NCBI GenBank assembly: GCA_021739645.1
Contig: JAIPBL010000023.1
Coordinates: forward strand, 1 to 64,000
DNA: 64,000 nucleotides
Direction: 5' to 3'
DNA from: Saprospiraceae bacterium
GTDB lineage: Bacteria > Bacteroidota > Bacteroidia > Chitinophagales > Saprospiraceae
Under the pieces are notes generated by a model, which did not search any database, was not told the origin of the DNA, and was given only the letters and a program-made list of their open reading frames with translations. The translations under genes and the position numbers were made by a program. Below, in pieces: positions 1-64,000 of the stretch. Position 1 is the stretch's first letter; the number at the start of each line of letters is the position of its first letter.

Positions 1-58
1 GGATTGCGGATTGCGGATTCGATGCCTCCCAATCCGCAATCCGCAATCCGAAATCCCA
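1..58. repeat. Heptamer inverted-repeat hairpin, in frame in DUF5682 gene
   Basis: Left arm: GGATTGC twice, then GGATTC (1-20). A short spacer follows, then the right arm, AATCCGC twice, AATCCGA, AATCCCA (31-58). The arms are reverse complements with a 7-base period. It is read through as coding sequence. Confidence 0.8.
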
Positions 59-2175
59 AATCGTTAACTCCTCCCGTTGCCATGCTCATCTACGACCCCA
101 AGGACTTGGGGCGGGCGAGCTACCTCCCCTTCGCCGAATTTTCACCGGAGTGGCAGGCCATCGGCTGGGCGCAGCAGTGGGGCATCCCCGTGCGGTACAT
201 GGACCTGGGCATGGACGCCAACTTCGCACTCGACGAGGCAGAGCGGCAAAACCCGCAGGCAGCACTGGAATTTTTGGAGAAAATGACGCCCGAAGCGCAG
301 GCCTTCCGGGCCGACCCGATGGCGCACCTCTCCACACTGGCAGGCTACACCGACAGCGAGCGCTGGTGGGAGGTCCTATTCGAGAGCGCCGGGAACGGGG
401 CGGAGATTTTCGCTGCCATTGCGAAGATGATGGCCGCCCTGCGGGAAGGCACCGAGGAAAGCCCGCGCACCTTGCAGCGGGAGGCCCACATGCGCCAAAC
501 CATGCGGCTGGCCGTAAAGGAAGGTTTTCAGAACATCGCCGTGGTGTGCGGAGCGTGGCATGTGCCTGCGCTGGAGGGTTTCGAAAAAATAAAGGCGAGT
601 GCTGATGCCGCATTGCTGAAAGGCATCAAAAAAATCAAGACCACGGCCACCTGGATTCCCTGGAGCTACGACCGGCTCACGTTCCAGAGCGGCTACCGGG
701 CGGGCATCGTTTCCCCCGCTTGGTACGAGCTGATTTTTTCCGAAGGGAAAAACGCCGCCACGCACTGGATGGTGCAGGTGGCCATGTTGCTCCGCAAAGA
801 AGACCTCGATGCCTCGTCGGCCAACGTCATCGAGGCCATCCGGCTGGCGGAGACGCTGGCGACCATGCGGGGGCTGGCCCTGCCCGGCATTGACGAACTG
901 CGGGAAGCCGCCGTCACCACCATCTGCGAGGGCGATTTGGAGAAGCTGCAACTCATTGAAAATAAGCTGATTACAGGCAAAAAAGTGGGGAGCGTACCCG
1001 ACGACATCCCCACCGTGCCGCTGCAAAAAGACATCGAGCAGTCCGTGAAATCCGCCCGCCTGACGAAATATTGGGAGAACACCGACGAGGAATGGCTCGG
1101 CGCCACCGCCGCTAGTCCGCAAGGTGGTGTTGACCTGCGGGAAGAATCGGGCCTGCTGAAAAGCCACCTGCTCCACCGCCTGAGCCTGCTCGACATCCCG
1201 TGGGGCAGGCTGATGGAACTGAACCGCCACCAGTCGGCGGGCGGCTTCAAGGAGTTTTGGAAGCTGAAATGGTCGCCGGAGTTTGCCATCCGAATCATCG
1301 AAAAAGGGGCTTGGGGGAATACGGTGGAGGAGGCTTGCGTCAATTTTTTGACCAAAAAAACCGAAGAAACCACGGCGCTGCCAGCGTTGACCATGCTGGT
1401 GAAGCAGACACTGAATGCCGACCTGCCAGCCGCTTTTGATTTGTTGCTCCGCAAACTGGAGAACCTCGCCGCCCTCACCACCGATGTTTACCACCTGATG
1501 GAAGCGCTGCCGCCGCTGGCGCAAATCGTGCGCTACGGCAATACCCGTGGCACCGACGTGCGGGCGGTGGAACTGGTGGTGCAGCACCTCGTGCCCCGCA
1601 TCTGCATCGGCTTGCCCGCCGCCGTGGCCAACCTCGACGAGGACGCATCAAAAGAAGCTTTCGAAAAACTGATGGGCGTGAACCGGGCGCTCGGTCTGCT
1701 GAACGACCCCGCTTTTTTTGGCCAGTGGTTCGACTGCATCGCCTCCATTGCCGACAACCTGCGGGTGAACGGCATCCTGACGGGCGCTTGCACCCGTATT
1801 TTGTTCGACAAAAAAATAAGGTCGGAGGAGGAAACAGCTATTCGGATGCAATACTCGCTTTCCCAAGCCACGCCACCGCTCGAAGCGGCGCAATGGTTGG
1901 AAGGATTTCTGCAAGGCAGCGGCCTGCTGCTGCTCCACAACCATTCCCTCTGGAACCTGCTCGACGCTTGGGTGGACGGACTGAACGAGGATATTTTCAG
2001 GGACACTTTGCCGCTGCTGCGGCGCACTTTTTCCCGCTTCCCAGCGCCGGAACGGGAACGGATGCTGGAGCTTGCGAAGCAGGGACAGGTGGTGGAAAAA
2101 ATGGTGGAGGCAGTTGATTATGAAGAAGGTAGGGCGGGGCGGGTGCTGCCGTTGGTGAAGCAGTTGCTTTTTTGA
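1..2175 (+). CDS. DUF5682 family protein, 5'-truncated by window edge
   Basis: The reading frame is open from the first base of the window, so the true start lies upstream and about 720 residues are visible. The segment from 'PVAMLIYDP' through 'FSPEWQAIGWA' and the later 'VVCGAWHVPAL' are recognisable DUF5682 motifs. In this family (established knowledge) the genes usually neighbour MoxR-type AAA ATPases and VWA-domain proteins; those partners would be upstream and are not visible. The biochemical role is unknown. The C-terminal two thirds is alpha-helical and leucine-rich without membrane segments. Odd: the first roughly 20 codons are made of a heptamer inverted repeat (1-58) read in frame just before the conserved 'PVAMLIY' motif, so the repeat seems to have been inserted into the protein. 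An internal start at the ATG at position 82 is possible but would cut the family domain. The gene is convergent with frr and shares a terminator with it. Confidence 0.75.
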   Translation, partial: GLRIADSMPPNPQSAIRNPKSLTPPVAMLIYDPKDLGRASYLPFAEFSPEWQAIGWAQQWGIPVRYMDLGMDANFALDEAERQNPQAALEFLEKMTPEAQAFRADPMAHLSTLAGYTDSERWWEVLFESAGNGAEIFAAIAKMMAALREGTEESPRTLQREAHMRQTMRLAVKEGFQNIAVVCGAWHVPALEGFEKIKASADAALLKGIKKIKTTATWIPWSYDRLTFQSGYRAGIVSPAWYELIFSEGKNAATHWMVQVAMLLRKEDLDASSANVIEAIRLAETLATMRGLALPGIDELREAAVTTICEGDLEKLQLIENKLITGKKVGSVPDDIPTVPLQKDIEQSVKSARLTKYWENTDEEWLGATAASPQGGVDLREESGLLKSHLLHRLSLLDIPWGRLMELNRHQSAGGFKEFWKLKWSPEFAIRIIEKGAWGNTVEEACVNFLTKKTEETTALPALTMLVKQTLNADLPAAFDLLLRKLENLAALTTDVYHLMEALPPLAQIVRYGNTRGTDVRAVELVVQHLVPRICIGLPAAVANLDEDASKEAFEKLMGVNRALGLLNDPAFFGQWFDCIASIADNLRVNGILTGACTRILFDKKIRSEEETAIRMQYSLSQATPPLEAAQWLEGFLQGSGLLLLHNHSLWNLLDAWVDGLNEDIFRDTLPLLRRTFSRFPAPERERMLELAKQGQVVEKMVEAVDYEEGRAGRVLPLVKQLLF

Positions 2176-2353
2176 GTTGGCAGTTCGACAGTTGGCAGTT
2201 AGTTTGCCAGTTGTTTAGTCAGCCCCAGATAAAACAAAAAGAGGTGGCAACTTGTGCAAGTCGCCACCTCTTTTCATTGTTCAGGCAAATTTGGACTGCC
2301 GGACTATTGGACTGCGAACTGACTGCCAACTGCCCACTGTCAAACTGGCGAAC
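2176..2353. repeat. Inverted-repeat arms flanking the terminator
   Basis: The G-rich left arm (2176-2213) has repeated GTTGGCAGTT-like units. The right arm (about 2311-2353) has their reverse complements, such as CCAACTGCCC and CAAACTGGCG. The arms bracket the shared terminator between the convergent DUF5682 gene and frr, and the right arm ends beside the frr stop codon. The architecture matches the other hairpin loci in the window, but with a different unit. Confidence 0.7.
2236..2274. terminator. Bidirectional rho-independent terminator
   Basis: Stem GAGGTGGC / GCCACCTC with an inner ACTTG-TG-CAAGT stem, flanked by an A-run on the left and TTTT on the right, so it can terminate both the DUF5682 gene and frr. 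Confidence 0.85.
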
Positions 2354-2355
2354 TT

Positions 2356-2916
2356 TCAAACGTGCATCACGTCCTTCTCCTTCACCTCGATGAGGTGGTC
2401 AATGCTGGCGGTAAACTTGTTGACCAAGTTTTGCACCTCGGTTTCCATGTCCTTTCCACCATCTTCCGAGAAGCCGTCTTTCACCGCTTTTTTTATGGTG
2501 TCAAGTGCTTTGTGGCGGATGCTGCGGACGCTGATTTTGGCTTCCTCTCCGTAGTGCTTGGCCTGTTTCACGAGGTCACGGCGGCGCTCTTCGGTGAGCA
2601 TGGGGACGGTGAGGCGGATGACCTCCCCGTCGTTCATCGGCGTGATACCGATATTGGCCTCGAAGATGGCATTCTCGATGGGCCGGAGCATGTTCTTCTC
2701 CCAAGGCTGTATGACGATGGTGCGGGCATCGGCGGTAGAAACGCTGGCCACTTGGTTCACCGGCGTCATGGCGCCGTAGTAGTTGACTGCAATGTCGTTG
2801 AGCAGGGTGGTGGAGGCTTTGCCAGTCCTGACTTTGGTAAGCTCGTACTGAAGGTGTTCGACGGAGCCGTTCATGGACTCCTCTGTTGATTGTAGTAGGT
2901 CGTTAATGTCTTCCAT
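2356..2916 (-). CDS. frr: Ribosome recycling factor
   Basis: A 186-residue protein of the normal family length. It shows the hallmark N-terminal helix motif 'LRTGKAS'-like (here 'VRTGKAST'), then 'IQPWEKNMLRPIENAI', 'NDGEVIRLTVPMLTEERR' and 'IRHKALDTIKK'. RRF works with EF-G in the cytoplasm to split the post-termination ribosome and release mRNA and tRNA. The ATG at 2916 gives the canonical N-terminus. It lies 65 bp downstream of the NYN-like gene on the same strand and may be cotranscribed with it. Its 3' end faces the DUF5682 gene across a bidirectional terminator. The assignment is very secure. Confidence 0.98.
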   Translation of the reverse strand: MEDINDLLQSTEESMNGSVEHLQYELTKVRTGKASTTLLNDIAVNYYGAMTPVNQVASVSTADARTIVIQPWEKNMLRPIENAIFEANIGITPMNDGEVIRLTVPMLTEERRRDLVKQAKHYGEEAKISVRSIRHKALDTIKKAVKDGFSEDGGKDMETEVQNLVNKFTASIDHLIEVKEKDVMHV

Positions 2917-2981
2917 TTTGCGTAGTCAAATCATGTTTGGGCTTGGGCGATTGTGAGCCACATGACGCTTTCGGCCCGGAC

Positions 2982-3686
2982 TTAAAAATTGTAAATGACC
3001 TCCCCTTTCTGGATTTCGATGTCTTTTGTATCCTTCAATTTTTGAATGATGCGCTCAACATTTCCATGCAGGGAAACTTCTTGACTGTGCAAAAGTATAT
3101 AATTTTTCAAAGTTGAAATCTCGGCAGGGCGATTGCCGGAGCGGATTAGGCGTTTGACGGTCTCCTCGGCGGTGCGGGTAATCAGTTCGTCTTCGACCAT
3201 GACGGGCATGCCGTCATCATCATCGTCACCGTTTTCATGGAAATTTTTCATGGAAAATTCGTCCACGAACTCTGGCGGCTTGCTGTAGCTTAGGCTGGAT
3301 TCTTCGTAAACAGAGTTTTCGTCCTGTTTGCGCTTCACTCGGATGCAACTGCGGCCCGTGGTGTTGATGAAGCTGATAAGCGGGTCAAACTCGGGGTCGT
3401 TGGACACGACGGCGAACTCTACGTCGTCTTCCAGTTTTTGGTGGAGCTTGCCCATGATGAAGGCGATATGGTAGTTAAGCTTACCGCCACTGGGATTGTT
3501 CACCACTATCCAGCGAAGGTTCTTGCCGGAGCTTTGTGCTTGGCGCACCAGGGCAAGCGGAACCGTTTCTTGTGTGGAATCGACAAAAATGAAGATCTTG
3601 GATGCGACCTTTTCCAGCTTCTTGAACTTAACTTGAAGCAGGTTTTCGTAATCAATGAATAAATACCGACGGTTCTGTGTGTTCAT
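2982..3686 (-). CDS. NYN/PIN-like domain protein
   Basis: A 234-residue protein. The N-terminal part (about 1-130) looks like a NYN/PIN-like nuclease fold: 'YLFIDYENLLQVK' supplies the first acidic strand, 'FVDST' a second acidic position, and 'SNDPEFDPLISFINTTGR' the typical [S/G]xDxDF-like motif that follows the central strands. The middle (about 135-165) is acidic and probably disordered. The C-terminal 65 residues ('TRTAEETVKRLIRSGNRPAEISTLKNYI...') resemble a small winged-helix or OST-HTH-like RNA-binding module; this is inference only. By family a role in RNA cleavage or processing is plausible, but the substrate is unknown. It is co-directional with frr (65-bp gap). Confidence 0.65.
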   Translation of the reverse strand: MNTQNRRYLFIDYENLLQVKFKKLEKVASKIFIFVDSTQETVPLALVRQAQSSGKNLRWIVVNNPSGGKLNYHIAFIMGKLHQKLEDDVEFAVVSNDPEFDPLISFINTTGRSCIRVKRKQDENSVYEESSLSYSKPPEFVDEFSMKNFHENGDDDDDGMPVMVEDELITRTAEETVKRLIRSGNRPAEISTLKNYILLHSQEVSLHGNVERIIQKLKDTKDIEIQKGEVIYNF

Positions 3687-3842
3687 GCTTTGAATGGTCC
3701 TGATGATTGTGTGGTGAAATATTTTTAAGGTTAAGACTTTTGATTCTCTGTGTTCTATATTTGGACGCTAAAATATGCAAGGAATATAATATGTAAAACT
3801 TTATCTTGATTTTTGTGAAATAAAAAGACAAGCCACAGTTTT

Positions 3843-3850
3843 TATCTTTG
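3843..3850 (+). promoter_or_regulatory. Putative Bacteroidota -7 promoter element
   Basis: TATCTTTG matches TAnnTTTG and lies in the AT-rich 280-bp divergent gap between the NYN-like gene and the glucosaminidase gene. No convincing -33 box at canonical spacing was found. The rest of the gap shows no gene. Confidence 0.45.
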
Positions 3851-3966
3851 CAAAAATACGGCTGGTAAAGGGAGATGGACAATAGTTTTTTCTTCGCTGC
3901 CGTTCACTTCCCAAATTCCGTGACACGCATTTTTCACCCAATTTGAAAATTCAATATTACAACCTC

Positions 3967-5223
3967 ATGTACAAAAAATCCCTTGTTTTAACGCTAATGT
4001 CCCTGCTATCGGCCACTATTTTTGCCCAAAACAGCGATTTTCAAGCCTATATTGAATCGTACAAGAAAATTGCCGTAAGAGAAATGGACCGTGCGGGCAT
4101 CCCCGCAAGCATCAAGCTGGCACAGGCCCTCCTCGAATCCAACGCTGGCAAAAGTGAACTGGCCCGCAAAGCTAATAATCACTTCGGAATTAAATGCCAT
4201 TCAGATTGGACGGGCAAAACTTATGACCTGGAAGATGACGACTACAATGAATTTGGGGACCTAAAAAAGTCCTGTTTTCGCAAGTACAAAGACGTGGAGG
4301 ACTCCTACATCGCCCACTCGGAATTCTTGCGGGACCCCCGCAAGTCCAATCGGTACGGCTTTCTTTTTAGACTGGAGACCACCGACTACAAACGCTGGGC
4401 GAAGGACCTAAAATCGTCGGGCTACGCCACGGCTGGCAATTACGACAACCTCCTCATCAAAATCATAGAAACCTACAAACTGTACGAGTTCGACAGGTTC
4501 TCAAACAGCGACTTCCCCGATGGCCGGCCAAGCAGGGACAAGGACTTCATCGCTGGGCTTGACCTCCGGCGGGTAAACGACGTGAAGGTCATTTTTGCCA
4601 AAAACAACGTTACGGTGACGGATATTTCTGAGAAAGCAAAGGTATCTATCAAGCGGCTGGAACGCTACAACGAGATATTGCCCGTTGTTACCTCGCCACT
4701 GCCGGACGACACCCGCATCTACATCCAGCCCAAGCACTGCCGGGTGAGGGGCGGCAGCAAATGGCATTACGTCAAGAAAGGCGAAAAACTGTTCGACATC
4801 TCCCAATTTTATGGCATAAAAATGAAACGCCTCCGCAAGCGCAACCGCATACCCGACGACGTTGAAGTACAGGCCACCCAGCGCCTCAAACTCCGGGGGT
4901 TCAAAATTCGCAAAGGCGATAGGCCTCGTCTCGAAACTGAGCCAAAACCAACAGAAACCGTACCTCCGCTGTTCCCCGACGACGGCTTTATGCAGGACGA
5001 CGAAGTGGCGCCGTTCCCAGACACCCCATCCACACCGACAACGACTGACAATCCCAACCCTCAGCCTACCCAGCCCACCGGAACGGTGTATTATACGGTG
5101 GTAAAGGGCGACACGCTTTACAATATCTCCCGCCGCTATGGAATGACAGTAGATGCGCTCATGCAACTCAACAACTTGAGCGGCAACAATCTTAGCATCG
5201 GTCAAACGCTACGGGTGAAGTGA
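3967..5223 (+). CDS. Glucosaminidase-domain LysM protein (peptidoglycan hydrolase)
   Basis: About 418 residues from the ATG at 3967, chosen over the upstream TTG (3943) because it begins a clean signal peptide ('MYKKSLVLTLMSLLSATIFAQ'). Residues about 25-175 form a glucosaminidase domain (PF01832-type) with 'IPASIKLAQALLESNAGKS' carrying the catalytic-type glutamate and 'NNHFGIKCH'. Two LysM motifs follow: 'WHYVKKGEKLFDISQFYGI' near residue 265 and 'YYTVVKGDTLYNISRRYGM' near residue 375, separated by a proline/threonine-rich linker. By family it cleaves N-acetylglucosaminyl linkages of peptidoglycan in the periplasm, with the LysM domains anchoring it to the wall. It is followed by a strong terminator. 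Confidence 0.93.
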   Translation: MYKKSLVLTLMSLLSATIFAQNSDFQAYIESYKKIAVREMDRAGIPASIKLAQALLESNAGKSELARKANNHFGIKCHSDWTGKTYDLEDDDYNEFGDLKKSCFRKYKDVEDSYIAHSEFLRDPRKSNRYGFLFRLETTDYKRWAKDLKSSGYATAGNYDNLLIKIIETYKLYEFDRFSNSDFPDGRPSRDKDFIAGLDLRRVNDVKVIFAKNNVTVTDISEKAKVSIKRLERYNEILPVVTSPLPDDTRIYIQPKHCRVRGGSKWHYVKKGEKLFDISQFYGIKMKRLRKRNRIPDDVEVQATQRLKLRGFKIRKGDRPRLETEPKPTETVPPLFPDDGFMQDDEVAPFPDTPSTPTTTDNPNPQPTQPTGTVYYTVVKGDTLYNISRRYGMTVDALMQLNNLSGNNLSIGQTLRVK

Positions 5224-5254
5224 TGTTCGGGTTTGTTGTTTAGCTTTGCGCAGC

Positions 5255-5298
5255 AAAAAACACGGCCAAACCCCAAACAAGGTTTGGCCGTGCTTTTT
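5255..5298 (+). terminator. Rho-independent terminator
   Basis: A perfect 12-bp stem (CACGGCCAAACC / GGTTTGGCCGTG) with an 8-base loop, followed by CTTTTT and preceded by an A-run. It lies 38 bp after the glucosaminidase stop. Confidence 0.92.
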
Positions 5299-5336
5299 GT
5301 CACAAACTGCAATTCTTTTTTCAAAAAAATGATACG

Positions 5337-6056
5337 ATGAAGATAAAATACTTGCTGCCAATCGCTCTTTTCATACTGACAATCAGCCAGTTGTACGCCC
5401 AAGGCACCGCATACAGCTTCAAGGGAGGCCTAACTTTAGGTGTGCAGAAATGGAACGGCTTGGACCAAGACCCCTTGTTCAAATACCACGGCGCCATCTC
5501 CGCCGAAAGCTTAGGCGAGTTTTCGCTTTTTGCGCAAGCGGGCTACCACCTGAAGGGGAGCGCCCTGCGCAACCAGAATTTTTTTGATTTAAACGGCAAC
5601 ACCATTCGCCTGTCTGCACAGGAGTTTATTTTTAAAAATATCTCGGTGGTGCTTGGTGGCAAACGCAAATACGACCTCTCTGAGACCATGAAGGGTTACT
5701 ACCTTTTCGGGTTGCGGGGCGACTACACGTTGGGCACCAACCTTGACGATTACAAATCGGCAAATGAGTTTAACGGCGGCCTGTTTTACCCTGACAATGG
5801 TTTTGTGCGGAAGTGGAACTACGGCGTCACGCTGGGCGGCGGTTTTGAATTCGGTCTGGGCGAACTGGTGGGGGCATTAATAGAAATTACCATCAACCCC
5901 GATTTTTCGTACCAGTACAAACAGCCCGCCATCCCGAACGTGCGTGACCCCTACACGGGCCAGAACCGCACCATTCAGGAGCGCACCATTCGAAATGTTA
6001 CATTTGAAATCACCGCAGGTTTTCGCCTGCTTCGCATCGTCGAATACATTGACTGA
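5337..6056 (+). CDS. Outer-membrane beta-barrel protein
   Basis: A 239-residue protein with an N-terminal signal peptide ending near 'SQLYAQG'. It then has alternating polar and aromatic beta strands typical of small OM barrels ('YSFKGGLTLGVQKW', 'FSLFAQAGYHLKG', 'YYLFGLRGDYTLG', 'WNYGVTLGGGFEFG', 'VTFEITAGFRLLRI'). It resembles the outer-membrane beta-barrel families common in Saprospiraceae. No ligand or partner can be named. The gene starts after its own terminator-bounded gap and ends two bases before an octamer hairpin that separates it from rodA. The barrel topology is inferred from the strand pattern. Confidence 0.75.
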   Translation: MKIKYLLPIALFILTISQLYAQGTAYSFKGGLTLGVQKWNGLDQDPLFKYHGAISAESLGEFSLFAQAGYHLKGSALRNQNFFDLNGNTIRLSAQEFIFKNISVVLGGKRKYDLSETMKGYYLFGLRGDYTLGTNLDDYKSANEFNGGLFYPDNGFVRKWNYGVTLGGGFEFGLGELVGALIEITINPDFSYQYKQPAIPNVRDPYTGQNRTIQERTIRNVTFEITAGFRLLRIVEYID

Positions 6057-6057
6057 T

Positions 6058-6138
6058 GAGGATTTGAGGATTTGAGGATTCGAGGATTTGGACAGCTCAA
6101 ATCCTCGAATCCTCAAATCTTCGAATCCTCAAATCCTC
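6058..6138. repeat. Octamer inverted-repeat hairpin between OM barrel gene and rodA
   Basis: Left arm GAGGATTT in four near-copies. After the spacer GGACAG, the right arm has AAATCCTC / GAATCCTC in five near-copies. The period is 8. It starts right after the barrel stop codon and ends 6 bases before the rodA ATG, so the rodA initiation region lies at the foot of a strong potential hairpin. Confidence 0.85.
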
Positions 6139-6144
6139 ACCCTC

Positions 6145-7536
6145 ATGGCTTCACGTAGCAAACAGCAAATTGATTGGATCATCCTCTCCATCTATCTGGC
6201 GCTGGTATTTATCGGCTGGACCATGATTTACACGGTGGGCTACGGGAAGGGCTATGAGGGCAATTTTTTTGAGTTCCTTAAAAACCCAGTCGGCAAGCAG
6301 CTCATCTGGGTGGTAATGGCATTGGTGGTGATGTTTCTGGCGTATTTGATTGATGGCAAATTTTGGCGAACATTTGCCAATATCATCTACATCGCCTGCA
6401 TGGTGCTACTGGGTTTGGTGCTGGTGCTTGGCAAGGAAATCAACGGAGCAACAGCTTGGTTCGACTTCGGGGGAGGGGTAACAATTCAGCCATCAGAATT
6501 TGCAAAGTTCGGCACCATCATCGCACTGGCCAGTTATTTGGGCGCTTACGCAAACAATCTCAAATCCCTCAAATCCCAGCTTTACGCATTTTCCTTTTTC
6601 TTGGTGCCAATGGCCTTGTTGCTACTCCAACCCGACGCAGGTTCAGCACTGGTGTTCCTTTCGCTGCAACTGGTATTGTTCCGGGAAGGGCTTCCAGGTA
6701 TTATCTTGGCGGTAGAAGTTTGTGCGGGCGCTGTGCTAGTGGCAGGGCTTGTAACACCACCCGTGCAATTGATAATGGTACTTGCAGCCATTGGTGTATT
6801 TGTTCTGGTGTGGAACACCAAGAAACGGCCTTATTGGTTTTCCGCCTTCGTTATTTTGGCGACAGCAGGCATCATTGGTGTTCAATACGATGAGGCTATG
6901 CTAGTATTGGCGGGGGCATTGTGCATCCTTTTCGGCCTGGGCATTTACCAATGGCTGAAGAAAAACCGTCGCCAAGCTACACTTGTGCTCGGAGTGTTCA
7001 TCATTGCCAGCGCACTTGGCTCGGTAGCCAATATTGGCTTCAACACTTTGCCACGTCACCAGCAAGAGCGCATCCTCGTTTGGCTAAAGCCCGCCGAAGC
7101 CGACCCCCAGGGCGCCGCCTACAACCTCAACCACTCAAAAATGGCCATTGCTTCTGGTGGCCTCACGGGCAAGGGATTCTTGGAGGGAACCTTCACCCAG
7201 GGGAATTTTGTGCCGGAGCAAACCACCGACTTCATCTTTTGCGCCGTTGGCGAGGAGCAGGGGTTTATCGGGGTCATTTTCATCATCTCCCTTTATATCG
7301 GCCTGATGATGCGCATCGTTTTCCTGGCAGAGCGGCAGCGTACCGACTTCAACCGGCTTTATGCCTATGGCGTGGCCAGTGTGCTGTTCCTGCACTTCTT
7401 CATCAATATCGGCATGACAATGGGTCTGATGCCCATTATTGGCATTCCGTTGCCCTTCCTCAGCAAGGGCGGCTCCAGCCTCCTTGCCTTTTCCATCATG
7501 ATTGGTGTGCTGCTGAAATTGGATGCAGAAAAATAG
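6145..7536 (+). CDS. rodA: Rod shape-determining protein RodA (SEDS glycosyltransferase)
   Basis: About 463 residues from the ATG at 6145. A longer frame from 6088 would translate the octamer repeat and is rejected. Multiple membrane segments are present, plus the SEDS signatures 'GGGVTIQPSEFAKFG', 'NFVPEQTTDFIFCAVGEEQGFIG' and the C-terminal 'GIPLPFLSKGGSSLL'. RodA polymerises lipid II glycan strands in the elongasome together with a class B PBP in the inner membrane. The hydrophobic insert in the middle ('GIIGVQYDEAMLVLAG') is longer than in E. coli RodA, giving extra predicted membrane segments, which is common in Bacteroidota. A tandem CTCAAATCC octamer (about 6558-6578) is read in frame as 'LKSLKS'. 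Its mre and PBP2 partners are not in the window. Confidence 0.93.
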   Translation: MASRSKQQIDWIILSIYLALVFIGWTMIYTVGYGKGYEGNFFEFLKNPVGKQLIWVVMALVVMFLAYLIDGKFWRTFANIIYIACMVLLGLVLVLGKEINGATAWFDFGGGVTIQPSEFAKFGTIIALASYLGAYANNLKSLKSQLYAFSFFLVPMALLLLQPDAGSALVFLSLQLVLFREGLPGIILAVEVCAGAVLVAGLVTPPVQLIMVLAAIGVFVLVWNTKKRPYWFSAFVILATAGIIGVQYDEAMLVLAGALCILFGLGIYQWLKKNRRQATLVLGVFIIASALGSVANIGFNTLPRHQQERILVWLKPAEADPQGAAYNLNHSKMAIASGGLTGKGFLEGTFTQGNFVPEQTTDFIFCAVGEEQGFIGVIFIISLYIGLMMRIVFLAERQRTDFNRLYAYGVASVLFLHFFINIGMTMGLMPIIGIPLPFLSKGGSSLLAFSIMIGVLLKLDAEK

Positions 7537-8088
7537 GGGATTTCAGGTTTCAGAGGGGTTTCAGGTTTAAGGGTCGCCCAGTTGGGAAGTTCAGGGTTCG
7601 GGTTCATGAACAAGTGGGTCATTTGTACTTTATGCCTTTCATTTCACATTCTTTGAGGTATTTTATCAGGCCAAAATCTGCTTTGCTAACTCTTTCTGCA
7701 AGGTTGAAAAGTTCCTGAAATTCTTCTTTCGTAACATGCCCAACATCTAGTGCTCGATACGCTTGGGAACGAACTTCACCTACGGAACCCTTGGAAATGC
7801 TGATAAAATTGATAAACTCTTTTGTGCCATCCCGTTCGTACCCCTCAGCAATATTGTCCATCGAAGAACCAGCTGCATCTCGAATTTGGTTTCTAAAACC
7901 AAAGTCTTTCGCAAACTCACCCTTGCTGGTAACTTTATAAACGACTTTGCAAAGTTCCCGAGCCAGTTGCCATGCTTCAATGTCTTCAAACCGTTTGAAT
8001 GTAGCCATAGTATCACTTATGTTTGGATACCCACTGCACTTCCCTTGGGCCTCCCTTAAACCTTAAACCTATTTGAAACCTGAAACCG
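7537..8088. mobile_element. Inverted-repeat-bounded element enclosing a four-helix-bundle gene
   Basis: The left arm begins with the base after the rodA stop (7537-7596) and the right arm ends just before the peptidase stop codon (8030-8088). The right arm, reverse-complemented, aligns with the left over almost 60 bases: TTTCAGGTTTCA, then GGTTTAAGG(G), then GCCCA, GGGAAGT and CAG, with a few mismatches and short gaps. The inner parts are not simple repeats, so the match is more than shared low complexity. The only gene inside is the four-helix-bundle protein (7619-8008, minus). The architecture (stem arms with this gene family in the loop) parallels 23S rRNA intervening sequences, but there is no rRNA gene here. 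Mobility is inferred. Confidence 0.6.
7619..8008 (-). CDS. Four helix bundle protein (23S rRNA intervening-sequence family)
   Basis: A 129-residue protein of the TIGR02436/S23 type. Landmarks: 'FEDIEAWQLARELCKVVY', 'FGFRNQIRDAAGSSMDNIAEGYERDGTK' (split here; the core is 'SSMDNIAEGYER') and 'GEVRSQAYRALDVGHV'. The family fold is a four-helix bundle that forms pentamers. Members are encoded within intervening sequences of 23S rRNA in Leptospira and Coxiella and are related to the Avd accessory protein of diversity-generating retroelements (established knowledge). The biochemical role is unknown; nucleic-acid binding is suspected. No reverse transcriptase or rRNA is present here. The gene sits alone, antisense to rodA and co-directional with the peptidase gene, inside a pair of almost 60-bp inverted repeats, which suggests that the gene and the repeats form one element. 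Confidence 0.9.
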   Translation of the reverse strand: MATFKRFEDIEAWQLARELCKVVYKVTSKGEFAKDFGFRNQIRDAAGSSMDNIAEGYERDGTKEFINFISISKGSVGEVRSQAYRALDVGHVTKEEFQELFNLAERVSKADFGLIKYLKECEMKGIKYK

Positions 8089-8089
8089 T

Positions 8090-10738
8090 TTACGGCTTCG
8101 GCGCCGGATCCGGAAACGAGGCATACATATTCGTCACCCGGTCGTCCTTTTCCCAGGCTTTGATACTGTCAATGATTTTCACAAGTTCGGCGTCCTTGGC
8201 TTTCATATCGGCCAGTTTGGTGGCGTCGCTTTCCGATTCGATTTTTCCTGCCACGGTAGCGTGGAGTTCGTTGATGCTTTTGGTAACCATGAATCGCATC
8301 CAAAACATATTGGCTTCGCTCATCGCAATGCTTTTGATATTGTTGGCAGTGCGCAGCATGGCGGCGGCATCCCCATTTTGGGCAAGTTTGACATAGTTTT
8401 GAACAAAGCCGACTTTGTTGAAGCCGGTCACTTTGTTGAATTTTTCTTCAAAAAAACCAAGTCGCTGCGGGTCGCCAGCTTCGTTGTACAGGCCTGCCAG
8501 AGCGAGGATGATGCCTTCATCGTCGTCTTTTTCCAGCTTCTTGGCGGTGGCCAATGCAGCCTCTTTGTCCAGTGCGAGCAGGGTTTCGAGTGCTGCCGAC
8601 ACCACCTTGATGGCCGGGTCGTTTTCCACGGCACGGGCGGCCAGCGGCGCCCATTTTTTATCTTCTGTGCCAGCCAACTTGCGGATGGCCGACTCCCGCA
8701 CATCGGAGTTCGGGTCTTTTTCCGCCAGCTTCGCAATTTGCGCGGTGTTCTTGTCATCCAGTACTTCATTCTCGATGGCAAAGAGGCGGAACAGCCAGAA
8801 CTTGTCGTTCAGTGCTTTCTTCACCACCGCTTTTGCTTCTGGCGTGTCGCTGTCCACAATTTGCCCCAGTGCCTTGATGCGGTGCACAAAGTTGGGCGCA
8901 TTTTCATACTGAAAAATGTACTCGTCCAAGCTTTTTTCGTCGTTGATATCAGCCAGCAAAACACCGTCACCATCAAATACGATGAGGTCTGGGTCTGTGT
9001 CGGAAGGAATCCGGAAGGTCTGCGTGCGCTGGTCAATCTGCACGTTTTGGCGTGTCTTCTTGCCATCGGCATAAACATCAATGGCGACTGGCAGCACGAA
9101 CACACCGGGCATTTCCTTGGCATCCTGCGTTTGTTCCACCATCACGATGGCCTCTTTGGTCTCGTCGTCATAGTCGTACTCTACATTCAGGGTTGGTTGG
9201 CCTTTATCAAAAAACCATTGGTTGAAAAACCAGTTGAGGTCTTCGCCAGTCACGTCCTCGAAGGCGAGGCGCAGCTCATCGGCCTCCACTTCCGTCAGGG
9301 CATTTCTCTTCAAATACGTTTGCAGAGCAGTAAAAAAAGCATCGTCGCCCACGTAGTTACGGAGCATGTGGAGTATCAGGCCGCCCTTGTTATAACTGTG
9401 TGGGTCGAACATGTCCTCTTTGTTGGCGTAGCCAAAATCAATGAGTGGGTGGATGCCCTGTGCCGCTGACTGCATGTAGCCGTTCAACTCTTGAAGACGG
9501 TGAAAGTCGGCCTCGTCCTTGCCGTGTTTTTGCTCCATCCATAGGTACTCGGAGTAGTTGGCGAAGCCCTCGTTCAGCGTGAGGTTCGACCAGCTTTCGC
9601 AGGTCACGTAGTCGCCAAACCAATGATGGAACATCTCGTGCGCAACGATGGACTCGTTCTGGCGGTTGTCAATCAGCTCCCGGGCTGTGCCCTGCATGAA
9701 TTCACCGAAAACAACTGCAGTCGTATTTTCCATGGCGCCGCTCACGTAATCCCTGACCACCACTTGCGAGAATTTTTGCCAAGGGTAGCTCACACCCAAT
9801 TTATCCGAAAAAAACTGGAGCATCTCCGGCGTGTAGGGGAAGATATCACGGGCATATTTTTCAAATTTCGGCTCCACGTAGTAGTCCACGGACTTTCCGT
9901 TCCAAGTGTCTTTCACCACAGCGAACTCGCCCACGGCGATCATTACAAGGTAAGGCGCATGAGGCATGTCCATTTTCCAGCTGTCAGTGCGGGTGCCGTC
10001 GGTGTTTTTTTTCGAGGAAACGAGGATGCCGTTCGAGAGCGTCTTGAAGCGGTCTTCAACAGTGAGCGTGATTTCATCGGTGGCCCGTTCGTTGGGTTTG
10101 TCAATGGTAGGGAACCAGCGGGAGTTGTTCTCGGTCTCACCCTGCGTCCATATTTGTTGGGGCTTGTCGCCATCCTCGCCACGTGGGTTGATAAAAAACA
10201 GGCCTTTGTCAGAAGTGATAGCGGCACTGCCGCCAGAGGCAGCAGGTGTGGCCGTGTAGTCAATGAAAAGCTTGTACTCCTGGTTCCGGTTGTAGGTTTT
10301 GCCGAGGTGGATAGTCACCTTGCTACTGTCGTAGTCGTACTTGAGCTGCTCGTTGCTGCCCTCGAAATTAATTTTGTGAAACTGGAAGCCTTTAGCATCG
10401 AGCACCACCTTGTCGGTTGGATAAAAATAGGGCTTCAAAGTGAGCGTGGCTTTTCCAATTACTTGCTCCTTGGTCCAGTCGAAGTGCAGGTCGAGCTTTG
10501 TGTGAAGCAGATCACTTTCCCGCTTGGCACTGGGGTTGTAGGTAGGCAGGATGAGGTCTGCAGACGAGTCCATTCCTTCCAAGGAAATGGGGTCGCCTTC
10601 GTACTCCGATGGAGCGGTGACGGTGAGGGTGTCAAGGTCAACGTACTCGGTTTCCGGCAGCATGATGGCCGAATATTTCTTTGGCGAACAGCTCCAAAGC
10701 AGGAATATCGCCAGCAACAAGAACAAGGATTTTTTCAT
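8090..10738 (-). CDS. M1 family aminopeptidase, lipoprotein
   Basis: About 882 residues from the ATG at 10738, which gives a lipoprotein signal ('LLAIFLLWSCSPKK', lipobox cysteine near residue 17). A further 15 upstream codons would spoil the signal. The M1 (gluzincin) hallmarks are the exopeptidase motif 'GAMENTT' near residue 333 and the zinc site 'HEMFHHWFGDYV...NEGFANY' around 362-385 (HExxH plus E). The first 200 residues form the usual N-terminal beta domain. The C-terminal 300 residues hold HEAT-like helices ('AKLAEKDPNSDVRESAIRKLAG'). By family it removes N-terminal residues from peptides, here probably in the periplasm or at the outer-membrane inner face. The stop codon directly abuts the inverted-repeat element. 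Confidence 0.93.
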   Translation of the reverse strand: MKKSLFLLLAIFLLWSCSPKKYSAIMLPETEYVDLDTLTVTAPSEYEGDPISLEGMDSSADLILPTYNPSAKRESDLLHTKLDLHFDWTKEQVIGKATLTLKPYFYPTDKVVLDAKGFQFHKINFEGSNEQLKYDYDSSKVTIHLGKTYNRNQEYKLFIDYTATPAASGGSAAITSDKGLFFINPRGEDGDKPQQIWTQGETENNSRWFPTIDKPNERATDEITLTVEDRFKTLSNGILVSSKKNTDGTRTDSWKMDMPHAPYLVMIAVGEFAVVKDTWNGKSVDYYVEPKFEKYARDIFPYTPEMLQFFSDKLGVSYPWQKFSQVVVRDYVSGAMENTTAVVFGEFMQGTARELIDNRQNESIVAHEMFHHWFGDYVTCESWSNLTLNEGFANYSEYLWMEQKHGKDEADFHRLQELNGYMQSAAQGIHPLIDFGYANKEDMFDPHSYNKGGLILHMLRNYVGDDAFFTALQTYLKRNALTEVEADELRLAFEDVTGEDLNWFFNQWFFDKGQPTLNVEYDYDDETKEAIVMVEQTQDAKEMPGVFVLPVAIDVYADGKKTRQNVQIDQRTQTFRIPSDTDPDLIVFDGDGVLLADINDEKSLDEYIFQYENAPNFVHRIKALGQIVDSDTPEAKAVVKKALNDKFWLFRLFAIENEVLDDKNTAQIAKLAEKDPNSDVRESAIRKLAGTEDKKWAPLAARAVENDPAIKVVSAALETLLALDKEAALATAKKLEKDDDEGIILALAGLYNEAGDPQRLGFFEEKFNKVTGFNKVGFVQNYVKLAQNGDAAAMLRTANNIKSIAMSEANMFWMRFMVTKSINELHATVAGKIESESDATKLADMKAKDAELVKIIDSIKAWEKDDRVTNMYASFPDPAPKP

Positions 10739-10867
10739 TGAAAATTTTTCTGTGAGGATTGAAAATATCGCCGTGAGAGTCACCGAGGGCGGCTATTAAA
10801 GGCGGGCAAAGATAAAAGAAAAGGGACTGATGAACGATCAATTTGAGTTGAAGTTTGACAGCCACAC

Positions 10868-10883
10868 TACCTAACATTAGGTA
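10868..10883. promoter_or_regulatory. Palindrome in the peptidase/feoA divergent gap (candidate operator)
   Basis: TACCTAACATTAGGTA is a perfect 7-bp inverted repeat with a 2-base centre, 150 bp upstream of feoA and 130 bp upstream of the peptidase. The CCTAA/TTAGG half sites resemble those of DtxR-type metal regulators, but in the opposite order. It is a candidate only. Confidence 0.35.
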
Positions 10884-10942
10884 TCGCTCCCCAATTTTTT
10901 GCTATTTTGACAAAAGTCACCTACGTTCTTAGCTGCCTACCC

Positions 10943-10950
10943 TACATTTG
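10943..10950 (+). promoter_or_regulatory. Putative -7 element of feoAB
   Basis: TACATTTG matches TAnnTTTG. It is followed immediately by a direct repeat, TCTAAA at 11-base spacing (TCTAAAATAAATCTAAA), which would lie over the transcription start and could be a regulator site. The leader to feoA would be about 75 nt. Confidence 0.45.
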
Positions 10951-11033
10951 TTTGTCTAAAATAAATCTAAATAGCGTTGAAAGCTGCGAGCCTCGTCTGA
11001 AACTCGCAACTTAAAACTCAAAACTTAGCCAAA

Positions 11034-11267
11034 ATGGCCAATTCCGTCATCCAACTAAAAGTAGGCAATGGTGGGCGCATCACGCACTTCACCGACGACT
11101 ACATCGCTGGCAAACTGATGAACATGGGCGTACTGCCTGGCAGTCGGTTGCGGGTTGTTCGCATCGCTCCGTTCAATGGCGGCTACTACCTCAAGGTGGA
11201 CGGCATGACCATCGTGCTGCGCAATGACGAGGCCAGCAATATCATGACAACCGTGGACGGTGATTGA
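11034..11267 (+). CDS. feoA: FeoA family ferrous iron transport protein
   Basis: A 77-residue protein with a single FeoA (SH3-like) domain and the normal length for the family. Typical features are 'KLMNMGVLPGSRLRVVRIAPF' and the closing 'GMTIVLRNDEASNIM'. FeoA is a small cytoplasmic partner of FeoB needed for ferrous iron uptake. It is the first gene of feoA-feoB. The 95-bp gap to feoB is occupied by an inverted repeat, unusually long for this operon. In many Bacteroidota FeoA and FeoB are fused; here they are separate. The palindrome and the direct repeat upstream suggest metal control. Confidence 0.93.
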   Translation: MANSVIQLKVGNGGRITHFTDDYIAGKLMNMGVLPGSRLRVVRIAPFNGGYYLKVDGMTIVLRNDEASNIMTTVDGD

Positions 11268-11272
11268 GTGAA

Positions 11273-11337
11273 TGGGCGATTGGGTTATTCGGGAAGTGCT
11301 AAAAATAGCTCAATATCCCAATAACACAATCACCAAC
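11273..11337. repeat. Hairpin repeat between feoA and feoB
   Basis: Left arm with GGGCGATTGGGTTATTCGGG (11275-11294); right arm with ATCCCAATAACACAATCACC (about 11316-11335). They are imperfect reverse complements with a central TAGC pairing. The polarity matches the other hairpin loci (G-rich arm first). In the transcript it could partly insulate feoB from feoA. Confidence 0.65.
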
Positions 11338-11362
11338 AACGATTCAGGACAGCGCATAAAGT

Positions 11363-13468
11363 ATGAACACCGTAGCACTTGCTGGAAACCCGAACAGCGG
11401 CAAATCTTCTATTTTCAACCAGCTCACCGGGCTACGGCAGAAGGTAGCCAACTTCCCCGGCGTCACCGTAGAAAAAAAGTCTGGAAAACTCCAACTGCCT
11501 GATGGCGAGGAAGTTGTGCTCGTGGACTTTCCCGGCGCCTACAGTCTTTACCCCAATTCCGAAGACGAACGGGTGGTACTCAACGTGCTCGCCAACCCCA
11601 ACTCCGAAAACTTCCCTGACGCCGTGGTCTATGTGGCCGATGTGACTGGCCTCGACAAGCATTTCCTGCTGTTGACCCAAATAAAAGACCTGGGGCTGCC
11701 CTGTGTACTTGCCTTGAACATGGCCGACACGGCGGAGCAGGAAGGCATCGTCGTCGACACCCAGCGGCTCTCCGAGTTTCTCCAAATGCCCGTCATCAAC
11801 GTCAGTGGACGCACCGGAGCGAACATGGACATATTAAAGGAGCACATTTCCGAACTTTTGCGGCAGGAGCGCAAAAAAAGCGCCGACCCACTCTACCAGC
11901 CGGGGCCGATGGAGGAAAACACCCTGGGCCAAGTGCAGCAATTGCTAGGCATTGAAAATCCATACCGGGCATTGCTCGTCGCCCACCACGCACTGAAATT
12001 GCCGTACCTGACATCAAAGGAAAAATCGGACGTAACGCATATTTGCGAGATGGAAGGCTTCAACGGCTTGCGCCTGCAAATCGTGGAAACGATGCGGCGC
12101 TTCGAGCTTTTTACGCCTGTTTTACAAAAAGCCATTGTAAAAAAAGCTGAAAAAACAACCCTGAGTGACCGCCTTGACGCCGTGCTCACCCATCCGACTT
12201 ATGCGCCTATCATCTTTTTTGGGGTCATGTTCGTGGTGTTCCAGGCCATGTTTTCCTGGGCCTCCTACCCGATGGACTGGATTGAGATGGGCTTCGGCTG
12301 GGCTGCCGAAACGCTGAAAGCGCAACTCCCCGCTGGCTGGTTCACCGACCTGCTCACCGAGGGTATCCTCTCTGGGCTGGGCGGCATCGTGGTTTTCGTT
12401 CCGCAAATAGCCATCCTGTTCCTGCTCGTCACGCTGCTCGAAGAAGTGGGCTACATGTCCCGAGCAGTGTTCATTTTCGATAAAATAATGCAGCAATTTG
12501 GGCTGAACGGGCGAAGCGTGGTGGCGCTCGTGTCTGGTGGTGCTTGCGCAATACCGGCCATCATGTCCACCCGCACCATCAGCAACTGGAAGGAGCGGCT
12601 CATCACCATCCTCGTCACGCCGCTCATCAGTTGCTCCGCAAGGATTCCCGTTTACACCGTGCTGATTGGTTTCGTCGTGCCTCCGAAACGGGTGCTGGGA
12701 CTTTTCAATGCACAGGGACTGGCCTTCATGGGATTGTACATGATGGGCATCGTGGCGGCACTCGGCTCGGCTTGGGTACTCAAAAAACTACTGAAATCGA
12801 GCGAGCCATCGTGGCTGATGATGCAGTTGCCGCCTTACCGCCTGCCCGTTTGGCGGAACGTCGGGATTACGATTTGGGAAAAAACATCGGCCTTCGTACT
12901 GGGGGCGGGCAAGGTCATTTTGGTGGCAAGCGTCATACTTTGGGGCTTGGCGAGCTATGGGCCTTCGGCCAAAATGGAGGCTGCGAAGACGGAGGCTACG
13001 CTCGTTGCGCAGCAAAAAAACCTCGACGAAACGGCCACGGGCAACCTCGTGGCGAGCTACGAAATCGAGGCGAGCTTCGCCGGGCACCTTGGCAAGTTCA
13101 TCGAGCCAGTGATTCGCCCACTGGGCTTTGATTGGAAAATCGGCATTGCACTCATCACCTCGTTTGCCGCACGGGAAGTTTTCGTCGCCACGATGGCCAC
13201 CATCTACAGCATCGGCAGTACCGACGACGAAGGCACCATCCACAACCGCCTCGCCCAAGCCCACAACCCGGAGACCGGGGAAAAGGTTTACACCGCAGCC
13301 ACGTCTGCTTCCCTCTTGGTTTTTTATGTTTTTGCGCTGCAATGCATGAGCACACTGGCTGTGGTACGCCGGGAGACGGGCACTTGGAAATGGCCGCTGG
13401 TGCAGTTCGGATTCATGGGCCTATTGGCTTATTTCGGCAGTTGGATAGCGTTTCAATTGTTAAGTTAA
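11363..13468 (+). CDS. feoB: Ferrous iron transport protein B
   Basis: A 701-residue inner-membrane transporter with the full FeoB plan. The N-terminal G domain has G1 'GNPNSGKSS' (residues 8-16), the G2-region threonine 'NFPGVTVEKK', G3 'DFPG' and G4 'NMAD'. A helical guanine-dissociation-inhibitor region lies about 170-265, followed by Gate domains with 'EEVGYMSRAVF' and 'SGGACAIPAIMSTRTI' and conserved transmembrane helices through the C-terminus. It takes up Fe2+ under GTP control with FeoA. The start at 11363 places G1 at the usual distance. An additional charged loop near residues 530-570 ('AKTEATLVAQQKNLDETATG') sits between membrane segments, as in other Bacteroidota FeoB. Confidence 0.97.
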   Translation: MNTVALAGNPNSGKSSIFNQLTGLRQKVANFPGVTVEKKSGKLQLPDGEEVVLVDFPGAYSLYPNSEDERVVLNVLANPNSENFPDAVVYVADVTGLDKHFLLLTQIKDLGLPCVLALNMADTAEQEGIVVDTQRLSEFLQMPVINVSGRTGANMDILKEHISELLRQERKKSADPLYQPGPMEENTLGQVQQLLGIENPYRALLVAHHALKLPYLTSKEKSDVTHICEMEGFNGLRLQIVETMRRFELFTPVLQKAIVKKAEKTTLSDRLDAVLTHPTYAPIIFFGVMFVVFQAMFSWASYPMDWIEMGFGWAAETLKAQLPAGWFTDLLTEGILSGLGGIVVFVPQIAILFLLVTLLEEVGYMSRAVFIFDKIMQQFGLNGRSVVALVSGGACAIPAIMSTRTISNWKERLITILVTPLISCSARIPVYTVLIGFVVPPKRVLGLFNAQGLAFMGLYMMGIVAALGSAWVLKKLLKSSEPSWLMMQLPPYRLPVWRNVGITIWEKTSAFVLGAGKVILVASVILWGLASYGPSAKMEAAKTEATLVAQQKNLDETATGNLVASYEIEASFAGHLGKFIEPVIRPLGFDWKIGIALITSFAAREVFVATMATIYSIGSTDDEGTIHNRLAQAHNPETGEKVYTAATSASLLVFYVFALQCMSTLAVVRRETGTWKWPLVQFGFMGLLAYFGSWIAFQLLS

Positions 13469-13556
13469 CCCGGTGCTGAGTGCCGTTTTTGGAAAAAAAA
13501 AACCGCTCGGGCTGCTTAAACTTTACAAGGAATCCTTACTTTCGTCATCTATGTTG

Positions 13557-13564
13557 TATCTTTG
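13557..13564 (+). promoter_or_regulatory. Putative -7 promoter element
   Basis: TATCTTTG, matching TAnnTTTG, 50 bp before the PLP enzyme ATG, in the 145-bp gap after feoB. Confidence 0.5.
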
Positions 13565-13613
13565 CAACACATTCGTTCGCTAAGAAGTACTGCACACAAA
13601 AGTTCGCTGGTCT

Positions 13614-14648
13614 ATGACTTATAACAGCATCTTGGATGCGATTGGGCGCACACCGCTCATTCGTCTCAACCGAATCACCCAGACCATTGCTCCCACTGTT
13701 TATGTAAAATGTGAAGGTTTCAACCCTGGCCAATCAGCCAAGGATCGCATTGCCTTGCACATGATTGAAGAAGCCGAGCGCACCGGTAGGTTGCACCCCG
13801 GTGGCACGCTCATTGAAGCTACCAGTGGCAACACAGGCTTCAGTCTTGCCATGTGTGCCGCTGTGAAGGGGTACAAATGTGTACTGACGCTCACCAGCAA
13901 AGTTTCGAGGGAGAAAATTGACTGCCTACAAGCCATGGGCGCCGAGGTCATTATTTGCCCGAAAGAGGCAAAGCCCGAGGACCCTCGCTCCTACTACAAG
14001 GTGGCCGAGCGCAAGGCACGGGAAATCCCCAACTCGTTGTACATCAACCAGAATTTCAATACGGAGAACGCTCGTGCGCACTACCTGACCACTGGTCCCG
14101 AATTGTGGGAGCAGACCGAGGGTAAAATCACGGCACTCATTGCCAGTGCTGGCACAGGCGGCACTTTGAGTGGCACGGCGCAGTACCTTAAGGAGCAAAA
14201 CCCGAATATCCGTGTCATCGGTGTGGACGCTTACGGCTCTGCCTTGCAGAAGTACCACGAAACCGGGGAATACGACACCCGTGAAATTTACAGCTACGAA
14301 ATAGAGGGTACTGGCAAGAACATCATCCCTGCCAACTGCAATTTTGAGCTAATTGACAAATTCGTAAAAGTGACCGACCGGGAAAGCGCCCTCCGCACCC
14401 GTGAACTGGCGCTGATGGAAGGCATTTTCGCTGGCTACTCCAGCGGGGCAGGCATTCAGGCGCTGCTGCAAATACAGCACGAGTTCACAAAAGATGACGT
14501 GGTGGTACTCATCCTGCCCGACCACGGCGCCAAGTACCTCGGCAAGGTCTTCAATGACCAGTGGATGGAATCCAAGGGCTTCCTAACCGATGTTTACGAA
14601 GAAATGGAAGAGCCGCTGCCACTGCCAGCATTTATTTCAAGTATTTGA
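13614..14648 (+). CDS. PLP-dependent cystathionine beta-synthase / cysteine synthase-type enzyme
   Basis: A 344-residue fold-type II PLP enzyme. The PLP lysine lies in 'SAKDRIALHMIEEAE'. The substrate loop is 'EATSGNTGFSLAM' and the phosphate-binding loop is 'SAGTGGTLSG'. 'GTGKNIIPANC' and 'GYSSGAG' follow. Similarity to the catalytic core of cystathionine beta-synthase (spacing, 'EDAER'-like helix, 'EGTGKNIIP' in place of 'EGIGYDFIP') favours CBS activity, homocysteine + serine to cystathionine, over O-acetylserine sulfhydrylase. The C-terminal CBS regulatory pair is absent, as in many bacterial forms. It is a monocistronic unit, with a promoter element upstream and a strong bidirectional terminator downstream. 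Which of the two reactions is used cannot be settled from sequence alone. Confidence 0.85.
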   Translation: MTYNSILDAIGRTPLIRLNRITQTIAPTVYVKCEGFNPGQSAKDRIALHMIEEAERTGRLHPGGTLIEATSGNTGFSLAMCAAVKGYKCVLTLTSKVSREKIDCLQAMGAEVIICPKEAKPEDPRSYYKVAERKAREIPNSLYINQNFNTENARAHYLTTGPELWEQTEGKITALIASAGTGGTLSGTAQYLKEQNPNIRVIGVDAYGSALQKYHETGEYDTREIYSYEIEGTGKNIIPANCNFELIDKFVKVTDRESALRTRELALMEGIFAGYSSGAGIQALLQIQHEFTKDDVVVLILPDHGAKYLGKVFNDQWMESKGFLTDVYEEMEEPLPLPAFISSI

Positions 14649-14664
14649 CAATCAATATTTTAGC

Positions 14665-14709
14665 ATAAAAAAGCCGCTTCGGATTCTGTATCTCGAAGCG
14701 GCTTTTTAG
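14665..14709. terminator. Bidirectional rho-independent terminator
   Basis: Perfect stem AAGCCGCTTCG / CGAAGCGGCTT with a 12-base loop, A-run before and TTTTT after. It separates the convergent PLP enzyme gene and the membrane protein gene. Confidence 0.93.
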
Positions 14710-14728
14710 TTGGAACAACGGGACTTTG

Positions 14729-15517
14729 TTACCCAATCAAATGCTGCTCAATCCCCGCCCCCTCACTGGGTTCTTCGTTCAGCTTGGTCATATCGGCGAA
14801 GGCAGCGTAAATCATGCAATAGGCGGCTGGGAGGGTTGCCAAGATGCCGACGCACAATAGCAAAATGCCGCCGACCATGATTAGCCCAACCACAAACGTA
14901 AAGAGGAAGTACATGAGCCAATGCTTGGTCAACAGCCTTCGGCTGGCTTCCATGGCATCCCAAAATTCCAGCTTGAAAAAGGCAATGAAAAGGAAGGTCC
15001 AGGCATAGGCGATACTCAAAAACGTAGCTGGCAGCAACAACAGAAAGGACCAAAACGGCGGAAAATCTGGGAAACCTGGCGGCGGCGTACCGGGGTTTTG
15101 CACCACTTCCATGTACCATTCCACCCATCCCGATTTATAGATTAGGTAACCGAAGGGTATCAAACAGACACCGATGATAAGTCCCATGACCAAGGCAGCC
15201 AGGGCCAGCTGTACCGTGAAGTCAAACCCCTTGAAAAAAGTAGCAAAATCGGGGCGTTCTCCTCGGGCCAACTTATTTGCAAAAAGGTACATGCCTACCG
15301 TGAGGGCGGGAGAGACCACCAATTGATTGGCAAAACTGCCAACAATCGGGATTAGGCCGATAACACTGACGAGAATCAAAAAAATGACCGCAAAGCCAAT
15401 GAAACTGCCCATGTCCTTCTGAAATATCTCGAAACCACGGCTGATGTAGTCGCCAAACTTGAACTCACTTGGTTCGCTGAGAATTCTTTCAATCCTTGCT
15501 TTTGGTTCTTCTGACAT
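14729..15517 (-). CDS. Integral membrane protein, DUF4013-like
   Basis: A 262-residue protein with a cytoplasmic N-terminal 25 residues ('SEFKFGDYISRGFEIFQKDM') and about five or six hydrophobic segments (about 35-60, 65-85, 105-130, 160-185, 205-235). The plan of an amphipathic N-terminal helix followed by repeated membrane hairpins with 'FKGFD' and 'DAMEASRRLLTKHW' motifs is that of small YesL/DUF4013/DUF975-like integral membrane proteins. No catalytic residues are apparent and the function is unknown. It is transcribed alone and is divergent from nadB (147-bp gap). Confidence 0.7.
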   Translation of the reverse strand: MSEEPKARIERILSEPSEFKFGDYISRGFEIFQKDMGSFIGFAVIFLILVSVIGLIPIVGSFANQLVVSPALTVGMYLFANKLARGERPDFATFFKGFDFTVQLALAALVMGLIIGVCLIPFGYLIYKSGWVEWYMEVVQNPGTPPPGFPDFPPFWSFLLLLPATFLSIAYAWTFLFIAFFKLEFWDAMEASRRLLTKHWLMYFLFTFVVGLIMVGGILLLCVGILATLPAAYCMIYAAFADMTKLNEEPSEGAGIEQHLIG

Positions 15518-15634
15518 GTTTGTATTTGTTTTGGTGAAAAATCTGCAGCCAAAAGTAGGTCAAGGGTTTTGAAAATCAAAAGTTGCTTTGCAAACAGGTA
15601 TTTTTTCCAATCACAGTTTTGCACCAATGCTGCT

Positions 15635-15642
15635 TAACTTTG
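15635..15642 (+). promoter_or_regulatory. Putative -7 promoter element of nadB
   Basis: TAACTTTG matches TAnnTTTG and lies 22 bp before the nadB ATG, so the leader would be very short. Confidence 0.5.
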
Positions 15643-15664
15643 CGACCTGATTAAAAAACCCAAC

Positions 15665-17269
15665 ATGATTCAAAGCGACATACTCGTCCTTGGTTCCGGC
15701 ATTGCCGGGCTCACATTTGCCCTCAAAATAGCAAAAGAGCGGCCCGACCTCAAGGTGACCGTGCTCACCAAAACCAACGAAACCGAAAGCAATACCCGCT
15801 ACGCCCAAGGCGGCGTGGCTGCCGTTTGGGACTTCAAAACGGACAGCTACCAGAAGCATATCGAAGACACGCTCATCGCTGGTGACGGGCTTTGCGACCC
15901 TAAAATCGTGGAAATCGTGGTGAAGGAAGGCCCGGAGCGGGTACAGGAAATCATTGACTGGGGCGCCCGTTTTGACAAAAACAAAACCGAAAACTACGAC
16001 CTCGCCAAAGAAGGTGGCCACAGCGAAAACCGCATCCTGCACTACAAAGACCTCACCGGCTGGGAAATGCAGCGAACCCTCAGCGAGCAAGCCGACTTAT
16101 CGCCCAACATCACCGTTTTGGAGCACTACTTCGCCATTGACGTCATCACGCAGCACCACCTCGGCCACACCGTGACCCGGGTGACGCCCGACATCGAGTG
16201 TTACGGCGCCTACGCCCTGAACAAGCAGACCGGCGAAATGGAGACGCTGCTGGCCAAGGTGACGGTGCTGGCCACGGGCGGCGCTGGCCAAGTTTACCGC
16301 AACACCACCAACCCCGTTATCGCCAGCGGCGACGGCATGGCGATGGTGTATCGGGCGAAGGGCCGCATCCAGAACATGGAGTTCGTACAGTTCCACCCGA
16401 CGGCGTTGTACAATCCGGCGGGTGACAATCCAGCTTTCCTCGTCTCGGAAGCGGTGCGAGGTTTTGGGGCAGTTTTGAAGACGCCACAGGGCGAGGAGTT
16501 CATGAAAAAATACGACGAGCGGGGCAGCCTCGCCCCCCGTGACATCGTGGCGAGGGCCATTGACCGGGAGATGAAAATACAGGGTGCAGAGTACATGTGC
16601 CTCGATTGCCGCCACCTCGACAAGGAGGGTTTCGTGGCGCATTTCCCCACCATTTACGAAAAGTGCCTGAGCATCGGCATTGACCCGATGAAGGACATGA
16701 TACCCGTGACGCCCGCTTGCCACTACATGTGTGGCGGTATCCACACCGACGAAATGGGGCGAACCAGCATCCAGCGACTCTACGCCGCTGGGGAGTGTAC
16801 TTGCACGGGCCTCCACGGCGCCAACCGCCTCGCCTCCAACTCCCTGCTGGAAGCAATGGTATTTGCCCACCGCATCTACCTCGAAGTGCGGGAGAAAATT
16901 GACGGCATCGCCATGCCAAGCGCCGCCATCCCCGACTGGAACGCACAGGGAACGATGGACCCACAGGAGTTGATTTTGATTACCCAAAGCATCAAGGAAC
17001 TGAAAGATGTGATGAGCTATTACGTCGGCATTGTGCGCAGCAACGAACGCCTCAAACGGGCCAGCGACCGCCTCTACCTGCTGTACAAAGAGACAGAGGA
17101 ACTGTACAACAAAACCACCATTTCCCCGCAACTTTGTGAGCTTCGCAACCTCATCACCATCGCCTACCTCATCACCCGCTCGGCAGCCATGCGGCGGGAA
17201 AGCCGGGGGCTGCATTTCACCACCGATTTCCCGGAGGAGCTTGATTTTATTGATTTAATGCTTCTTTGA
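15665..17269 (+). CDS. nadB: L-aspartate oxidase
   Basis: A 534-residue FAD enzyme of normal length. It has the N-terminal dinucleotide motif 'LVLGSGIAGLTFA' (residues 6-18), 'SNTRYAQGGVAAVW', 'KEGGHSENRILHYKDLTGWEMQ', the active-site segment 'FHPTALYNP', 'ACHYMCGGIHTDEMGRTS' and 'GLHGANRLASNSLLEA'. These separate NadB from succinate dehydrogenase flavoproteins. It oxidises L-aspartate to iminoaspartate, which NadA condenses with dihydroxyacetone phosphate to quinolinate in de novo NAD synthesis. nadA and nadC are not in the window. The C-terminal helical domain ends in '...MRRESRGLHFTTDFPE'. Confidence 0.97.
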   Translation: MIQSDILVLGSGIAGLTFALKIAKERPDLKVTVLTKTNETESNTRYAQGGVAAVWDFKTDSYQKHIEDTLIAGDGLCDPKIVEIVVKEGPERVQEIIDWGARFDKNKTENYDLAKEGGHSENRILHYKDLTGWEMQRTLSEQADLSPNITVLEHYFAIDVITQHHLGHTVTRVTPDIECYGAYALNKQTGEMETLLAKVTVLATGGAGQVYRNTTNPVIASGDGMAMVYRAKGRIQNMEFVQFHPTALYNPAGDNPAFLVSEAVRGFGAVLKTPQGEEFMKKYDERGSLAPRDIVARAIDREMKIQGAEYMCLDCRHLDKEGFVAHFPTIYEKCLSIGIDPMKDMIPVTPACHYMCGGIHTDEMGRTSIQRLYAAGECTCTGLHGANRLASNSLLEAMVFAHRIYLEVREKIDGIAMPSAAIPDWNAQGTMDPQELILITQSIKELKDVMSYYVGIVRSNERLKRASDRLYLLYKETEELYNKTTISPQLCELRNLITIAYLITRSAAMRRESRGLHFTTDFPEELDFIDLMLL

Positions 17270-17302
17270 AGAGGGTGAGAGCGGTGAGAGGGTGAGCGGT
17301 GG
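17270..17302 (+). repeat. Single-arm GGTGAGAG tandem repeat
   Basis: Degenerate units GGTGAGAG / CGGTGAGAG / GGTGAGCGG follow directly on the nadB stop codon. They look like one G-rich arm of the hairpin family without a matching C-rich arm. The unit resembles that of the full hairpin at 22462-22545. Confidence 0.55.
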
Positions 17303-17337
17303 CAATTGTTTGATTTTGAAAACCATTTTTACCAAAA

Positions 17338-18240
17338 ATGAAGAAACTAAAACTGCTCGTATTCCTTGTTTTTTTGGGAATAAAATGTTCGCTTGCGCAA
17401 ACGGGCGAGCTGCCTTCCCTCGAAGATTTTTTACAAAAAAACAGCCATGCCACGCAGGTTTCGACCGAGGGGCTTCACTATTTGGTGACCCAAAAGGGCA
17501 ACGGTCCAGTTCCTGTCAGTGGTGATTACGTGCTGCTCAGTTACCGGGCCATGCTGCTCGACAGCACCGTGTTCGACGAGTCGGAAGTGGACAACCCGCT
17601 GGTGTTCCAGGTGGGCAACCACGAGGTCATCAAGGGCCTCGACCATGGGGTGCAGTTGTTGAAAAAAGGGAGTACGGCAACGCTGTTCGTGCCAGCAACA
17701 TTGGGCTACCAACAGTACGGCGTGCAGGGTTCTGTGCCACCGGATGCTGGGCTTATTTACGAAGTGAAATTGCTGGATGTGATGAATTTTGACCAGTACG
17801 ACCAGTACATGCGAGCGTTGGAGGAGCGGGAACGGCTGGCCTACGAGCAGCACAGAATAGCCCAATTTCAAAAGGATTTACAATCAATTGAAGCGTATGC
17901 TTCTGCCCATAACCTAATCGTCAGGCGCACCAATTCGGGCCTCAGCTATGGCCTCACGAAGCTGGGGAAGGGCGCCACTCCGAAGCCTGGGGGCCAAGTC
18001 AAGGTCGCCTACCAGGGCTTTTTGCTGGATGACACCGTTTTTGACCAATCGGAAAAATTCGAGTTCACGCTCGGCGCTGCCAAGGTCATCGAAGGCTGGG
18101 AGGAGGGCTTGCAATTCTTCGCTCCCGGCGGTGAAGGCTGGCTGCTGGTTCCTTCCAAATTAGCTTACGGGCCAATCCCCGTGGGCAAGGTTCCCGCCAA
18201 CAGCGTGCTGGTTTTTAAGATAAAAATGTTGAAAAATTGA
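17338..18240 (+). CDS. Secreted FKBP-type peptidyl-prolyl isomerase with two FKBP domains
   Basis: A 300-residue protein with a signal peptide ending near 'CSLAQ'. It has two FKBP domains: about residues 55-148 ('GDYVLLSYRAMLLDSTVFDES', 'VIKGLDHGVQLLKKGSTATLFVPA', 'LGYQQYGVQGSVPPDAGLIYEVKLLDV') and about 205-300 ('GGQVKVAYQGFLLDDTVFDQS', 'VIEGWEEGLQFFAPGGEGWLLVPS', 'PIPVGKVPANSVLVFKIKML'). A charged helix (about 155-190) joins them. By family it catalyses cis/trans isomerisation of prolyl bonds, here in the periplasm or at the outer membrane. It follows nadB after a single-arm repeat. The first domain is the more diverged, so the second is more likely to be active. Confidence 0.92.
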   Translation: MKKLKLLVFLVFLGIKCSLAQTGELPSLEDFLQKNSHATQVSTEGLHYLVTQKGNGPVPVSGDYVLLSYRAMLLDSTVFDESEVDNPLVFQVGNHEVIKGLDHGVQLLKKGSTATLFVPATLGYQQYGVQGSVPPDAGLIYEVKLLDVMNFDQYDQYMRALEERERLAYEQHRIAQFQKDLQSIEAYASAHNLIVRRTNSGLSYGLTKLGKGATPKPGGQVKVAYQGFLLDDTVFDQSEKFEFTLGAAKVIEGWEEGLQFFAPGGEGWLLVPSKLAYGPIPVGKVPANSVLVFKIKMLKN

Positions 18241-18321
18241 GCTTTCTGAACAGGCATAATGGTTAAACCCAAACCCAAAAGCTGACTTGCATGCCCAAAA
18301 GCAACGTTGGAGGATATTTCG

Positions 18322-18329
18322 TAAGTTTG
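18322..18329 (+). promoter_or_regulatory. Putative -7 promoter of the ATPase/nuclease pair
   Basis: TAAGTTTG, matching TAnnTTTG, 20 bp before the ATPase ATG. Confidence 0.45.
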
Positions 18330-18348
18330 CCCAATAAAATCACAAGAC

Positions 18349-19386
18349 ATGGCCGAAGAATTTGCCAATAAAATAAAGCGCCTCGAACTCGAAAACTTCA
18401 CCTGCTTCGGCAAGGTGGCGATGGATTTTTCGCCGGGCATCAACGTCATCATCGGGGAGAATGGTACGGGGAAGACGCATTTGTTGAAGGTGTTGTATGG
18501 GATGTCTTCGGAAGCATATATAAATTCAACAGTTTTTGAAAGCCTATTTAAAGTATTCTCTAGTTCTGAATTAGTGAAAAATGGCAGTGACAAATCCAAA
18601 ATAGTTTTAACTCACAAGAACAAACTCTTTCCCCCCAAAGTGATTTTAAAAAATCCTGTAAAAGGAGCATTTGTAGCCGAGCCACCAGCTATTTATAAGA
18701 ATTTTGATAGGCTTTTTGTGCCAACTATGGAGATATTATCGTGGTTTAAAGGCTTTATACCTTCTTACGAAAATAGAGAAAGCTATATTGATGAAACATA
18801 TTACTACTTGGCGAAAGCAATTGATCCACTTCCTTTAAAGGGAAGTGCATTAGAAAAACAAGAACCCTTGATGTCGGAACTGCAAGAGGCAATTAATGGA
18901 AAGGTAATAAGAAGAGGAAATGACTTTTTTATTGAATTTATAGATGAGGGCAAAGCATTTCCTGTGCAAACTGTCGCCACCGGCATTAACAAACTCGCCC
19001 AGCTCATCTACCTCATCATGAACGGCTCGCTCACCAAGGACACCATTCTTTTCTGGGACGAGCCGGAGGCGAACCTGAACCCGAAGTACATTCTCGTCGT
19101 GTCAAAATTCCTGCAAACACTGGCCAAGGCGGGCTGCCAAATCTTCGTGGCCACGCACGATTACCTGCTGCCTTACGATTTGTCGCTTTCAAAAGAATAC
19201 CAAGACGTGGAGGGAGATGTGCCTGAAATGAAGTTCTTTTCCCTGTTCAAAGGCGAAAACGGGACGGAAGTGGAAGAAGGTGCTACCATGCCCGACTTGC
19301 ACCATGATTCCATTCACGAGGGACTTTCTCAGCACAACAATCGGGAAGATATTCTTTTCAGAAAATCACTCAACCCGCAGGTATGA
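18349..19386 (+). CDS. AAA (ABC-type/AAA_21-like) ATPase
   Basis: A 345-residue ATPase. It has an N-terminal beta hairpin ('LELENFTCFGKVAMDFSPG') of the RecF/OLD/SMC-like class, Walker A 'GENGTGKT' (residues 36-43), a signature-like region 'VATGINKLAQLIYLI' (about 208-222), Walker B 'ILFWDEPEANLNP' (about 231-243) and a switch histidine in 'FVATHDY' (about 263). This is the single-chain AAA_21 plan found in many defence ATPases. Its stop codon overlaps the start of the next gene (ATGA), so the two are translationally coupled. Base composition is uneven: the ends match the genome while about 18490-18960, between Walker A and the signature, is visibly AT-rich. This suggests that the sensing/insert region was exchanged. 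Substrate unknown. Confidence 0.85.
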   Translation: MAEEFANKIKRLELENFTCFGKVAMDFSPGINVIIGENGTGKTHLLKVLYGMSSEAYINSTVFESLFKVFSSSELVKNGSDKSKIVLTHKNKLFPPKVILKNPVKGAFVAEPPAIYKNFDRLFVPTMEILSWFKGFIPSYENRESYIDETYYYLAKAIDPLPLKGSALEKQEPLMSELQEAINGKVIRRGNDFFIEFIDEGKAFPVQTVATGINKLAQLIYLIMNGSLTKDTILFWDEPEANLNPKYILVVSKFLQTLAKAGCQIFVATHDYLLPYDLSLSKEYQDVEGDVPEMKFFSLFKGENGTEVEEGATMPDLHHDSIHEGLSQHNNREDILFRKSLNPQV

Positions 19387-19940
19387 CGTTTCCCCCAGAA
19401 AGCGGCCTTTTGTTTGAGTTCAGCGATGCCCATTGGTCGCAGCTATTGTTTTTTGACAAAACCAAGGATTTCCAAAATGCCCAGGAGGCATTGCCCGGCA
19501 CCAAAGGGGTTGATTTTACTGGCATTTTGACCGATAGTGCTCTTGTTTTCATGGAGGTGAAAAATTTCAGGGGATACCGCATTGAAAACAAACCCCGCAT
19601 TGAGAATGGAGAAGACCCCTTATGGCTGGAAGTCGCACAGAAAATGCGGGACGCTGTTGCCGTTACTATTGGCGGAGCGAGAAATTCAGCGCATTTGAAA
19701 GACACCTGGAGCAGCTATCTCGAATATTTAAGGAATGAAAACAAGGCCGTCCAGTTTATTTTATGGCTGGAACAAGACCTGCCTCCCGTTGAATACAAGG
19801 CAAAACGGAAATGGGAAAAAACGGAAATAGACCTTCGGCGTGACTTAAAAAGAAGCCTTCGTTGGCTGACCACCAAAGTGGACGTAGCAAGTATTCAGAA
19901 CAACCCATTCCCACAAGCCCTTACCGTCACATTTCAATAG
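19383..19940 (+). CDS. Putative PD-(D/E)XK nuclease partner of the AAA ATPase
   Basis: A 185-residue protein that I do not recognise as a named family. 'GVDFTGILTDSALVFMEVKNF' supplies D44, E58 and K60 in the spacing of a PD-(D/E)XK nuclease core (D-x13-E-x-K). A following helix with 'LWLEVAQKMRDAVAV' and a later strand 'KAVQFILWLEQDLP' fit the fold. The gene overlaps the upstream ATPase by 4 bases (ATGA), a strong sign of a functional pair. By analogy with ATPase + nuclease defence systems such as Septu or Gabija, the ATPase may sense phage or DNA ends and license the nuclease; this is inference. No other defence gene is adjacent. Confidence 0.6.
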   Translation: MTFPPESGLLFEFSDAHWSQLLFFDKTKDFQNAQEALPGTKGVDFTGILTDSALVFMEVKNFRGYRIENKPRIENGEDPLWLEVAQKMRDAVAVTIGGARNSAHLKDTWSSYLEYLRNENKAVQFILWLEQDLPPVEYKAKRKWEKTEIDLRRDLKRSLRWLTTKVDVASIQNNPFPQALTVTFQ

Positions 19941-20055
19941 TCGAAAACTCGACAATTCATCCAATCCATTCCACAATTCATCGGAAACAGTTCGGACTAC
20001 AAGTTGCTGACGCCCATTTTTGCGACATCAAAAAATCTTTTCAAAAATCAGCGTC

Positions 20056-22461
20056 ATGAAAATCACCCGACTGTTAACAATCACATTTGCATTACTGCTT
20101 TTTGCAGCGTTTGGCTTCGCCCAAAATCCCACCCAAACCATCCGTGGCAGCGTCCTCGACCAGCAATCCGAGGTGCCACTCATCGGCGTCACCGTGGAAC
20201 TGCTGGATGCACCGGAAGCAACCGGCACCGTGACCGAACCCGACGGGTCGTTTGCCCTCGAAAACGTACCAGTGGGCAGGCAGGCCCTGCGTTTCAGCTA
20301 CATCGGCTACGAGGGGGTGATCATCCCAAACGTGGTGGTGACGGCGGGCAAAGAGGTTGTTTTGGAGGTAAAAATGGCCGAGTCATACCTGCAACTGAAC
20401 GAAGTCGTCGTGACGGCGCAGGTGGACAAGGACAAGGCCGGCAACGAACTGGCCACCATCAGCGCCCGGCAGTTTTCGCTGGAGGAGGTCACCCGCTACT
20501 CGGGTGCCCGCAACGATGCCGCCCGCATGGCTGCCAACTTCGCTGGGGTAAACATCGCCGATGACAGTCGGAACGACATCGTCATCCGGGGCAACTCACC
20601 GACGGGTCTGCTCTGGCGCTTGGACGGTGTGGCCATTCCGAATCCGAACCATTATTCCACCCTGGGCACCACGGGCGGCCCAGTGAGCGCCCTGAATACG
20701 AACTTGCTGAAAAATAGCGATTTTCTAACGTCCGCTTTTCCGGCGGAATACGGCAACGCGCTGTCGGGTGTGTTCGACATCGCATTGCGGAGCGGCAACA
20801 AAGAAAACCACGAGTACACGTTCCAGTTGGCGGCATTCAGCGGCTTGGAGGCGATGGCAGAAGGGCCGTTGGGAGGAAAAAGGCGAAAGGAAAAAGGAAA
20901 AAGTGAGGGCAACGGCGGGTCGTACCTCGTCAGTTACCGACATTCTTTTGCAGAACTGGCCGTGGAATCAGGCATCAACATCGGTACCACAGCCACGCCG
21001 AAGTACAAGGATTTGTCTTTCAAAGTGGATTTGCCCAAAACCAAATTCGGCAATTTCAGCTTGTTCGGCATCGGCGGCCTGAGCACAATTGACTTTATTG
21101 GAAAGGACTTGGCGGCGGATGATTTTTATGGGGAAACCGACCAGAACAGCTACGTGACCTCGCAGCTCGGCATCATCGGCCTGACCCACCGCCTGCTGCT
21201 GAACGAAACCACTTACCTCAAAACGACCATCGTTGCATCCAACTCCAGCAACACCTACGAGGAGGAGCAGGTACTGGCAGACCAGAGTATCCGCCAGCAC
21301 TTAGCCGTGGATGATGCCGTGAACCGCTACACGATTTCAAGCCTTTTGAACAAAAAATACAACGCACGGCTAACGTTGCGCACGGGCGTTATCGGCGAGG
21401 TTTTTAACCTAAAAAACAACCTGCGTGACCGGGAAGCCCGCCCCGACTGGGTGACGCTCAGTGATTTCAACGGAAACCTTGGCCTGCTCCAGGCATACGC
21501 ACAATCGCAGTACCGCCTCTCCGAAAGGTTCACGCTGAACGCTGGCCTGCACGGTCAATACTTGACTTTCAACGATACTTGGGCAGTGGAGCCGCGCTTG
21601 GCCGTCAACTACCACCTGACGCCCAGCCAAACCCTGAACCTCGGCTATGGCCTGCACAGCCAGATGCAGCCAATGCCGATGTACTTCCTGCAAGTACCGC
21701 TGCCCGATGGCAGTCAAATCCGCACGAACGAGAATATGGAATTCACCCGCAGCAACCAATTCGTGCTGGGCTACGACCTGAAAGTGGGCGGAGACTGGCG
21801 AGTCAAGGCGGAAACTTACTACCAGGCACTCGGAAACGTGCCTGTGGAGAGCACCTCCGGCAGCTTTTCGATGCTGAACGTGGGTGCCGATTTCGGTTTT
21901 CCAGAGGAGCAATTTTTGGTAAATAAAGGCACTGGCAATAACTACGGTGCCGAACTGACAATCGAGAAGTTTTTCAGTCGTGGCTACTACGTGCTGGTGA
22001 CTGGCTCCGTGTTCGACAGCAAATACAAGGGCAGCGACGGCGTGGAGCGAAACACGGCTTTCAACAACAAGTACACTTTAAATTTCCTTGCGGGAAAAGA
22101 GGTGAAAATCGGCAAGGACAAGCGCAATGCGCTGACTTTTGACACCAAATTCACTACGGCTGGCGGGCGTTATTTGACGCCGATTGACCTAGCGGCGAGC
22201 ATTGCCGAAGGCAGGCAAGTGTTCCAAGAAGACAAGGCTTACAGCGAGCGGATTGACCCGTACCTGCGCTGGGACGTAAAATTTGGCTACCGCCTCAACA
22301 GCAAGAAACGCAAACTGTCTCAACAGTTTTTCCTCGATTTCCAAAATGTGACGAACCACGAAAACGTGTTCACCTACCGCTTCAACCGCCAAAAAGGCGA
22401 GGTACAGCAGGTGAACCAGATTGGTTTCTTCCCGGATGTGTTGTGGAGAGTCCAGTTTTAA
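20056..22461 (+). CDS. TonB-dependent receptor with N-terminal carboxypeptidase-regulatory-like domain
   Basis: About 801 residues from the ATG at 20056, which gives the signal peptide 'MKITRLLTITFALLLFAAFG'; an upstream TTG at 20020 is rejected. Residues about 30-110 form the CarboxypepD_reg-like domain ('IRGSVLDQQSEVPLIGVTVELLD', 'LRFSYIGYEG'). The plug follows, with 'LNEVVVTAQVDKDKAGN', 'GVNIADDSRNDIVIRGNSP' and 'GLLWRLDGVAIPNPNHY'. A long barrel ends in the aromatic C-terminus 'VLWRVQF'. By family it imports a ligand across the outer membrane using TonB/ExbBD energy. No SusD partner follows, so the substrate cannot be named. A lysine-rich loop near residue 280 is probably periplasmic or an extracellular turn. 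Confidence 0.92.
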   Translation: MKITRLLTITFALLLFAAFGFAQNPTQTIRGSVLDQQSEVPLIGVTVELLDAPEATGTVTEPDGSFALENVPVGRQALRFSYIGYEGVIIPNVVVTAGKEVVLEVKMAESYLQLNEVVVTAQVDKDKAGNELATISARQFSLEEVTRYSGARNDAARMAANFAGVNIADDSRNDIVIRGNSPTGLLWRLDGVAIPNPNHYSTLGTTGGPVSALNTNLLKNSDFLTSAFPAEYGNALSGVFDIALRSGNKENHEYTFQLAAFSGLEAMAEGPLGGKRRKEKGKSEGNGGSYLVSYRHSFAELAVESGINIGTTATPKYKDLSFKVDLPKTKFGNFSLFGIGGLSTIDFIGKDLAADDFYGETDQNSYVTSQLGIIGLTHRLLLNETTYLKTTIVASNSSNTYEEEQVLADQSIRQHLAVDDAVNRYTISSLLNKKYNARLTLRTGVIGEVFNLKNNLRDREARPDWVTLSDFNGNLGLLQAYAQSQYRLSERFTLNAGLHGQYLTFNDTWAVEPRLAVNYHLTPSQTLNLGYGLHSQMQPMPMYFLQVPLPDGSQIRTNENMEFTRSNQFVLGYDLKVGGDWRVKAETYYQALGNVPVESTSGSFSMLNVGADFGFPEEQFLVNKGTGNNYGAELTIEKFFSRGYYVLVTGSVFDSKYKGSDGVERNTAFNNKYTLNFLAGKEVKIGKDKRNALTFDTKFTTAGGRYLTPIDLAASIAEGRQVFQEDKAYSERIDPYLRWDVKFGYRLNSKKRKLSQQFFLDFQNVTNHENVFTYRFNRQKGEVQQVNQIGFFPDVLWRVQF

Positions 22462-22545
22462 GAGAGTGAGAGAGTGATCGGGTGAGAGATGTGAGCGAGT
22501 GAGCAACGTGGCTCACATCTCTCACCTGCTCACCCGATTACCCGC
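22462..22545. repeat. GTGAGAG-type inverted-repeat hairpin
   Basis: The G-rich left arm (22462-22500, units GAGAGTGA, GGGTGAGAGA, GTGAGCGA) starts right after the TonB receptor stop. The right arm (22511-22545, GCTCACATCTCTCACC and CTCACCCGATTACCC) ends at the DUF5103 stop. It lies between convergent genes and might act as a bidirectional transcript end, although it lacks U-tracts. Confidence 0.8.
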
Positions 22546-24041
22546 TAGTCCCTGGAAGAGAAGGAGGAGGCCCCGATAATCTGGTCATACCTGCCACCGA
22601 AGGGGCGGTAGTACACCAAAATCGTGTAGTAATTGTCGGCCTCGTGCCAGTTGCCCTCTGTTTCCTCAAAGTCAAGTTCGGTTTTGCCATGCGGCAATGC
22701 GGCATACACGTACTCGTAGTAGCCCTGCTTGAGGTTGAGCTTGGCAATGAAGCAGTTGGTGGCAGGATTGAAGGTCATTTTGAACTCCGGCTTTAATTGC
22801 CAGTCGGTCAAGCCGCCGAATACGTAAATATCCTGGTCGGGCATCTCGCCGACGCTGTAGAGCTGTACCATTACATCCAAGTACTCACTCTGGAGGCTGT
22901 GAAGGTCGTCGGCAAAATTGTCGGTTCCGTAAATCTCACTTTCCCGGGCATCGGCATCCGCCCGTCGCTGGTTGAGGAGCGCCTGGCGCTCGTTTCTTAA
23001 CCGTAATTGTTCTTCAAAGCCTGTGGCTTGTTGCAATTGGCGCTGGTATTGTTCTTCCTCCAACGGTGAAAGCTGTGTGACAAAATCACCGGCAGAGAAC
23101 CTGCTGTTTGTGTTGTAATTGATGCGGCCCCGCTCGTCGGTGTTTTCGATGACGTAATTTCCGTTGATGTCCCGCCAGTCAAAATAGGGCATTTCGCCCC
23201 GCTTGAGGTCTTTTTCCAGTATCGAAACATATTTCCCATCGGTGTCTTTCCCCATGGAAATGATGCGGGGATCGGGGTATCGGATGCCCCGCACGTCAAT
23301 GTAGCGAAACTCTTTACCTGCCGGAAAAATGATTTTATCCTGATAGTCAAAAACCTCCTGCCCCTGTCGGCTATAAAGGGGTTTCAGGCCAGCGATGGCG
23401 TTGTCCCAACGTCCGTTTTGGAGCACCACGGCACTGAGTTCCTGTTGCGGGTTTCGGATGTCAAAGCTCTCGTGACTGACCGTGAAATCAATCTCCTGGT
23501 GCGTTTTGATTTTATCTACCCAAGCCGGACGGACGGCCCTGCCGAACACATTTACCATGTTGTCCACCACCATGAAGCGACGGGTGAGCACCAGGCGCTT
23601 TTCGTCTTCATCTTCGTAAACTTTGAGGAGGTAATTGCCGCTAATCCTGAATTGCATGTCCCGGTTGGGCAACGAAAGCCAGTAGTGCGTGTATTTTGAA
23701 AACACTTTGAAGGAGTAATCATAATCCCGGATTTGCCCTTCCGAAAAGCCCTCGATATAATCGAACTCGTTGATGCCGGAGGAGGGGTTCCAGTTGGCAT
23801 CGCAGTGCTGTACGGAGTACACGAAATCCTTGGCATCTGGCTCCATTTCATCAAAACTGAGGAGCAGGGTATTTCCGCCGTTCAGGTCAATGATGGGCAT
23901 ACTGGTCATCAGCCCGTTCACGTGAAACTTGACGGACTTGATGTTTTCAGCATAAATATAATCGTAGTAAACAAGACCCTCATCCTGCGAAAAAGCAAGA
24001 ATTGGCAGTAAAAGCGCCAGTAGTGGAAGTATTTTTTTCAT
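22545..24041 (-). CDS. Type IX secretion system plug protein (DUF5103)
   Basis: About 498 residues from the ATG at 24041 (signal peptide 'MKKILPLLALLLPILAFSQ'). The protein matches DUF5103: 'NIKSVKFHVNG', 'LLSFDEMEPDAKDFVYSVQHCDANW', 'NEFDYIEGFSEGQIRDYDYSFK', 'YTHYWLSLPNRDMQFRISGNYLLKVYED' and C-terminal 'YVFGGLTDWQ...QGYYEYVYA...NYYTILVYYRPFGGRYDQIIG'. In Flavobacterium the Plug protein closes the periplasmic end of the SprA channel when cargo is absent (established knowledge). Here it fits a genome rich in T9SS cargo. Odd: about 50 glutamine/glutamate/arginine-rich residues ('EEEQYQRQLQQATGFEEQL...') lie before the last domain and look like an inserted coiled coil. Confidence 0.88.
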   Translation of the reverse strand: MKKILPLLALLLPILAFSQDEGLVYYDYIYAENIKSVKFHVNGLMTSMPIIDLNGGNTLLLSFDEMEPDAKDFVYSVQHCDANWNPSSGINEFDYIEGFSEGQIRDYDYSFKVFSKYTHYWLSLPNRDMQFRISGNYLLKVYEDEDEKRLVLTRRFMVVDNMVNVFGRAVRPAWVDKIKTHQEIDFTVSHESFDIRNPQQELSAVVLQNGRWDNAIAGLKPLYSRQGQEVFDYQDKIIFPAGKEFRYIDVRGIRYPDPRIISMGKDTDGKYVSILEKDLKRGEMPYFDWRDINGNYVIENTDERGRINYNTNSRFSAGDFVTQLSPLEEEQYQRQLQQATGFEEQLRLRNERQALLNQRRADADARESEIYGTDNFADDLHSLQSEYLDVMVQLYSVGEMPDQDIYVFGGLTDWQLKPEFKMTFNPATNCFIAKLNLKQGYYEYVYAALPHGKTELDFEETEGNWHEADNYYTILVYYRPFGGRYDQIIGASSFSSRD

Positions 24042-24183
24042 TTGAAAAGGCATTGAATCAACAGCAAAAGTGCAGTTTGGGAGTGCAAACTTGTCGTAAT
24101 TCTACAACGAATCACCAAGTTTAGCGAACCTTTGCAGCGCTTTAACGAAAAGCGGCATTAGAGCTTGTCTGAGATTAAGAAAA

Positions 24184-25710
24184 ATGGCAAAACCCGACAA
24201 CGACATTTTGGACCATGAAAAACCAGCGCCCAAGCCCATGAGCTTGGCGGGCAAGGCGGGGATTTTCACCTTGAGCCGGGCAGTCACCATCATCACGCAA
24301 ATGCTGGCGGGGGTGGTGCTGGCACATGTACTTTCCAAAGAAGATAACGCCGTCGTGTCGTACCTGGTGCTCACGCTCTACACCACGGCGCTTGCCTTCG
24401 GCCAGCTTGGCCTACCCGACAGCGTGTTTTTTTTCTTCGAAAAAATGCCGCCCAACAGCCGGAAGGCATTCACGCTGCTGCTCTCCAAAACCCTTTTTTA
24501 CTTGGCATTCGGTGCTGCCGTGATTATGCTAACGGTCGGATGGCTGGGCGCTACAAGAGAAGGCTTCGGCGAGGTGCGCACCCTCGTCTGGGTGATGGCG
24601 GCCATGCTCCTGCTGGAGCTTCCGACCATGCCCCTGCCCAATGTCCTCATCGCCACCGACCGCACCAAGGCAGCGGCCTGGTTCAATATTTTCACGGGCA
24701 TGGCGCAGTTCATGGCCATGACCATCCCGCTGCTGCTGCCCAATCCGGTGGCGGCCATTCCGATTGGATTGCTGATTTACAGCAGTTTGAAGTTTGGCGT
24801 CAGTACCACTATTTTTCAAAAAATATTCAAGCACGAACCGATTGCTGCTTTGCCGGAAGGCACGATGAAGGAGGTTTTGCACTACTCCATCCCACTTAGC
24901 CTCGCCCAGATTTTCTGGGTGCTGAACAAGATGGTGGATAAACAGGTGGTGCAATGGTTGCTTCCTAGCACTGTTTTCGCCGTTTACAACTCCGGTGCTA
25001 TCGAAATCCCCATCATCCCGACCATCGCCTACACGGTGTCGGCGGTGATGATGACCCAACTCGTCGGCCACCACCTGCGGGGCGAACGAGCGGAACTGCT
25101 GGGGCTTTGGTACAAAAGCATACACAAAGTTTCGGTCATCGTACTGCCACTGGTGATGATATTTTTGGTAGCGGCTGAGGAGTTTATCGCCCTTTTGCTG
25201 CCTCCCGATTACGCCGATGCTGTCATTCCATTCCGCATTTACACCTTCATACTCTTGCAGCGGGTGGCCTCGTACAGCAACATGCAGAAAGCACTCGGGG
25301 CCACCGCACCCATCACCTATGCTGCCATTTACATGTTTTTGATAAATGCGGTGCTCTGTGTGCCGCTCGTCATGTGGTTGGGAATGGCCGGGCCGCCGTT
25401 GGCGATGCTGTTGGCCAATGTTTTTTCGTGGTGGTATGCGCTCCGCAACATCCAGCAGCTGCTGAAAATCCGCTTCCGAGAGGTATTCCCGTTCAGGTTT
25501 TACGCCAAGGCACTTGGTGTGGCGGCCCTTGCCGCTCTGCCTGTTTTGGGGTTAAAAATGGGGGTGGAATTGCCCCGCTATTTCGGTTTTTTCATCTTGA
25601 CAGCTTGCTACTTGCCCATTTACCTCGTGTTGGCGAAGGCGACCGGCATTATCGAGGCGGCGGATTGGCGGCGGTTGATGAGAAAAATTAACATCTTTCA
25701 CAAAATTTAG
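24184..25710 (+). CDS. Oligosaccharide flippase family protein (Wzx/MATE-like)
   Basis: A 508-residue polytopic membrane protein with about 12-14 hydrophobic segments. It shows the MVF/PST transporter pattern: 'LAGKAGIFTLSRAVTIITQMLAGVVLAHVLSKEDNAVVSYLVL' near the N-terminus, 'LHYSIPLSLAQIFWVLNKMVDKQVV' in the middle and 'FIALLLPPDYADAVIPFRIY' later. Family members flip lipid-linked oligosaccharides (O-antigen, capsule or EPS units) across the inner membrane. No glycosyltransferases are nearby, so the substrate is unknown. It is divergent from the plug protein gene (142-bp gap). The start at 24184 leaves a short charged cytoplasmic tail before the first helix. Confidence 0.88.
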   Translation: MAKPDNDILDHEKPAPKPMSLAGKAGIFTLSRAVTIITQMLAGVVLAHVLSKEDNAVVSYLVLTLYTTALAFGQLGLPDSVFFFFEKMPPNSRKAFTLLLSKTLFYLAFGAAVIMLTVGWLGATREGFGEVRTLVWVMAAMLLLELPTMPLPNVLIATDRTKAAAWFNIFTGMAQFMAMTIPLLLPNPVAAIPIGLLIYSSLKFGVSTTIFQKIFKHEPIAALPEGTMKEVLHYSIPLSLAQIFWVLNKMVDKQVVQWLLPSTVFAVYNSGAIEIPIIPTIAYTVSAVMMTQLVGHHLRGERAELLGLWYKSIHKVSVIVLPLVMIFLVAAEEFIALLLPPDYADAVIPFRIYTFILLQRVASYSNMQKALGATAPITYAAIYMFLINAVLCVPLVMWLGMAGPPLAMLLANVFSWWYALRNIQQLLKIRFREVFPFRFYAKALGVAALAALPVLGLKMGVELPRYFGFFILTACYLPIYLVLAKATGIIEAADWRRLMRKINIFHKI

Positions 25711-25836
25711 CAAAACCAGCCCTGCATTTCACAAAACCCTAACCAAACGCCTGTACCGTTTAACATTTTTGTGCCGTCCTAATTTTTGTATTCAATGGCG
25801 GCTGGCAGGAAGCTATTTTCCTGAACCGCTTCAAAA

Positions 25837-26565
25837 ATGACGGACATGAAAACATTGCTGAAAACCACATTCCTTGCACTTTTGCTCGCTTTTGCATTTC
25901 ACCTTCAGGCTCAAACTTTTTCCATCGGCCTCAAAGGCGGCGCACAATTGGCCAACGTGAAAGCGCCGGGCGTCTTTGACAAGGTATCTTTTTTGCCTGA
26001 TTTCCAACCCATCGCCACCCCGAACATCGGCGTGGTTTCCGAAATAAACCTGCATCCGAACTTCTCCATCCAACCCGAACTTTCCTGGACACAGAAGGGC
26101 TTTCAGCTCAACGAAAGTTTTGATGTGAACCTGTTCGACGTACCAGTACCATTGGGTGTCACCGCCATTACGAAGTTCAACTACTTGGAGATGCCGCTGC
26201 TGGCCAAGGCAAAGTTTGGCAACTTCTACGTGCTAGCCGGCCCGACCTTCGGATACGCCCTGAACGGTAACTTAAGAACCCGTGCCGACCTTTTCATCAC
26301 GGAAATCGACCTGACCAACACTGGCATTAACCTCGAAAAAGTGGGCTACGAGCGCTGGGAAGTGGGCGGCATGGCTGGTGCTGGCGTCTCCATCCCGGTC
26401 TTCAACGGCGGCGGGCAAATTTTCCTTGATGCCCGGTTCTCGCACGGCTTTACGCAGCCTTACGATATTCCCATTGTGCACGAGAAGGTGCTGCACAAAA
26501 ACTTTGGCCTGAACGTCGGTTTTACCGTGCCGCTCGGTGGTCAAAAGACGACGCCACAGGCTTGA
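25837..26565 (+). CDS. PorT-like outer-membrane beta-barrel protein
   Basis: About 242 residues. A second ATG three codons in (25846) gives an equally good signal peptide ('MKTLLKTTFLALLLAFAFHLQAQ'). The mature part is a small barrel of the porin/PorT family: 'FSIGLKGGAQLANV', 'NIGVVSEINLHPNFSIQPELSWTQKGF', 'YLEMPLLAKAKFGNFYVLAGPTFGYAL' and 'GINVGF'-like 'FGLNVGFTVPLGG'. PorT is an OM protein needed for T9SS in Porphyromonas, but this architecture is shared by many paralogues, so a T9SS role is only possible. A rho-independent terminator follows. Confidence 0.8.
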   Translation: MTDMKTLLKTTFLALLLAFAFHLQAQTFSIGLKGGAQLANVKAPGVFDKVSFLPDFQPIATPNIGVVSEINLHPNFSIQPELSWTQKGFQLNESFDVNLFDVPVPLGVTAITKFNYLEMPLLAKAKFGNFYVLAGPTFGYALNGNLRTRADLFITEIDLTNTGINLEKVGYERWEVGGMAGAGVSIPVFNGGGQIFLDARFSHGFTQPYDIPIVHEKVLHKNFGLNVGFTVPLGGQKTTPQA

Positions 26566-26602
26566 CGTTTCGGGACAAAACAGCAGACATAAGAACTATT
26601 GT

Positions 26603-26643
26603 GGGCCAACCGGGATTTTACGCCTGGCTGGCCCGCTTTTTTT
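26603..26643 (+). terminator. Rho-independent terminator
   Basis: Stem GGGCCAACCGGG / CCTGGCTGGCCC (10 of 12 paired) followed by GC and a run of seven T, 38 bp after the barrel gene stop. Confidence 0.88.
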
Positions 26644-26714
26644 ACGCCAAAGCCCCGCCCAGCTGCATCTTAGGAGATGTGCTGATTCGGTTCATCGGCT
26701 CTTGCCGAATTTCC

Positions 26715-26722
26715 TAATTTTG
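26715..26722 (+). promoter_or_regulatory. Putative -7 promoter element
   Basis: TAATTTTG, matching TAnnTTTG, 16 bp before the DUF4837 ATG. Confidence 0.45.
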
Positions 26723-26738
26723 CCCAAAACCTTTTGAC

Positions 26739-27827
26739 ATGAAATACTTGAAGATAATCATTGCTTTTTCGATAACGCTACTCGCAGCCTGCGCAAGTGA
26801 GCCTTCCCGCCCTGCATCTGCACCCACGCCTGCGGGCCAAAAAGTGCAGTCTCACGGCAAGGTGAACCAAGTGCTGGTCATCGCCGACACGGCGCTGTGG
26901 AAAGGCCCAGTGGGCGATACTTTTTTCTACTACTTCAACGCTCCGTACATACTGTTGCCGCAGCCGGAACCGATTTTTGATGTGGTTCAAATGACGCCAA
27001 AACAACTGGCTTTGCAACCTTTGAAAAAGGAGTTTCGAACCATCATTTTCCTCGCCGACCTGAACGATGAGAACTCGCCCACTGCCCGCTTTGTCCGCTC
27101 CGACCTCGGCCCTGAAAAGCTCGTGGAGATTCAGAATGGAAAAGGCTTCAATGTGACCGTTGGGCAAGACAAATGGGCCATCAAACAACTTTTGTTTTAC
27201 ATAAACGGCTACGGTGAAGCCAAATTGGCCGAGTGTATCGCCTCCAATTTTCCGGCAATTGGCCGCAAAATCAACGAGCGGGACGAGGAGACCGTCAAGG
27301 CCACCGCCTACCAAGGCGGGGAAGATTCCAAACTGGAAGAGGACGTTTTGGCGAAGTTCAACCTGAACCTAAAAATCCCGAAAGGCTTCAAACAAGCCAA
27401 ATTCGACGGCAACACCAACACGCTTTGGCTGCGCAGCGACGAACGGGAAATCATTGCCAACATCATCGTGCACAAACTGCCATACAAGGACAAATCTCAG
27501 CTAACCAAGGCTGGCCTCAAAAAAATCAGGGATGATATTTCCGGTATCGTCACCACGCAATTGCCCAATACCCGCATGCGCATCAACGATGTTGACCTGC
27601 CGCTTTTTGTGGAAAACAAAACCCTCAATAATGTTTACACCTTGCAGGCCAAAGGCGTGTGGGACATGGTGAACGACTTCAAGGGCGGTCCCTTCGTCAG
27701 CAACCTGATGCTAAATTCCAAAACCAATGAGTTGGTACTAGTGGATGGCTTCGTCTTCGCCCCCAGCAAGGACAAGCGGAACTACATGCAGGAACTGGAA
27801 CTGGTGCTGGCCACGGCGAGCTTTTAG
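26739..27827 (+). CDS. DUF4837 family lipoprotein
   Basis: A 362-residue protein with a lipoprotein signal ('MKYLKIIIAFSITLLAAC', cysteine at residue 18). The family pattern is clear: 'KVNQVLVIADTALWKGPVGDTFFYYF', 'PYILLPQPEPIFDVVQMTP', 'IIFLADLNDENS' and 'DKWAIKQLLFYI'. A second half has 'NTLWLRSDEREIIANIIVHKLPY' and 'GVWDMVNDFKGGPFVSNLM'. DUF4837 is restricted to Bacteroidota and has no established function. The lipoprotein signal implies an outer-membrane or periplasmic site. It is monocistronic, with a promoter element 16 bp upstream and a hairpin repeat downstream. Confidence 0.88.
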   Translation: MKYLKIIIAFSITLLAACASEPSRPASAPTPAGQKVQSHGKVNQVLVIADTALWKGPVGDTFFYYFNAPYILLPQPEPIFDVVQMTPKQLALQPLKKEFRTIIFLADLNDENSPTARFVRSDLGPEKLVEIQNGKGFNVTVGQDKWAIKQLLFYINGYGEAKLAECIASNFPAIGRKINERDEETVKATAYQGGEDSKLEEDVLAKFNLNLKIPKGFKQAKFDGNTNTLWLRSDEREIIANIIVHKLPYKDKSQLTKAGLKKIRDDISGIVTTQLPNTRMRINDVDLPLFVENKTLNNVYTLQAKGVWDMVNDFKGGPFVSNLMLNSKTNELVLVDGFVFAPSKDKRNYMQELELVLATASF

Positions 27828-27830
27828 GTG

Positions 27831-27906
27831 GGGTCAAATTGGTGAACTGGTTGAATTAGTAGGGACGTCCCCAATTTCCTAATTCAACTAATTCCCCAAT
27901 TTCCTA
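27831..27906. repeat. Inverted-repeat hairpin between convergent genes
   Basis: Left arm GGTGAACTGGTTGAATTAG and related units; right arm CCTAATTCAACTAATTCCCC. They join at a GGGACGTCCC palindromic centre. The left arm starts three bases after the DUF4837 stop and the right arm overlaps the stop of the CoA-binding gene. Confidence 0.8.
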
Positions 27907-28263
27907 AAACTGCCCCGTCGAGAGCATCACCAGCGTACATGCTTCGTGCGTTTCAATGCCAGCCTCTTTTGCCCGCAGCATAAAATCAAAGTTTTCTGCT
28001 CCCGGATTGAAAATGAGCCGCTTCGGCTTCAGACCCAGCACATAATCGTAATATTCTTTTTGGTGGGAAATATTGACGTACATAGTTACAGTGTCAATAT
28101 CCGTGAAAGTCGGATGGTCGGTCTCTATCTTCACACCATTCACTTCGCCTTCACTTCTGCCGATGGCCACGACCTCGTGGCCGTGTTTTTTCAAAGCGTT
28201 GATGGCTAGGTACGAGTACCGTTCTGGGTTGGTGGATGCACCGATGACGAGTGTTTTTTTCAT
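27904..28263 (-). CDS. CoA-binding (Rossmann) protein
   Basis: A 119-residue protein consisting of a single CoA_binding_2 Rossmann domain. The N-terminal glycine loop is 'TLVIGASTNPERYSYLAINAL'. It is followed by 'HEVVAIGRSEGEVNG', the central 'IDTVTMYVNISHQKEYYDYVL', 'LIFNPGAENFDFMLRAKEAGIE' and the closing 'ACTLVMLSTGQF'. Such stand-alone proteins resemble the CoA-binding part of succinyl-CoA synthetase alpha. Their ligand and role are not established, though CoA or a nucleotide is plausible. The gene is co-directional with mtnA (101-bp gap). Confidence 0.88.
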   Translation of the reverse strand: MKKTLVIGASTNPERYSYLAINALKKHGHEVVAIGRSEGEVNGVKIETDHPTFTDIDTVTMYVNISHQKEYYDYVLGLKPKRLIFNPGAENFDFMLRAKEAGIETHEACTLVMLSTGQF

Positions 28264-28364
28264 AAAGGGTAGTTCAAAAATTGTTGAATATCAATTTGTA
28301 GCAGCAAATTTTCGGTGAAAACAAAACCATACAAGGAAAGTTTTTCCCTTCGAAAAAAGGCAGC

Positions 28365-29525
28365 TTATTTGTCTTTCTGCTCCGCAAACAACCCCACCAA
28401 CCCCTCTTCGCTCGCCGCACAAACACCCCGCTCCGTAATCAGCCCCGTCACCAGTCGGGCAGGCGTCACATCGAAGGCATAATTGGCGGCGGGGCTGTCT
28501 TTTGGCGTCAACCGGACTTCCCGCACCTCTCCCGATTTTTCATCCAAGCCACTGATAAAATGCACTTCCCCGGCGTCCCGCTCCTCGATGGGGATATCTG
28601 GCAGCTCCCGACCTTGGTCGGGACGCAGCGACCAGTCAATGCTCGACGACGGAACGCCCACGTAAAACGGCACGCCGTTGTCCGCAGCCGCCAGTGCCTT
28701 GAGGTAGGTGCCGATTTTGTTCGCCACTTCGCCCGTGCGGGTGGTGCGGTCGGTGCCGACGATGACCATGTCCACCATGCCGTGCTGCATCAGGTGGCCG
28801 CCTGTGTTGTCAGCGATGACGGTGTGCGGTACGCCGTGCTCTGCCAGCTCGAAGGCGGTGAGCGAGGCGCCCTGGTTTCGGGGGCGGGTCTCGTCCACCC
28901 AGACGTGCACGGGGATTCCCCGGTCATGGGCAGCGTAGATGGGCGCCGTGGCCGTGCCGTGGTCAATGCAGGCGAGCCAGCCGGCGTTGCAGTGCGTTAA
29001 GATATTTACGATTGACGATTTTGGATTTACGATTGGGGGCGACTGCTGGAGTTTTCTTTGGTGGATTTCTTCGATGATTTTTAGGCCATGCTCGCCGATG
29101 GAGCGGCAGTGGGCGACGCTTTCTTCGGTGATATGATGGGCAACTACCAAGGCTAATTCTTGTTCATGCCCATTGGCCACAGGCTGGTCAATCACTTTCA
29201 TAACCATGTCCACTGCATAGGCAAGATTGACTGCGGTGGGGCGGGTGGCTTTCAGCCTGGCAGCGGCTTCCCGCATTTTTTCGTCAAAATTTTGCGAAGC
29301 AGAAAACTGCAGAGCCGCCACGTACATGCCATACGCCGCTGCCGAACCAATGAGCGGTGCGCCCCGCACGTGCATGTCACGGATGGCCGCTTCGAAATCT
29401 TCCAGCGTTTTCAAGTCCTCAATGACGAAGCGGTGCGGCAGGTGGCGCTGGTCAATGATTTGTATCACACGCTCGTCGTCGGGGTGTGGCCAGATGGTGC
29501 GGTAGTGTTTGCCTTTGATGTTCAT
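28365..29525 (-). CDS. mtnA: S-methyl-5-thioribose-1-phosphate isomerase
   Basis: A 386-residue enzyme of the methionine salvage pathway (aldose-ketose isomerisation of 5-methylthioribose-1-phosphate). Hallmarks are 'MHVRGAPLIGSAAAYG', 'ILTHCNAGWLA' with the catalytic cysteine, 'WVDETRPRNQGASLTAFEL' and 'GTDRTTRTGEVANKIGTYLKALAA' with the catalytic aspartate. The C-terminal 'ITERGVCAASEEG' is standard. Odd: about ten residues 'PPIVNPKSSIVN', encoded by a repeated ATCGTAAAT-type unit (29003-29039), sit immediately before the active-site strand 'ILTHCNAG'. This looks like an in-frame insertion of a hairpin-family arm into a surface loop. Other pathway genes are not in the window. Confidence 0.95.
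   Translation of the reverse strand: MNIKGKHYRTIWPHPDDERVIQIIDQRHLPHRFVIEDLKTLEDFEAAIRDMHVRGAPLIGSAAAYGMYVAALQFSASQNFDEKMREAAARLKATRPTAVNLAYAVDMVMKVIDQPVANGHEQELALVVAHHITEESVAHCRSIGEHGLKIIEEIHQRKLQQSPPIVNPKSSIVNILTHCNAGWLACIDHGTATAPIYAAHDRGIPVHVWVDETRPRNQGASLTAFELAEHGVPHTVIADNTGGHLMQHGMVDMVIVGTDRTTRTGEVANKIGTYLKALAAADNGVPFYVGVPSSSIDWSLRPDQGRELPDIPIEERDAGEVHFISGLDEKSGEVREVRLTPKDSPAANYAFDVTPARLVTGLITERGVCAASEEGLVGLFAEQKDK
29003..29039 (+). repeat. Single-arm tandem repeat inside mtnA
   Basis: Units TTTACGATTG, ACGATTTTGG and ATTTACGATTG on the plus strand (G-rich sense) with no matching second arm. It is translated in the mtnA frame as 'IVNPKSSIVN'. Confidence 0.7.
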
Positions 29526-29580
29526 GGGCGTAAATATGGCGGTTTTTATAAAAACGGGCAGCCTCTGAACACGTTTTGGT

Positions 29581-29672
29581 GTACGCCGCTTTTGGCATCG
29601 CCGAAGGCGACCCGCAGCGTCATGCGGGGCGACAACCGCGTCGCCTTGGGCGATGCCAAAAGCAGCGTGTGC
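29581..29672. repeat. Long foldback repeat between mtnA and acyl-CoA dehydrogenase gene
   Basis: The left arm (29581-29610) contains CGCTTTTGGCATCGCC followed by AAGGCGA; the right arm (29641-29672) contains TCGCCTT followed by GGCGATGCCAAAAGC. The loop holds a smaller CCCGCA/TGCGGG stem. A further CCCGA...TCGGG palindrome follows at about 29688-29706. It is rich in CG and resembles dispersed intergenic repeats rather than the 7-10-mer arrays. No gene lies in the 270-bp gap. Confidence 0.7.
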
Positions 29673-29743
29673 CGAGGCGTGGACGGGTCCCGAACGATGG
29701 TCGGGATGACAAAAACGGCGACAACCGTGGCATTAAAGCAAAC

Positions 29744-29772
29744 AAAAAAAGGCAGCCCTAAACCGGACTGCC
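29744..29772 (-). terminator. Rho-independent terminator of acyl-CoA dehydrogenase gene
   Basis: Read on the minus strand: GGCAGTCC / GGGCTGCC stem (one G-U pair) with a short loop, then seven T. It lies about 25 bp after the stop codon. Confidence 0.85.
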
Positions 29773-29797
29773 TCCATTTTATCGTAAAAACTAAAGA

Positions 29798-31585
29798 TTA
29801 ATAGCAGTAGTCGTTGGCGGCAATCAGCGTATCTGCCACCAGGCGGCGGGCATTTTTCACGTTCACGGGAGCGTACTTCGTGAATCGCTTGACACCCATC
29901 AGGAAGGTTTTTAGCAGGTCGCCTTCGGCAAACGAGGCGAGGGCATCACCTGCGCATTTGGCCACCCGTGTGGTTGCATCGTTGAAATAAACATGAAGCA
30001 TGGCTTCGTACACCGACTGGTCGTGGGCCTTGTTCGACATGTCGGCGAGGCGCTCCACCCGCAGCAGCAATGACTCGGCGACGAAAGCGTCAATCATCAT
30101 ATCGGCTATGTTCATCACGATTTCTTGCTCATCTTTGATGGCGAGTTGGCCTTCCATCTGCATTTTCACGGCAGCGCCAGCGGTCATCAGCACGATTTTC
30201 TTGAAATCTTTCAATGCCTTTCTCTCCTCGGCGTATTGGCCAGTCACGCCTTCAAAAGAAGGCATGGAAGCTAGTTCCTTCTGCACTTCCCAAGCCGGGC
30301 CGACCATGTCCACCTGGCCTTTCATTGCCCGCTTGAGCAGCTGGGAAACCATGAGCATCCGGTTGATTTCGTTGGTGCCTTCGTAAATGCGGTTGATACG
30401 GGCGTCCCGGTAGGCACGTGCAGCGGAAAGCTCTTCGGAGAAGCCAAGTCCGCCGTGTATTTGCACCATTTCATCCACCACATAATCGGTCACCTCTGAG
30501 CCATACACCTTGATGATGGCGCACTCGATGGCATATTCTTCGGCAGCCTTGAGGGTGGCATCGGCATAAGTTAATCCCTGCTCCGCAAGGAATTTTTTCT
30601 TGTCATCGAGGAGGTCGGAGATGCGGTAGCAAACGCTTTCGAGGGCAAAGTTGCGGATGCACTGCTCTGCTAGCTTGTATTTGATGGCACCAAAACTGGC
30701 GATGGGCTGGCCGAACTGCTTGCGCTCGTTGGCATACTGTACGCTGGTGGCGATGGCTTTTTTGGCACCGCCCATGCACATCACGCCAAGCTTGAAGCGC
30801 CCGATGTTGAGGGCGTTGAAGGCGATGAGGTGGCCCTTGCCGATTTGGCCGAGCACGTTGGCGGTGGGCACTTTTGCGTTTTCAAAAAAAACCTGACGGG
30901 TGCTGGAGCCTTTGATGCCCATTTTTTGCTCCTCTGCGCCGAGCGTGATGCCGGGCGTGTTGGCCTCCACCACAAAGCCGGTGAACTTGTCGCCGTCAAT
31001 CTGTGCGAATACGATGAACATATTGGCAAAGCCAGCATTTGAAATCCACATTTTCTGGCCGTTGAAGAGGTAGTGCTGGCCATCGGGTGTGAGGTCTGCA
31101 CGGGTCTTGGCTGCGAGGGCGTCGGAACCGCTGCCAGGTTCCGTGAGGCAATAGGCGGCTTTCCATTCACCGGAGACAAGGCGAGGCAAGTATTTTTGCT
31201 TCAATTCTTCTGTTCCAAAATAAAGGATGGGCAACATACCGATGCCCGTGTGCGCTGCAATGGTGGTGGCAAAGCCGCCGCCCATGCGCCCCAGTTCCTC
31301 ACTGATAAAGGTGTTGGCGTTGGTGTCGAGCAACATGCCACCATAAGCTTCGGGGATATGGCAGCCGAGCAATCCCAGTTCACCCGCTTTTTCCATCAGT
31401 TCTACTTGGTGTTCGAGCTTGTGCGCCTTTTCGCCTGCGTCTTTGGCGAAATCCTTCACCATTTGGCGGGCCATGCCTTGCTCTTCGCTGATGTCTTCGG
31501 GAATGAAAGTATCTGCTGCGGCGCTTTCCTTGATGATGAACTCGCCACCTTTGAGTTCGTTGGATTTCACAAGTGTGTCTTGCAT
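29798..31585 (-). CDS. Acyl-CoA dehydrogenase family protein
   Basis: About 595 residues from the ATG at 31585 ('MQDTLVKSNELKGGEF...'). The upstream frame to 31663 lacks family similarity. It has all three ACAD parts: the helical N-domain with 'YGGMLLDTNANTFISEELGRMGGGFATT', the FAD/substrate motif 'YCLTEPGSGSDALAAKTRA' and 'GQKMWISNAGFANMFIVFA', and the C-domain with 'QFGQPIASFGAIKYKLA' and 'VQIHGGLGFSEELSAARAYRDARINRIYEGTNEINR'. The extra C-terminal 150 residues are those of the long VLCAD/ACAD9-like branch common in Bacteroidota. By family it oxidises acyl-CoA to trans-2-enoyl-CoA, passing electrons to ETF. It is monocistronic with its own terminator. Confidence 0.93.
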   Translation of the reverse strand: MQDTLVKSNELKGGEFIIKESAAADTFIPEDISEEQGMARQMVKDFAKDAGEKAHKLEHQVELMEKAGELGLLGCHIPEAYGGMLLDTNANTFISEELGRMGGGFATTIAAHTGIGMLPILYFGTEELKQKYLPRLVSGEWKAAYCLTEPGSGSDALAAKTRADLTPDGQHYLFNGQKMWISNAGFANMFIVFAQIDGDKFTGFVVEANTPGITLGAEEQKMGIKGSSTRQVFFENAKVPTANVLGQIGKGHLIAFNALNIGRFKLGVMCMGGAKKAIATSVQYANERKQFGQPIASFGAIKYKLAEQCIRNFALESVCYRISDLLDDKKKFLAEQGLTYADATLKAAEEYAIECAIIKVYGSEVTDYVVDEMVQIHGGLGFSEELSAARAYRDARINRIYEGTNEINRMLMVSQLLKRAMKGQVDMVGPAWEVQKELASMPSFEGVTGQYAEERKALKDFKKIVLMTAGAAVKMQMEGQLAIKDEQEIVMNIADMMIDAFVAESLLLRVERLADMSNKAHDQSVYEAMLHVYFNDATTRVAKCAGDALASFAEGDLLKTFLMGVKRFTKYAPVNVKNARRLVADTLIAANDYCY

Positions 31586-31617
31586 GGTAAAATGATTTGT
31601 GACGTTTGAAAGGTTTG

Positions 31618-31695
31618 GCGAAAATTCGCTGACAAAATTACAACGCAATTTTTCGCTTCGCAAGGTTTGTGAAGTTTATTTAAGCGAATTTTCGC
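31618..31695. promoter_or_regulatory. Paired palindromes upstream of acyl-CoA dehydrogenase (candidate operators)
   Basis: GCGAAAATTCGC (31618-31629) and its reverse complement GCGAATTTTCGC (31684-31695) lie 33 and 99 bp upstream of the ATG. Such placement would suit a repressor responding to fatty-acid or acyl-CoA levels; this is inference. The remainder of the 351-bp gap to 31936 shows no gene. Confidence 0.4.
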
Positions 31696-31936
31696 TAAAA
31701 TAAATTCAATTCAGGGCTTGTATCGAAAATTTTAACGCTTACCAATTCGAATCAAAGGACTTTGCCGGAATACATTCACCCACCTACCATCGCCTCATCC
31801 TCAAATGTTAAAGTTTTGCCCTATGCTTGCAAGCTGAAAATATCTTTCTAACTTGCCTCCCAAATCTTGTATAAAACTTACCCACCGTTTTACACCATCC
31901 TGTCACCTATGGCAGGGCTAAATCCCTTTTGAACGT

Positions 31937-34798
31937 ATGCTCGTAACCCGATTACTTAACCTTTTTAAATACAATGCTGATGAAAGCACATTTTTTCTCG
32001 CAAAAGGCGACGCTTGTTGCCAAAACCTTTTCTTTTCTTTTCTTTTCTTTTCTTTTCTTTTCTTAGGAAAAGTCAATTCCCAAATCGCTGGTTGTAACTC
32101 AATTGGGTTGGAATATTGCAGGATAACCCAGACAGTGCCCCCGCCAAGTAGCAATGGGGCATGCTTGCCGCCAGGATGTTTTAGGTACTACTATCAGATT
32201 TATCTTTTAGCAAATCCAAGCACATCAAGCATTTTTTTCAACTCCTTGGATGTTGAGTTCAGTTTATTAGGAGGAACCCTATCAATGGTAAATGAAATAG
32301 CTACCGAAGGTTGTGTAACAGGGCAATTCGCAACTTTCATAGGTGTAGATGGCAATGATGTGGGCTTTAACATGCCATACCAATCATCTCCATACACCTA
32401 TCCTAACCAAACCTTGCTTTTCACCGTAGTTGTTGACGCATTTCCTGGAGAGGCATTGACGTTTAGCCTTGGCGGCACATTTACCTCTGGCCCGCTTATC
32501 TGCCCAAATATGTTAATCCAGCCCTGTCAAGGTGGCACTGGCATTGACGTTCCTTATACCATGCCCGAACCTGCTGCTTGCCAGAACCCTTCCCCGGGTG
32601 TAGGTGTAGAAGACGTAAGTGCTGGCAATCCTTACAACATGCCAGTTGATATTCCTGTTTACTACGATAAAGGTACTACTGGAGCGAGTAGTGTCGCAAT
32701 TGACGAAATTGATGTCGCAATCAAAATGAGCAGCACTAACCTGATGGAATTGCCTACCATTCTTGCAGGTGCAATAGCAGTTTCTGACGTTCGAGTCGTT
32801 GGTAACGGAAACGGGTACACCATTTATGCCCATGCCCGCAATATATCTTTATTCACGGGCGCCAATGGAAAAGGTGTCCTGTTTACAATAAAACTAAATG
32901 GCCCCGTTTTCCTGTCTGCTGGCGGAAGCGCAACCTTTAGCACAACGAATTCTAGGGTTCAGCTTGCAGGAGCAACTTGCTGCAAACCGAGTCTTGGAAG
33001 CCCAGTTACTGTTGAATTCGCTGGCTTTCCTCCTTGCACGGAAGATATCACAATCAATATGGGAGCGCCGAACAACCTACCCCCTGGTACAGGCGAACAA
33101 TGCGAGGCAGCTACTTACGTAACTTTTAGCTGGCCTGGCGCACCCGTTTCCAGAACTTTTTACAAAATCACCTTGGTAGTGGATGTGGAAACTTCCGGCA
33201 ATGTCTCCATTTTGGGCATGGGCAACAGCGACATTGTCTGTCCGACTCCCGGTAGTGGCGCAAGTTATTGTGGTGGCTCAAGTTGCTTTACCATCCTTGA
33301 CCCAAATACGTTCCAGTATTGTTTTTGGACATTTGGTACTGGTGTAAACGTAGTGAATGAAACTGGCTTTTTGGTAAATTACGATGTTTCCAGTGGATGC
33401 ATAGAAGGCTTGACCTTCAGAGAGGCATACATAGACTTGGTGGGTGGGGGACCATCGGTTGCATGTGTCCCCAACATAGTTGTAAATACCAACGACTTCC
33501 CAATTTGCAGTCCAATGATAGCTGGTGAAATACTAAAGGAGAACAACGTCCTTGTTGAAAACTCCTACGATATTGACATTGCAGGAATTAATTGCTCTTA
33601 CAACCTTCCTCAAACCTGTGAATCCATTTATGCAAAATGTGTTTGCAATCCCAATGGCCAATATATGGTGACGCCTTCCAAAACTGACAATGTGCTTTGC
33701 GGAGTTTCAACTTATGATTTGGTGCTAATTAATAAGCATATACTTAACATTGCCAATTTTACAACACCTTATCAATGGATTGCTGCTGACATTACTAATA
33801 ATGGCCAGGTGACTAATAATGATTTGAATGAAATTAGAAAAGCCGTTCTCCACATAAATGAAGAATTTACTGGAGCGCCTTCTTGGAAATTTATTGACAA
33901 AAATTTTCAATATCCTCCATTTCCAATGCAATCAAATCAATATCTTCCAATACCTTATCCGACCAGTATCCAAGTTAGTACATTGCCATCTATTAATTCA
34001 GACTTTGTAGCGGTCAAAATGGGTGATGTAAATTTATCTTGCGGAACTGGAGGCTGTTTTACTGGCGGTAATGAAAGTGAAGACAGGGAGCGAGAAGAAT
34101 TAATGGTTTCATACCAAAGCTATGGTGTGGCAAAGGACGAAATCATCACCATTCCCATCCAAATGAATACCAATACGGCATTAAGTGCCTACCAGATGGG
34201 AATCCGATTCAACAACATGGATGCCTTGGAATTTATCGGCCCTGCCAAGGCAGATATCGAGGGAATTTCAAACAAAAGCTTCGGCCTGACAGAATTGGGT
34301 GCCGGCAAACTCAGGATGCTATGGTTCTCTGCGGATGGAGGTGAGCATCAGAAGGTTGTGAACGGCCAAAAGTTGTATTACCTAGCATTCAAGGCCAAAA
34401 AAGATTTGAAAGACTTTGGCAGCGAAATATGGCTGGATGATACTGTTTTGCCCAATGTTGGCTATGATAATTCGGGCAATGAGTTTAGGATGGAACTAAG
34501 AACGGAGAAAATTGACCGCACTGTGACTTCTGCCAATCAAATCGTTTCGTGCCATCCAAACCCATTCGCTGGCGAGCTTAGTTTCAGCATCTTCTCAACA
34601 TCAATGAGCGAGGCTAAAATCTGGTTATTCGACGCTTTTGGCGTAAGGAGAGTAGCCAAAACGGTTGCTTTGAACAAAGGCTTGAATGAAATCATGCTGG
34701 AAGAAAGCAAATCGTTGCCCAATGGGCTATTCAATTGGGTGGTTACAACGCCCGATGGTAGGCAATCGGGCATGGTGGTCAAGCAAACTCAACCATAG
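31937..34798 (+). CDS. T9SS type A cargo with dockerin-like and cohesin-like regions; repeat-encoded signal peptide
   Basis: 953 residues from the ATG at 31937. Residues about 30-45 are a hydrophobic stretch ('LFFSFLFFSFLFLG') encoded by seven CTTTT units and followed by 'KVNSQ', so the signal peptide core is a simple sequence repeat. The body has cysteine-containing beta-rich domains to about residue 590. A dockerin-like module follows (about 595-645: 'YDLVLINKHILNI', 'WIAADITNNGQVTNNDLNEIRKAVLHI'), then 'VKMGDVN', a cohesin-like beta domain (about 725-850: 'IPIQMNTNTALSAYQMGIRFN') and a C-terminal T9SS type A domain ('SCHPNPFAGELSFSIF'). It is predicted to be exported by Sec and T9SS and attached to the surface or released. 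A second ATG at 31980 is in another frame and stops just after the repeat. The 33600-34030 part is AT-rich. Ligand unknown. Confidence 0.88.
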   Translation: MLVTRLLNLFKYNADESTFFLAKGDACCQNLFFSFLFFSFLFLGKVNSQIAGCNSIGLEYCRITQTVPPPSSNGACLPPGCFRYYYQIYLLANPSTSSIFFNSLDVEFSLLGGTLSMVNEIATEGCVTGQFATFIGVDGNDVGFNMPYQSSPYTYPNQTLLFTVVVDAFPGEALTFSLGGTFTSGPLICPNMLIQPCQGGTGIDVPYTMPEPAACQNPSPGVGVEDVSAGNPYNMPVDIPVYYDKGTTGASSVAIDEIDVAIKMSSTNLMELPTILAGAIAVSDVRVVGNGNGYTIYAHARNISLFTGANGKGVLFTIKLNGPVFLSAGGSATFSTTNSRVQLAGATCCKPSLGSPVTVEFAGFPPCTEDITINMGAPNNLPPGTGEQCEAATYVTFSWPGAPVSRTFYKITLVVDVETSGNVSILGMGNSDIVCPTPGSGASYCGGSSCFTILDPNTFQYCFWTFGTGVNVVNETGFLVNYDVSSGCIEGLTFREAYIDLVGGGPSVACVPNIVVNTNDFPICSPMIAGEILKENNVLVENSYDIDIAGINCSYNLPQTCESIYAKCVCNPNGQYMVTPSKTDNVLCGVSTYDLVLINKHILNIANFTTPYQWIAADITNNGQVTNNDLNEIRKAVLHINEEFTGAPSWKFIDKNFQYPPFPMQSNQYLPIPYPTSIQVSTLPSINSDFVAVKMGDVNLSCGTGGCFTGGNESEDREREELMVSYQSYGVAKDEIITIPIQMNTNTALSAYQMGIRFNNMDALEFIGPAKADIEGISNKSFGLTELGAGKLRMLWFSADGGEHQKVVNGQKLYYLAFKAKKDLKDFGSEIWLDDTVLPNVGYDNSGNEFRMELRTEKIDRTVTSANQIVSCHPNPFAGELSFSIFSTSMSEAKIWLFDAFGVRRVAKTVALNKGLNEIMLEESKSLPNGLFNWVVTTPDGRQSGMVVKQTQP
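32027..32061 (+). repeat. (CTTTT)7 simple sequence repeat in a signal-peptide coding region
   Basis: Seven perfect CTTTT units. Five is not a multiple of three, so each unit gained or lost shifts the frame of the downstream 920 codons. Confidence 0.95.
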
Positions 34799-34823
34799 TG
34801 ATTTGAGGCTTTTTTTTTAAATT

Positions 34824-34855
34824 TTGAGAAGGGGCGGCATGCCGCCCCTTCTCAA
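34824..34855. terminator. Perfect 32-bp palindrome, possible transcript end
   Basis: GAGAAGGGGCGGCA followed directly by its reverse complement, extended by TT/AA, with no loop bases. It is preceded by a long T-run but followed by no U-tract, so it is only a possible terminator between the two cargo genes. Confidence 0.5.
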
Positions 34856-34873
34856 TCCAATTTAATATCTCCC

Positions 34874-37800
34874 ATGAAGCAAGTTTTTGTTTATACTTCG
34901 ATAATGCTATTCAGCAGTTTTATGGCAAACGTAAATGCCACAACACTGTATGTCAATTATACAGCGACTGGTTTGAATACGGGCGAAACTTGGCAAAATG
35001 CCTTTTCCAGCTTGAGCGAAGCATTGATTGCCGCAGCAACAGGAGATTCGGTATGGGTTGCCGCTGGACAATACCTGCCTTCAGGCAATCTTGGAAGAAA
35101 CAATAGCTTTATATTAAAAAATGGTGTAAAGCTATACGGTGGCTTTATCGGCACTGAAACATCAATTCTACAGAGGAACTGGACTGCGAACCAAACCATA
35201 TTGAGCGGCGATATTGGTATCTTAGGTGACAGCACGGACAATGCCTATACCATACTATACATGGAGCAGGTGGATGCCAGCACACAAGTGGATGGAATTT
35301 ACTTTCTATATGGCAACGCTGATGACCCGAATGGCGGATACGACCAGCCATCTACATGCGGAGGCGCCATCTATATCAATGGAAAAGACGGCATTGCTTA
35401 CCCCAAAATCCATAACTGTGTCTTCATGCACAACCATTCGCTTTTCAGTGGAGGGGCGGTGTACGTGAACGGCAGTGGGCTCGGTTCCGTAGCGCCCCAA
35501 TTCAACAATTGCCATTTCGAGCTAAACCATGCGGATTACGACGGTGGTGCAATATCTAGGTATGGCGGTAGTTGGGATGGGGTGGCGAACGATTTTTGGG
35601 ACTGTAAGTTTATTAAAAACATTGCGGGGCATCACGGTGGTGGCATTCATTATTTTGAGACGGAGCGGTTGGATACTATTGAGTTTGTTGGGTGTGAGTT
35701 TGTTGAGAATGAGGCAAATAATATCGGTGGTGCTGTAGGGTATTTAGGAGGTAGGGAAACGGGAACAAAATTGGTAATTGAAGATTGTAAATTTGATAAT
35801 AACCGGGGTGATGGCTTCCGCTACATAGCCTCCAATTTTTTATACATGGACTTGTTGACCGTCAGAAATTGTCACTTTCACAAAAATGATTTTTTTGCTG
35901 ATGAATTTTCTCTTGATTTTGCAACTTCAAAATATTTGTTTGGTAATAACTATTTTTTCAAGGGAGGTTTAAATTTTGGTGCATCACTGGATACTGTTGA
36001 AATCCAAAACAGTGTATTTGACCAAAGCAGATTATGGTGTTCAAGTAACCTTAATCAAATTAATATTGAAATTTGCAGTTTTGAAAACATATCTACCGCT
36101 TCTTATATTGCGGGTGCAAAATCGGTAAAAGTTTCAAATTGCATCTTTCAAGAAATTGATACAATTTTTACTCGAAAACAAAACGGTTTTCGAACAAATA
36201 TTGTAATCTCAAATTCCAATTTTGTAAACGTCTATGACAAACTATACCAAGAAACCAATCCTAATTCACCCCTTAACCACCGCTACAGTTATAAAATTTA
36301 CAATTCAGTTTTCAAGGGGAACGGCGAGTATGTACTTCCCTTTGAAGCTGACAGCTTCTACATCGAAAACTCCATCATAGATACCGCTGGATGTGAGAAC
36401 CTAACCCCACGAACCATCACCTGCGGCCCCGGCATGCTCTACAACCTCGACCCCCTCTTCCTCGACACCGCCGCCCACGACTACCGCCTGTCCCCCTGCT
36501 CCCCCGCCCGCAACGCAGGCAGCAACGCCATCGTGGACTCCCTCGGCATCCTGACGGACATCACCGGAGCGCCCCGCATCCAGGGCGGCACCGTGGACAT
36601 GGGCGCCTACGAGTCGCCAGCTTTTCAGGCCACCACAGCCACGGTACTTTCGCCAGCTTGTGGTACAGGCGGCTTGGCTTCCCTTTCGCTCGATTTGGAA
36701 CACGGTTGCCCGCCCTTCTTCCTCGACTGGGGGCAGGGGACACAGGTCGCCGACACCACGCCCGCTATCATTTCGCTGCCCGTCGGAGCCTATTCCATCA
36801 CCGTCACCGATGGCAGGATGGAGAGCGACACCATCGCCCTGCAAATCAACGCTGCGCCTGTGCCCACGGCCTCGCTGGGCGCTACGCCCGTGCAGTGCCC
36901 TTCCGGCGCTGGCCAGTCCGTTGGGGGCATCGCCACCATCGAGGCGACGGGCGGCACGGCCCCGTTCAGCTATCTTTGGTCGAGCGGGGACAGTACAGCC
37001 AACGCCACAGGACTGGCAGTGGCCACCTACACCGTCACCCTCACCGACGCAAACGGCTGCACCCTCACCGACTCCGTCATCGTCGGCACGGCGGGCAGCC
37101 TCACGCTCGGCATCAACATCCACCCCATCTCCTGCGCCGGCGACTCGGACGGCTCGGCCACCGTGCAGCCGCTCGGCGGCACCATGCCCTTCGCCTGGCA
37201 GTGGCAAAACGGGCAAACCTCACCGACACTGGACAGTTTGAGCGGTGGTTCTTTCGCCGCCACCGTCACCGATGCCCTCGGCTGCACAGGCGACATTGAT
37301 TTCACCATGACCCCGCTCACGGCGGTCTCCGTCAGCATCAACGCCATGAACCCCCTTTGCTTCGGCGGGCTGGCCACGGCCACGGCCAGCGCCTCGGGCG
37401 GCACGGGCAGCTTCCAGTACGCCTGGAGCAATGGCGCCACCACCGCCTCAACCATGCTCCCGGCGGGCCAGCACACCGTCACTGCCACGGACGCCCACGG
37501 ATGCACTGGCACGGATACCGTGAGCATCACCTCGCCCCCCGCCCTCACCGTGAACGTGACCCCTGAGCCACCCACGCTCTGCCACGGTGACTCAAACGGG
37601 GTGCTGAACGTGACAGCCAATGGTGGCACACCGCCCTACGGCTGGGGCGGCCCCCTCGAAAACCTGCCAGCGGGCAACTACGTGGTGACCATCACGGATT
37701 CCAACGCCTGCACGGCCATTGGTCAGGCCACCATTGCGGAGTACCCCGAAATCACCGTGGCGGACACCGTGGCGGATGCCAGCAACCCCACTGCCGCCGA

Positions 37801-38242
37801 CGGCGGCATCATGCTAACCTCGGTGCTGGGCGGCACGGGCAGCGGCTATACTTTCCTCTGGTCCAACGGTGCTGCTTCGCAAAACCTGACGAACGTGCCC
37901 ACGGGCGACTACACCGTGACAGTGACGGATTCGCAGGGCTGCACGGGCAGTTTCACGTTTTTTGTGGACTTCAACTCGGCGGCAGACGAGGCGGGCACCA
38001 ACCCCTTCGGGGCGGCCATCGTGCCGAACCCCTCGGGAAAGGCGGGGGCGATGCTGCTGTTGGAAAGGCCATTGGCCAACCTCACCGTCCGGATTTTCGA
38101 TGCGCAGGGCCGTCTGGTGTTTGCGGAGCAAACTAGCGCAACCGATTACCAACTGCCGAAGGGCTTGGCGGCGGGGACGTACCAGGTCGTGCTGGAATGG
38201 GAATCGAAAAGGGCGGCGCTGAAATGGGTGGTAGGGGAATGA
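34874..38242 (+). CDS. T9SS type A cargo: parallel beta-helix + SprB repeats
   Basis: 1122 residues with a signal peptide ending near 'ANVNAT'. Residues about 25-560 are a right-handed parallel beta-helix of the choice-of-anchor Q type ('TLYVNYTATGLNTGETWQNAFSS', repeated 'GGAIYINGK', 'GGAVYVNGSG', 'GGAISRYGG', closing 'SPARNAGSNAIVDSLG' and 'GTVDMGAYES'). About 590-1040 hold five SprB-like repeats of roughly 80 residues ('ATGGTAPFSYLWSSGD...YTVTLTDANGCT'). SprB in Flavobacterium is the gliding adhesin. The C-terminal 80 residues are a T9SS type A domain ('IVPNPSGKAGAMLLLE...AAGTYQVVLEW'). It is predicted to be a large surface adhesin or carbohydrate-binding protein. Base composition changes sharply: about 35600-36380 is AT-rich and 36400-38242 is GC-rich, suggesting a modular origin. 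Confidence 0.9.
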   Translation: MKQVFVYTSIMLFSSFMANVNATTLYVNYTATGLNTGETWQNAFSSLSEALIAAATGDSVWVAAGQYLPSGNLGRNNSFILKNGVKLYGGFIGTETSILQRNWTANQTILSGDIGILGDSTDNAYTILYMEQVDASTQVDGIYFLYGNADDPNGGYDQPSTCGGAIYINGKDGIAYPKIHNCVFMHNHSLFSGGAVYVNGSGLGSVAPQFNNCHFELNHADYDGGAISRYGGSWDGVANDFWDCKFIKNIAGHHGGGIHYFETERLDTIEFVGCEFVENEANNIGGAVGYLGGRETGTKLVIEDCKFDNNRGDGFRYIASNFLYMDLLTVRNCHFHKNDFFADEFSLDFATSKYLFGNNYFFKGGLNFGASLDTVEIQNSVFDQSRLWCSSNLNQINIEICSFENISTASYIAGAKSVKVSNCIFQEIDTIFTRKQNGFRTNIVISNSNFVNVYDKLYQETNPNSPLNHRYSYKIYNSVFKGNGEYVLPFEADSFYIENSIIDTAGCENLTPRTITCGPGMLYNLDPLFLDTAAHDYRLSPCSPARNAGSNAIVDSLGILTDITGAPRIQGGTVDMGAYESPAFQATTATVLSPACGTGGLASLSLDLEHGCPPFFLDWGQGTQVADTTPAIISLPVGAYSITVTDGRMESDTIALQINAAPVPTASLGATPVQCPSGAGQSVGGIATIEATGGTAPFSYLWSSGDSTANATGLAVATYTVTLTDANGCTLTDSVIVGTAGSLTLGINIHPISCAGDSDGSATVQPLGGTMPFAWQWQNGQTSPTLDSLSGGSFAATVTDALGCTGDIDFTMTPLTAVSVSINAMNPLCFGGLATATASASGGTGSFQYAWSNGATTASTMLPAGQHTVTATDAHGCTGTDTVSITSPPALTVNVTPEPPTLCHGDSNGVLNVTANGGTPPYGWGGPLENLPAGNYVVTITDSNACTAIGQATIAEYPEITVADTVADASNPTAADGGIMLTSVLGGTGSGYTFLWSNGAASQNLTNVPTGDYTVTVTDSQGCTGSFTFFVDFNSAADEAGTNPFGAAIVPNPSGKAGAMLLLERPLANLTVRIFDAQGRLVFAEQTSATDYQLPKGLAAGTYQVVLEWESKRAALKWVVGE

Positions 38243-38299
38243 ACTATTGCCGATGATGGCAATTGGCACTGCTTTTATTCTTCCTCAGATGACTATTTT

Positions 38300-38329
38300 G
38301 ATTTCAGAAATCAGACTTCAGAAATCAGG
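38300..38329 (+). repeat. Short tandem/self-complementary repeat
   Basis: TTCAGAAATCAG occurs twice (period 14) and contains the palindrome GATTTCAGAAATC. It lies in the 140-bp convergent gap between the SprB-repeat gene and the next gene and may be a remnant of the hairpin family. Confidence 0.5.
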
Positions 38330-38382
38330 TTTTTGATTTTTTTGGAGCGGGAAATAGGGTTGTGAGCTATCAGTTTACGACC

Positions 38383-39837
38383 CTACTTCTCCCCCTTAAA
38401 ACTAATCCGCACCAGCTTCAGCCGGTTGCGCCGCTCGCTGGGCACCACGAAGTCGTAAGCAGAGACTTGCACGGCATCCCGGAAGCGGAGTTGGAGGTCT
38501 TGCCGCTGGGTGCTCATCACGGCGTTGCGGTCAAAATCTCCGTTCCCACTCACCACATATTCGCTCACGGTGTTCTCGTGCTTGATTTCATCATTGAAAA
38601 CAAAGCGAAGGGCGGAGGGAGTTTTTGCCAAAAAAAACGAGGCGTAAATGGCGCTGTCATCCTGAGAATACTGCTTTTTGTGTAGAATGTCTTTCCAGTG
38701 AACGCTTCCGTCGGGGTGCATAGAAATAAGGAAAATATCGTCGTAATAGTAATCAATGACGGGCTTGAAACCAGTACGGCTGTAAATGCTGGTGCTTGTG
38801 GTACCCCGGTGAAATTCCTTGTTCAGTTCACCGATGAGGATGAACCCGCCGTCGGTCCGCATGACAATTTCCTGCACGCTGGCCTCAGGGATTCCTCGCT
38901 TTTTCACCTTTTCCTTTTCATTTAATACGGCTTCGAAATTTTCGTCAAATGGGTAAAATTTCAGCAAACTGGTGTCAGGCCTTGCCTGGTCAATGCTTAA
39001 GAAATAGAACCCCTCAGCCTTGCTGGGATTGTCGATGGAATAAAGCCCGCCTGCCTTGAGCGAGTGGTGGAGGTTGTCGTAAACGAATTTCACATCATAG
39101 GTGAGGTATTCCTGCATCGGAACGGTGCAGCGTCGGAGCAAGCTGTCCGTATCGGGTCCAAAATCCAAGACTTCCAGAACATGTTCCCGATGCCTGCCCG
39201 GGTTGTTGCCCTTGCTGAGTATGAAGTACATGTTGCCGTTGTTGTCCACGATGGTTTGGAGGAAATCCCGGTGCAATTGCAAGCCCTCCTGAACGAAGTT
39301 TTGCTCCCAAAGCAATTTCATCTGCCGCATATCAAAAGCCAGCGCATTGATTTCGTTCTGTTCCTTGATGAACCAAATCAACGCGATGTTCTTGTCTTCC
39401 GAAAACTCGACTTCAAAGGCTGGTGTAAAAAAGGGCTGCTCGTAACGCTTGATGGTAACAGAATCAACGAGGTTGGCGGCGGGGCTGTACCGATGGATTT
39501 TCAGGACGGATAGTAGTTTTTGGCGAAATTGGTAAATGAGGTTGAATCCCCCACCGTCGGCCTGTACGACACCTTCAATCAGCGGGGATCTCCGGTCAAG
39601 TTCTACGTCTTTTTCCCAACTCAAATTCATGTTTGCATCAAAACCCTGCACCTGAAACTCGGAGGTCTTGTTTTTAAAAAGCAGGACGTTGCCATTGTTG
39701 TCGCCAAAAATATCGTAGGAAGCCTCGTCCCGCAGCACTACCGACGGGGACACCGTGACGGTTTGCGCAGCAACAAAACAATGCTGCCCCAATAGAGAAG
39801 CAAGGAAACACGACAAGTAAAAGGGGAATTTTTTCAT
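38383..39837 (-). CDS. Secreted protein of unknown function, beta-propeller-like
   Basis: About 484 residues from the ATG at 39837; a TTG two codons upstream is possible. A signal peptide ends near 'CFVAAQ'. I do not recognise a family. The sequence alternates beta strands with 'DNNGNVLLFKN', 'EDKNIALIWFI', 'DNNGNMYFILSKG', 'MRTDGGFILIGEL' and 'MHPDGSVHWKDIL' segments. These recur about every 60-70 residues and suggest a six- or seven-bladed propeller. The C-terminus 'RLKLVRISFKGEK' is basic and not a T9SS domain, so a periplasmic or OM-associated place is likely. It is co-directional with murQ (153-bp gap). Function not assigned. Confidence 0.65.
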   Translation of the reverse strand: MKKFPFYLSCFLASLLGQHCFVAAQTVTVSPSVVLRDEASYDIFGDNNGNVLLFKNKTSEFQVQGFDANMNLSWEKDVELDRRSPLIEGVVQADGGGFNLIYQFRQKLLSVLKIHRYSPAANLVDSVTIKRYEQPFFTPAFEVEFSEDKNIALIWFIKEQNEINALAFDMRQMKLLWEQNFVQEGLQLHRDFLQTIVDNNGNMYFILSKGNNPGRHREHVLEVLDFGPDTDSLLRRCTVPMQEYLTYDVKFVYDNLHHSLKAGGLYSIDNPSKAEGFYFLSIDQARPDTSLLKFYPFDENFEAVLNEKEKVKKRGIPEASVQEIVMRTDGGFILIGELNKEFHRGTTSTSIYSRTGFKPVIDYYYDDIFLISMHPDGSVHWKDILHKKQYSQDDSAIYASFFLAKTPSALRFVFNDEIKHENTVSEYVVSGNGDFDRNAVMSTQRQDLQLRFRDAVQVSAYDFVVPSERRNRLKLVRISFKGEK

Positions 39838-39990
39838 AGCCAAAAAATAAGGAATTTGAGAAGCGGGCTAATTCATTGCAGGATGTTCGACGTAATGTTT
39901 TGCCAATTTACACAGTTTATTACTGAAAAATGGAAAACGAGCCGTTTGGTTCAGCGAATCGGCAGCCAAACGACCTTTTTTATTCCGCAT

Positions 39991-40809
39991 TCAAGAATTT
40001 TTTTTGGCAAAAAATGCGACTACTGCGTTTCTCACACTTCCTTCTTTGAGCAATAATTCATGGGCCACTTCGTAATCAAGGCCGGTATCCTCCGCCACCA
40101 TTTTAGTGCCCCGGTCGAGCAGCTTCACATTGGTAAGTTGCATGTCCACCATGCGGTTGTCCCTCACCCTGCCGAGTTGAATCATGAGGCCAGTGGACAC
40201 CATGTTGAGCACCAGCTTTTGGGCTGTTCCCGATTTCATGCGGGTGCTGCCCGTAACGAACTCCGGCCCAACGATGACCTCTACCGGATAATCGGCGACG
40301 GCGGCAAGCGGTGAGCCGAGGTTGCAGGTGATGCAGCCCGTGGTCACACCATTTTCTTGACAATCCGCAAGGCCGCCCACCACGTAAGGCGTTGTGCCGG
40401 AAGCGGCAATGCCAATCACAAAGTCTTGATTGTCAATATGATGCATCTTCAAATCCAGCCAAGCCTGGGTTGGGTCGTCTTCGGCATGCTCCACGGATTG
40501 GCGGATGGCTTGGTCGCCTCCGGCAATGACACCAACGACCAAGTCGGGAGGTACACCGTATGTCGGTGGAATCTCGGAGGCATCAATGACGGCGAGCCTG
40601 CCACTGGTGCCTGCCCCGATGTAAAATAGCCGCCCCCCTCCCCGCACCTTTTCGACGACGGCACTCACGAGTCGCTCAATGTCCGGCAGCACTTTTTCGA
40701 TGGCCAATGGCACGGTCTTATCCTCCTTGTTCAGGTTTTGGAGCAATTCGGCCACTGTCATTTTTTCGAGGTGGCGGTAGTTGGATGGGCTTTCCGTTAT
40801 TTTTTCCAT
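39991..40809 (-). CDS. murQ: N-acetylmuramic acid 6-phosphate etherase
   Basis: A 272-residue SIS-domain lyase of usual family length. Motifs: 'TESPSNYRHLEKMTVAELL' at the N-terminus, the SIS loop 'LFYIGAGTSGRLAVIDASEIPPTYG', 'VGVIAGGDQAIRQSVEHAEDD' and 'GIAASGTTPYV'. The family signature segment is 'GPEFVTGSTRMKSGTAQKLVLNM'. It cleaves the lactyl ether of MurNAc-6-phosphate to GlcNAc-6-phosphate and lactate in peptidoglycan recycling. The kinase and transporter genes are not adjacent. It shares a strand with the upstream threonylcarbamoyl-AMP synthase gene; a hairpin repeat lies between them. Confidence 0.96.
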   Translation of the reverse strand: MEKITESPSNYRHLEKMTVAELLQNLNKEDKTVPLAIEKVLPDIERLVSAVVEKVRGGGRLFYIGAGTSGRLAVIDASEIPPTYGVPPDLVVGVIAGGDQAIRQSVEHAEDDPTQAWLDLKMHHIDNQDFVIGIAASGTTPYVVGGLADCQENGVTTGCITCNLGSPLAAVADYPVEVIVGPEFVTGSTRMKSGTAQKLVLNMVSTGLMIQLGRVRDNRMVDMQLTNVKLLDRGTKMVAEDTGLDYEVAHELLLKEGSVRNAVVAFFAKKNS

Positions 40810-40816
40810 TGGTTAT

Positions 40817-40891
40817 TGAGTGGTTGAATTTTTCCATTGTTGAATTGTTTCCACGCTAGAACAATACAACAATTTAGCAATACAACAATTA
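40817..40891. repeat. Inverted-repeat hairpin between murQ and the synthase gene
   Basis: The left arm has GGTTGAATT and TTGTTGAATTGTT; the right arm has AACAATACAACAATT twice. The right arm reaches into the stop codon of the synthase gene and the left arm lies just upstream of the murQ ATG. Confidence 0.75.
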
Positions 40892-41458
40892 TTCTCTGAT
40901 AAAAACCAATTCCTCGCCTTCCCCGATGCGGGCAATGACGGAGGGTTCGGACATGTCTTTGTCCATTTGGCGGTATTTTACCACAAGGTCAATGCCCTCG
41001 ATGACGGCGGAGCTTATTTCACCAAAATGGCCTGGATGCGGTGCCGTGCCGATGCAGGCCGCAGTGGCGACGATGGGCTTTCCGAGTTCTTCGAGCAGTT
41101 CGAGGCAGAAGTTGTCCTTCGGAATTCGGAAGGCAATACTGCCATCGGCGGCGGCGGCATGTTCGGGCAGGTTGAGCGCCTGGTCATAAACAATGGTCAG
41201 TGGCCTGGTATGGAATTGCAGTAGCGTCTCTACCCTTGGGTGAATGAAAGCGACATGATTTTTCAACTGCTCGATGGAAGCGGCCAGCAATGTCAGGGGT
41301 TGTTCGGGCGGTAGTTCTCTGAGCTGGCGCAGCCTTGCGACAGCCCGGGGGTTGGTTGCATCGCAACCGATACCCCAGATGGTGTCGGTCGGAAAGAGGA
41401 TGAGTCCGCCGTTTTGAAGAGTGTTTACAATAGGTTCTAAAAGGTAGTTTTGAACCAT
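40889..41458 (-). CDS. L-threonylcarbamoyladenylate synthase (Sua5/YrdC/YciO family)
   Basis: About 189 residues from the ATG at 41458; an ATG ten codons upstream (41488) is also possible, but the shorter start gives the usual distance to the core. The YrdC core is clear: 'GGLILFPTDTIWGIGCDATNPRAV', 'LPPEQPLTLLAAS' (the family has K/R-rich residues here), 'RPLTIVYDQA', 'IAFRIPKDNFCLELLEELGKPIVATAA' and 'GEISSAVIEGIDLVV'. The family makes threonylcarbamoyl-AMP from threonine, bicarbonate and ATP for t6A37 tRNA modification. Some members (YciO) have lower activity, and the altered 'KxR'-type region ('RQLRELPPEQP') leaves this open. Confidence 0.85.
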   Translation of the reverse strand: MVQNYLLEPIVNTLQNGGLILFPTDTIWGIGCDATNPRAVARLRQLRELPPEQPLTLLAASIEQLKNHVAFIHPRVETLLQFHTRPLTIVYDQALNLPEHAAAADGSIAFRIPKDNFCLELLEELGKPIVATAACIGTAPHPGHFGEISSAVIEGIDLVVKYRQMDKDMSEPSVIARIGEGEELVFIRE

Positions 41459-41841
41459 GTAGGTGCCCTGGTTGGTAAAAGTTAGCATGAGTTTTAGGTG
41501 TTTTAGATGGTGCGGTTCGTTTAAAACTCATTAACAAACGACAAACCGCCACAAAGATTTTCGGGAAGTGCTTCTTGCAACACAATTCCATCTTTTTAGC
41601 CTGATTCCTGACAAACCTCCCAAAAAATCTTAGCTATCTTGCACTTTAATTTGCGCTAAGTAAAACAAGGCAGCATTAATTTGTTTCAATTTGGGCAAGT
41701 AAAAAAGAAATTCTAGCTGCTGTAACACGTTTGACCACTCATTGAATCACCCACTTTTTTTGCCAGTGGGCGCTCAAGCGCATTTTTTATTTTCATCTTC
41801 GCTTTGGCTGGCGCAATTTGCTGCGCAAAAAACCGAAAAGT

Positions 41842-44112
41842 ATGACAAAGTTAAGCACATCAATAAAAGCCCTTTTAAGTGTCATTGCGTTCTTGGCAGC
41901 AATGCTGCCATTGCAGGCTGCCCACATTGTCGGTGGCACCATCAACTACGTATGCAATGGTGCTGGCAAGTACACCTTCACGATGAAAATATACCGTGAC
42001 TGTTACGGAGGGGGAGCCGCTTTTGATTCAGATTTTGCCAACGGTGCTCCATTTGCTGGCACGGTGACGATTTACCTTGGCAGCTCCACAGTCCCTTTTG
42101 ATGTCATACAGCTCGGAACGCCAACGATTACTAATATTTTACCCACACTTAGCAACCCCTGCCTCATTGCCCCGCCCAACGTTTGCGTCGAAGAGGGCGT
42201 TTATATTTTCAACCTCGACCTACCAGTATCAACCTCCAGCTATCATGTCATTTATCAACGGTGCTGCCGCAACGGCTCAATTTCCAATATTGTACTTCCC
42301 GGTGAAACAGGCGCTACCTACTATATGGAGCTGACCGCCAAAGCACAAGAATTTTGCAATAACAGCCCGACATTCAACGATTTTCCGCCAATTGCCATTT
42401 GTACGGGTGAACCCATTGACTTCAACCATGCCGCCACTGACGTTGATGGAGATATGCTGGTGTACGAACTTTGCACACCTTACACTGGAGGGGGCAACGA
42501 CCAGATTAATGCTACCGCAGCAAATGGTGTAGCACCTGACCCTGACCTTCCACCACCTTATTCGTCAGTGACTTTTAACGGCCCTTATTCCTATACGAAC
42601 CCACTATCTGCCAACCCTCCACTGACCATAAACCAAAACACGGGGTTCTTGACAGGGGTGCCGAACGCCTCCGGGCAGTTCGTAGTCTGCGTTGCTGTGA
42701 AAGAATATCGCAACGGGGTACTACTGAGTGAAACCCGCCGAGATTTTCAGTTCAACGTGGCTTTATGCAACCCAACCGTCGTTGCCGACGTGCTGGAGAC
42801 AGACACGGTGACTTACCAAGAGCAACAATATTATGTGGTAGATGCCTGCGGTGAAAGTTCCGTTCTTTTTACCAACCAAAGCTACCAACAACAATACATC
42901 AATGACTTCCGATGGGAATTCGGCATCAATGGTACGACAGAGACTTTCACCGACTGGAATCCCACCGTTGACTTCCCAGGTGTGGGCACTTACTACGGCC
43001 TGCTCGTATTAAATCCTGGCGCTACCGCCTGCGACGACACCGCCTTTATTGAGGTCAACGTTTACCCAGGCATCACCGCCGATTTCGAATTTGACTATGA
43101 CACCTGTGTTGCCGGCCCTGTTGCCTTCACTGACCTGACTGCTGCCGGAGCCGGAGTTGGCAGCATCGATTCGTGGAACTGGGATTTTGGCGATACCAAA
43201 AAATCGCAGGTTCAGAATCCTTTTCATACCTACGAAATCCCAGGGGACTTTGAGGTAAAATTGGTCGTTAGGGACAGCAACAACTGCACTGGCGTCCGCA
43301 CCAAAACGCTGCCCTACTACCCAATCCCGCAGTTGCTCGTGGTAGCGCCCAGCGAGTTCATCGGCTGCCAGCCCGCCGAGATATTTTTCGACAACCTCTC
43401 CACGCCCGTCAATGAAAGCTATACCCTCAACTGGGACTTTGGCGATGGCGCCACTGGTAGCGATATCAGTCCAACACATGTGTACGATGATGTTGGTACA
43501 TTCACGGTTTCACTTGAAATAATCTCCCCGCTTGGTTGCCAGACCGACACTGCCTGGAACAACCTCATCACCGTGCTGCCAAGTCCGGTAGCTGATTTTT
43601 CTTATACGCCTTTCCAGTTGAGTAACTTGATACCGACCGCCCAATTCACCGATGAGTCAACAGATGCCGTAAAATGGCGCTGGACTTTTGGCACCTCAGG
43701 CATTTCCATTGACCAAAACCCAAGCCATACCTTCCCGGACACTGGCCTACAAGTGGTACAGTTGGTCGTTTATCATGTCAGTGGCTGTACGGATACTATT
43801 CAAAAGGTACTAGATGTGATTCCTGAGGTGCGCTACTTCCTGCCAAACGCATTTACCCCCAATGGCGATGGCTCCAATGATGGCTTCCGTGGCAATGGCA
43901 TGATGGAAGGCGCAAGGGACTTTACGCTCAGGATTTGGAACCGTTACGGCGAGCAGCTTTTCGAAACTAGCGACCCGTTTCAGGCTTGGAACGGTCGGAA
44001 AAACAATACAGGAGACCTCTCGCCACAGGGGGTATATGTCGTAGTGGTGACTTATACTGGCCCAAGGGGCGATAAATATACGCTTCGGGGCTACGCTACA
44101 CTGATTAAATAA
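41842..44112 (+). CDS. T9SS type B (gliding-motility C-terminal domain) protein with PKD domains
   Basis: About 756 residues from the ATG at 41842, which yields a good signal peptide ('MTKLSTSIKALLSVIAFLAA'); the TTG at 41818 is rejected. The N-terminal 300 residues are a conserved Bacteroidota module ('AHIVGGTINYVCNGAGKYTFTMKIYRDC', 'SSYHVIYQRCCRNGSISNI', 'FVVCVAVKEYRNG'). Then come PKD-like domains ('WNWDFGDTKKSQVQNPFHTY', 'LNWDFGDGATGSDISPTHVY', 'WRWTFGTSGISIDQNPSHTF'). The end is the type B sorting domain ('YFLPNAFTPNGDGSNDGFRG...LRIWNRYGEQLFETSDP...GVYVVVVTYTG'). It is predicted to be T9SS-exported and surface-attached. It is a tandem paralogue of the next gene. Confidence 0.92.
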   Translation: MTKLSTSIKALLSVIAFLAAMLPLQAAHIVGGTINYVCNGAGKYTFTMKIYRDCYGGGAAFDSDFANGAPFAGTVTIYLGSSTVPFDVIQLGTPTITNILPTLSNPCLIAPPNVCVEEGVYIFNLDLPVSTSSYHVIYQRCCRNGSISNIVLPGETGATYYMELTAKAQEFCNNSPTFNDFPPIAICTGEPIDFNHAATDVDGDMLVYELCTPYTGGGNDQINATAANGVAPDPDLPPPYSSVTFNGPYSYTNPLSANPPLTINQNTGFLTGVPNASGQFVVCVAVKEYRNGVLLSETRRDFQFNVALCNPTVVADVLETDTVTYQEQQYYVVDACGESSVLFTNQSYQQQYINDFRWEFGINGTTETFTDWNPTVDFPGVGTYYGLLVLNPGATACDDTAFIEVNVYPGITADFEFDYDTCVAGPVAFTDLTAAGAGVGSIDSWNWDFGDTKKSQVQNPFHTYEIPGDFEVKLVVRDSNNCTGVRTKTLPYYPIPQLLVVAPSEFIGCQPAEIFFDNLSTPVNESYTLNWDFGDGATGSDISPTHVYDDVGTFTVSLEIISPLGCQTDTAWNNLITVLPSPVADFSYTPFQLSNLIPTAQFTDESTDAVKWRWTFGTSGISIDQNPSHTFPDTGLQVVQLVVYHVSGCTDTIQKVLDVIPEVRYFLPNAFTPNGDGSNDGFRGNGMMEGARDFTLRIWNRYGEQLFETSDPFQAWNGRKNNTGDLSPQGVYVVVVTYTGPRGDKYTLRGYATLIK

Positions 44113-44226
44113 CGGTATTGATTACTTTTGGCTTTCCATCTTTTGGTCTTGCGAATTTCATCAAACTTCACATTTTATTTTTGATAAATATTGTGCTCCA
44201 AACGAGCGAAAAACAACCCTTTTAGT

Positions 44227-46458
44227 ATGAAATACCTATGTCTTTTGGCCATTTTGCTCCTCAGTGCGCCAGCTTATTCTTTGCACATCATTGGCGGCGT
44301 TTTCTCTTATGAATGTAACGGTGGGGGCAATTACACTTTTACGCTTAAAATGTATCGCGACTGCTCTGCCGCTGGCGGTGCCAATTTTGACAACAACGCT
44401 CCCTTTTCCATTTATAAGCAGGGGGCAAACGGCACTTACACCCTCTTGACGACCATCCTGCGAAGCCCACAGGTCATCGAAAACCTCGACCCCGCCGACA
44501 ACCCCTGCGCCACCATCCCCCCAAACGTTTGCGTTCAGGAAGGCATTTATTCGTTCAACTACCAATTCGCCGATTGGCCATCTACCTCCAGCTACCATAT
44601 CAGCTACCAGCGGTGCTGCCGTAATGCTAGCATTTCCAATATTGAAACTCCTAGCGAAGTGGGCGCCACCTTCACCGTTGAGCTTACCCCGGCATCGCAG
44701 GCTTTGTGCAACAACAGCCCCACTTTCAACGCTTTTCCGCCCATCGTCATTTGTGTAAATGAGCCACTGGTATTTGACCACAGTGCCACGGATGCCGAGG
44801 GCGACCAACTGGTGTACGAGTTTTGCTCACCACTGCTCGGCGGCGGCCAAGGCGGCGGCGGTGGTGGCGGCTGCAACGCTGTCTCGCCCAATCCTGCCTG
44901 CCCACCCCCCTACACCGAAGCCAGCTTCGTGAACCCACCATACAGTCCCTTGAATCCGATGGGGGGCAGCCCGCAAGTGAGTATCAATCCATTGACGGGG
45001 ATGTTGACTGGCACACCCAACGTACAGGGCCAGTTTGTGGTGGCCATTTGTGTGAAAGAATACCGAAATGGGCAGCTACTCAGCATCATCCGCCGGGATT
45101 TCCAGTTCAACGTGGCAGTTTGCCAGCAATTGGTGAACGCCCAATTGAACACGCCTGGCTTGGTTTCCATTGGCCCTGATTATTTCCTCAAGACCTGCTA
45201 CGACCTCGAAATCCCGTTCCAAAACCTCAGCACCAACAACTCATTTGTTGACTCCGTGCAATGGGAATTTGACATCAACGGCAACACGGAATTTTATAAT
45301 TCCTGGGATGCAACGGTGAATTTCCCAGCAGCTGGCCAGTATGAAGGACGTTTGGTGCTTAATCCCGGTTCTTTGTGCAACGACACGGCCAATATTTTCG
45401 TGGAAATTTACCCGGACATCGTGGCTAACTTCGGCTATGATTACGATACGTGCTTTGCCGGCCCGGTCAGTTTTATCGACTATTCAGCCATACTTGGGGC
45501 GGGGCAAATCTCAAAATGGCGATGGGAACTTGAACCCGCCACGATTGACACCGTCCAGCGAAACCCAGTTCATGTTTACGATATGCCAGGCACCACTTTC
45601 GTGAAATTAGAGGTGGAAGACGAACATGGCTGCAAGGATGACACCACACGAGCGGTGGTGTACCAACCTGTGCCATCCATCATCCTCGTCAAGCCAAACG
45701 ACACCATCAGTTGCGCCCCAGCCACTGTGTTTTTCAACAACCAGTCCAGTCCAATTGACACCAACTATGACATCCTGTGGAGCTTCGGCGATGGGGAGCA
45801 AAGCACGGACCTAAGCCCCACTCACATTTACCGCGACACGGGCACCTTCGATGTGCGGCTTGAAATCACCTCGCCAATCGGCTGCTACACGGACACAACC
45901 TTCAGCCAGCTTGTGCGAATACTTTCGCCGCCTGTGGCAAATTTCAACTTCGACCCCACAAACCCCGACAATTTCAACCCAGAGGTCAACTTCATCAACA
46001 AGAGCATTGATGCCAAATACTCGGACTGGTACGTGGACGGCCAGTTGGTGGCACAAATGAACGATTTCGCCTACACCTTCCCCGATACGGGCCGCCACGA
46101 AGTGAAGCTCATTGTCGTCCATCCCGAAAAATGCCTCGATACCCTCATTCGGTACATTGATGTGACGCCCAAAGTGACGTATTTCATGCCCAATGCCTTC
46201 ACGCCCAACGAGGATAGTGTCAATGATTTATTCGTCGGAACGGGCGTGACCCGTGGGGTGACCGATTTCAATCTTGCCATCTGGGACAGGTATGGCCAGA
46301 AGGTTTTTGAGACGAACAAAATTGACGAACCATGGAACGGCCAAGTGGGCAATAATGGCAAACTAGCTTTGGCGGGGCTGTATGTTTGCGTGGTCAGTTT
46401 TACAGGCCCTCGTGGCGAACCTTTCAATTACAGGGGGTATGCGACACTGGTTAGATGA
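44227..46458 (+). CDS. T9SS type B protein with PKD domains (paralogue of the upstream gene)
   Basis: About 743 residues from the ATG at 44227 ('MKYLCLLAILLLSAPAYS'); an upstream TTG at 44191 is rejected. It has the same architecture as its neighbour: 'LHIIGGVFSYECNGGGNYTFTLKMYRDC', 'SSYHISYQRCCRNASISNI', 'KEYRNGQLLSIIRRDFQFNVAVC', PKD-like 'ILWSFGDGEQSTDLSPTHIY', and the sorting domain 'YFMPNAFTPNEDSVNDLFVG...LAIWDRYGQKVFETN'. A glycine run ('GGGQGGGGGGG') lies near residue 212, absent in the paralogue; it is encoded by GGC repeats and is a likely length-variable spot. The two genes are probably a tandem duplication and may form one transcript (114-bp gap). Confidence 0.92.
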   Translation: MKYLCLLAILLLSAPAYSLHIIGGVFSYECNGGGNYTFTLKMYRDCSAAGGANFDNNAPFSIYKQGANGTYTLLTTILRSPQVIENLDPADNPCATIPPNVCVQEGIYSFNYQFADWPSTSSYHISYQRCCRNASISNIETPSEVGATFTVELTPASQALCNNSPTFNAFPPIVICVNEPLVFDHSATDAEGDQLVYEFCSPLLGGGQGGGGGGGCNAVSPNPACPPPYTEASFVNPPYSPLNPMGGSPQVSINPLTGMLTGTPNVQGQFVVAICVKEYRNGQLLSIIRRDFQFNVAVCQQLVNAQLNTPGLVSIGPDYFLKTCYDLEIPFQNLSTNNSFVDSVQWEFDINGNTEFYNSWDATVNFPAAGQYEGRLVLNPGSLCNDTANIFVEIYPDIVANFGYDYDTCFAGPVSFIDYSAILGAGQISKWRWELEPATIDTVQRNPVHVYDMPGTTFVKLEVEDEHGCKDDTTRAVVYQPVPSIILVKPNDTISCAPATVFFNNQSSPIDTNYDILWSFGDGEQSTDLSPTHIYRDTGTFDVRLEITSPIGCYTDTTFSQLVRILSPPVANFNFDPTNPDNFNPEVNFINKSIDAKYSDWYVDGQLVAQMNDFAYTFPDTGRHEVKLIVVHPEKCLDTLIRYIDVTPKVTYFMPNAFTPNEDSVNDLFVGTGVTRGVTDFNLAIWDRYGQKVFETNKIDEPWNGQVGNNGKLALAGLYVCVVSFTGPRGEPFNYRGYATLVR

Positions 46459-46520
46459 TGGGCTTCTTTCCAGTGTCAACATTAATTTTAAAAAAACCTT
46501 TTTAAAGTTAAAAAAACGCT

Positions 46521-46528
46521 TACTTTTG
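46521..46528 (+). promoter_or_regulatory. Putative -7 promoter element of rplS
   Basis: TACTTTTG, matching TAnnTTTG, 39 bp before the ATG, in a very AT-rich leader. Confidence 0.55.
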
Positions 46529-46567
46529 CGCCTCTTTTGAAATTCATCAATACTAAATAGTAGAAAA

Positions 46568-46939
46568 ATGGACGCGATTCTATACGTTCAAGAGCAACTT
46601 GCTAAGAAAATTGACTTCCCTAAGTTCCGTGCCGGCGACGCTGTTGCCGTTAATTACCGCATCATTGAGGGTAACAAGGAGCGGATACAGGTATTCAAGG
46701 GCAATGTCATCCAAATAAAAGGTACAGGAGCTACGAAAACTTTTACCGTTCGTAAAATTTCCAGCGGCATCGGCGTAGAGCGTATTTTCCCGTTCACATC
46801 GCCAGCCATTGCAGATATAGAAATCCTAAAGCGCGGCAGGGTACGCCGTTCAAGGCTTTACTACCTGCGTGGTGCCATCGGCGCAAAAGCACGAATCAAG
46901 GAGCGCAAATTCCTTCGTGTGGCGCCAGCTGCGAAATAA
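46568..46939 (+). CDS. rplS: 50S ribosomal protein L19
   Basis: A 123-residue protein with the full L19 pattern: 'FPKFRAGDAVAVNYRIIEGNKERIQVFKGNVIQIKG', 'TFTVRKISSGIGVERIFPFTSPAIADIEILKRG' and 'RRSRLYYLRGAIGAKARIKERK'. L19 sits at the 30S-50S interface. Unlike in many bacteria, trmD and rimM are not adjacent; the gene stands alone between a promoter element and a strong terminator. Confidence 0.98.
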   Translation: MDAILYVQEQLAKKIDFPKFRAGDAVAVNYRIIEGNKERIQVFKGNVIQIKGTGATKTFTVRKISSGIGVERIFPFTSPAIADIEILKRGRVRRSRLYYLRGAIGAKARIKERKFLRVAPAAK

Positions 46940-46959
46940 TTTCCGAAGCGGTCTTTTTC

Positions 46960-46996
46960 AAAACGCCTTGTAAACCATTGGTTTGCAAGGCGTTTT
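46960..46996 (+). terminator. Rho-independent terminator of rplS
   Basis: AAAACGCCTTG / CAAGGCGTTTT with an inner AAACC-ATT-GGTTT stem, 20 bp after the rplS stop. Confidence 0.93.
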
Positions 46997-47023
46997 CTAT
47001 TTCTAAAAAAACCAACTGAAGCC

Positions 47024-47782
47024 ATGAAGTACTTTACAATTTCCCTGCTGGCACTCCTCCCAACACTCCTGTCCGCTCAAATCGTCAACATCGAAGAGCA
47101 GCGCATCACCGGCACAAACGATTCAACGCACTGGTACGGCAATCTTCGCTTCGGTGCCAACCTCATCAAAGTACAGGAACAAGTGCTGCAATTGAACACT
47201 GCTGCTCAGGTGGAGTACAAACAGGACAAAAGCCTCGTTCTTTTTCTGATGGACGGCAGGTTCCTGCGCGCAGGGGGCAAGCAATTTAACAACGCCGGGT
47301 TTGCACACCTGCGCTACAACCGCAAGCTGACCGGCCCACTTTCTACGGAAGTTTTTGCGCAAGCGCAATTCAATAAGCTGCTTTATATCGAGCTACGTAC
47401 ACTGGGCGGCGGCGGTCTGCGCTATCGTATTTTCAAAAATGCTTCCGGCAAAAGCCGAGTTTATTTCGGTTCTGCCTATTTATTTGAGCACAATCGTTTT
47501 ACCGATGCCACTGCCGACCGAAACTGGCACCGCCTCAGCAACTACCTTTCCTTCACCTTTCGGCCCTGGCAGGGCGTAACGCTCGTCAGCACCACGTATT
47601 TTCAGCCACAATTAACCGACTGGAACAATTACCGCCTTGCGACAGAGTGCCGTCTCGATACGCCGCTGGGCAAAAAAATCAGTTTCTTCACCGATTTTAC
47701 CTTGCAAACAGACAAGGCGCTCCCCAAGGACGCACCCGTCGTCACCTATGCTTGGCTTAATGGACTGACTTTAAAATTTTGA
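47024..47782 (+). CDS. DUF481 domain-containing outer-membrane protein
   Basis: A 252-residue protein with a signal peptide ending near 'LLSAQ' and a run of amphipathic beta strands ('STHWYGNLRFGANLIKVQEQVLQLNTAAQVEYKQDKS' region, 'AGFAHLRYNRKLTG', 'LYIELRTLGGGGLRYRIF', 'RVYFGSAYLFEHNRF', 'NWHRLSNYLSFTFRP', 'VTYAWLNGLTLKF'). The pattern and the final aromatic strand fit the DUF481 barrel family. Function unknown. It starts 28 bp after the rplS terminator and so presumably has its own promoter nearby. Confidence 0.8.
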   Translation: MKYFTISLLALLPTLLSAQIVNIEEQRITGTNDSTHWYGNLRFGANLIKVQEQVLQLNTAAQVEYKQDKSLVLFLMDGRFLRAGGKQFNNAGFAHLRYNRKLTGPLSTEVFAQAQFNKLLYIELRTLGGGGLRYRIFKNASGKSRVYFGSAYLFEHNRFTDATADRNWHRLSNYLSFTFRPWQGVTLVSTTYFQPQLTDWNNYRLATECRLDTPLGKKISFFTDFTLQTDKALPKDAPVVTYAWLNGLTLKF

Positions 47783-47832
47783 GAATCGGCAACTTAGTAC
47801 CGGTTAAAAAATAACTTCCCAAATTGCGGAGT

Positions 47833-47867
47833 AAGTTAGGCCGCAACTTCAAGTTGCGACCTAACTT
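47833..47867. repeat. Near-perfect palindrome
   Basis: AAGTTAGGCCGCAACTT, one base, then AAGTTGCGACCTAACTT. It is a 17-bp stem with one mismatch and essentially no loop, downstream of the DUF481 gene. A U-tract is lacking. Confidence 0.65.
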
Positions 47868-47908
47868 GAGCCTGATTGAAATTAGGAACTGATTCTTTCA
47901 TCGTTACT

Positions 47909-48187
47909 TAGTAGGTAGTCAAGTGATTTATGACAAGTTGATGGAAGTTCAATTGAATCTATACCACGAAAAGTTGCTGCCCAACTTGGCAATATCTGCG
48001 CTGCCGAAGTGGACTTCGGCAGTACGGTCGGCATTGGCACCTGCTGGCCGTACCACCGAAGTCCACTTCGGTGCTTTTCTGTTTGCTAGCTTGGAGGCAT
48101 CAACCTTCCCTAGCTTCGCCAGATAAAAATCGAGCTTTGCTCTTTGCAGAAAATCCAACTTGTCAAAATTGAGTTGACTACCTACTT
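47909..48187. repeat. Nested foldback element, about 280 bp
   Basis: Outer arms: GTAGGTAGTCAA ... TGACAAGTTG (47911-47940), with its reverse complement at 48158-48187. Inner arms: CCGAAGTGGACTTCGG + GTACGG (48004-48027 and 48048-48071, 22 of 24 paired). Most of the 407-bp gap between the DUF481 gene and the next gene is this element. No credible gene is inside. Its right end lies next to the stop codon of the neighbouring gene. Confidence 0.75.
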
Positions 48188-48189
48188 GG

Positions 48190-49410
48190 TCAACTAAAAA
48201 GCACCACCAAGAACAACAGTACCGTTGCCACAAAACCAACCATAAATATATTGTAGGAAATGGACAGAAAGTGGTACTTGCGGTCAAGCACCTTGCCGAG
48301 ATTGTAGAGGTCTCGGGCCATATTGCCGTAAAGCAGGTCGCTGTCTTTGAACATTTCATCCAGCAATTCTTCGTAGCGTTCAGGCTTCAGGGAGACAAAG
48401 TTGCCGAAGAACATCAGGTTGCGCTTGGCTTCGTCAATCGGTGTGGCGTCATTGATCAGCGAAGTGACTTTCGGGCGGGCGGCCAGCACGGCAAAGATGA
48501 GCGACGAAAGGCCAGTGACCAAGAAAATCACCACCGGCATCAATACCGCTGGGTTGGTCTCCGTCATGTTGCGGTAGGTAATCACGGAAATCATCACTGA
48601 AATCAGGATGGCATTGACACTGATCATGATATGCGCCTTGTTGTCGGCAATGGCACTGAGGTTGATATGAGTCCGGTAATTTGTCCGGAAGAAAGTCTGC
48701 GCTCCTGGTGAAAGTCTGCGCCCTAATCCTTGAAATTTCTTTTCCACCTGAGTACTATCCAGCGCTATTCTTTCTTTGCGTTTGTCCAGCCGCTCTTTTA
48801 AGGCCAAAAGATGGTTTGCTGCAATTGGCTCGTAGTTGAGCTTGGCGTGAGCGGTAAAAAAACGCATGTTGAGCAACTGCTGCATCTGAAATTGCTCCCA
48901 TTCCTCCTTGCCAAAGTGGCGGTTCAGCACCAGCTCCTGTTCCAGCCGCAACAAAGGTGAGTTCTCGAAAAAACTGCTGCCGAAACTTACTGCGTTCACG
49001 GCATCGGAGAGCAGTTGGCCCTCCGTAGTGCGCTGCGATTGGTCGTTGAAGAACCCTCGAAGCGTACTGATGATATGCGCTTTCCGGTCAGTTGAAAAAT
49101 GGTGGGCATCCAGGAATTTTTCGGCACGTTCCACACTTTTCGACTCAGGATTCTGGTAGTCAAAAAGATAGCCGACATTGCAAAACGACCCCGCCAGCGC
49201 CGCCGTTTCCCACTCCGTCTCCGTCGAACCGTTCGCCTGCGCCAAACTGTTCACCATCTTGACGACCTCCATCGCCTGGCGGTAGGTTCGGAACACCAAG
49301 CGGGCGTCGTTCTTTTGGTTGAAAAGATTGAGCACGTACTGCTGTGCCAAGCTGGTAATGTCGGTTTGCGCAATGATTTCCTCGGATGGGCTGTGTAGTT
49401 CCCGGCTCAT
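48190..49410 (-). CDS. Degenerate HD-domain protein fused to a Pycsar-effector-like (PycTM) membrane domain
   Basis: A 406-residue protein. The N-terminal 200 residues align by eye with the HD-phosphohydrolase part of Bacteroidota 'HD + Pycsar effector' proteins, but the metal ligands seem lost: where the family has 'FHDTGY' this has 'FCNVGY', and the later His and Asp positions read 'NPESKS' and 'DAVNAV'. After a charged helix ('LKERLDKRKERIALDS') the C-terminal part has 'NYRTHINLSAIADNKAHIMISVNAILISVMISVI', a second membrane helix ('VVIFLVTGLSSLIFAVLAARP') and a last helix at the end, as in PycTM (PF18967-type). PycTM effectors disrupt the membrane on cCMP/cUMP signals (established for Pycsar). 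No nucleotide cyclase gene is in the window, so a defence role is open. Confidence 0.75.
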   Translation of the reverse strand: MSRELHSPSEEIIAQTDITSLAQQYVLNLFNQKNDARLVFRTYRQAMEVVKMVNSLAQANGSTETEWETAALAGSFCNVGYLFDYQNPESKSVERAEKFLDAHHFSTDRKAHIISTLRGFFNDQSQRTTEGQLLSDAVNAVSFGSSFFENSPLLRLEQELVLNRHFGKEEWEQFQMQQLLNMRFFTAHAKLNYEPIAANHLLALKERLDKRKERIALDSTQVEKKFQGLGRRLSPGAQTFFRTNYRTHINLSAIADNKAHIMISVNAILISVMISVITYRNMTETNPAVLMPVVIFLVTGLSSLIFAVLAARPKVTSLINDATPIDEAKRNLMFFGNFVSLKPERYEELLDEMFKDSDLLYGNMARDLYNLGKVLDRKYHFLSISYNIFMVGFVATVLLFLVVLFS

Positions 49411-49556
49411 GATGTTGTTTGTTTAAGAGGCAAGATAGAATGATTTTTTTAAATATCGTATGGCCATCGTTCAATTCCTGAACAAGCCCGCTTCAAAGGC
49501 CAAATATCAGTTCTGAACAATTTATCATTCACTCGTTACTATGGGTTAAAGTTTCG

Positions 49557-49717
49557 CCCAGTTGTCGTCGGACTTAAAGATTACACGAAGTTCATTGTCA
49601 GCAGGGCAACAGGAGTCAGAAGTTGTGCTGGCGGGTGTGCCGCCAGGGATGTATTTTTGGAGGGTGGAAAGCCAAGGCAAATTAGTCGGCAGCGGAAAAA
49701 TTGCCGTTCTTCGCTGA
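49557..49717 (+). pseudogene. Remnant of a T9SS type A sorting domain (3' end only)
   Basis: In frame: 'SAGQQESEVVLAGVPPGMYFWRVE...GKIAVLR' then TGA. Its last 120 bases match the end of the cargo gene at 56517-56636 with about seven differences, and the final 75 or so bases including 'cttcaacccc' after the stop are identical. No upstream gene body is present, so it is a duplicated tail or a deletion remnant. Confidence 0.8.
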
Positions 49718-49736
49718 CTTCAACCCCACTTTTAGT

Positions 49737-49919
49737 CAGGGCTTTCCTATAAAACTCAGAACTTAAATAAAATGCAAAACAGTATTCTTTTTGAAACACA
49801 TAGGAACATAAGAACACATAGTTTCTCCACATTCCGCCTGCGGCGGAATCTTCCATGTGACCTAATGTGCCTATAGGTTTCAAAAAATAAGCGTTTTAAG
49901 TTTTTATAGGAAAGCCCTG
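49737..49919. mobile_element. MITE, copy 1 (183 bp)
   Basis: Perfect 18-bp terminal inverted repeats (CAGGGCTTTCCTATAAAA), flanked by a 10-bp target duplication CACTTTTAGT (49727-49736 and 49920-49929). The interior is non-coding and self-complementary (CCGCCTGCGGCGG core). It is inserted just upstream of, or within, the broken START-like gene. The related copy is at 59529-59752. Confidence 0.85.
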
Positions 49920-50175
49920 CACTTTTAGTTGGGGCGGCTACCCAGAAATCGCCCGCCTGACCGAGGACGTCGAGGATGAAGTCGTTCGTTTTGATTGGGT
50001 GGATGAAGACCGGGAAGGCGAGTACCTGGAATATCGAATCTCCCAGTCCCCGGTCACCAGCGAGACCATTCTCGAAATCACCGACTTCTGCGACGAAGAC
50101 GAGGTCAGGGAGCAAAAAGCCCTTTGGGAATCTCAAATCAAAGCACTGAAGAAGGAAACGGGTAGCGGGAATTGA
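49920..50175 (+). pseudogene. 5'-truncated START-like (AHSA1/SRPBCC) domain protein
   Basis: From 49927 the frame reads 'SWGGYPEIARLTEDVEDEVVRFDWVDEDREGEYLEYRI', then 'SPVTSETILEITDFCDEDEVREQKALWESQIKALKKE' and a stop at 50173. This is the C-terminal two thirds of the small START-like proteins common in Bacteroidota (established pattern 'TDFaeedE...LWESQI..LK'). No start codon or N-terminal part exists: a MITE and a T9SS tail lie where it should be. The remaining codons are undamaged, so the break is recent. No gene was seen in the following 50176-50466. Confidence 0.8.
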
Positions 50176-50466
50176 TGGTTGGCCGACTATTTTGTGTTAA
50201 ATTTTGGGGTGCTTCTTGCTGCCCTTGTTTTTTGCAGTTATCCTTGTAAAAAGTTTAATGCTTGACCCATACCCCGTAGCAGCCACCGTGCTGCTGCCCT
50301 GATTACCTTGCAATACCCGATACCCAAACTGCGACACCAGACGACACACGACACTGCTGTTTCTCTCGATTCCTACCTACTGTACACAGCGAGTTAACCT
50401 TTCTTTTTTTCCTCACTTTTAAATGTTTATAGTCATGAAAAAGACAATCAACCATTTGATGGAGAA

Positions 50467-53400
50467 ATGCAACAAGATTTGCACCTCTCTCTCTCTCGTG
50501 CTTTTTTTAGACTTCTTTTGTTCTTGGTTATTATGGGGTTTTTCACCCAACATTCAATTGCGCAAGAATGGGACCTTGCCATCGAAACAAATAATATCAA
50601 TCCGTTTTCCAACTGTACGTGCATGACGCTCACCTTTACTATTATCAACCCGGATGACGACCCAATCAACTTCACCCTTGATTTTCTTCCTAAAATCGGT
50701 GCCTATGAATTCTGCGAGAATCCTGGATTTGTAAACACGAATGCCACCGTGGGGGGAATTCCTGGATTTGGTGGCTACAGTGCTGAACTTTGGCAGATGA
50801 CCGGAATTGCCATTCCTGCTTATGGCACTACTGTATTTACTGCTAGGGTCAAAGTCGTAGGCGCAGTGACGCCATTGTATAGGAGCATCGCAACCAGAGG
50901 GACTTCTGGTGGAGTAACAGGCGGCTTTGTAACCCTGCCTTCGATTGACCCTGTTTATGATGCAGTTATCATAGGCGTTGACCCATCGTCGGTGACTACT
51001 TTGTCGTTATTGCCCACAGGTGGCATCAACCAACTACCTGCCCCTCCCGGCAATACTGGAAGGGACGTAATCATCAATGGCAAGTTCAATGTGGACGTTG
51101 ACTATACTTTTAGCAGCCTGACCCGTATCTACATGGCACCAGGCTCGTCCATCAACGTTACGGCAGACTTCTTTACGCTGATGGACAAAACCACCATTCG
51201 AGCCTGCGACCAACCTTGGAAAGGCATTGACGTGCAGCAGGGAGCAACACTCATCCTTGACGGGGTGAGTGGAGCGAATGGAGATGTGAACATCATGGAT
51301 GCCGAAATAGCTGTGGAGGCCAATGCGCCTCTTGCTGCGGTGGGAGCACATGGTGTTAAATTCAAGAACAACGGAATTGGCATTTCTTCTTCGGGAGGCA
51401 CTGGCTGGTATTTTGACATCGAAGATAACCTTTTCACTGCTGATGATCATGCCCAGTTGACCGCTATTGCTGGTGTCCGTGCTAACAACATGTCCCAAAA
51501 TTTGACAATACTTCGCAACAAGTTCGAAAACTCCAGCTTTGGGATATGGGGCACCAACACAACGCTCAGTGTGTACCAGAACACATTCAATGCCATTTCA
51601 GACATTGGAATATTGGCTGAATGCGATAACAATTCCTTGCGTTGGCTATCCCAAGAGGGGCTAGGCCAAAATAACGCATCCTTCAAAGATTGCTTCATGG
51701 GCATCGGCGTCATAAACATGGAAGTATCCGCTCAAAACAACCTGATGGAGGAAGTGAACCGGGGCATTTCCTTGAGGCAGGGCATATTTAAGGACGCTCT
51801 CATTATAGACAACACTATCCATGCAGAACGCATTGGCATTAGTGTCAACAATTGGACGCCACGGACTAAATACAACCGTTTCAGGGTAGAGAACAATACC
51901 GTAGCGATAGATGGCAATAGCAGCGAAGGCGCAGGTATCTGGCTGGAAAACCTGAACACCAATAGGGACTCTAGGGTTTACAACAATACCATTAACCTTA
52001 ATGACGCTAGGTACGGCATCTACTGTAATACCCTGACCGGCACCCTCTTGGCCGACAACCTCATCAACATGAACAAGTCGCAGACCATGGAAGGTATCAA
52101 CCTCGAAAACGTCTTCTCCAACGACGTCTATTGCAACGGAATCAACGGTTCGGACATCAACGCCGAACAGGACGGCATCAGAGTGGCCACCTCCTCCAAT
52201 GTCGTACTGAACTGCAACACTTCCGACAACACCGAGCGGGCCATCCACTACGACGGGCAAAACCTGCCCATCCGCATGATTTCCAATTTCTTCAACACCC
52301 ACAATCGGGCTGTGCAGTACGAGGCAGGAACGCTTACTGGTGTTCAATCCCATCATGGCAACCGTTGGCTCACCGATTTGCAAATACCCAATTTTGGGGT
52401 GTGGCATAAGGGGAGTGATATTGATATTAATGGATGTAAAATACTGTTTGATGGCAACGACGAACCGGTACCGGGCCAAGTACAGTTACGCTGCTCAGAA
52501 GATACGAGCCAGCCAATCAGCATTTTTACGGACCAATTAGGCAACACCCTCTCCTGCGTCACAGCTTCTTGCCCACCTTCATTGGAAGGCTTTACCGACC
52601 CCGGCAATGATGCTGATGCCACGGTGGCTGCTGGCAACTACGTGCCAAGCGGCTCCTACCCAAATGCACAGGCATGGGTGGCCAAACGACAGCTCTACCG
52701 CAGGCTTTTGGCTACGCCCGACTTGCTGACATCTAGTGCCAGCAACCAAAACTTCTTCAACACCAATGCCAACACCACCGTGGGCAAGTTTTCGGGAGTG
52801 CTGGCCGCCATGGATGCCATGAATACCATGAGCGCCAATACCCAGTCGCAGCTTGACTCCAACCAGACCAGCCTCGATGCCAAGCTCGACGACCTGACCG
52901 CCGTGGACGCCCAACTGGCTGACAACCCCACGCCACAGCAGCAGGCCAGCTTGGCGGCACAACAGCAGACCCTTCGTGGTGACATCTCGAATCTTCAATC
53001 CGCACAGGATGGACTGCTCCAATCCGTCCTCTCTGACCGCCAGTCAACTGCCAACCAGTGGCTGACCACCAACAATGCCATCAATGCAGTAGAAGAATTC
53101 GAACTAATGCAGCAGCAGGTGAACGCCATTGCGCTGGCGAACATCGTCAACGGCGCCACCGAGCTTACCCCCACTCAGCAAAGCACACTCAGCGCCATCG
53201 CCAATACCTGCCCTTATCGGGGAGGTGCAGTTTCTATCATCAACCTGACAGGCCAGACAGTCTTACAAGAAAAATTGGCCACTGAAACAACAAGCCTACA
53301 ATTGAATACTTCCACTCTGCCAAATGGCATTTATTTCGTGTTATCAAGTGACAAGCTGAATGCCAGCACCATTTCTCAGCGTTTAGTGATTTTAAGATAA
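50467..53400 (+). CDS. T9SS type A cargo, parallel beta-helix, shortened sorting domain
   Basis: 977 residues from the ATG at 50467, with a hydrophobic signal ('FFRLLLFLVIMGFFTQHSIAQ'). Residues about 40-200 form a beta sandwich-like region. Residues about 215-670 form a right-handed parallel beta-helix (repeats such as 'NNTVAIDGNSSEGAGIWLENL', 'NLNDARYGIYCNTLTGTLLADNLINM', 'NLPIRMISNFF'). Residues about 800-920 are helical and glutamine-rich ('DSNQTSLDAKLDDLTAVDAQL'). The C-terminal 'IINLTGQTVLQEKL...LPNGIYFVL...RLVILR' is only the second half of a T9SS domain, joined directly to 'AIANTCPYRGG', which in relatives precedes the full domain by over 100 residues. An upstream ATG (50435) in another frame would give 'MKKTINHLMEKC...' if one CT unit were lost from (CT)6. 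Confidence 0.85.
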   Translation: MQQDLHLSLSRAFFRLLLFLVIMGFFTQHSIAQEWDLAIETNNINPFSNCTCMTLTFTIINPDDDPINFTLDFLPKIGAYEFCENPGFVNTNATVGGIPGFGGYSAELWQMTGIAIPAYGTTVFTARVKVVGAVTPLYRSIATRGTSGGVTGGFVTLPSIDPVYDAVIIGVDPSSVTTLSLLPTGGINQLPAPPGNTGRDVIINGKFNVDVDYTFSSLTRIYMAPGSSINVTADFFTLMDKTTIRACDQPWKGIDVQQGATLILDGVSGANGDVNIMDAEIAVEANAPLAAVGAHGVKFKNNGIGISSSGGTGWYFDIEDNLFTADDHAQLTAIAGVRANNMSQNLTILRNKFENSSFGIWGTNTTLSVYQNTFNAISDIGILAECDNNSLRWLSQEGLGQNNASFKDCFMGIGVINMEVSAQNNLMEEVNRGISLRQGIFKDALIIDNTIHAERIGISVNNWTPRTKYNRFRVENNTVAIDGNSSEGAGIWLENLNTNRDSRVYNNTINLNDARYGIYCNTLTGTLLADNLINMNKSQTMEGINLENVFSNDVYCNGINGSDINAEQDGIRVATSSNVVLNCNTSDNTERAIHYDGQNLPIRMISNFFNTHNRAVQYEAGTLTGVQSHHGNRWLTDLQIPNFGVWHKGSDIDINGCKILFDGNDEPVPGQVQLRCSEDTSQPISIFTDQLGNTLSCVTASCPPSLEGFTDPGNDADATVAAGNYVPSGSYPNAQAWVAKRQLYRRLLATPDLLTSSASNQNFFNTNANTTVGKFSGVLAAMDAMNTMSANTQSQLDSNQTSLDAKLDDLTAVDAQLADNPTPQQQASLAAQQQTLRGDISNLQSAQDGLLQSVLSDRQSTANQWLTTNNAINAVEEFELMQQQVNAIALANIVNGATELTPTQQSTLSAIANTCPYRGGAVSIINLTGQTVLQEKLATETTSLQLNTSTLPNGIYFVLSSDKLNASTISQRLVILR
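50485..50497 (+). repeat. (CT)6 simple repeat in the signal-peptide coding region
   Basis: Six CT units plus C. Loss of one unit would join the upstream ATG (50435) to the cargo frame. Confidence 0.85.
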
Positions 53401-53462
53401 TCAACCATTCATTTTGGCCCATGCCTTTAACTAGGCATGGGCTATTTTTCAATGCCCAAATT

Positions 53463-54980
53463 ATGCTACGATTTATTTTCTTTTGTATCTTCTTGGTTGT
53501 GTTCTCAATCAACAATTATGCACAGTATAAGCACGATTATATCTGGCTCTTTGGCGACCCTATCACAGAACCCAGTGAATATAACGGGATTACAGTCTTT
53601 GATTTCAACGGCGATACCTTGAATATCACTAAGCAATGGGAGGGAATGTGGATGTATGCAAGTAATGTGAGTATTTCCAATACCTTTGGTGAGCTTCAGT
53701 TTTATTCCAACGGGTGTAAAGTATTTTCGAAAAATAATCAATTAATGATGAATGGTAGTGGATTAAGCCCAGGTGATGCTTATCTAAGCGGGTTCTGCCC
53801 AGATGTAGGTGTTCCAGTTCCTAAAGGCATGATAGCCTTACCATTTCCAAACCATCCCGATAAGTATTATTTAATTAATCAAAGTCCAGAAACTGGACTA
53901 CCAGGTGATTTTAGCTACTATATAGGTTACTTATACAGTGCGGTAATTGATATGTCCAGCAATAATGGGTTAGGTGAAGTACAAGTTAAAAACCAAGTAA
54001 TATTACACGATACTTTATTTTCAAACCTACATGCCGTCAAGCATGCCAATGCACAAGACTGGTGGATTGTATTATCCAAATCCAACAGAAATGTTTACTA
54101 TAAGGTTTTACTCACTGAGAATGGAATTGATAGTATACAATCACAGGAAATAGGCATCGCCCCAGACCCCTATTACAGTGGCAGCGGCCAGTCCAGCTTC
54201 TCTCCCGATGGAACTAAGTATGCCCGAGTTGACAAAAAAAATCAGGTGACCATGTTCGACTTCGACCGGGCGACAGGGGAATTGAGCAACTTTCAGCAAA
54301 TCGTGGCGGACACACAGGCGTTCTGGACCAGCCTTTCTTTCTCCCCCAACTCCCGCTTCCTCTACATCAGCACCACCTGGAAGCTCTGGCAGTTTGATAT
54401 GCTGGCCCCTAACATTCAGGCTTCCAAGGTGTTGATTGATGAATATGATGGCTTCACCTATCTCGACCAGCCCATGATATTTTACCTAATGCAACTCGCA
54501 CCCGATTGCAAGATTTACATGATTGGCTCCAATGGCACCAAATTTCTACATGTCATCGAACACCCTGACGAACCGGGCCTTGCCTGCGACTTCAGGCAGC
54601 ATGGCCTGGAGCTACCCGCCATCAACAATGGCAGCATCCCAAACTTCCCCAACTACCGCCTCGGCACGGAGTACCCGGTATGTGACAGCAGCATCGTGTA
54701 CACTGCCAGCGGCTTCACACTGCCTCCTGTGCAGGAGGTGCAGGTATGGCCGAACCCGGCCAGTAATGAGCTGAACCTGGAATTCAGTACAATCACAGGA
54801 AAGCCCGTCCGTTTCCGGCTCTTCGACGCCACCGGGCAGCTGGCGAGGGAATGGAAGCTGGAAGGAAGCCAGACACAAAGCCTAAACCTCCACGGTCTGA
54901 CCGCTGGGTTGTACTTTTGGCAATTGAACACAGTGGAGGGCCTGCCCTTGGACAAGGGGAAGCTGGTCATTGTAAAATGA
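53463..54980 (+). CDS. T9SS type A cargo, WD40/propeller-like (paralogue A)
   Basis: About 505 residues from the ATG at 53463 ('MLRFIFFCIFLVVFSINNYAQ'). The body is a propeller-like domain shared with the next gene: 'YIWLFGDP', 'KGMIALPFPNHPDKYYLINQS', 'VIDMSSNNGLGEVQVKNQVI', 'AVKHANAQDWWIVL', 'SSFSPDGTKYARVDKKN', 'SFSPNSRFLYISTTWKL', 'QLAPDCKIYMIGSNGTKFLHVI' and 'NGSIPNFPNYRLG'. The T9SS domain is the last 85 residues ('VQVWPNPASNELNLEFS...GLYFWQL'). The first 750 bases are AT-rich and the remainder is GC-rich. The function is unknown; the domain resembles cell-surface proteins with 'FSPNSRFLY' repeats widespread in Saprospiraceae. Confidence 0.85.
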   Translation: MLRFIFFCIFLVVFSINNYAQYKHDYIWLFGDPITEPSEYNGITVFDFNGDTLNITKQWEGMWMYASNVSISNTFGELQFYSNGCKVFSKNNQLMMNGSGLSPGDAYLSGFCPDVGVPVPKGMIALPFPNHPDKYYLINQSPETGLPGDFSYYIGYLYSAVIDMSSNNGLGEVQVKNQVILHDTLFSNLHAVKHANAQDWWIVLSKSNRNVYYKVLLTENGIDSIQSQEIGIAPDPYYSGSGQSSFSPDGTKYARVDKKNQVTMFDFDRATGELSNFQQIVADTQAFWTSLSFSPNSRFLYISTTWKLWQFDMLAPNIQASKVLIDEYDGFTYLDQPMIFYLMQLAPDCKIYMIGSNGTKFLHVIEHPDEPGLACDFRQHGLELPAINNGSIPNFPNYRLGTEYPVCDSSIVYTASGFTLPPVQEVQVWPNPASNELNLEFSTITGKPVRFRLFDATGQLAREWKLEGSQTQSLNLHGLTAGLYFWQLNTVEGLPLDKGKLVIVK

Positions 54981-55103
54981 AAGGATATGGAACTATCAGA
55001 ATTGGGAAATGCACGGCTTGGAAAGTTGCAAACTTTCCAGAACGGCGGTTTTGGGGACGGAGGTACACTTGGCACAGCAGGGGCCATTTTCAATGTAAAG
55101 TGT

Positions 55104-56636
55104 ATGTCACGATTAGGACTAATCTTCCTCCTATTATTGGGAGCTTCAAATACAATTTATTCACAAGATAAATTTGACTACGTATGGCTCTTCGGCAGGT
55201 ATGAGGAAGATACTACTAGTATATACCAGTTTGGAGGCTCACGGATAGATTTCAATTTCAACCCACCTGAGATTTCTTATTTCGATATTCCTGTGGATTT
55301 TGATTTTAATGAAACCTCAATGGTATGTGATTCTACAGGAAACCTTCAATTATACACCGATGGCTGTAGTATTGTCAACTATGACAATTTGCTTGTAGAA
55401 AACGGGGACTCCATTAATCCTGGGGAAGTATATGATGAATGGTGTGCGCTTGGATATGGGTACCCTTCAACCCAGTGCAGTATGGCATTGCCAAAACCCG
55501 GCTCTGACCATATTTATTATCTTTTTCATATTGGCATAGATGAAAGTCTCTACACAAGGTATTTTCAATATACAGTAGCGGATATGAGTAAAAACAATGG
55601 TCTTGGGGAAGTTTTGGTGAAAAACCAACCAATATTTGACACCATTCATTTCGCTCAGCAGATGACGGCGGTGCGGCATGCCAATGGCAGGGACTGGTGG
55701 TTGGTGTTGCCTTACGGCACGGTTGACTTTGAAAATGGCAGCTCCAATCGATACTTCAAGTTCCTGTTTTCGCCCCAAGGAATTACAGGCCCAATAGAGC
55801 AGGACATCGGTGATGGTTGGGGGGCAGAATACTACAGCGGCCAAGCCACCTTTTCCCCAGACGGTAGCAAGTACGTGCGGCTGAACCCCACCCAAGGGAT
55901 GCGGATATTCGACTTTGACCGATGCACGGGCGAGCTTTCGAATCCCAAAGCCATCTATTTCCCAAACGACACACTAACTTCGTGCGGGGTGTCATTTTCG
56001 CCCAATTCAAGATTCCTCTATGCCTCTTTGGGAAGCAAGCTTGTTCAATACGATACATGGAGCACAAACATTGAGGCATCAAGAGTAATAGTTGCAGTGT
56101 ATGACGGTTTTATGTCGCCATTGTGGACAAGGTTCTACCAGCACATGCTGGCGCCCAATGGCAAGATTTATATCACCGTCCCCAATAGTGCCAACGTACT
56201 GCATATTATACACCACCCAAACTGGCAAGGGCTGGCTTGCGAGGTGGAGCAACATGGCGTCGCCCTGCCTACAATACACGACTGGAACATCCCCAATTTC
56301 CCGCATTTCCGGCTGTACGATGTGCCCGGCAGCATCTGCGATTCATTGGGCATCAATACGCCCACAGAGGAAGCGGTAACACAGGCCATGCAGGCCAAGC
56401 TTTGGCCGAACCCAGCAAGTGAGATGGTCAACGTCACCCTGCATGGAACCCTAGCCAAGCCAGCCACTTTCCACCTCTTCGACCCATTGGGCCGAGAGGT
56501 CAAGCGAACGGCTTTGTCAGCAGGGCAACAGGAGTCGGAGGTCGGGCTGGCGGGTGTGCCGCCGGGAATGTACTTTTGGAGGGTGGAAAGCCAAGGCAAA
56601 TTAGTCGGCAGCGGAAAAATTGCCGTTCTTCGCTGA
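55104..56636 (+). CDS. T9SS type A cargo, WD40/propeller-like (paralogue B)
   Basis: About 510 residues from the ATG at 55104 ('MSRLGLIFLLLLGASNTIYSQ'). The longer frame from 54987 would put 39 residues without signal character first. It repeats the paralogue A motifs: 'DYVWLFGRY', 'SMALPKPGSDHIYYLFHIG', 'VADMSKNNGLGEVLVKNQPI', 'TAVRHANGRDWWLVLP', 'ATFSPDGSKYVRLNPTQGMRIFDFDRCTGELSN', 'SFSPNSRFLYASLG' and 'MLAPNGKIYITVPNSANVLHII'. The T9SS tail is 'AKLWPNPASEMVNVTLHG...GMYFWRVESQ'. The last 120 bases are nearly identical to the remnant at 49598-49717. Like paralogue A, the first third is AT-rich. It is a tandem duplicate; the 123-bp spacer has a GGAAAGTT/AACTTTCC palindrome. Confidence 0.86.
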   Translation: MSRLGLIFLLLLGASNTIYSQDKFDYVWLFGRYEEDTTSIYQFGGSRIDFNFNPPEISYFDIPVDFDFNETSMVCDSTGNLQLYTDGCSIVNYDNLLVENGDSINPGEVYDEWCALGYGYPSTQCSMALPKPGSDHIYYLFHIGIDESLYTRYFQYTVADMSKNNGLGEVLVKNQPIFDTIHFAQQMTAVRHANGRDWWLVLPYGTVDFENGSSNRYFKFLFSPQGITGPIEQDIGDGWGAEYYSGQATFSPDGSKYVRLNPTQGMRIFDFDRCTGELSNPKAIYFPNDTLTSCGVSFSPNSRFLYASLGSKLVQYDTWSTNIEASRVIVAVYDGFMSPLWTRFYQHMLAPNGKIYITVPNSANVLHIIHHPNWQGLACEVEQHGVALPTIHDWNIPNFPHFRLYDVPGSICDSLGINTPTEEAVTQAMQAKLWPNPASEMVNVTLHGTLAKPATFHLFDPLGREVKRTALSAGQQESEVGLAGVPPGMYFWRVESQGKLVGSGKIAVLR

Positions 56637-56683
56637 CTTCAACCCCCATTTTCTGTGTACGTTTGCCCAAAACAACCCACGCC

Positions 56684-59518
56684 GTGAAACTCATCTTCGG
56701 TCTCCAACTCGACAACCCATCCCTCCCCCGGCCCGATACCGAGGCGGGTGTCCACTACGTCGGCCCAAAGGGTTTGCTGGCGCTGTTTGAAACCTGGCAC
56801 GGCCTCGGCGGGCATCCCAACGACATCGACTACCTCCGCACCGAGCAGTACCGACAGGCGTTGCTCATTCATTTAGCGGATGCTGCGGCTCCGGTGTTTT
56901 ACCAAAAATCCTTCGAAGCAGACCCCTTCACCACCGCTGCCGACCTCTGTTCCCGCCGTGACGAACTGTTGCTGGCAGGTTGGGATTTTCAAAAAAAGAC
57001 CGATACCCCGCCCCGCCTTGCTACCATCGCCGAAATCGAAGCAATTTTTCAAACCGACCCTGAAGTTCACCACCTCGACCCCGGCTTCGCTGACCGTTTC
57101 GATGCCGTGCTGCGGGCACTCAATGTCCACTCGACCAATTTATCCGAGATTTGGGTAAACGAGCCGCTCGACCTGATGCCCCAGCATTTTCAGCGGTTTT
57201 TTGAAAAATTGGCAGAAACAGCAGCCCTCGAAATCCAGCAACTCCCCCTGCCCGAACTGCCCACCGAGGCTACGACTGACCTCCAAAAATTCCAAACCCG
57301 CTTCTCCGCCGCCCCGACCAAAACCAAGGAAACACTCCAAAACGACGGTTCCCTGCTCCTGCTCCAAGCCCGCCGCTCCAGCGAGGCAGCAGCCTGGGTG
57401 GCGCAGTTGGTGAGGGTGAAATTGGGAATTGGGAAATCGAAGATTCACGCTAGTAAATGGGGGAATTGGGGAATTGGGGGCGAACCCATTCCCCAATTTC
57501 CCCATTCCCCAATTCCCCAATTCCCAACCTTCCTAATTCCCGAAAAATCCAGAACCCTCGACATGGCCCTTATCCAAGAGGGGCAGCCGAGCCTCGGCAT
57601 CCAGAGCACGTCACTGGCCAGGCCAACTTTACAGGTGCTGAAATTGGTGACGGCCTTCCTCTGGGAGCCCGTGAACCCTTTCCATATCCTCGAATTTGTG
57701 TCGCTGGCCGTGAAGCCGCTGGCCGACGACTTGGCCACGCTCATCGCCAACCAAGTGGCCGCAACGCCGGGCCTGCAGGGCGACGGCTGGTACGCCATGA
57801 TTAACCGATACTTCGAGGAACTCGCTGAAAACGAGCCACTTACGACGGTGAACGAACAGCGCAAGCAGTATAATTTCTGGTTCGAGCGGCGGCGCTACGA
57901 CATGGGAAGCAAGGTGCCGAAAGTCGAGGTGACAGCCATTTTCGACTATCTCCGGCAATGGGCGGTGCAGGCTTTTGAAGATGGGGGTGGACGAAACCAC
58001 TCGCTCATCGTGCTGAGCCAACAGGCCCGGCGGGTGTCAGAACTGTTGAACGCCCTGCCTGAACAAGAACTGACGCACCTCGAACTGGAGCGCATCGTCC
58101 GCACGATTTACGAGCCGTCGCCCGTGGTGCTGCAACCGCAAGAGGCGGGAAGCCTGCCCTACGTCCAGCATCCCGGAGCGTTCACCGGGGCGGTGGGCGA
58201 GGTGTGGTGGTGGAACTTCGTGCAGCAGGAGCAGCCGCATTTTTTCTCCAAATGGTCAAAAAGCGAGCGGGCTTGGCTGGCGCAAATGGGCGTACTGCCC
58301 GACACGCCGGAGCAGGAAAACGCCCGCCAACTCTGGCAACAGAGCCGCCCGGTGCTGGCTGCCACCGACCGCTTGGTACTGGTGCTGCCAGAATCGGTGG
58401 ACGGAACAGCTGCGAACCCACACCCGCTTTTCGGCGATTTGCAGGCGGCATTTTCCAACCTCGAAGCCATCACGCAGCAGGTGGGCGGCACAGCACAGGC
58501 GTTTGCGAAGCATTTTACCCTACCAACTTACGAACTGGTGGAACTGCGCCAACTGGGCAGGCCAGCACCGTTTTTGAAGATAAAAACCCGAGGCACCATG
58601 CAGCGGGAGCGGGAGTCGCTGACTAGTTTGGAGGCGCTTTTTTACTACCCGTACCAATGGTTTTTTAAGTACAAAATCCGGCTGAACAAGTCGAGCATCC
58701 TCAGCGTAGTGCCCGACAACACGCTGATGGGCAACTTGGCGCACCGGATTTTTGAGAAATTGCTGAAAGAAGACATCCACGCGATGAGCAAGGCCGAAGT
58801 GGAAAGCCGGGTGGAACAGGAGAGTCGCCGCCTGCTGGTGCGGGAAGGTGCGGTGCTGCTGATGTACGGCAGGGAACCAGACCGGGTGGCGTTTGTGAAC
58901 AAACTGAAATTTGCAGCATGGAGCCTCGTGACGCACATCCGGGACAACGGCTGGCGGGTGCTGGGCACGGAACAGCAGTTGGACGGCAGGTTTCCGCACG
59001 ACGACGAGTCCAGCCCGGAAGTCAGGGGCATCGCCGACTTGGTGCTGGAGCGGACAGACCCCAATGGGACAAGCGAATTGGCCGTGGTGGACATCAAGTG
59101 GCGGGGCAGCGGCTGGCGGGAGTCGGTCATCCGCAATGGCGAAGACCTGCAATTGGTGTTGTACGCCCGGCTTGTTTCACCGGAAAATGAATGGGCGCAC
59201 ACGGCCTATTTTATCGTGGAAAACGGCAAGCTGCTGGCTCGAAATTCCCGGGCGTTTCAAAATATCTCCCCCATCTCTCCGATGGACGACCACCGGGAGG
59301 TCAACGAGGGCATTCTTGCCCAAATGCACGCTACCTGGCAATGGCGAATGGCCCAGTTGTCCGAGGGCCTAATCGAAGTGCGATGCCGCCAAACCCTTGC
59401 CGCTATTGAGGGTACCTACGGCGAAGACCACGGGGCAGCAATGAGCAACCTGCTGGAAATGAAAGGCGAGGACGCCAAATACGACGATTACCGGGTGCTG
59501 ATAAATTTGATTGATTGA
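56684..59518 (+). CDS. PD-(D/E)XK nuclease family protein (AddB/RexB-like)
   Basis: About 944 residues from the GTG at 56684 ('VKLIFGLQLDNPSLPRP' read with Met). An ATG at 56576 would overlap the previous gene by 60 bases and lacks family character. The central part has the inactive helicase-like plan of AddB-type proteins. The C-terminal nuclease has 'TSLEALFYYPYQWFFKYKIRL', 'NTLMGNLAHRIFEKLL' (H motif), then 'VRGIADLVLERTD' and 'ELAVVDIKWRGSG' (the D and D-x-K catalytic pair), and 'NGEDLQLVLYARLV' (the Q/Y motif). By family it processes DNA ends for recombination with a UvrD/RecB-like partner, but no helicase gene is adjacent. Odd: an inverted repeat adds about 40 residues at 57420-57541 ('GNWGIGGEPIPQFPHSPIP'), in frame. 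Confidence 0.85.
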   Translation: MKLIFGLQLDNPSLPRPDTEAGVHYVGPKGLLALFETWHGLGGHPNDIDYLRTEQYRQALLIHLADAAAPVFYQKSFEADPFTTAADLCSRRDELLLAGWDFQKKTDTPPRLATIAEIEAIFQTDPEVHHLDPGFADRFDAVLRALNVHSTNLSEIWVNEPLDLMPQHFQRFFEKLAETAALEIQQLPLPELPTEATTDLQKFQTRFSAAPTKTKETLQNDGSLLLLQARRSSEAAAWVAQLVRVKLGIGKSKIHASKWGNWGIGGEPIPQFPHSPIPQFPTFLIPEKSRTLDMALIQEGQPSLGIQSTSLARPTLQVLKLVTAFLWEPVNPFHILEFVSLAVKPLADDLATLIANQVAATPGLQGDGWYAMINRYFEELAENEPLTTVNEQRKQYNFWFERRRYDMGSKVPKVEVTAIFDYLRQWAVQAFEDGGGRNHSLIVLSQQARRVSELLNALPEQELTHLELERIVRTIYEPSPVVLQPQEAGSLPYVQHPGAFTGAVGEVWWWNFVQQEQPHFFSKWSKSERAWLAQMGVLPDTPEQENARQLWQQSRPVLAATDRLVLVLPESVDGTAANPHPLFGDLQAAFSNLEAITQQVGGTAQAFAKHFTLPTYELVELRQLGRPAPFLKIKTRGTMQRERESLTSLEALFYYPYQWFFKYKIRLNKSSILSVVPDNTLMGNLAHRIFEKLLKEDIHAMSKAEVESRVEQESRRLLVREGAVLLMYGREPDRVAFVNKLKFAAWSLVTHIRDNGWRVLGTEQQLDGRFPHDDESSPEVRGIADLVLERTDPNGTSELAVVDIKWRGSGWRESVIRNGEDLQLVLYARLVSPENEWAHTAYFIVENGKLLARNSRAFQNISPISPMDDHREVNEGILAQMHATWQWRMAQLSEGLIEVRCRQTLAAIEGTYGEDHGAAMSNLLEMKGEDAKYDDYRVLINLID
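57420..57541. repeat. Octamer hairpin inserted in frame in the AddB-like gene
   Basis: Left arm: GGGAATT / GGGGAATT units (57420-57480). Right arm: CCCCAATT / CCCCATT units (57484-57541). The arms are reverse complements with a 7-8-base period and no stop codon in the coding frame. The encoded residues are low complexity (Pro, Gly, Trp, Ile). Confidence 0.9.
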
Positions 59519-59528
59519 CATCAACATT

Positions 59529-59752
59529 CAGAGCTTTCCTATAAAAAACGTGCAAGTCTTTTGACGCCCCATCGGGGCGAAATGTCGGTAGTTATTACCC
59601 AGAACCATTGCCTCCCGTGCCGTAGGTACGGCATACTGGCTACAACATTCCGTACCTACGGCACGGAAACCCGTTCGCAATGAATTTGCTACCGACATCT
59701 CGCCCCGATGGGGCGATTAACTTACACCAGACAGTTTTTATAGGAAAGTCCT
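59529..59752. mobile_element. MITE, copy 2 (about 224 bp)
   Basis: Terminal repeats CAGAGCTTTCCTATAAAA and, on the right, the reverse complement of AGGACTTTCCTATAAAA. They are flanked by an ACATCAACATT direct repeat (59518-59528 and 59753-59763) that starts inside the stop codon of the nuclease gene. The interior is a long foldback: GCCCCATCGGGGCGA ... GTCGGTAG and its reverse complement, with a CCGTAGGTACGG core. The rest of the 59519-59928 gap holds no gene. Confidence 0.82.
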
Positions 59753-59928
59753 ACATCAACATTTTCACAGGTTTTTTTTGCGCTAAAACTTCCTTACCTT
59801 AGCGTTATCGTTTTCGGACATCTTACCTAAAGCCTAATTCCCCCCATACCGGGTTACGGCATTTTTTCCTAATAGCTACTTAACTGACGGGGGTTATCCC
59901 TATATTTTTATCATCAAAAACTGAATCC

Positions 59929-61248
59929 ATGTACACTTGTACCATTTGTCCCATTTTTACAAAAAAGAGGCATCGGACTCCACAAGTTTTGCTCCGCAAA
60001 ACCATGTCCGTCATCCTGCTTGTCCTGTCGTTTTTTGCGCTCCAGTCTTGGGATTACTACCAGCCTTGGAACGTTGACAGCTCACCACCGGCAGCCCTTC
60101 AGCCCGTTGGCGCATGGGCGAACCTGAGCCAGGCGCAGCGGCTTGCCCTGCAAGGCGGTGGCGTTGTCACCAACTTCAACTCCGGCATTTGCAGCGGAGG
60201 CAACCCCATTCTCCTCAACATCGGTGCGGGACCAGCGCCCAGCGCACCCGTCAACAACGCCATCAACACCCGGCAGCCACGGCGCTGGGGCAACACCTCG
60301 TTCTACCTCGCCCGCCAAAACATGGGAGGCGCTGGGGTGCAGTACTGTTTTGACCTGAGCATCGCCGCTACGTTCAGCATGGACAGCCGGGAACACGCCT
60401 ATTTTGCCAACGGCGAAAACATTGGCGTGACGGCCCTCAACGGCGTCAACCCCGTGCCGCTGACGGCCAGCTACCAGGGCGGGTCCATTGGGAACGCCAC
60501 CATTACTGGCAACGGCTCGGGCAGTGTCCACCTCAATGCCAACGGCAAAACGGGTGGCGGCTTGTGGTGGGATATCCATTCCGGCGGCCAACCTGTCACG
60601 CAGGTTTGCATCGAGTATTTCGCCTCGCCGGGCGAACTGCCCACCATCGAGCCGTTCCGCCTCAGCATTGATGGCACAAAATGCGTGGCCGATGCACCCG
60701 TCGTTTGCGGCAACAGCTCACCCGTGAGCCGATGGGGCAGGCTCGGCTCCAACCTGGGCACTGGCCTTGACGACGGCCAGCCTGTTTACGATTTCAACAG
60801 CGGCTTCTGCGATGAGTCCGGCGACCCCATCAATTTCATCGAAATCAACGCCAACCCGTCCATTGCCTCCGGCAACATTGATTTCCTCAACAACAAACCG
60901 CCCCGCCCCTACGGCCGGCACAGTTTTGACAACAGCCGGGAGTACATCGGTGCTGGAGGGAACACCTACTGCTTCACACTTGATGAGGCACGCCCCATCC
61001 GCCTCAACTCGCTGGAACACAAATTTTTCGCAGGCCCAGAGCGGGTGCGCATCAATGCTTGGCTCGGTGCCGACCCCGTCGTCATAGCGGGTTTCAGCAA
61101 CGGGCCAACCCCGGTGAGCAATGCCAACGGCCTCACGTTCAGTGGGTCGGGCTACGGCAAAGGCGTGGAGCGCCACTTCCAACGACCAGCCTGTGTCGCA
61201 GGTCTGCGTGGAGTACTGGCGGGTAAATGGCGGCGCCCTCACGGGTGA
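59929..61248 (+). CDS. Giant T9SS-type surface protein with HYR-like repeats, N-terminal part (before frameshift)
   Basis: About 410 meaningful residues before the frame breaks near 61165. The start is uncertain: 59929 gives a long basic tail before the hydrophobic core ('SVILLVLSFFALQSW'), and the ATG at 60004 starts just before it. Two related units of about 180 residues are visible: 'NLSQAQRLALQGGGVVTNFNSGICSGGNPILLNI...QYCFDLS...QVCIEYF' and 'GRLGSNLGTGLDDGQPVYDFNSGFCDESGDPINFIEI...TYCFTLDEA'. The end of the second unit, expected to read 'SQVCVEYW', is found in the +1 frame. The 20 or so residues before the stop at 61248 ('RPACVAGLRGVLAGK') are therefore out of frame. Function unknown. 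Confidence 0.8.
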   Translation: MYTCTICPIFTKKRHRTPQVLLRKTMSVILLVLSFFALQSWDYYQPWNVDSSPPAALQPVGAWANLSQAQRLALQGGGVVTNFNSGICSGGNPILLNIGAGPAPSAPVNNAINTRQPRRWGNTSFYLARQNMGGAGVQYCFDLSIAATFSMDSREHAYFANGENIGVTALNGVNPVPLTASYQGGSIGNATITGNGSGSVHLNANGKTGGGLWWDIHSGGQPVTQVCIEYFASPGELPTIEPFRLSIDGTKCVADAPVVCGNSSPVSRWGRLGSNLGTGLDDGQPVYDFNSGFCDESGDPINFIEINANPSIASGNIDFLNNKPPRPYGRHSFDNSREYIGAGGNTYCFTLDEARPIRLNSLEHKFFAGPERVRINAWLGADPVVIAGFSNGPTPVSNANGLTFSGSGYGKGVERHFQRPACVAGLRGVLAGKWRRPHG

Positions 61249-64000
61249 GCCTTTCTCGCTCGAACTCTGTGCGACCCGTTGCCTGTTCGACGACAGCTAT
61301 GCCTGCTCGCTGAACCCAGGTGCTTGCTCCGCAAACTTTCCAGATATTAAGATTACCAAAACCGTGACGCCCATCAACGAGTTTGGCCTGAACACCTGCA
61401 CCAACGCCAGCGGAAATGTTGACTTCCCAGCCTACAAAATCAGCATCACGATGCTCAATAATGCGGGTTCTGCCAAAGAACTTTTCCTCGAAGACGACCT
61501 CCTCAACTACCTTGCCGCTGCGTATGTGGATACGTTGACTGCTCCTCAAATTGTGGATTCAAACACGTCCGGCCTGCCGCTGATGAACCCACTGTACGAT
61601 GGGCGGGATTACACCGATATCTTCCTCCCCAACACGGGCTGGCTCGGTGCCGGGCAGTACCTCACCGTGGAATTCACGGTGGCGCTCAACCCCAATGCAC
61701 CCGGCGCTTTGACGACCCTGTGCAACACCGCATTCGGTGGCGGCCTCTCCAATGGCGGCTTCGTGGTCAGCGACCTCTCCGGCGACTTTGGAAGTGGCTT
61801 CAGCGACCCGACCCCTGTCAACAACCTGCTGCCAGCTGGCGTAGTTGCCACTTCCGCACTGGACGTGACGATGGAGGCCACGCTGATGAACTACATGAAC
61901 GCCATCCAAGCCTGGGTGGACAACCACGGCGGCGCTACTTTCAGCGTACCCGGCTGCGGCCCGGTTTCTTGGTCGAGCGACTTCGACATGAACGACTGGG
62001 TCTGGAATTGTAGCTACATTGACGGACATATTGACGTGACCTTCACGGCTCAAGACAACTGCGGGCACACGTTCACCACCTGCGCCACCTTCACCCTTGA
62101 AGACACGCAAGGCCCCGACTGCGTCAAGCCGACCAACCTCGACCTCAACTGCAGCGACCCCAATGCTGGCGCACAACTCGACAATTGGCTCAATTACTCC
62201 GGCAACTGGAGCGACCTCAGCCTGCCCGTTGTCTTCACTCACGATTTCACCGGTCTGACGGGCAACGAGTGCAGCGGCGACACCATCACCGTCACTTGGA
62301 CCGGCACGGACAACTGCGGAAACACGACCATTTTCGTCGGTTACCTCACGGTCAGCGACAACCAGGCTCCGATACTGCAAAACGTCCCGGCGGATGTCAC
62401 CCTCGACCCCTGCACGGCCATCCCGCCTGCGGCAAACGTGACTGCCACCGACGCCTGCGACCCCAGCGTTCTTGTCATTCTGGAAGAATCTACAACTGGC
62501 CCGTACTGCGACCAAACCATCACACGCACCTGGACGGCCACCGACGACTGTGGGAATTCCGTTGCTGCTTCGCAAACGATTCACGTGGTGGACAACCAAG
62601 CACCCGTCTTCTCCAATGTCCCTGCTGATACCACCGCCGAGTGCCCCAACGTGCCGCCCGTGCAAGACCCGACCGTGACGGATTGCTCGCCCTTCAACGT
62701 TGTTTTTTCGGAGCAACAAACAGGCGGCGCCTGCCCATTGCCCAACATCATCGTCCGCACCTGGATTGCCACGGACACCTGTGGACACGCCGACACCGTG
62801 ACCCAAACCATCACGATGACACCGCCAATCGTGCCGTCCACGCTGATTTGGACCTACGTGCCACCCGACACGACGACCACCTGCGACCAGAACCCCGGCT
62901 TCGGCGTAGCCCTGGCCGAAACGACCTGTCCAGCGGGCGGCCTCAGCGTCAGCTTCACCGATGTGGTGAACTCCAATGGCGACTGCAGTCTGCCATTCAG
63001 CATCACCCGCACCTGGATTGCGCACGATGCCTGCGGCAATATGATTACCGCTTCGCAAACCATCAGCACCGGGCCGGACACGCAAGCGCCCATTTTTGCC
63101 AGCGACACACCCGACACCATCGCCATGGATTGTGGTGGACCGCTTTACACGCCGGTGGCATTCGACAATTGCGGAGCAACCGCCCTCAGCTACGTGGACA
63201 ATGCCCAAACGGGCGACTGCGCCACCGGCTTCCAGTTCACACGCATCTGGACGGCCACCGATTTATGTGGTAACAGCACTGATTTCACGCAGTACGTGAC
63301 CACCAACCCTGACACGACTGCGCCCGTGTTCATTTTCGTGCCATACGACCAGTTCTTTGACTGCGAGGATACCATCAGTTTCCCTGACCCGATTGCTTTC
63401 GACAACTGCTCCGACGTGACCATCACCTGGCAGGACAGCATCATCGGAACGGGCGATTGCCACGAGGTGAACGGCATCGAATACGGCTACGACATCATCC
63501 GCACTTGGACGGCCACCGACGACTGCGGCAACTCGACCACGGCCACCACCAGCGCCTGGGTACTGCCCGGCTTCAACAGCGGGAACATGATTGCCTTCGC
63601 CTACGTGCCGCAGAACAAAACCGTGGATTGCAGCGGCGATGCGGTTTTCGGCAACCCGGTCTGCCACTCGGCTTGCGGAGCACTCACCATCACCTACGTG
63701 GACGAAATAACCGCCGGGGACTGCACCTCGGCAACGACCATCACCCGGCATTGGACGGCAACTGATGTTTGCGGCAATTCGACCTTTGCGCAGCAAACCA
63801 TCGTCATCATGCCTGACCAGTCGGCGCCCGTGTTTACGCTGGCCTCGCAAGACCTGACGATTAGCTGCGCAACGGGCGGAATGCCGGATTTTGACATCCC
63901 GACCGTCACGGACAATTGCGCCGATGGCGCTTCACTGACCATCAGCCACCACGACGACTGGAGCACTGGCAACGCTGCCTGCGCCAACCAAACCGTCACC
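61166..64000 (+). CDS. Giant surface protein with HYR-like repeats, continuation in +1 frame, cut by window end
   Basis: From 61166 the frame is open to the window end (about 945 codons), beginning 'WSATSNDQPVSQVCVEYWRVNGG'. This matches the end of the first unit in the upstream frame, so the two parts are one gene split by a frameshift (loss of two bases, e.g. GTGTGG to GTGG, would explain it). It continues with a cysteine-bearing conserved domain ('KTVTPINEFGLNTCTNASGN', 'LNPNAPGALTTLCNTAFGGG'). Then come at least seven repeats of about 75-80 residues ending 'TRTWTATDDCGN' or variants ('VTWTGTDNCGN', 'VRTWIATDTCGH', 'TRTWIAHDACGN', 'TRIWTATDLCGN', 'IRTWTATDDCGN', 'TRHWTATDVCGN'). These are HYR-like (Ig-fold) repeats typical of Bacteroidota adhesins. 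A T9SS domain is expected beyond the window. Confidence 0.82.

Follow-up and report, generated by a model that had tools for sequence, protein, structure and literature searches.

A PF05635 four-helix-bundle gene between inverted arms of a short repeat word in a Saprospiraceae bacterium, a probable gene-bearing form within a family of short hairpin elements

In a Saprospiraceae genome, a gene for a 129-aa four-helix-bundle protein of the PF05635 family lies in the loop of an inverted repeat between rodA and a peptidase gene, and this locus probably belongs, as a gene-bearing copy, to a family of short hairpin elements. It was found in a window of 64,000 nucleotides, by which we mean the whole stretch of DNA that was analysed. 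The gene and its repeats would form a partnership like that of REPINs and RAYTs in which no RAYT takes part; cognate recognition of the repeats and their spread are putative components of it. A RAYT is a Y1 transposase gene flanked by REP repeats, and its protein binds and cuts the repeat and promotes the spread of REPINs. At the level of sequence, protein subfamily and repeat word are seen to be associated, and the recurrence of the armed gene and its word across relatives suggests that such small hairpin elements are mobile and form a widespread family. The window element has the following parts:

7541..7594, + strand: left arm (downstream arm in the orientation of the gene), with GTTTCAG and GTTTAAG words and a unique inner stem, from alignment and fold
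7619..8008, - strand: gene for the 129-aa four-helix bundle, PF05635 / TIGR02436, from the ORF, profile matches, AlphaFold2 and the best Foldseek match, 2gsc
8034..8085, + strand: right arm (upstream arm in the orientation of the gene), an inverted copy of the left arm, from alignment and fold

The first-pass annotation had described inverted arms of almost 60 bases that include unique inner sequence and fit exactly between the stop codons of rodA and the peptidase, and both points were borne out. The arm cores (7541-7580 and 8046-8085) are 85% complementary over 40 nt, and gapped alignment lengthens the arms to 7541-7594 and 8034-8085 (54 and 52 nt), which takes in the inner part quoted in that annotation. 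With the end of the rodA ORF at 7536 and that of the peptidase ORF at 8090, 4 nt are left outside each arm and the arms take up the space between the two stop codons. As RNA, the element is predicted to fold at -166.2 kcal/mol, compared to -131.6 +/- 6.2 for shuffled sequences (z -5.55), and the flanking inverted-repeat score of the gene is 57. Read by eye, the outer arms consist of the 7-nt words GTTTCAG and GTTTAAG, and the inner part is a unique stem. A formal periodicity test of the window arms did not pick the 7-nt word (best values 0.49 at 11 nt and 0.39 at 8 nt); the word is clear in relatives of these arms.

The protein had been placed in the family known from intervening sequences (IVS) of rRNA, and here too the annotation holds: the ORF matches PF05635 with an E-value of 3.3e-30 and 104.9 bits, against a cut-off of 33.8, and TIGR02436 with 97 bits, against one of 24. 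Its AlphaFold2 model is a helical bundle with a mean pLDDT of 93.5, and the nearest solved structures found by Foldseek are 2gsc, the best match, and 2rld. The 2gsc protein is a homopentamer of four-helix bundles, as described in passages of PMC4990558. PF05635 is the only match in the loop, which at 439 nt cannot accommodate a second gene of RAYT size. An Rfam search of the window gave no match, hence no rRNA family is present in it. Beside the window copy, no cas gene was noted among the ORFs of the first 16 kb, taken without database annotation.

Gene and arms had been proposed to form a single element, and this is supported by the occurrence of related genes with similar arms at unrelated positions and by a clean empty site for another member of the family. 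The genome (6.16 Mb in 147 contigs) has 15 PF05635 matches that make up 14 loci, and a comparison of repeat frequencies suggested in the first-pass annotation found flanking inverted repeats with a score of at least 34 at 13/14 of these loci, versus 3/239 other genes of 90-200 aa from about 1.12 Mb of the same genome; the cut-off of 34 was chosen after the lowest score among the loci of this genome had been seen. Chance co-occurrence of gene and arms is rejected by the control genes. Counting by row gives 15/16, a figure in which split genes enter twice. The locus L015 scores 21 with ORF-based flanks, under the cut-off because its ORF runs into the arm, and 56 with match-based flanks. L008 just passes with arms of only 17 nt, and L013 (score 53) is counted among the 13/14 but has palindromic rather than tandem repeats. 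Some copies are broken, with stops inside L004 and L010 and a gene split between L008 and L014.

Outside this genome, 45 of 68 fetched PF05635 loci score at least 34 (40/53 within the genus); these were chosen from listed matches, many of them strong and most from eight genus genomes, and do not constitute a random sample. Rows with flanks under 150 nt were dropped (L030, L039, L040, L129), as was the short L347. In 58 of the 63 armed loci the upstream arm matches itself best at a period of 7 or 8, and the self-match reaches at least 0.7 in 26/63. Each arm may itself be a full small hairpin, which is seen on at least one side in 23/63 armed loci and on both sides in L004, L013, L112 and L113. 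PF05635 is present in 38/40 relatives and in 232/296 sampled Bacteroidota genomes. Among the 30 top-scoring loci across the phylum, arms of at least 30 are found at 11 and most loci have weak arms, so armed copies are not universal. Several of the genes lie close together on G002:C71, G004:C77 (L133) and G002:C40, at a distance of about 3 kb on G004:C77. Two open frames that span a PF05635 match, one of 549 aa on G002:C40 and one of 526 aa on G004:C77, are possibly fusions.

The word varies by locus and includes GAGTTTT, GATTGCG, GTGATTG, GAGGTAT, GGGATGA, TTAGAC-type words and others. At single loci it was read by eye, most gene-bearing arms being under the threshold of the formal tandem test; this test flagged five long-loop pairs, four of them with a PF05635 gene. 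In 52 pairs of loci with unrelated outer flanks and a protein score ratio of at least 0.5, mean arm similarity is 0.504 against a background of 0.256 (0/5000 permutations). Over all pairs, protein and arm similarity are weakly correlated (rho 0.045, equalled or exceeded in 217/2000 permutations), since the words of distant proteins are unrelated, and the signal is confined to pairs with a protein ratio of about 0.4-0.5 or more. A relation of protein to arm sequence is supported statistically by these comparisons; action of the protein on the stem, which the first-pass annotation had suggested, is putative. Relatives of the window protein in G006 (82%), G003 (77%) and G014 (50%) bear GGTTTCAGG arms, and the G006 and G003 copies have neighbours common to both, unlike those of the window copy. 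Where flanks are related, the arms of orthologous pairs are similar in 8/10 (0.67-1.0) and dissimilar in two (0.33 and 0.26).

The association extends to distant homologues. A scan of named genomes retained 80 window-type homologues, 48-82% identical, under record titles of many phyla that include Bacteroidota, Verrucomicrobia, Desulfobacterales, Planctomycetes, Anaerolineae and Zixibacteria; these are mostly metagenome bins, and single assignments may be wrong. Arms of at least 30 occur at 53 of the 79 scored loci. The word being common to different loci, the cross-locus null for these is high (95th percentile 37), and a GTT-period test was used instead of arm counts. Three or more GTT triplets at 7-nt spacing occur upstream of 46 of the 80 homologues, inverted ones downstream of 48, and both together at 34; the corresponding numbers are 6, 9 and 6 for 80 rows of other subfamilies (some genes in two rows), and 0, 4 and 0 at a distance of 1 kb from 67 homologue loci. 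Fourfold-degenerate sites of the homologues are saturated (0.270 identical to the window gene versus 0.252 expected, at 1803 sites with the two closest homologues excluded). The word has often been kept nonetheless, which implies that it is held by selection or a copying process and not by slow drift.

Hairpins without a gene are the common form in this genome, and those of the window are:

1..49, no strand: gene-less tandem hairpin at the window edge, unit GGATTGC, a word common to the gene-bearing loci L012 and L015 of this genome
2177..2343, no strand: gene-less inverted repeat of the CAGTTGGC family, with the inner sequence AGTTGTTTAGTCAG that is also present in the gene-bearing L001 and L041 (L094 with one change)
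6057..6131, no strand: tandem hairpin without a gene where the rodA ORF starts, loop 7 nt; its unit, GAGGATTT, differs from that of the window gene
57461..57525, no strand: gene-less tandem hairpin, unit GGGAATTG, loop 27 nt

In 1.12 Mb of the genome, 40 gene-less tandem hairpins were found, with a median loop of 16.5 nt and a median arm of 31 nt. Together with the long-loop pairs (n = 45), they have a period of 7 in 23 cases, 8 in 21 and 9 in one; the window arms themselves fail the period test. Non-tandem palindromic repeats at 48004-48071 of the window and at L013 (CCGAAG..CTTCGG and CGCCGAACCCCAGTTCGGCG) represent further types of intergenic hairpin.

Several words of gene-bearing loci recur in these hairpins. 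The exact GGTTTCAGGTTTCAGG is present in 5/5 genomes with a window-type gene at least 50% identical (one a fragment) versus 3/36 without, the identity cut having been set post hoc, as two genomes with 48-49% genes lack GGTTTCAGGTTTCAGG. The genome under study has six exact copies of GGTTTCAGGTTTCAGG, none at the window gene and five in gene-less hairpins; 5/6 of its GGTTTCAGG places are gene-less hairpins, as are 6/14 fetched places of GAGGTATG (20 listed). Across the genus, genomes with the cognate gene have higher counts of GGTTTCAGG (p 0.005) and GAGGTATG (p 0.003) and, with weak support, of GGGATGAG (p 0.041), in tests that count overlapping exact matches, include gene arms where these match and treat related genomes as independent. 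GGGATGAG is plentiful in G011 and G012, which have no close cognate gene, and GGCAGTTGGCAGTTGG was left out, being widespread in the genus with its cognate gene surveyed in only part of the genomes. In G014, an inverted partner was detected in 2/20 stretches, a low estimate that misses the gene-bearing L403 (score 75). The gene-less hairpins of the genome match its own gene arms better than random same-genus sets at thresholds of 0.7 (0/2000) and 0.65 (21/2000) and do not exceed them at 0.6 (272/2000). For the hairpin families AGAGGGTG, ATTGTTG and GAGGATTT, a matching gene arm was not found in the genome.

Sites were also compared between genomes. Six foreign armed loci had both flanks in the sample from this genome, and three of these also have the gene here. 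One of the six is an empty site: G012 has an armed copy, the genome under study has none, and the flanking genes align on both sides. In a reading of the raw sequences, the G012 element has taken the place of the final codons of the upstream gene, whose stop is then provided by the repeat; a MAFFT alignment of the site puts the gap elsewhere. No target-site duplication is evident at this site, the one empty site compared. At the site of L112, G007 has the arrangement hairpin-gene-hairpin and the genome under study just one hairpin, which lacks the gene but agrees in word and inner stem. At the site of L096 the genome under study has a gene-less hairpin of another word. At the orthologous rodA-peptidase site, which the first-pass annotation had singled out for comparison, the sister genome G003 has a gene-less hairpin with unrelated arms, and one of the outcomes named in that annotation as refuting is thereby seen in part. 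The genome under study and G003 differ in word, one with and one without a gene, at three sites (rodA-peptidase, L011 and L096). Further relatives show other hairpins at the peptidase end, or terminator-like palindromes, or nothing obvious. We read the differing hairpins at shared sites as possible replacement at preferred sites, and the G003 hairpin as an apparent case of such turnover, because 8/10 orthologous gene-bearing pairs keep similar arms.

In the interpretation that we favour, an element would consist of two facing arrays of a 7-8-nt word, with the four-helix-bundle gene in the loop of the gene-bearing form and a short loop only in the common gene-less form. The protein, probably a pentameric ring, would recognise its cognate array as RNA or single-stranded DNA, and recognition would promote the spread or upkeep of gene-bearing and gene-less hairpins alike, with strand chemistry provided by host enzymes. 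Insertion near stop codons, with the repeat sometimes giving the stop, would make the element harmless, and RNase III cutting of the stem may contribute to the same end. As in REPIN/RAYT systems, the hairpins are dispersed and intergenic, gene-less copies outnumber genes flanked by the same repeats, and repeat type follows protein type, here with two orthologous exceptions. The differences are that the loop gene is a PF05635 four-helix bundle alone and not a RAYT/Y1 HUH transposase, and that the repeats are tandem 7-8-nt words where REPINs have single REP palindromes.

The main rival is an RNA- or DNA-binding regulator. The protein would bind its repeats where they lie in the 3´ ends of mRNAs, as well as in the 5´ leader of its own gene, and would in this way govern stability, termination or translation; spread of the repeats would have another cause, and the gene would be no mobility factor. 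This fits the location of the gene-less hairpins: of the 32 whose context could be scored, 26 have a stop codon within 31 nt and none is between divergent genes (background 105/633). Stop proximity is not specific to them, since other short hairpins also favour stops (37/61 within 31 nt). The regulator reading is also consistent with a G/T-rich 5´ arm in 38/45 tandem pairs and with the position of one window arm (8034-8085) in the leader of the gene itself. We nevertheless consider a pure regulator unlikely, as gene and arms are found together at unrelated sites, an empty site exists, and the broken copies are expected of selfish elements.

Much less likely still is retro-mobility, in which the protein would act like the Avd protein of diversity-generating retroelements (DGR) and a reverse transcriptase in trans would copy the hairpin RNA. 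The fold is similar: weaker Foldseek matches include Avd (4dwl) and DGR ribonucleoprotein chains (8ub7), with TM 0.70/0.83 and 0.69/0.80 but E-values of 0.1 or more, and homology of Avd with the PF05635 family has also been suggested (passages of PMC10053308). The window locus differs in having inverted repeat arms and no reverse transcriptase, the single RVT_1 match of the genome being on contig C51 beside L013. L013 (C51:41217-42528), a PF05635 gene without tandem arms about 370 bp from this match, is probably the Avd of a diversity-generating retroelement. Dependence on a reverse transcriptase is disfavoured, as 7/14 genus genomes (G002, G003, G005, G008, G011, G012, G013), four of them at least 98% complete, have no RVT_1 match and G003, G008 and G012 among these still carry several armed copies.

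A slightly smaller chance is given to an intervening sequence that escaped from 23S rRNA, its arms being the ancestral rRNA-flanking stem. Protein family and gene-in-loop layout are alike (passages of PMC4990558), both systems having an S23/IVP gene of the PF05635 family in the loop of a long stem with terminal inverted repeats that enclose the ORF. The window element, however, is located outside rRNA, between the rodA and peptidase ORFs, in a window devoid of rRNA families, and its arms belong to subfamily-specific arrays that occur many times per genome and have gene-less relatives. The intervening-sequence-like reading is not supported as the first-pass annotation words it. A more apt description of the arms is that of arrays of a 7-8-nt word, specific to the protein subfamily and present also in hairpins that lack the gene, which makes REP- or STRR-like repeats the closer comparison. 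Simple-sequence expansion with quasipalindrome correction at terminator sites, the gene being there by chance, has an equally slim prospect: repeat hairpins are common in the genome and sister genomes can differ in the word found at a given site, but it is strongly disfavoured by the contrast of PF05635 loci with control genes and by a word that accompanies the protein under record titles of many phyla although synonymous sites are saturated.

Returning to the gene-bearing hairpin element, we tentatively extend it to a wider proposal, which we regard as possible. A widespread class of hairpin elements may have PF05635 proteins to address its repeats, each subfamily reading its own 7-8-nt tandem word, and the class would cover the IVP genes in rRNA stems, the heptamers of cyanobacterial STRRs and the Bacteroidota hairpins. 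Perhaps single-stranded RNA or DNA would wrap around a pentameric ring, each subunit binding one word. TRAP, a ring wrapped by single-stranded nucleic acid, serves as the model for this idea. In CPR bacteria, the family has also been reported from insertions within 16S and 23S rRNA genes (passages of PMC11270868). STRRs are 7-bp tandem intergenic repeats of cyanobacteria that can form hairpins and have no determined function (passages of PMC2670836), a description that may also fit the repeats of the window family; a link between STRRs and PF05635 is absent from the literature passages and listings consulted. On cyanobacterial plasmids, 5/6 PF05635 copies are placed between inverted heptamer arrays (GGGAAAA, AGTAGGG, GGGAACA, GGGTGTA), the six copies being from 19 matching plasmid records:

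L424, L425, L426, L427 and L433: cyanobacterial plasmid copies with heptamer arms

The sixth, L428, has no inverted heptamer arrays around the gene. The copy of a Nostoc edaphicum plasmid sits between two ribonucleotide reductase genes. The resemblance of the heptamer arrays at these copies to STRRs is a lead.

Other reports touch on such repeats or on such genes. TAACTGA heptamers of Beggiatoaceae, Cyanobacteria and a few Bacteroidota are intergenic, occur in overlapping groups and have been proposed as regulator sites; they share with the window family the grouping of intergenic 7-nt repeats and differ in being mostly direct, upstream of start codons and of one word only (passages of PMC4679880, a text in which 'four helix', 'intervening' and '23S' are absent). 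Genes of the same family as the window gene have been reported in cas loci, 18 in number and often with nuclease genes, and flanking repeats are unmentioned in the passages of that source (PMC3936711). A tie of PF05635 to flanking tandem repeats was not found in the titles and abstract openings listed by searches of the open-licence literature.

A second gene family, PF13366 (PDDEXK_3, GxxExxY), may also ride such hairpins. About 1.9 Mb of this genome and G003 together have two PF13366 nuclease genes, both within inverted repeats (scores 148 and 52), and the loci in this genome are:

L047:2612-3014 (contig C80): PF13366 nuclease locus
L064:9764-10323 (contig C93): PF13366 nuclease locus

Among the long-loop repeats of the genome without PF05635, two hold PF13366 nucleases and one consists of two same-family hairpins around an ordinary gene. 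Four plasmid relatives have scores of 181 (Gemmatirosa), 36 (Bernardetia), 24 (Fusobacteria) and 24 (Persicobacter), two of them with hand-set gene ends.

The rule that relates subfamily to word gives a testable partner to both PF05635 proteins and tandem 7-bp intergenic repeats. The cognate site of any member would become predictable from the sequence that flanks it, and natural protein-repeat pairs would be at hand for studies of binding. If true, a single class would explain the IVP genes in rRNA stems, the STRR heptamers of cyanobacteria and the 7-8-nt hairpins of Bacteroidota.
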